Below, in pieces: positions 1 through 6,752 of a stretch of DNA of 6,752 nucleotides (position 1 is its first letter; each line of letters starts with the position of its first letter). Under the pieces are notes generated by a model, which searched no databases, was not told where the DNA came from, and was given only the letters and a program-made list of their open reading frames with translations. The stretch is from Gemmatimonadota bacterium (GTDB lineage: Bacteria > Latescibacterota > UBA2968 > UBA8231). Made by a program: the position numbers and the translations under genes. The DNA lies in the NCBI GenBank assembly GCA_002712305.1, contig PATE01000039.1, positions 1 through 6,752 on the forward strand. The letters run 5' to 3'.

Positions 1-114
1 CCAGCCGACGCGGACGGTTGGCAGCGGGCCGATGATCGAAAACGTGCGATCCTGACTCCTCCGCCACAGTCCTACGTCGAGCGCAAGGCCGAACTCTCTG
101 CGCAGCGGGCCTGA
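1..114 (+). CDS. 3' end of an unidentified gene (partial, 37 codons)
   Basis: The frame beginning at base 1 is open until TGA at 112-114 and encodes the last 37 residues of a protein whose start lies outside the window. The tail is polar and charged, with a Pro-rich stretch (LTPPPQSYVERK). The stop lies 6 nt before the next start codon and in the same strand, which fits an operon with the amidohydrolase gene. Too little is present to name a family, and I see no motif in it. The reading is supported by the uninterrupted frame and tight spacing rather than by homology. Confidence 0.55.
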   Translation, partial: PADADGWQRADDRKRAILTPPPQSYVERKAELSAQRA

Positions 115-120
115 GCGACC

Positions 121-1197
121 ATGAGTCAACACACCCCCTCTGCGCAGAGCCCCCGTCTGATCGATGCAGATGCCCACAACTACACAAGCAGTATGGACGA
201 TTTGCTGCCGCACCTGTCGAAACGCTGGCAGGCGTATGTCCAACAGGGAGGCTACAAGCTTTCGGGCGTGAGTCTGTATCCGAAGATCTACGCCCAGGCT
301 GCACGACGCGACGCGATCCCTTCCGAGGGTGGAATCGCCGGCTCCGACCCTGATTTCGCCCGGGAGCAACTCCTCGACGAGTGGAACATCGACCTGGCGA
401 TTCTGAATCCTCTGATCGGGGTTCCGCAGATCAAGAATCCCGAACTCGCCGTGGCCATGATGCGCGCCGTCAATGACTGGACGGCGAGTCGGTGGCTCGA
501 TCACGATCCGCGATGGCGAGGCTCGATTCTCATCCACCCCGGATTCCCCGAAGCGTCAGCCGAAGAGATTCGACGTTGGGCATCTGATCGACGTTTCGTG
601 CAGACCTTGCTCATGGCTCGTTCGAGCACACCCTACGGAAAACGGGAACTCGACCCGATCTACAAGGCCGCCAGCGACGCAGGGCTTCCGATCGGCATCC
701 ATTTCGGCGGCGGCGGGGACGTGCCGATCACGGCGGTGGGTTGGCCCTCCTATTACATCGAGGACCACACGGGCATGGTGCAGGCTTTCGAAGGCCATGT
801 GATCAGCCTTGTCTGCGAGGGCACCTTCGCCAAGTTCCCCGATCTGCGTGTCGTATTGATCGAAGGTGGTTTCGCCTGGCTTCCGTCCTTGATGTGGCGC
901 CTGGACAAGAACTACCGCGGCCTGCGCGAGGAGGTGCCGTGGCTGACGCGTTTGCCGAGCGAGTATATTCGCGACCACTTCCGCACCACGACACAACCGA
1001 TGGAAGAGCCCGCCAATCCACAACATCTGATGCAGATCATCGACATGATCGATCAGCCCGAGTTCCTCATGTTCGCCACCGACTATCCCCACTGGGACTT
1101 CGATGCACCCGATCGTGCCATTCCGCCGCTCATCAAGGGTGAGCAACGCGAGCAGATCATGTGGAAGAACGCCGCCAAGCTCTACGGACTGGCGTGA
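121..1197 (+). CDS. Amidohydrolase_2 family metal-dependent hydrolase/decarboxylase (ACMSD-like TIM barrel)
   Basis: This 358-residue protein has the layout of the amidohydrolase-related family that includes ACMSD (aminocarboxymuconate semialdehyde decarboxylase). These are cytosolic TIM-barrel enzymes that use a divalent metal to hydrolyse or decarboxylate small organic acids and ring-cleavage products. Visible landmarks are the N-terminal strand with D17-x-H19 (IDADAHN), H194 in IGIHFGGGG, the segment F239[12 protein letters not shown]251 with W253 and the W259-R-L-D motif, D321 in [10 protein letters not shown], and the C-terminal NAAKLYGL (350-357) typical of the family. E248 sits where many relatives have a metal-binding His (GHLG-type motif); this EGG form occurs in a recognisable subgroup. 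Length is normal. The ATG at 121 is the natural start, 6 nt after the upstream stop, although no strong Shine-Dalgarno is visible. The Rieske gene follows after 5 nt, suggesting a joint catabolic role. The substrate is unknown. Confidence 0.9.
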
Positions 1198-1202
1198 GAG
1201 CC

Positions 1203-1580
1203 ATGAGTGATAGAACAACCGGAGACCGTGTAGATCTGGGACCGGCGGATCGATTTCCGCCAGGTCAACCCCACGCCGTGCGCGCCGCGGGGCGTGATCT
1301 GCTCGTGGTAGCTCGCGGCGAGGAGTTCTTCGCCATCCGCGACGCCTGCCCTCATCAAGGCGCCCGACTATCGGCCGGTTTGGTCTGCGGTCATGTCGAG
1401 GATTGCCTTCCCGGCCAGGAGCCGACCTACACGCGAGAGGGTGAACTCGTCACCTGCCCGTGGCACGGCTGGAAACTCGACCTGCGCACGGGCCGTTCCA
1501 TCATCGATCCGGAGACCGTTCGCGTAAAGCGGTATCCTATCCAGGTCGAGAAGGGCCACCTCTTCGTGGAGATGAGCTGA
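1203..1580 (+). CDS. Rieske [2Fe-2S] domain protein, small ferredoxin-like
   Basis: This 125-residue single-domain Rieske protein would bind a [2Fe-2S] cluster through two Cys and two His and carry electrons, or act as a small partner of an oxygenase or hydrolase. The ligands are visible: C49-P-H51 followed by C85-P-W-H88-G-W. The 33 residues between the two motifs exceed the 15-17 usual in classical Rieske ferredoxins. The insert contains two further cysteines, C62 and C67. The strand after the second motif (KLDLRTGRSI) and the C-terminal VKRYPIQVEKGHLFVEM hairpin are typical. No signal peptide or membrane segment is seen, so it is probably cytosolic. I chose ATG 1203 because the upstream in-frame ATG at 1161 would add 14 residues inside the amidohydrolase gene, whereas 1203 lies 5 nt after its stop and begins a normal Rieske N-terminus. 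Co-transcription with the amidohydrolase is likely. Confidence 0.92.
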   Translation: MSDRTTGDRVDLGPADRFPPGQPHAVRAAGRDLLVVARGEEFFAIRDACPHQGARLSAGLVCGHVEDCLPGQEPTYTREGELVTCPWHGWKLDLRTGRSIIDPETVRVKRYPIQVEKGHLFVEMS

Positions 1581-1581
1581 C

Positions 1582-1668
1582 ATGAAGGAGCAGCGAGCCC
1601 ATATCGAACAACTCGCCAACCTGCTCTTTGAGGGCCCCATCCCTCATTCTTCCCTCAAAGTCGGGTAA
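1582..1668 (+). CDS. Possible 28-residue peptide or remnant of a lost gene
   Basis: An ATG one base after the Rieske stop opens a 28-codon frame ending in TAA. The peptide begins MKEQRAHIEQLANLLFEG, which could form an amphipathic helix, then becomes Pro/Ser-rich. A GGAG lies about 10 nt upstream, inside the end of the Rieske gene, so translation by coupling is possible. The second half of the frame lies in the stem-loop at 1626-1660. I recognise no family. It could be a true small protein, the 5' stump of a gene deleted downstream, or chance. Confidence 0.25.
   Translation: MKEQRAHIEQLANLLFEGPIPHSSLKVG
1626..1660 (+). terminator. Perfect 9-bp stem-loop after the Rieske gene, terminator-like
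   Basis: CTTTGAGGG (1626-1634) pairs perfectly with CCCTCAAAG (1652-1660) around a 17-nt loop. It lies 46 nt after the Rieske stop, in the gap before the glycosyltransferase gene, where transcription of the amidohydrolase-Rieske unit could end. No run of T follows the right arm (TCGGGTAATT), so it is not a canonical intrinsic terminator. It may instead be a 3'-end stabilising structure. An alternative, smaller fold pairs GAGGG with CCCTC at 1641-1645. Confidence 0.4.
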
Positions 1669-1763
1669 TTCTGGCTACCTGTGACTGACACTATGAAGCC
1701 GCTACCTCTGAAGACCATGCCACTATCCCGAGCCACAGCTCTACCATTCGAAAAGGACGCCCC
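1669..1763 (+). promoter_or_regulatory. Leader region of the glycosyltransferase gene; contains a 24-codon mini-ORF
   Basis: No strong sigma70-type promoter is visible here. The best -10-like hexamer, TATGAA at 1692-1697, has only a poor -35 (TTCTGG). A short frame, ATG 1693 to TGA 1767, encodes 24 residues (MKPLPLKTMPLSRATALPFE and four more). Its stop overlaps the TTG start of the next gene in a TTGA arrangement, which would permit coupling or a leader-peptide role, but no ribosome-binding site precedes it. Confidence 0.25.
1753..1757 (+). promoter_or_regulatory. Ribosome-binding site that supports the TTG start at 1764
   Basis: AAGGA lies 6 nt before TTG 1764, a near-ideal spacing. It is one of the clearest Shine-Dalgarno sequences in the window. 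It decides the start of the glycosyltransferase gene in favour of TTG, since no in-frame ATG occurs near the beginning of the conserved region. Confidence 0.6.
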
Positions 1764-2900
1764 TTGAGTTCGAAGACGGTGTTGCTTTTAGGAGGCTTCG
1801 CCCCCGGACAGTCACAGTGGAGTATTCAGCAGGGCTTCGAAGCCGCAGGATACCGCGTCATCTACACACCGAGTCGCGGCTGCATCGCCGCCAATCGAGC
1901 TGCAGATATCGAGCTGGCGAAGGAGGAGGCAGATCTCATCCCGCCACTGGAGACATGGGATCTGCGATATCCAGATGCGGCCGCCTACGAAGAGGGCTTG
2001 GCCCAACTCATCCAGGAACATGAGCCCGCCATGCTGTTGTGGTGGTTCAGCAAGGATGACTGCCCCGCGGGGTTGATCACGTCCCTGCGACAGCGATTTC
2101 CATGGTTGAAGACGGTGACGCATACCCAGGATGATCCGTGGGATGCCCTGCGTCATCCGGAATTCTCTGAAGAATTCGAGTTTGTCGTCACGTGCTGCAA
2201 AGAGAGTGTCCACGTGTATCGCGATCGGGGCATTCAGGCCATCGTCCTCTATCCCCCACCAGCCCGTCAGCTTCACGGCGTTGCCCAACCGGCCGAACAC
2301 GAATCGTGCGACTTCTCGGTGACCATCCTGTCCATCTACGCCCGCGCAGACAGCGATGGCAGCGCCTACTTGGCCTCGGCAGACCCGGTGGAGAGGATCA
2401 CCCACCCCATCGGTTTTCCCGATCAGCGTGTCCTGCGACACGAGGTGGTCGCTACCATCGGTGAAATCGGCCGCACCCACATCTATGGTGGCCTCGGATT
2501 CGGCACCTTCCCTGGCATCCCTCGATCCTGCTACCGCGGTTTCCGCACCTACCGCGAACTGCCGGGGATCTACCGGGCGACGAAGATCAACATCAATCAG
2601 CACAACTCCCCGCGTTCCCACGGCTACCTGAATCAGCGGGATACGGCCATCACGGGTGCCGGCGGTTTCATGCTCACCGACTATGTGGAAGGCATCGAAG
2701 AGGAGTTCGACATCGGCACCGAGATCGACACGTGGGAAACCCTCGATGAGCTGCGCGACAAGGCCGAGTGGTGGCTGCGTCATGATGACGAGAGACGTGC
2801 AGCGGGGCTCGCGGCGCAGCAGCGCGTGATGGCCCGGTATGGGAATGATGCCTACGTCGACCGTCTCGTGGCGTTCATCGCCGACCCCGGTGCATCATGA
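1764..2900 (+). CDS. CgeB-like glycosyltransferase (Glyco_trans_1_2 C-terminal domain)
   Basis: This 378-residue cytosolic protein has the two-domain GT-B plan of the CgeB (spore maturation/DUF3880-type) glycosyltransferase group, which moves a sugar from a nucleotide-sugar donor to an unknown acceptor. The N-terminal half opens with a Rossmann-like strand and Gly-rich turn (TVLLLGGF, 5-12). It continues with WWFSKDD (93-99), the alternating strand THTQDDPWD (119-127) and FVVTCCKESV (140-149). The C-terminal half carries the family signature Y270-RATKININQHN, then ITGAGGFMLTDYVEGIEEEF (296-315), where the donor phosphates and ribose are normally held. A final helix follows with DDERR and QQRVMARY. 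Length fits the family. TTG 1764 is chosen because of the AAGGA 6 nt upstream and because the core strand starts immediately after. Its stop overlaps the start of the propeller gene (ATGA, 2897-2900), so the two are translationally coupled. Acceptor and sugar are unknown. Confidence 0.82.
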   Translation: MSSKTVLLLGGFAPGQSQWSIQQGFEAAGYRVIYTPSRGCIAANRAADIELAKEEADLIPPLETWDLRYPDAAAYEEGLAQLIQEHEPAMLLWWFSKDDCPAGLITSLRQRFPWLKTVTHTQDDPWDALRHPEFSEEFEFVVTCCKESVHVYRDRGIQAIVLYPPPARQLHGVAQPAEHESCDFSVTILSIYARADSDGSAYLASADPVERITHPIGFPDQRVLRHEVVATIGEIGRTHIYGGLGFGTFPGIPRSCYRGFRTYRELPGIYRATKININQHNSPRSHGYLNQRDTAITGAGGFMLTDYVEGIEEEFDIGTEIDTWETLDELRDKAEWWLRHDDERRAAGLAAQQRVMARYGNDAYVDRLVAFIADPGAS

Positions 2901-3979
2901 TCGAACTGAAGAATATGGATCGCCAGGTCGTGGTCCCCACCAGCGACTCGCAGCCACGCAACATGGGCGCCGACCTGGTGGTGTTGTCCGATGGTCGATG
3001 GTTGCTGGGATACTCGCGCTGGCTCGGTGGCGCCCACGATGACGACGGCAGCCAGGCCTGTGCGCTGCTCAGCAACGATGGCGGCGACACCTAGTCGTCC
3101 CCCTTCGACATCGCTCGCCCGCCTGACGGTGTCGGAGCATTACGCATGCCCAACTTCCTGCGGCTGCTCGACGGGCGACTGGCCTGTTTTCTGCGCTACC
3201 GGACGAGCCACCTCGACACGTGGACGGCCATGATCATCTGTCGTGACGAAACCCAGCTTGGCGCAGTGGACGATGGCACGGCGTTGTGGACCGACCCCGT
3301 GCGGATCTCTCCACCGGCGCCCGGCCGACATGTGCTGCTCAACAACCGCGTCCTTCGCCTGCGGCACGGTGCCCGGGCGGGGCGAATCCTGCTGCCCCTT
3401 GCATCACCGTGGCCATGGGACGAGGAAGATCGCCGCGGTTCCGACATCCGCGCCTGGGTGCTGTATTCTGACGATGATGGGGTGACATGGCAGCCGAGCG
3501 ACACCATGCTCGCTGGCCCCGAGCGCGGTTTGATGGAACCGTATCTGATGGAAAGCCCCGAGGGGCGCGTGCGAATGTGGATGCGGACGCAGATGAGCTG
3601 TCAGTACGAGACGACCTCTGACGATGGGGGCACCACGTGGTCACCCGCCGGACCCGGGCCTGTCGTGTCACCCGAGTCACCCGTCGCCGTGGCTCGCCAC
3701 GAGGCCTCGGGGCAACTCATGATGGTCTGGAATCACAATCGTCGCGGCGCCCACACCGCCGATCGTACGCCGGTCTGTGTGGCCTTCTCAAACGATGAAG
3801 GGGGGTCATGGAGCAACGAGCATCGCCTTGACCCCAGTGTCGACGACACGGGTGACGGCCGTTCGTTCTCCTACCCCGGTGCCCACTTCATCGGCGACCA
3901 GGGCATTGTCACGTATTACGAGAACAGTGACAGACAGATCTCGCTCGTCGTGCGGCGTTTCGAACTGGCCACCAGCTGA
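2897..3979 (+). pseudogene. BNR/Asp-box beta-propeller (exo-sialidase-like), interrupted by in-frame TAG at codon 66
   Basis: Read through a single TAG (3092-3094), this is one 360-codon frame with the layout of the BNR_2/sialidase-like six-bladed propellers, which bind or cleave terminal sugars on glycans. Four Asp-boxes (S-x-D-x-G-x-T/S-W) are visible: SNDGGDT followed by the stop (codons 59-66), SDDDGVTW (191-198), SDDGGTTW (241-248) and SNDEGGSW (298-305). In three of them the last codon is TGG; in the first it is TAG. The conserved coding pattern continues without frameshift on both sides (SSPFDIARPPDG after the stop). A single G-to-A change at 3093 therefore explains it. The first 65 residues alone could not fold as a propeller. 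A fragment restarting at ATG 3146 (277 residues) would lack blade 1. No signal peptide is visible. The start ATG 2897 overlaps the glycosyltransferase stop. A young pseudogene, a sequencing or assembly error, and amber readthrough all remain possible. True sialidase activity is not established. Confidence 0.8.
3133..3137 (+). promoter_or_regulatory. Possible internal ribosome-binding site for restart at ATG 3146
   Basis: CGGAG lies 8 nt before the in-frame ATG 3146, 39 nt downstream of the premature TAG. Ribosomes stopping at 3094 could re-initiate here and make a 277-residue propeller fragment retaining Asp-boxes 2-4. The site may be fortuitous, since it sits within coding sequence (V-G-A codons). 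Confidence 0.3.
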
Positions 3980-4000
3980 AGCGCCGGTCAACCTGGTGTC

Positions 4001-4023
4001 GATGTCACATCCTTTGTGTCATC
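4001..4023. terminator. Imperfect palindrome between convergent genes, possible bidirectional terminator
   Basis: GATGTCACA (4001-4009) and TGTGTCATC (4015-4023) pair over 8 of 9 positions, with a T-T mismatch in the middle and a 5-nt loop (TCCTT). It is centred in the 92-nt gap between the propeller stop (3979) and the stop of the minus-strand fusion gene (4072), where terminators for both strands are expected. There is no T-tract on either side, so intrinsic termination would be weak. It may simply be a transcript-end hairpin. Confidence 0.35.
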
Positions 4024-4071
4024 GGCTAGGTTCGCGTCGAGTTCTATGCCCATTCTCGCATCGAGCCAGTT

Positions 4072-5913
4072 CTATAGCCCCATCTTCTCGCGTCCCACAT
4101 CACTCAATAGATTCGGGGTCCATGCCGGCTCCCATGTGAACTCCACGACCACAGAGCTCACGTCGGCCTGCTGTTCCAGACGTGCACGCAGGGGTTTGCC
4201 GAGGAACTCGAACATCGGACGCCCTCGATGGGGCATGGTCATGATTACCTTCACGTCGTTGCCACGAGTGCGGACGTCGTAGATGTATCCCAGATCCACG
4301 AGGTTTGCCTCCTTCTCGCTGTACTGATCGTCGATGACATCCCGCATAGCATCCCACAGGGCGCGCTTGCGCGGCCAGTCGGCGGGTCGTTCACCGATAC
4401 GTGCCAGGGGTTGAGCCGAATCGACATCGGTTGTCCCGGTGGCCACGTCATCGACGGAGACAATGTTGACCTCGACGGGAGCCAGCAGTCTCTCGCGCAA
4501 TTGCTGTAACCCGGAGGTGCCCCCTTCCTCGAGGTAGGGTGCCAGCAGATACGCATTGCGCTGAAGGAGACGATCCCCGGTCTGCACCCAGGCATTGTCC
4601 CGCAGCATGGGCCGACACCACACCGCCGCGTGTGGGCCTTCGCCCGTCTTGGCATGGTCGACGGTGAGACCCGTGTTCTGATACAGCCTCGAAGGCGTGG
4701 TGCCGTCGGGCCCGGTGTGCCCCGATTCCTCGGCGCTGGGTCCCTCAAGACGATGATCGAGATAGACGGCGAACATGCTGTCCCGACTCTCGCGATGGAA
4801 AAACCCGACGCCCCACACGTGGTCGGCTTTCTCTGCGGGCGGTTTCCCCTCGTGCACCTGGCCCTCTTCATCCATCCACAGAGATCCATCGAAAGGGCGG
4901 CCGCCGAAATACCACTCATCGTCACGCGCCACCAGGGTGCAGAAATCGCGCGCCGCCTCCATGGTGCCCTCCTTCAGGAAATACGGGACACCTGAATAGA
5001 AGGTGTAGCTCAAGTCCATGAAGAGGCGGGTGGGTGTAAACAGCGGATGCGCTGGACCGTGGGGAAAGCCGAAACGGCGCACCTTCGTGCACAACGGTCC
5101 CCGTACGATCTCGTAGTGAGGGCATTCGGCCCAGTTTGTGACGCGCATCTTTTGGAAAGGCCCAACCGACATGTAGTCGTGAGCCCAATCGATGTTCGGT
5201 GGCTCTCCATGGCCATTGCCGTGAGAGGCCAGTTTCATCCCTCCCAGATGCCACTTCGGAACCAGCGACTCCAGCTGACCCATCTGCTTGGAGAGCGTTG
5301 CCACGTAGTCGGGAGTCTCGATCTCCAGACCAACGCCTTCGCCACGCACACGAATGCGGCTCGGGTAGTCGGGCAGTTCGGCGGCGGGATTAGCGCAGAA
5401 GATCAGATACTTCGACTCGGCCGACGCGTCGACGTCTGCTTCGAACACGAGGTGGGCGAACCAGTCCGACCCACGGCGGGTCTCTCCATACACCTGGCTT
5501 GTCACCTCTTGCGGCCCATGGCTGCCGATCCGCGCCACTCGCAATTCGCGCCCTGGAGACATGACCTTGTCGAATGGCAGGCCCACGAGCAGATCCACCG
5601 GTTCGCTGACACGATTCTGACCGGTCGATTCACCCAGGTTCAGACATTGGAACAACTCCCACCCTTCGCACCAGCGCGCCCAGGACTCAGGCAGCTGTGC
5701 CACGGGAACCCAATCCGACGCCGACACATCCGCAGCCCCCGGGTCGGCAAACAGGTCACGCTCGTTGGCGATGCCGTCCTTGATCGAGCTGGCCACACCC
5801 ATGGCCAGTTCATGATTCCCATCGCGCAGGGCCTGCTGCAGAATCTCGACCTTCGTGTCCACATCATCGGTGCGCTCGACCCACGTGGGCTCGAGGTTGC
5901 GTCGATAACTCAT
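4072..5913 (-). CDS. Large beta-rich protein of unknown function fused to a C-terminal MIP18/DUF59 (PaaD/SufT-like) domain
   Basis: The protein has 613 residues. Residues about 517-613 match the MIP18/DUF59 family (SufT, PaaD, human CIAO2), which helps insert Fe-S clusters. Matches are RALWDAMRDVIDD for the first helix, NLVDLGYIYDVR (537-548), VKVIMTM, and the hallmark tail FTWEPAWTPNLLSDVGREKMGL region (592-613; family pattern W-[DE]-P-x-W-T-P, E-K-x-G-L). The family's conserved Cys (G-C-P) is replaced: G564-R565-P566, codon CGT at 4219-4221. The first ~510 residues are unassigned. About 100-330 look beta-sandwich-like, with VDLLVGLPFD, SKYLIFCANPA, a Trp/His/Asp-rich centre (NIDWAHDYMS) and LFMDLSYTFYSGVPYFLKEG, reminiscent of polysaccharide-lyase or mutarotase-like proteins. 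No signal peptide or membrane helix is seen. ATG 5913 overlaps the PhyH stop (ATGA) and has GAGGA 5 nt upstream. The gene ends in TAG. Domain call firm; overall role unknown. Confidence 0.85.
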   Translation of the reverse strand: MSYRRNLEPTWVERTDDVDTKVEILQQALRDGNHELAMGVASSIKDGIANERDLFADPGAADVSASDWVPVAQLPESWARWCEGWELFQCLNLGESTGQNRVSEPVDLLVGLPFDKVMSPGRELRVARIGSHGPQEVTSQVYGETRRGSDWFAHLVFEADVDASAESKYLIFCANPAAELPDYPSRIRVRGEGVGLEIETPDYVATLSKQMGQLESLVPKWHLGGMKLASHGNGHGEPPNIDWAHDYMSVGPFQKMRVTNWAECPHYEIVRGPLCTKVRRFGFPHGPAHPLFTPTRLFMDLSYTFYSGVPYFLKEGTMEAARDFCTLVARDDEWYFGGRPFDGSLWMDEEGQVHEGKPPAEKADHVWGVGFFHRESRDSMFAVYLDHRLEGPSAEESGHTGPDGTTPSRLYQNTGLTVDHAKTGEGPHAAVWCRPMLRDNAWVQTGDRLLQRNAYLLAPYLEEGGTSGLQQLRERLLAPVEVNIVSVDDVATGTTDVDSAQPLARIGERPADWPRKRALWDAMRDVIDDQYSEKEANLVDLGYIYDVRTRGNDVKVIMTMPHRGRPMFEFLGKPLRARLEQQADVSSVVVEFTWEPAWTPNLLSDVGREKMGL

Positions 5914-6641
5914 GCGTGTCCTCGCAGGATGGGTGTGTTCTCGGGGGGTTCGTTTTCGCGGTTGCCACCGAGGATGGTCGCCGTCGCGTCCATGTAGTGG
6001 ATGGCCAGGGCGCGACGCGGTTGATCGGTTGTGTTGGGCAGTGTGCGATGCGGTGTGGCACCGTGGTGAAACATGATCTGGCCCGCCTGCAGGGGCACGG
6101 CCACGGCAGCGGGCTCATCGGGGCTCGACATGACATATCCACCCGGATCGACACCGTGGTGCTCCAGCAGCTGCTGATGGGCTCGGGGAATCACCCACAT
6201 ACATCCGTTGTCTTCATTTACGTCACCGAAGGCCATCCAGCAGGAGACGACGGCATCTGGCTTGCTCACGCCGAAGTAGTAGTCGTCCTGATGCCAGTCG
6301 ATCTCGCCACCGGTGTGGGCCGGTTTGTACAGCCCCTGACAGAGGATCAACCGAAGATTCGGACCGATGAGCGACTCGACTCGATCCAGGATTCGAGCAT
6401 CGCGCACAAGATCTGCGAAAACGGGATGAGACAGGTGGGCACAGCGAATCTGCTGGACCTCGGTCTCTGTACCATCCTCAAGCTGACCCGGTCGGATGTT
6501 CTTCAACGCCTGTTCCTGGCGCAGACGCTCCAGACACGCATCGTAGGCGTCGGCGAAGGTCTGTATTTCTGCCGATGAGAAGATGGGGTCGGAGACGAGA
6601 AACCCTTCTCGCCTGAACTGCTCGATCTGTGTAGGTGTCAT
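5910..6641 (-). CDS. Phytanoyl-CoA dioxygenase (PhyH) family Fe(II)/2-oxoglutarate oxygenase
   Basis: This 243-residue protein is a member of the PhyH family, non-haem iron enzymes that use O2 and 2-oxoglutarate to hydroxylate, halogenate or otherwise oxidise small molecules. Seen directly: the typical N-terminus (TPTQIEQFRREGFLV), the iron-binding H117-x-D119 in EIDWHQDDYYF, the strand VVSCWMAFGDVNEDNGCMWVIPRAH (131-155 region), FHHGATPH (191-198) with distal His H198, and QPRRALAIHYM, where R209 or R210 should hold the 2-oxoglutarate carboxylate. The facial triad therefore appears complete and the enzyme plausibly active. Length is near the family norm. ATG 6641 begins the standard N-terminus. 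The frame stays open upstream to the window edge but contains no other start codon, and only a weak AAGAG precedes it. It overlaps the MIP18-fusion gene by ATGA, so the two are probably made together. The substrate is unknown; PhyH paralogues are very diverse. Confidence 0.92.
   Translation of the reverse strand: MTPTQIEQFRREGFLVSDPIFSSAEIQTFADAYDACLERLRQEQALKNIRPGQLEDGTETEVQQIRCAHLSHPVFADLVRDARILDRVESLIGPNLRLILCQGLYKPAHTGGEIDWHQDDYYFGVSKPDAVVSCWMAFGDVNEDNGCMWVIPRAHQQLLEHHGVDPGGYVMSSPDEPAAVAVPLQAGQIMFHHGATPHRTLPNTTDQPRRALAIHYMDATATILGGNRENEPPENTPILRGHA
5919..5923 (-). promoter_or_regulatory. Ribosome-binding site for the MIP18-fusion gene
   Basis: On the minus strand GAGGA lies 5 nt before ATG 5913, inside the last codons of the PhyH gene. 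It fixes the start of the downstream gene and shows that the coupled gene has its own good initiation signal, so the 4-nt overlap is not its only means of translation. Confidence 0.55.
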
Positions 6642-6752
6642 GAGGCTCTTGATTCCTGGGGCGTGGGCATGGTCACCCCTCTGGGGGCGTCGTTCTACCG
6701 TCGGTTCCGAAGCGAGGGTAGAATAGCAATTCTGTCCGCCCTGCCCAGGTCT
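6642..6752 (-). promoter_or_regulatory. Upstream region of the PhyH gene, no strong promoter seen
   Basis: These 111 nt precede the PhyH gene on the minus strand. All of it is open in the PhyH frame, but there is no start codon. Another minus frame ends with TGA at 6675-6673 and could be the tail of an upstream gene (25 codons visible), so a longer operon cannot be excluded. I find no good paired -35/-10. A short hairpin, CCCC-TCT-GGGG near 6676-6687, and the dyads near 6693-6733 are the only structure. Confidence 0.3.
6693..6723. repeat. Inverted repeat TTCTACC...GGTAGAA with nested dyad
   Basis: TTCTACC (6693-6699) and GGTAGAA (6717-6723) form a perfect 7-bp inverted repeat. Within it TCGG-TT-CCGA (6701-6710) is a second dyad, and AGAAT-AGCA-ATTCT (6720-6733) overlaps the right arm. 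It lies about 50-80 nt before the PhyH start, a reasonable place for an operator or leader hairpin. No regulator family can be named. Confidence 0.35.

Follow-up and report, generated by a model that had tools for sequence, protein, structure and literature searches.

The window, by which we mean the whole 6,752-nucleotide stretch of Latescibacterota DNA that was analyzed, contains on its reverse strand a complete open reading frame of 613 amino acids (positions 4072 to 5913), in which a RIFT-barrel/beta-super-sandwich core is followed by a C-terminal DUF59 domain. Directly upstream on the same strand is a phytanoyl-CoA dioxygenase-like (PhyH) gene (5910 to 6641; PF05721, E value of 1.6e-34). 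The ATG of the 613-residue frame overlaps the PhyH stop codon (ATGA), and the two genes probably form one operon and are co-transcribed. A Rieske gene at 1203 to 1580, 2.5 kb away, lies on the opposite strand and is followed at 1581 to 1669 by a short forward-strand frame, MKEQRAHIEQLANLLFEGPIPHSSLKVG, which ends in a stop and looks like a truncated gene start. Also on the forward strand, at 2897 to 3979, a sialidase/BNR_2-like gene is broken by an in-frame TAG at about 3092 to 3094, within an Asp-box-like motif (GGDT*SSPF), so that the open reading frame listed from 3146 is just the downstream part of this gene; the TAG may be a real nonsense change or a sequencing error. Neither suf genes nor phenylacetyl-CoA epoxidase subunits were seen within the window.

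The MIP18/DUF59 domain is best known for helping cells to build iron-sulfur proteins. An earlier note, made from the sequence alone, had placed such a domain at 4072 to 4365, at the end of the 613-residue protein, and these coordinates are correct, corresponding to residues 517 to 613 plus the stop codon. Residues 517 to 586 match Pfam family PF01883 with 25.2 bits (E value of 2e-5) when the whole protein is searched, and the C-terminal 109 residues alone score 29.4 bits (E value of 1e-6), both above the curated gathering cutoff of 23.5 bits; this is the only Pfam match in the protein. In an AlphaFold2 model built from 26 window and locus sequences (pLDDT of 81.5, pTM of 0.85), residues 513 to 613 (4075 to 4377, reverse strand) adopt the DUF59 (FeS_assembly_P) fold, matching the solved structures 3cq2, 3lno, and 2cu6; for 3cq2_B, the Z score was 15.8 over 98 residues, at 1.8 Å and 33% identity. 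The domain is thus confirmed as genuine.

Its signature has been replaced. The published signature of SufT-type domains is DPE-X26-31-T-X2/3-C (PMC9045647). At residues 560 to 566 (4216 to 4236, reverse strand), the alignments and per-column table place MPHRGRP where canonical domains have (L/M)T(A/S)P(G/A)CP, and Arg565 aligns with the reactive Cys of the T-x-P-G-C-P motif, as the earlier note had reported. That note was right that the signature Cys is lost, but it understated the extent of the change: the P, E, and T are replaced too, leaving the D alone of DPE...T...C, and there is no cysteine anywhere in the domain. The core residues of the DUF59 fold (L-V-D-x-G and W-x-P-x-W) are retained.

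To place Arg565 in the context of the family, 62 different domains were collected from related genomes, among which were 297 sampled from one planctomycete class. The Cys was absent from all 44 domains fused to a core of this kind, with Arg in 43 and His in 1, whereas the full set of signature residues (D, P, E, T, and C) was retained in each of the 18 domains without such a fusion; the canonical group was labeled by the Cys itself, while the architecture split and the D, P, E, and T columns are independent of that label. Arg occupies the Cys position in 30/30 members of group A, mostly within MPHRGRP, and in 12/12 members of group B, within MPYAGR or LPYAGR; in the two members of the N-terminal group, it is Arg in one and His in the other (L040). 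Throughout group A (30/30), the P of the signature is replaced by D, E, or A, its E by Q or M, and its T by P. Group B retains the E but has P in place of the T (12/12), and the N-terminal group has M in place of the E and F in place of the T. In nearly all fused domains, the signature has been rewritten into M-P-[H/Y]-x-G-R. Few positions are the same in every member of groups A and B, but P561, G564, and R565 are; within group A, His562 and Arg563 are nearly invariant as well.

Orthologues of the window protein are 66 to 76% identical to it over their entire length. Every C-terminally complete homologue within about 38% identity has the domain, and homologues lacking DUF59, about 25% identical to the window protein, group apart from these in the tree. 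In no fused homologue is Arg565 aligned with a Cys. Neither of the two outcomes that the earlier note had named as refuting its view was thus obtained, and its suggestion that the domain had been repurposed or had lost its cluster-related activity is supported, with docking, the new role that it named, as one candidate among others. Cys-dependent Fe-S work has very probably been lost in the fused domain.

On the sequences collected, the DUF59 fusion family is present in Latescibacterota and Planctomycetota. Fused domains form one side of a branch in the domain tree (support of 99/96), and in the core tree, DUF59-bearing cores form one side of a branch (100/99) against nine cores without the domain. 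L040 and L045, which make up a small clade, have the domain at the N terminus instead. The simplest history would be a single fusion, then loss of the signature, with a change of domain order in that clade. At L045, a 939-residue frame (6500 to 9316, reverse strand) runs from a Gfo/Idh/MocA oxidoreductase through a DUF59 domain into the lyase-like core; this may be a three-way fusion or a pair of genes with no stop codon between them.

The domain remains under constraint. Its dN/dS values (Nei-Gojobori, ten pairs) range from 0.04 to 0.24, similar to those of the core, and indicate purifying selection; dS is near saturation in the two pairs involving the window protein. Mean column conservation is the same in the domain (0.67) as in the core (0.66). 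Together with the invariance of P561, G564, and R565, these results rule out decay, and the earlier argument from conservation thus holds.

Three PF01883 matches are found in the genome from which the window comes, a 4.77-Mb draft that is 91% complete. Besides the window protein, these are a paralogue (L002) that is 29% identical to it, with the domain at the C terminus of the same core and Arg at the Cys position, and a short canonical protein (L003, on G000:C4) that has TSPACP and lies beside SufS- and SufU-like genes. A position adjacent to suf genes is common, not universal, in the SufT family. Planctomycete genomes likewise retain Cys-bearing DUF59 copies. The canonical copy beside the SufS- and SufU-like genes implies that Fe-S work is covered elsewhere in the genome.

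Compared with the SufT/MIP18/DUF59 family (PF01883, TIGR02945, TIGR03406), the C-terminal domain of the window protein is similar in fold and overall sequence but differs in its rewritten signature, the replacement of Cys by Arg, its fusion partner, which is not Fe-S related, and the export leaders of some members of its family. The window protein scored far under the cutoff of the SufT equivalog model (39.5/143.4 bits) and under those of other SufT/PaaD equivalogs (37.7/202.6 and 28.4/108.15 bits); the canonical copy from the same genome also fell short on the SufT equivalog (124/143.4), so that the cutoff alone is not telling. The best NCBIfam match by score was to PaaD (NF041868, TIGR02159), at 48.4 bits, far short of the cutoff of 180. 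By domain family, the window protein is a DUF59 protein, but the defining features tested set it apart from Fe-S maturation factors of the SufT type. A published survey covered 761 SufT homologues, every one of which kept the Cys, and named no glycan enzyme among their fusion partners (PMC4982691). Two planctomycete Rieske-DUF59 fusions in our collection, at L084 (61 to 846, reverse strand) and L102 (1075 to 1833, forward strand), keep TSPACP; their architecture is rare among SufT proteins but has been described before (S7 in PMC4982691). In the open-licence literature, we found no description of DUF59 fused to the core reported here and no relevant title on exported DUF59.

The N-terminal part of the protein, which the earlier note had described as beta rich and resembling carbohydrate-active folds, bears out that description when the model is compared with solved structures. 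The fold of residues 84 to 487 (4453 to 5664, reverse strand) resembles that of two domains of PL26 exo-rhamnogalacturonan lyase, the N-terminal and the central one, and that of the half of GH38 that forms a beta-sandwich. The best match was to PL26 chain 5xq3_B (PcRGLX), with a Z score of 18.0 over 332 residues, at 3.9 Å and 8% identity, an identity so low that likeness of fold does not demonstrate lyase activity. GH38 mannosidases and GH174 fucanases rank close behind, and, in the model, the resemblance to PL26 is to a superfold, GH38 being close behind. At the sequence level, PL26 was not matched in Pfam or the PDB: the core has no Pfam match, and a PDB search with the family profile returned DUF59 chains only, plus one chance-level match, and no PL26 chain. 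PL26 chains are about 880 residues long and are unmatched over the DUF59 part as such.

Conserved residues within this core are consistent with catalysis. R330, D332, and E333, in the R-D-D-E stretch of candidate active-site residues at 330 to 333 (4915 to 4926, reverse strand; invariant columns in A1 and A2, groups A and B), are invariant across the whole superfamily, including the members without DUF59. Along with these, R280, Y303, and R434 are kept even in relatives lacking the domain, and the pattern is as expected of a candidate active site. Residues H235, E237, D242, W243, H245, and D246 are nearly invariant and lie in the same loop (residues 230 to 250) in which the confidence of the model is low; low-confidence loops are often those closing on a ligand or partner. 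Distant core-only relatives, which lack DUF59, match DUF4861 (PF16153), L096 doing so above the cutoff (23.4 bits against 22.3); we found no paper on this family in the open-licence literature. There is also a weak match among these relatives to the BT_3233 family (NF058564). Membership in DUF4861 was rejected for the window protein by sequence, there being no match in it or in its genome.

The window protein begins MSYRRNLEPTW, has no hydrophobic leader, and is predicted to be cytosolic in its own organism, with no signal peptide. At least eight members of group A (L009, L089, L090, L091, L092, L093, L094, and L109) have hydrophobic, signal-peptide-like leaders preceding the conserved RTD region, as do core-only relatives such as L031, L096, and L097; the leaders were recognized from their hydrophobicity and by inspection rather than with a trained predictor. 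In the leader-bearing members, the domain would appear to be exported, and a domain outside the cytoplasm cannot join SUF-dependent cytosolic Fe-S maturation there. Of the biological arguments, export, as judged from these leaders, would weigh most heavily against a role in Fe-S maturation. Together with the fold of the core, the export of several members suggests a carbohydrate-active enzyme.

Genes for PhyH, Gfo/Idh/MocA, and enolase-superfamily (mandelate-racemase-like) proteins recur beside the Latescibacterota members. The genome containing the window has undergone an extreme expansion of the first two of these families, with more than 140 PhyH matches and 104 Gfo/Idh/MocA matches in 4.77 Mb, which puts adjacency near background and makes it weak evidence, and we therefore rejected the neighborhood as proof of function. 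No common neighbor stood out around the planctomycete copies, and the neighboring genes are too little conserved to name a pathway. The Rieske gene was rejected as an Fe-S partner, as it is on the other strand and is absent among the genes shared by several loci.

The overall best explanation, to which we assign a probability of roughly 0.6, is that the DUF59 domain has been exapted as an integral, Cys-independent accessory domain of a carbohydrate-active protein. Its fusion to a carbohydrate-active core, lyase- or hydrolase-like, would have happened a single time, in the common ancestor of the Latescibacterota/Planctomycetota family, after which the Cys-centered Fe-S maturation site would have been lost and M-P-[H/Y]-x-G-R fixed in its place. 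The substrate of the core may be a sugar polymer or oligomer that is acidic or sulfated, acted on through R330/D332/E333, Y303, H235, R280, and R434, and the DUF59 domain may pack upon the core as an accessory or assembly domain. Arg565, in the former Cys pocket, would bind an anion rather than serve as a nucleophile or thiol contact; candidates are a carboxylate or sulfate of the substrate and an acidic side chain in the core or in a partner subunit. An accessory role for the domain is, on balance, the side on which we come down. More tentatively, an intracellular factor of Fe-S maturation may have become a substrate-binding or lid domain, in which the nearly invariant Arg of the old Cys pocket holds an acidic group of the glycan; such a domain would function in the cytosol as well as beyond the cytoplasmic membrane.

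Could the domain instead be purely a structural or dimerization element, keeping the DUF59 fold and perhaps a homodimer interface, with MPHRGRP as a buried motif that has no ligand? SufT of Mycobacterium tuberculosis homodimerizes (PMC9045647), the core fold residues are retained in the fused domains, and the joint invariance of P561, G564, and R565 is what might be seen in a structural turn. However, an invariant Arg at a formerly reactive site, with His562 and Arg563 nearly invariant beside it in group A, is not readily explained in this way, and we consider a purely structural role unlikely. A domain that still belongs to Fe-S biology, as a Cys-free docking module to Fe-S proteins or the SUF machinery, is less probable again. 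Its membership in PF01883, the Fe-S related partners to which other DUF59 domains are fused (PMC4982691), the Rieske fusions at L084 and L102, and the Rieske gene 2.5 kb away would all fit docking. Nevertheless, the Cys of M. tuberculosis SufT is needed to bind SufS, SufU, aconitase, and SufR (PMC9045647), so that its loss removes the known interaction chemistry; moreover, the window domain has lost the P, E, T, and C of the signature, at least eight members of the family appear to be exported, and the Rieske gene is neither on the same strand nor among the genes common to several loci. A lone mutation, a decaying domain, or an assembly join in this one genome can be dismissed for practical purposes; nothing in the analysis spoke for it, the same architecture with Arg recurs in dozens of independent assemblies, including the long contigs G018:C1, G149:C1, and G324:C1, and the domain is under purifying selection.

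Exaptation of the DUF59 domain by a carbohydrate-active protein bears on how this family is named and studied. Annotation pipelines are likely to label these proteins "iron-sulfur cluster assembly protein" from PF01883, a label that is wrong on this evidence. The family allows the capabilities of a Cys-free DUF59 fold to be examined as nature has tried them, and it adds, from two environmental bacterial groups, an unassigned family of candidate carbohydrate-active proteins.
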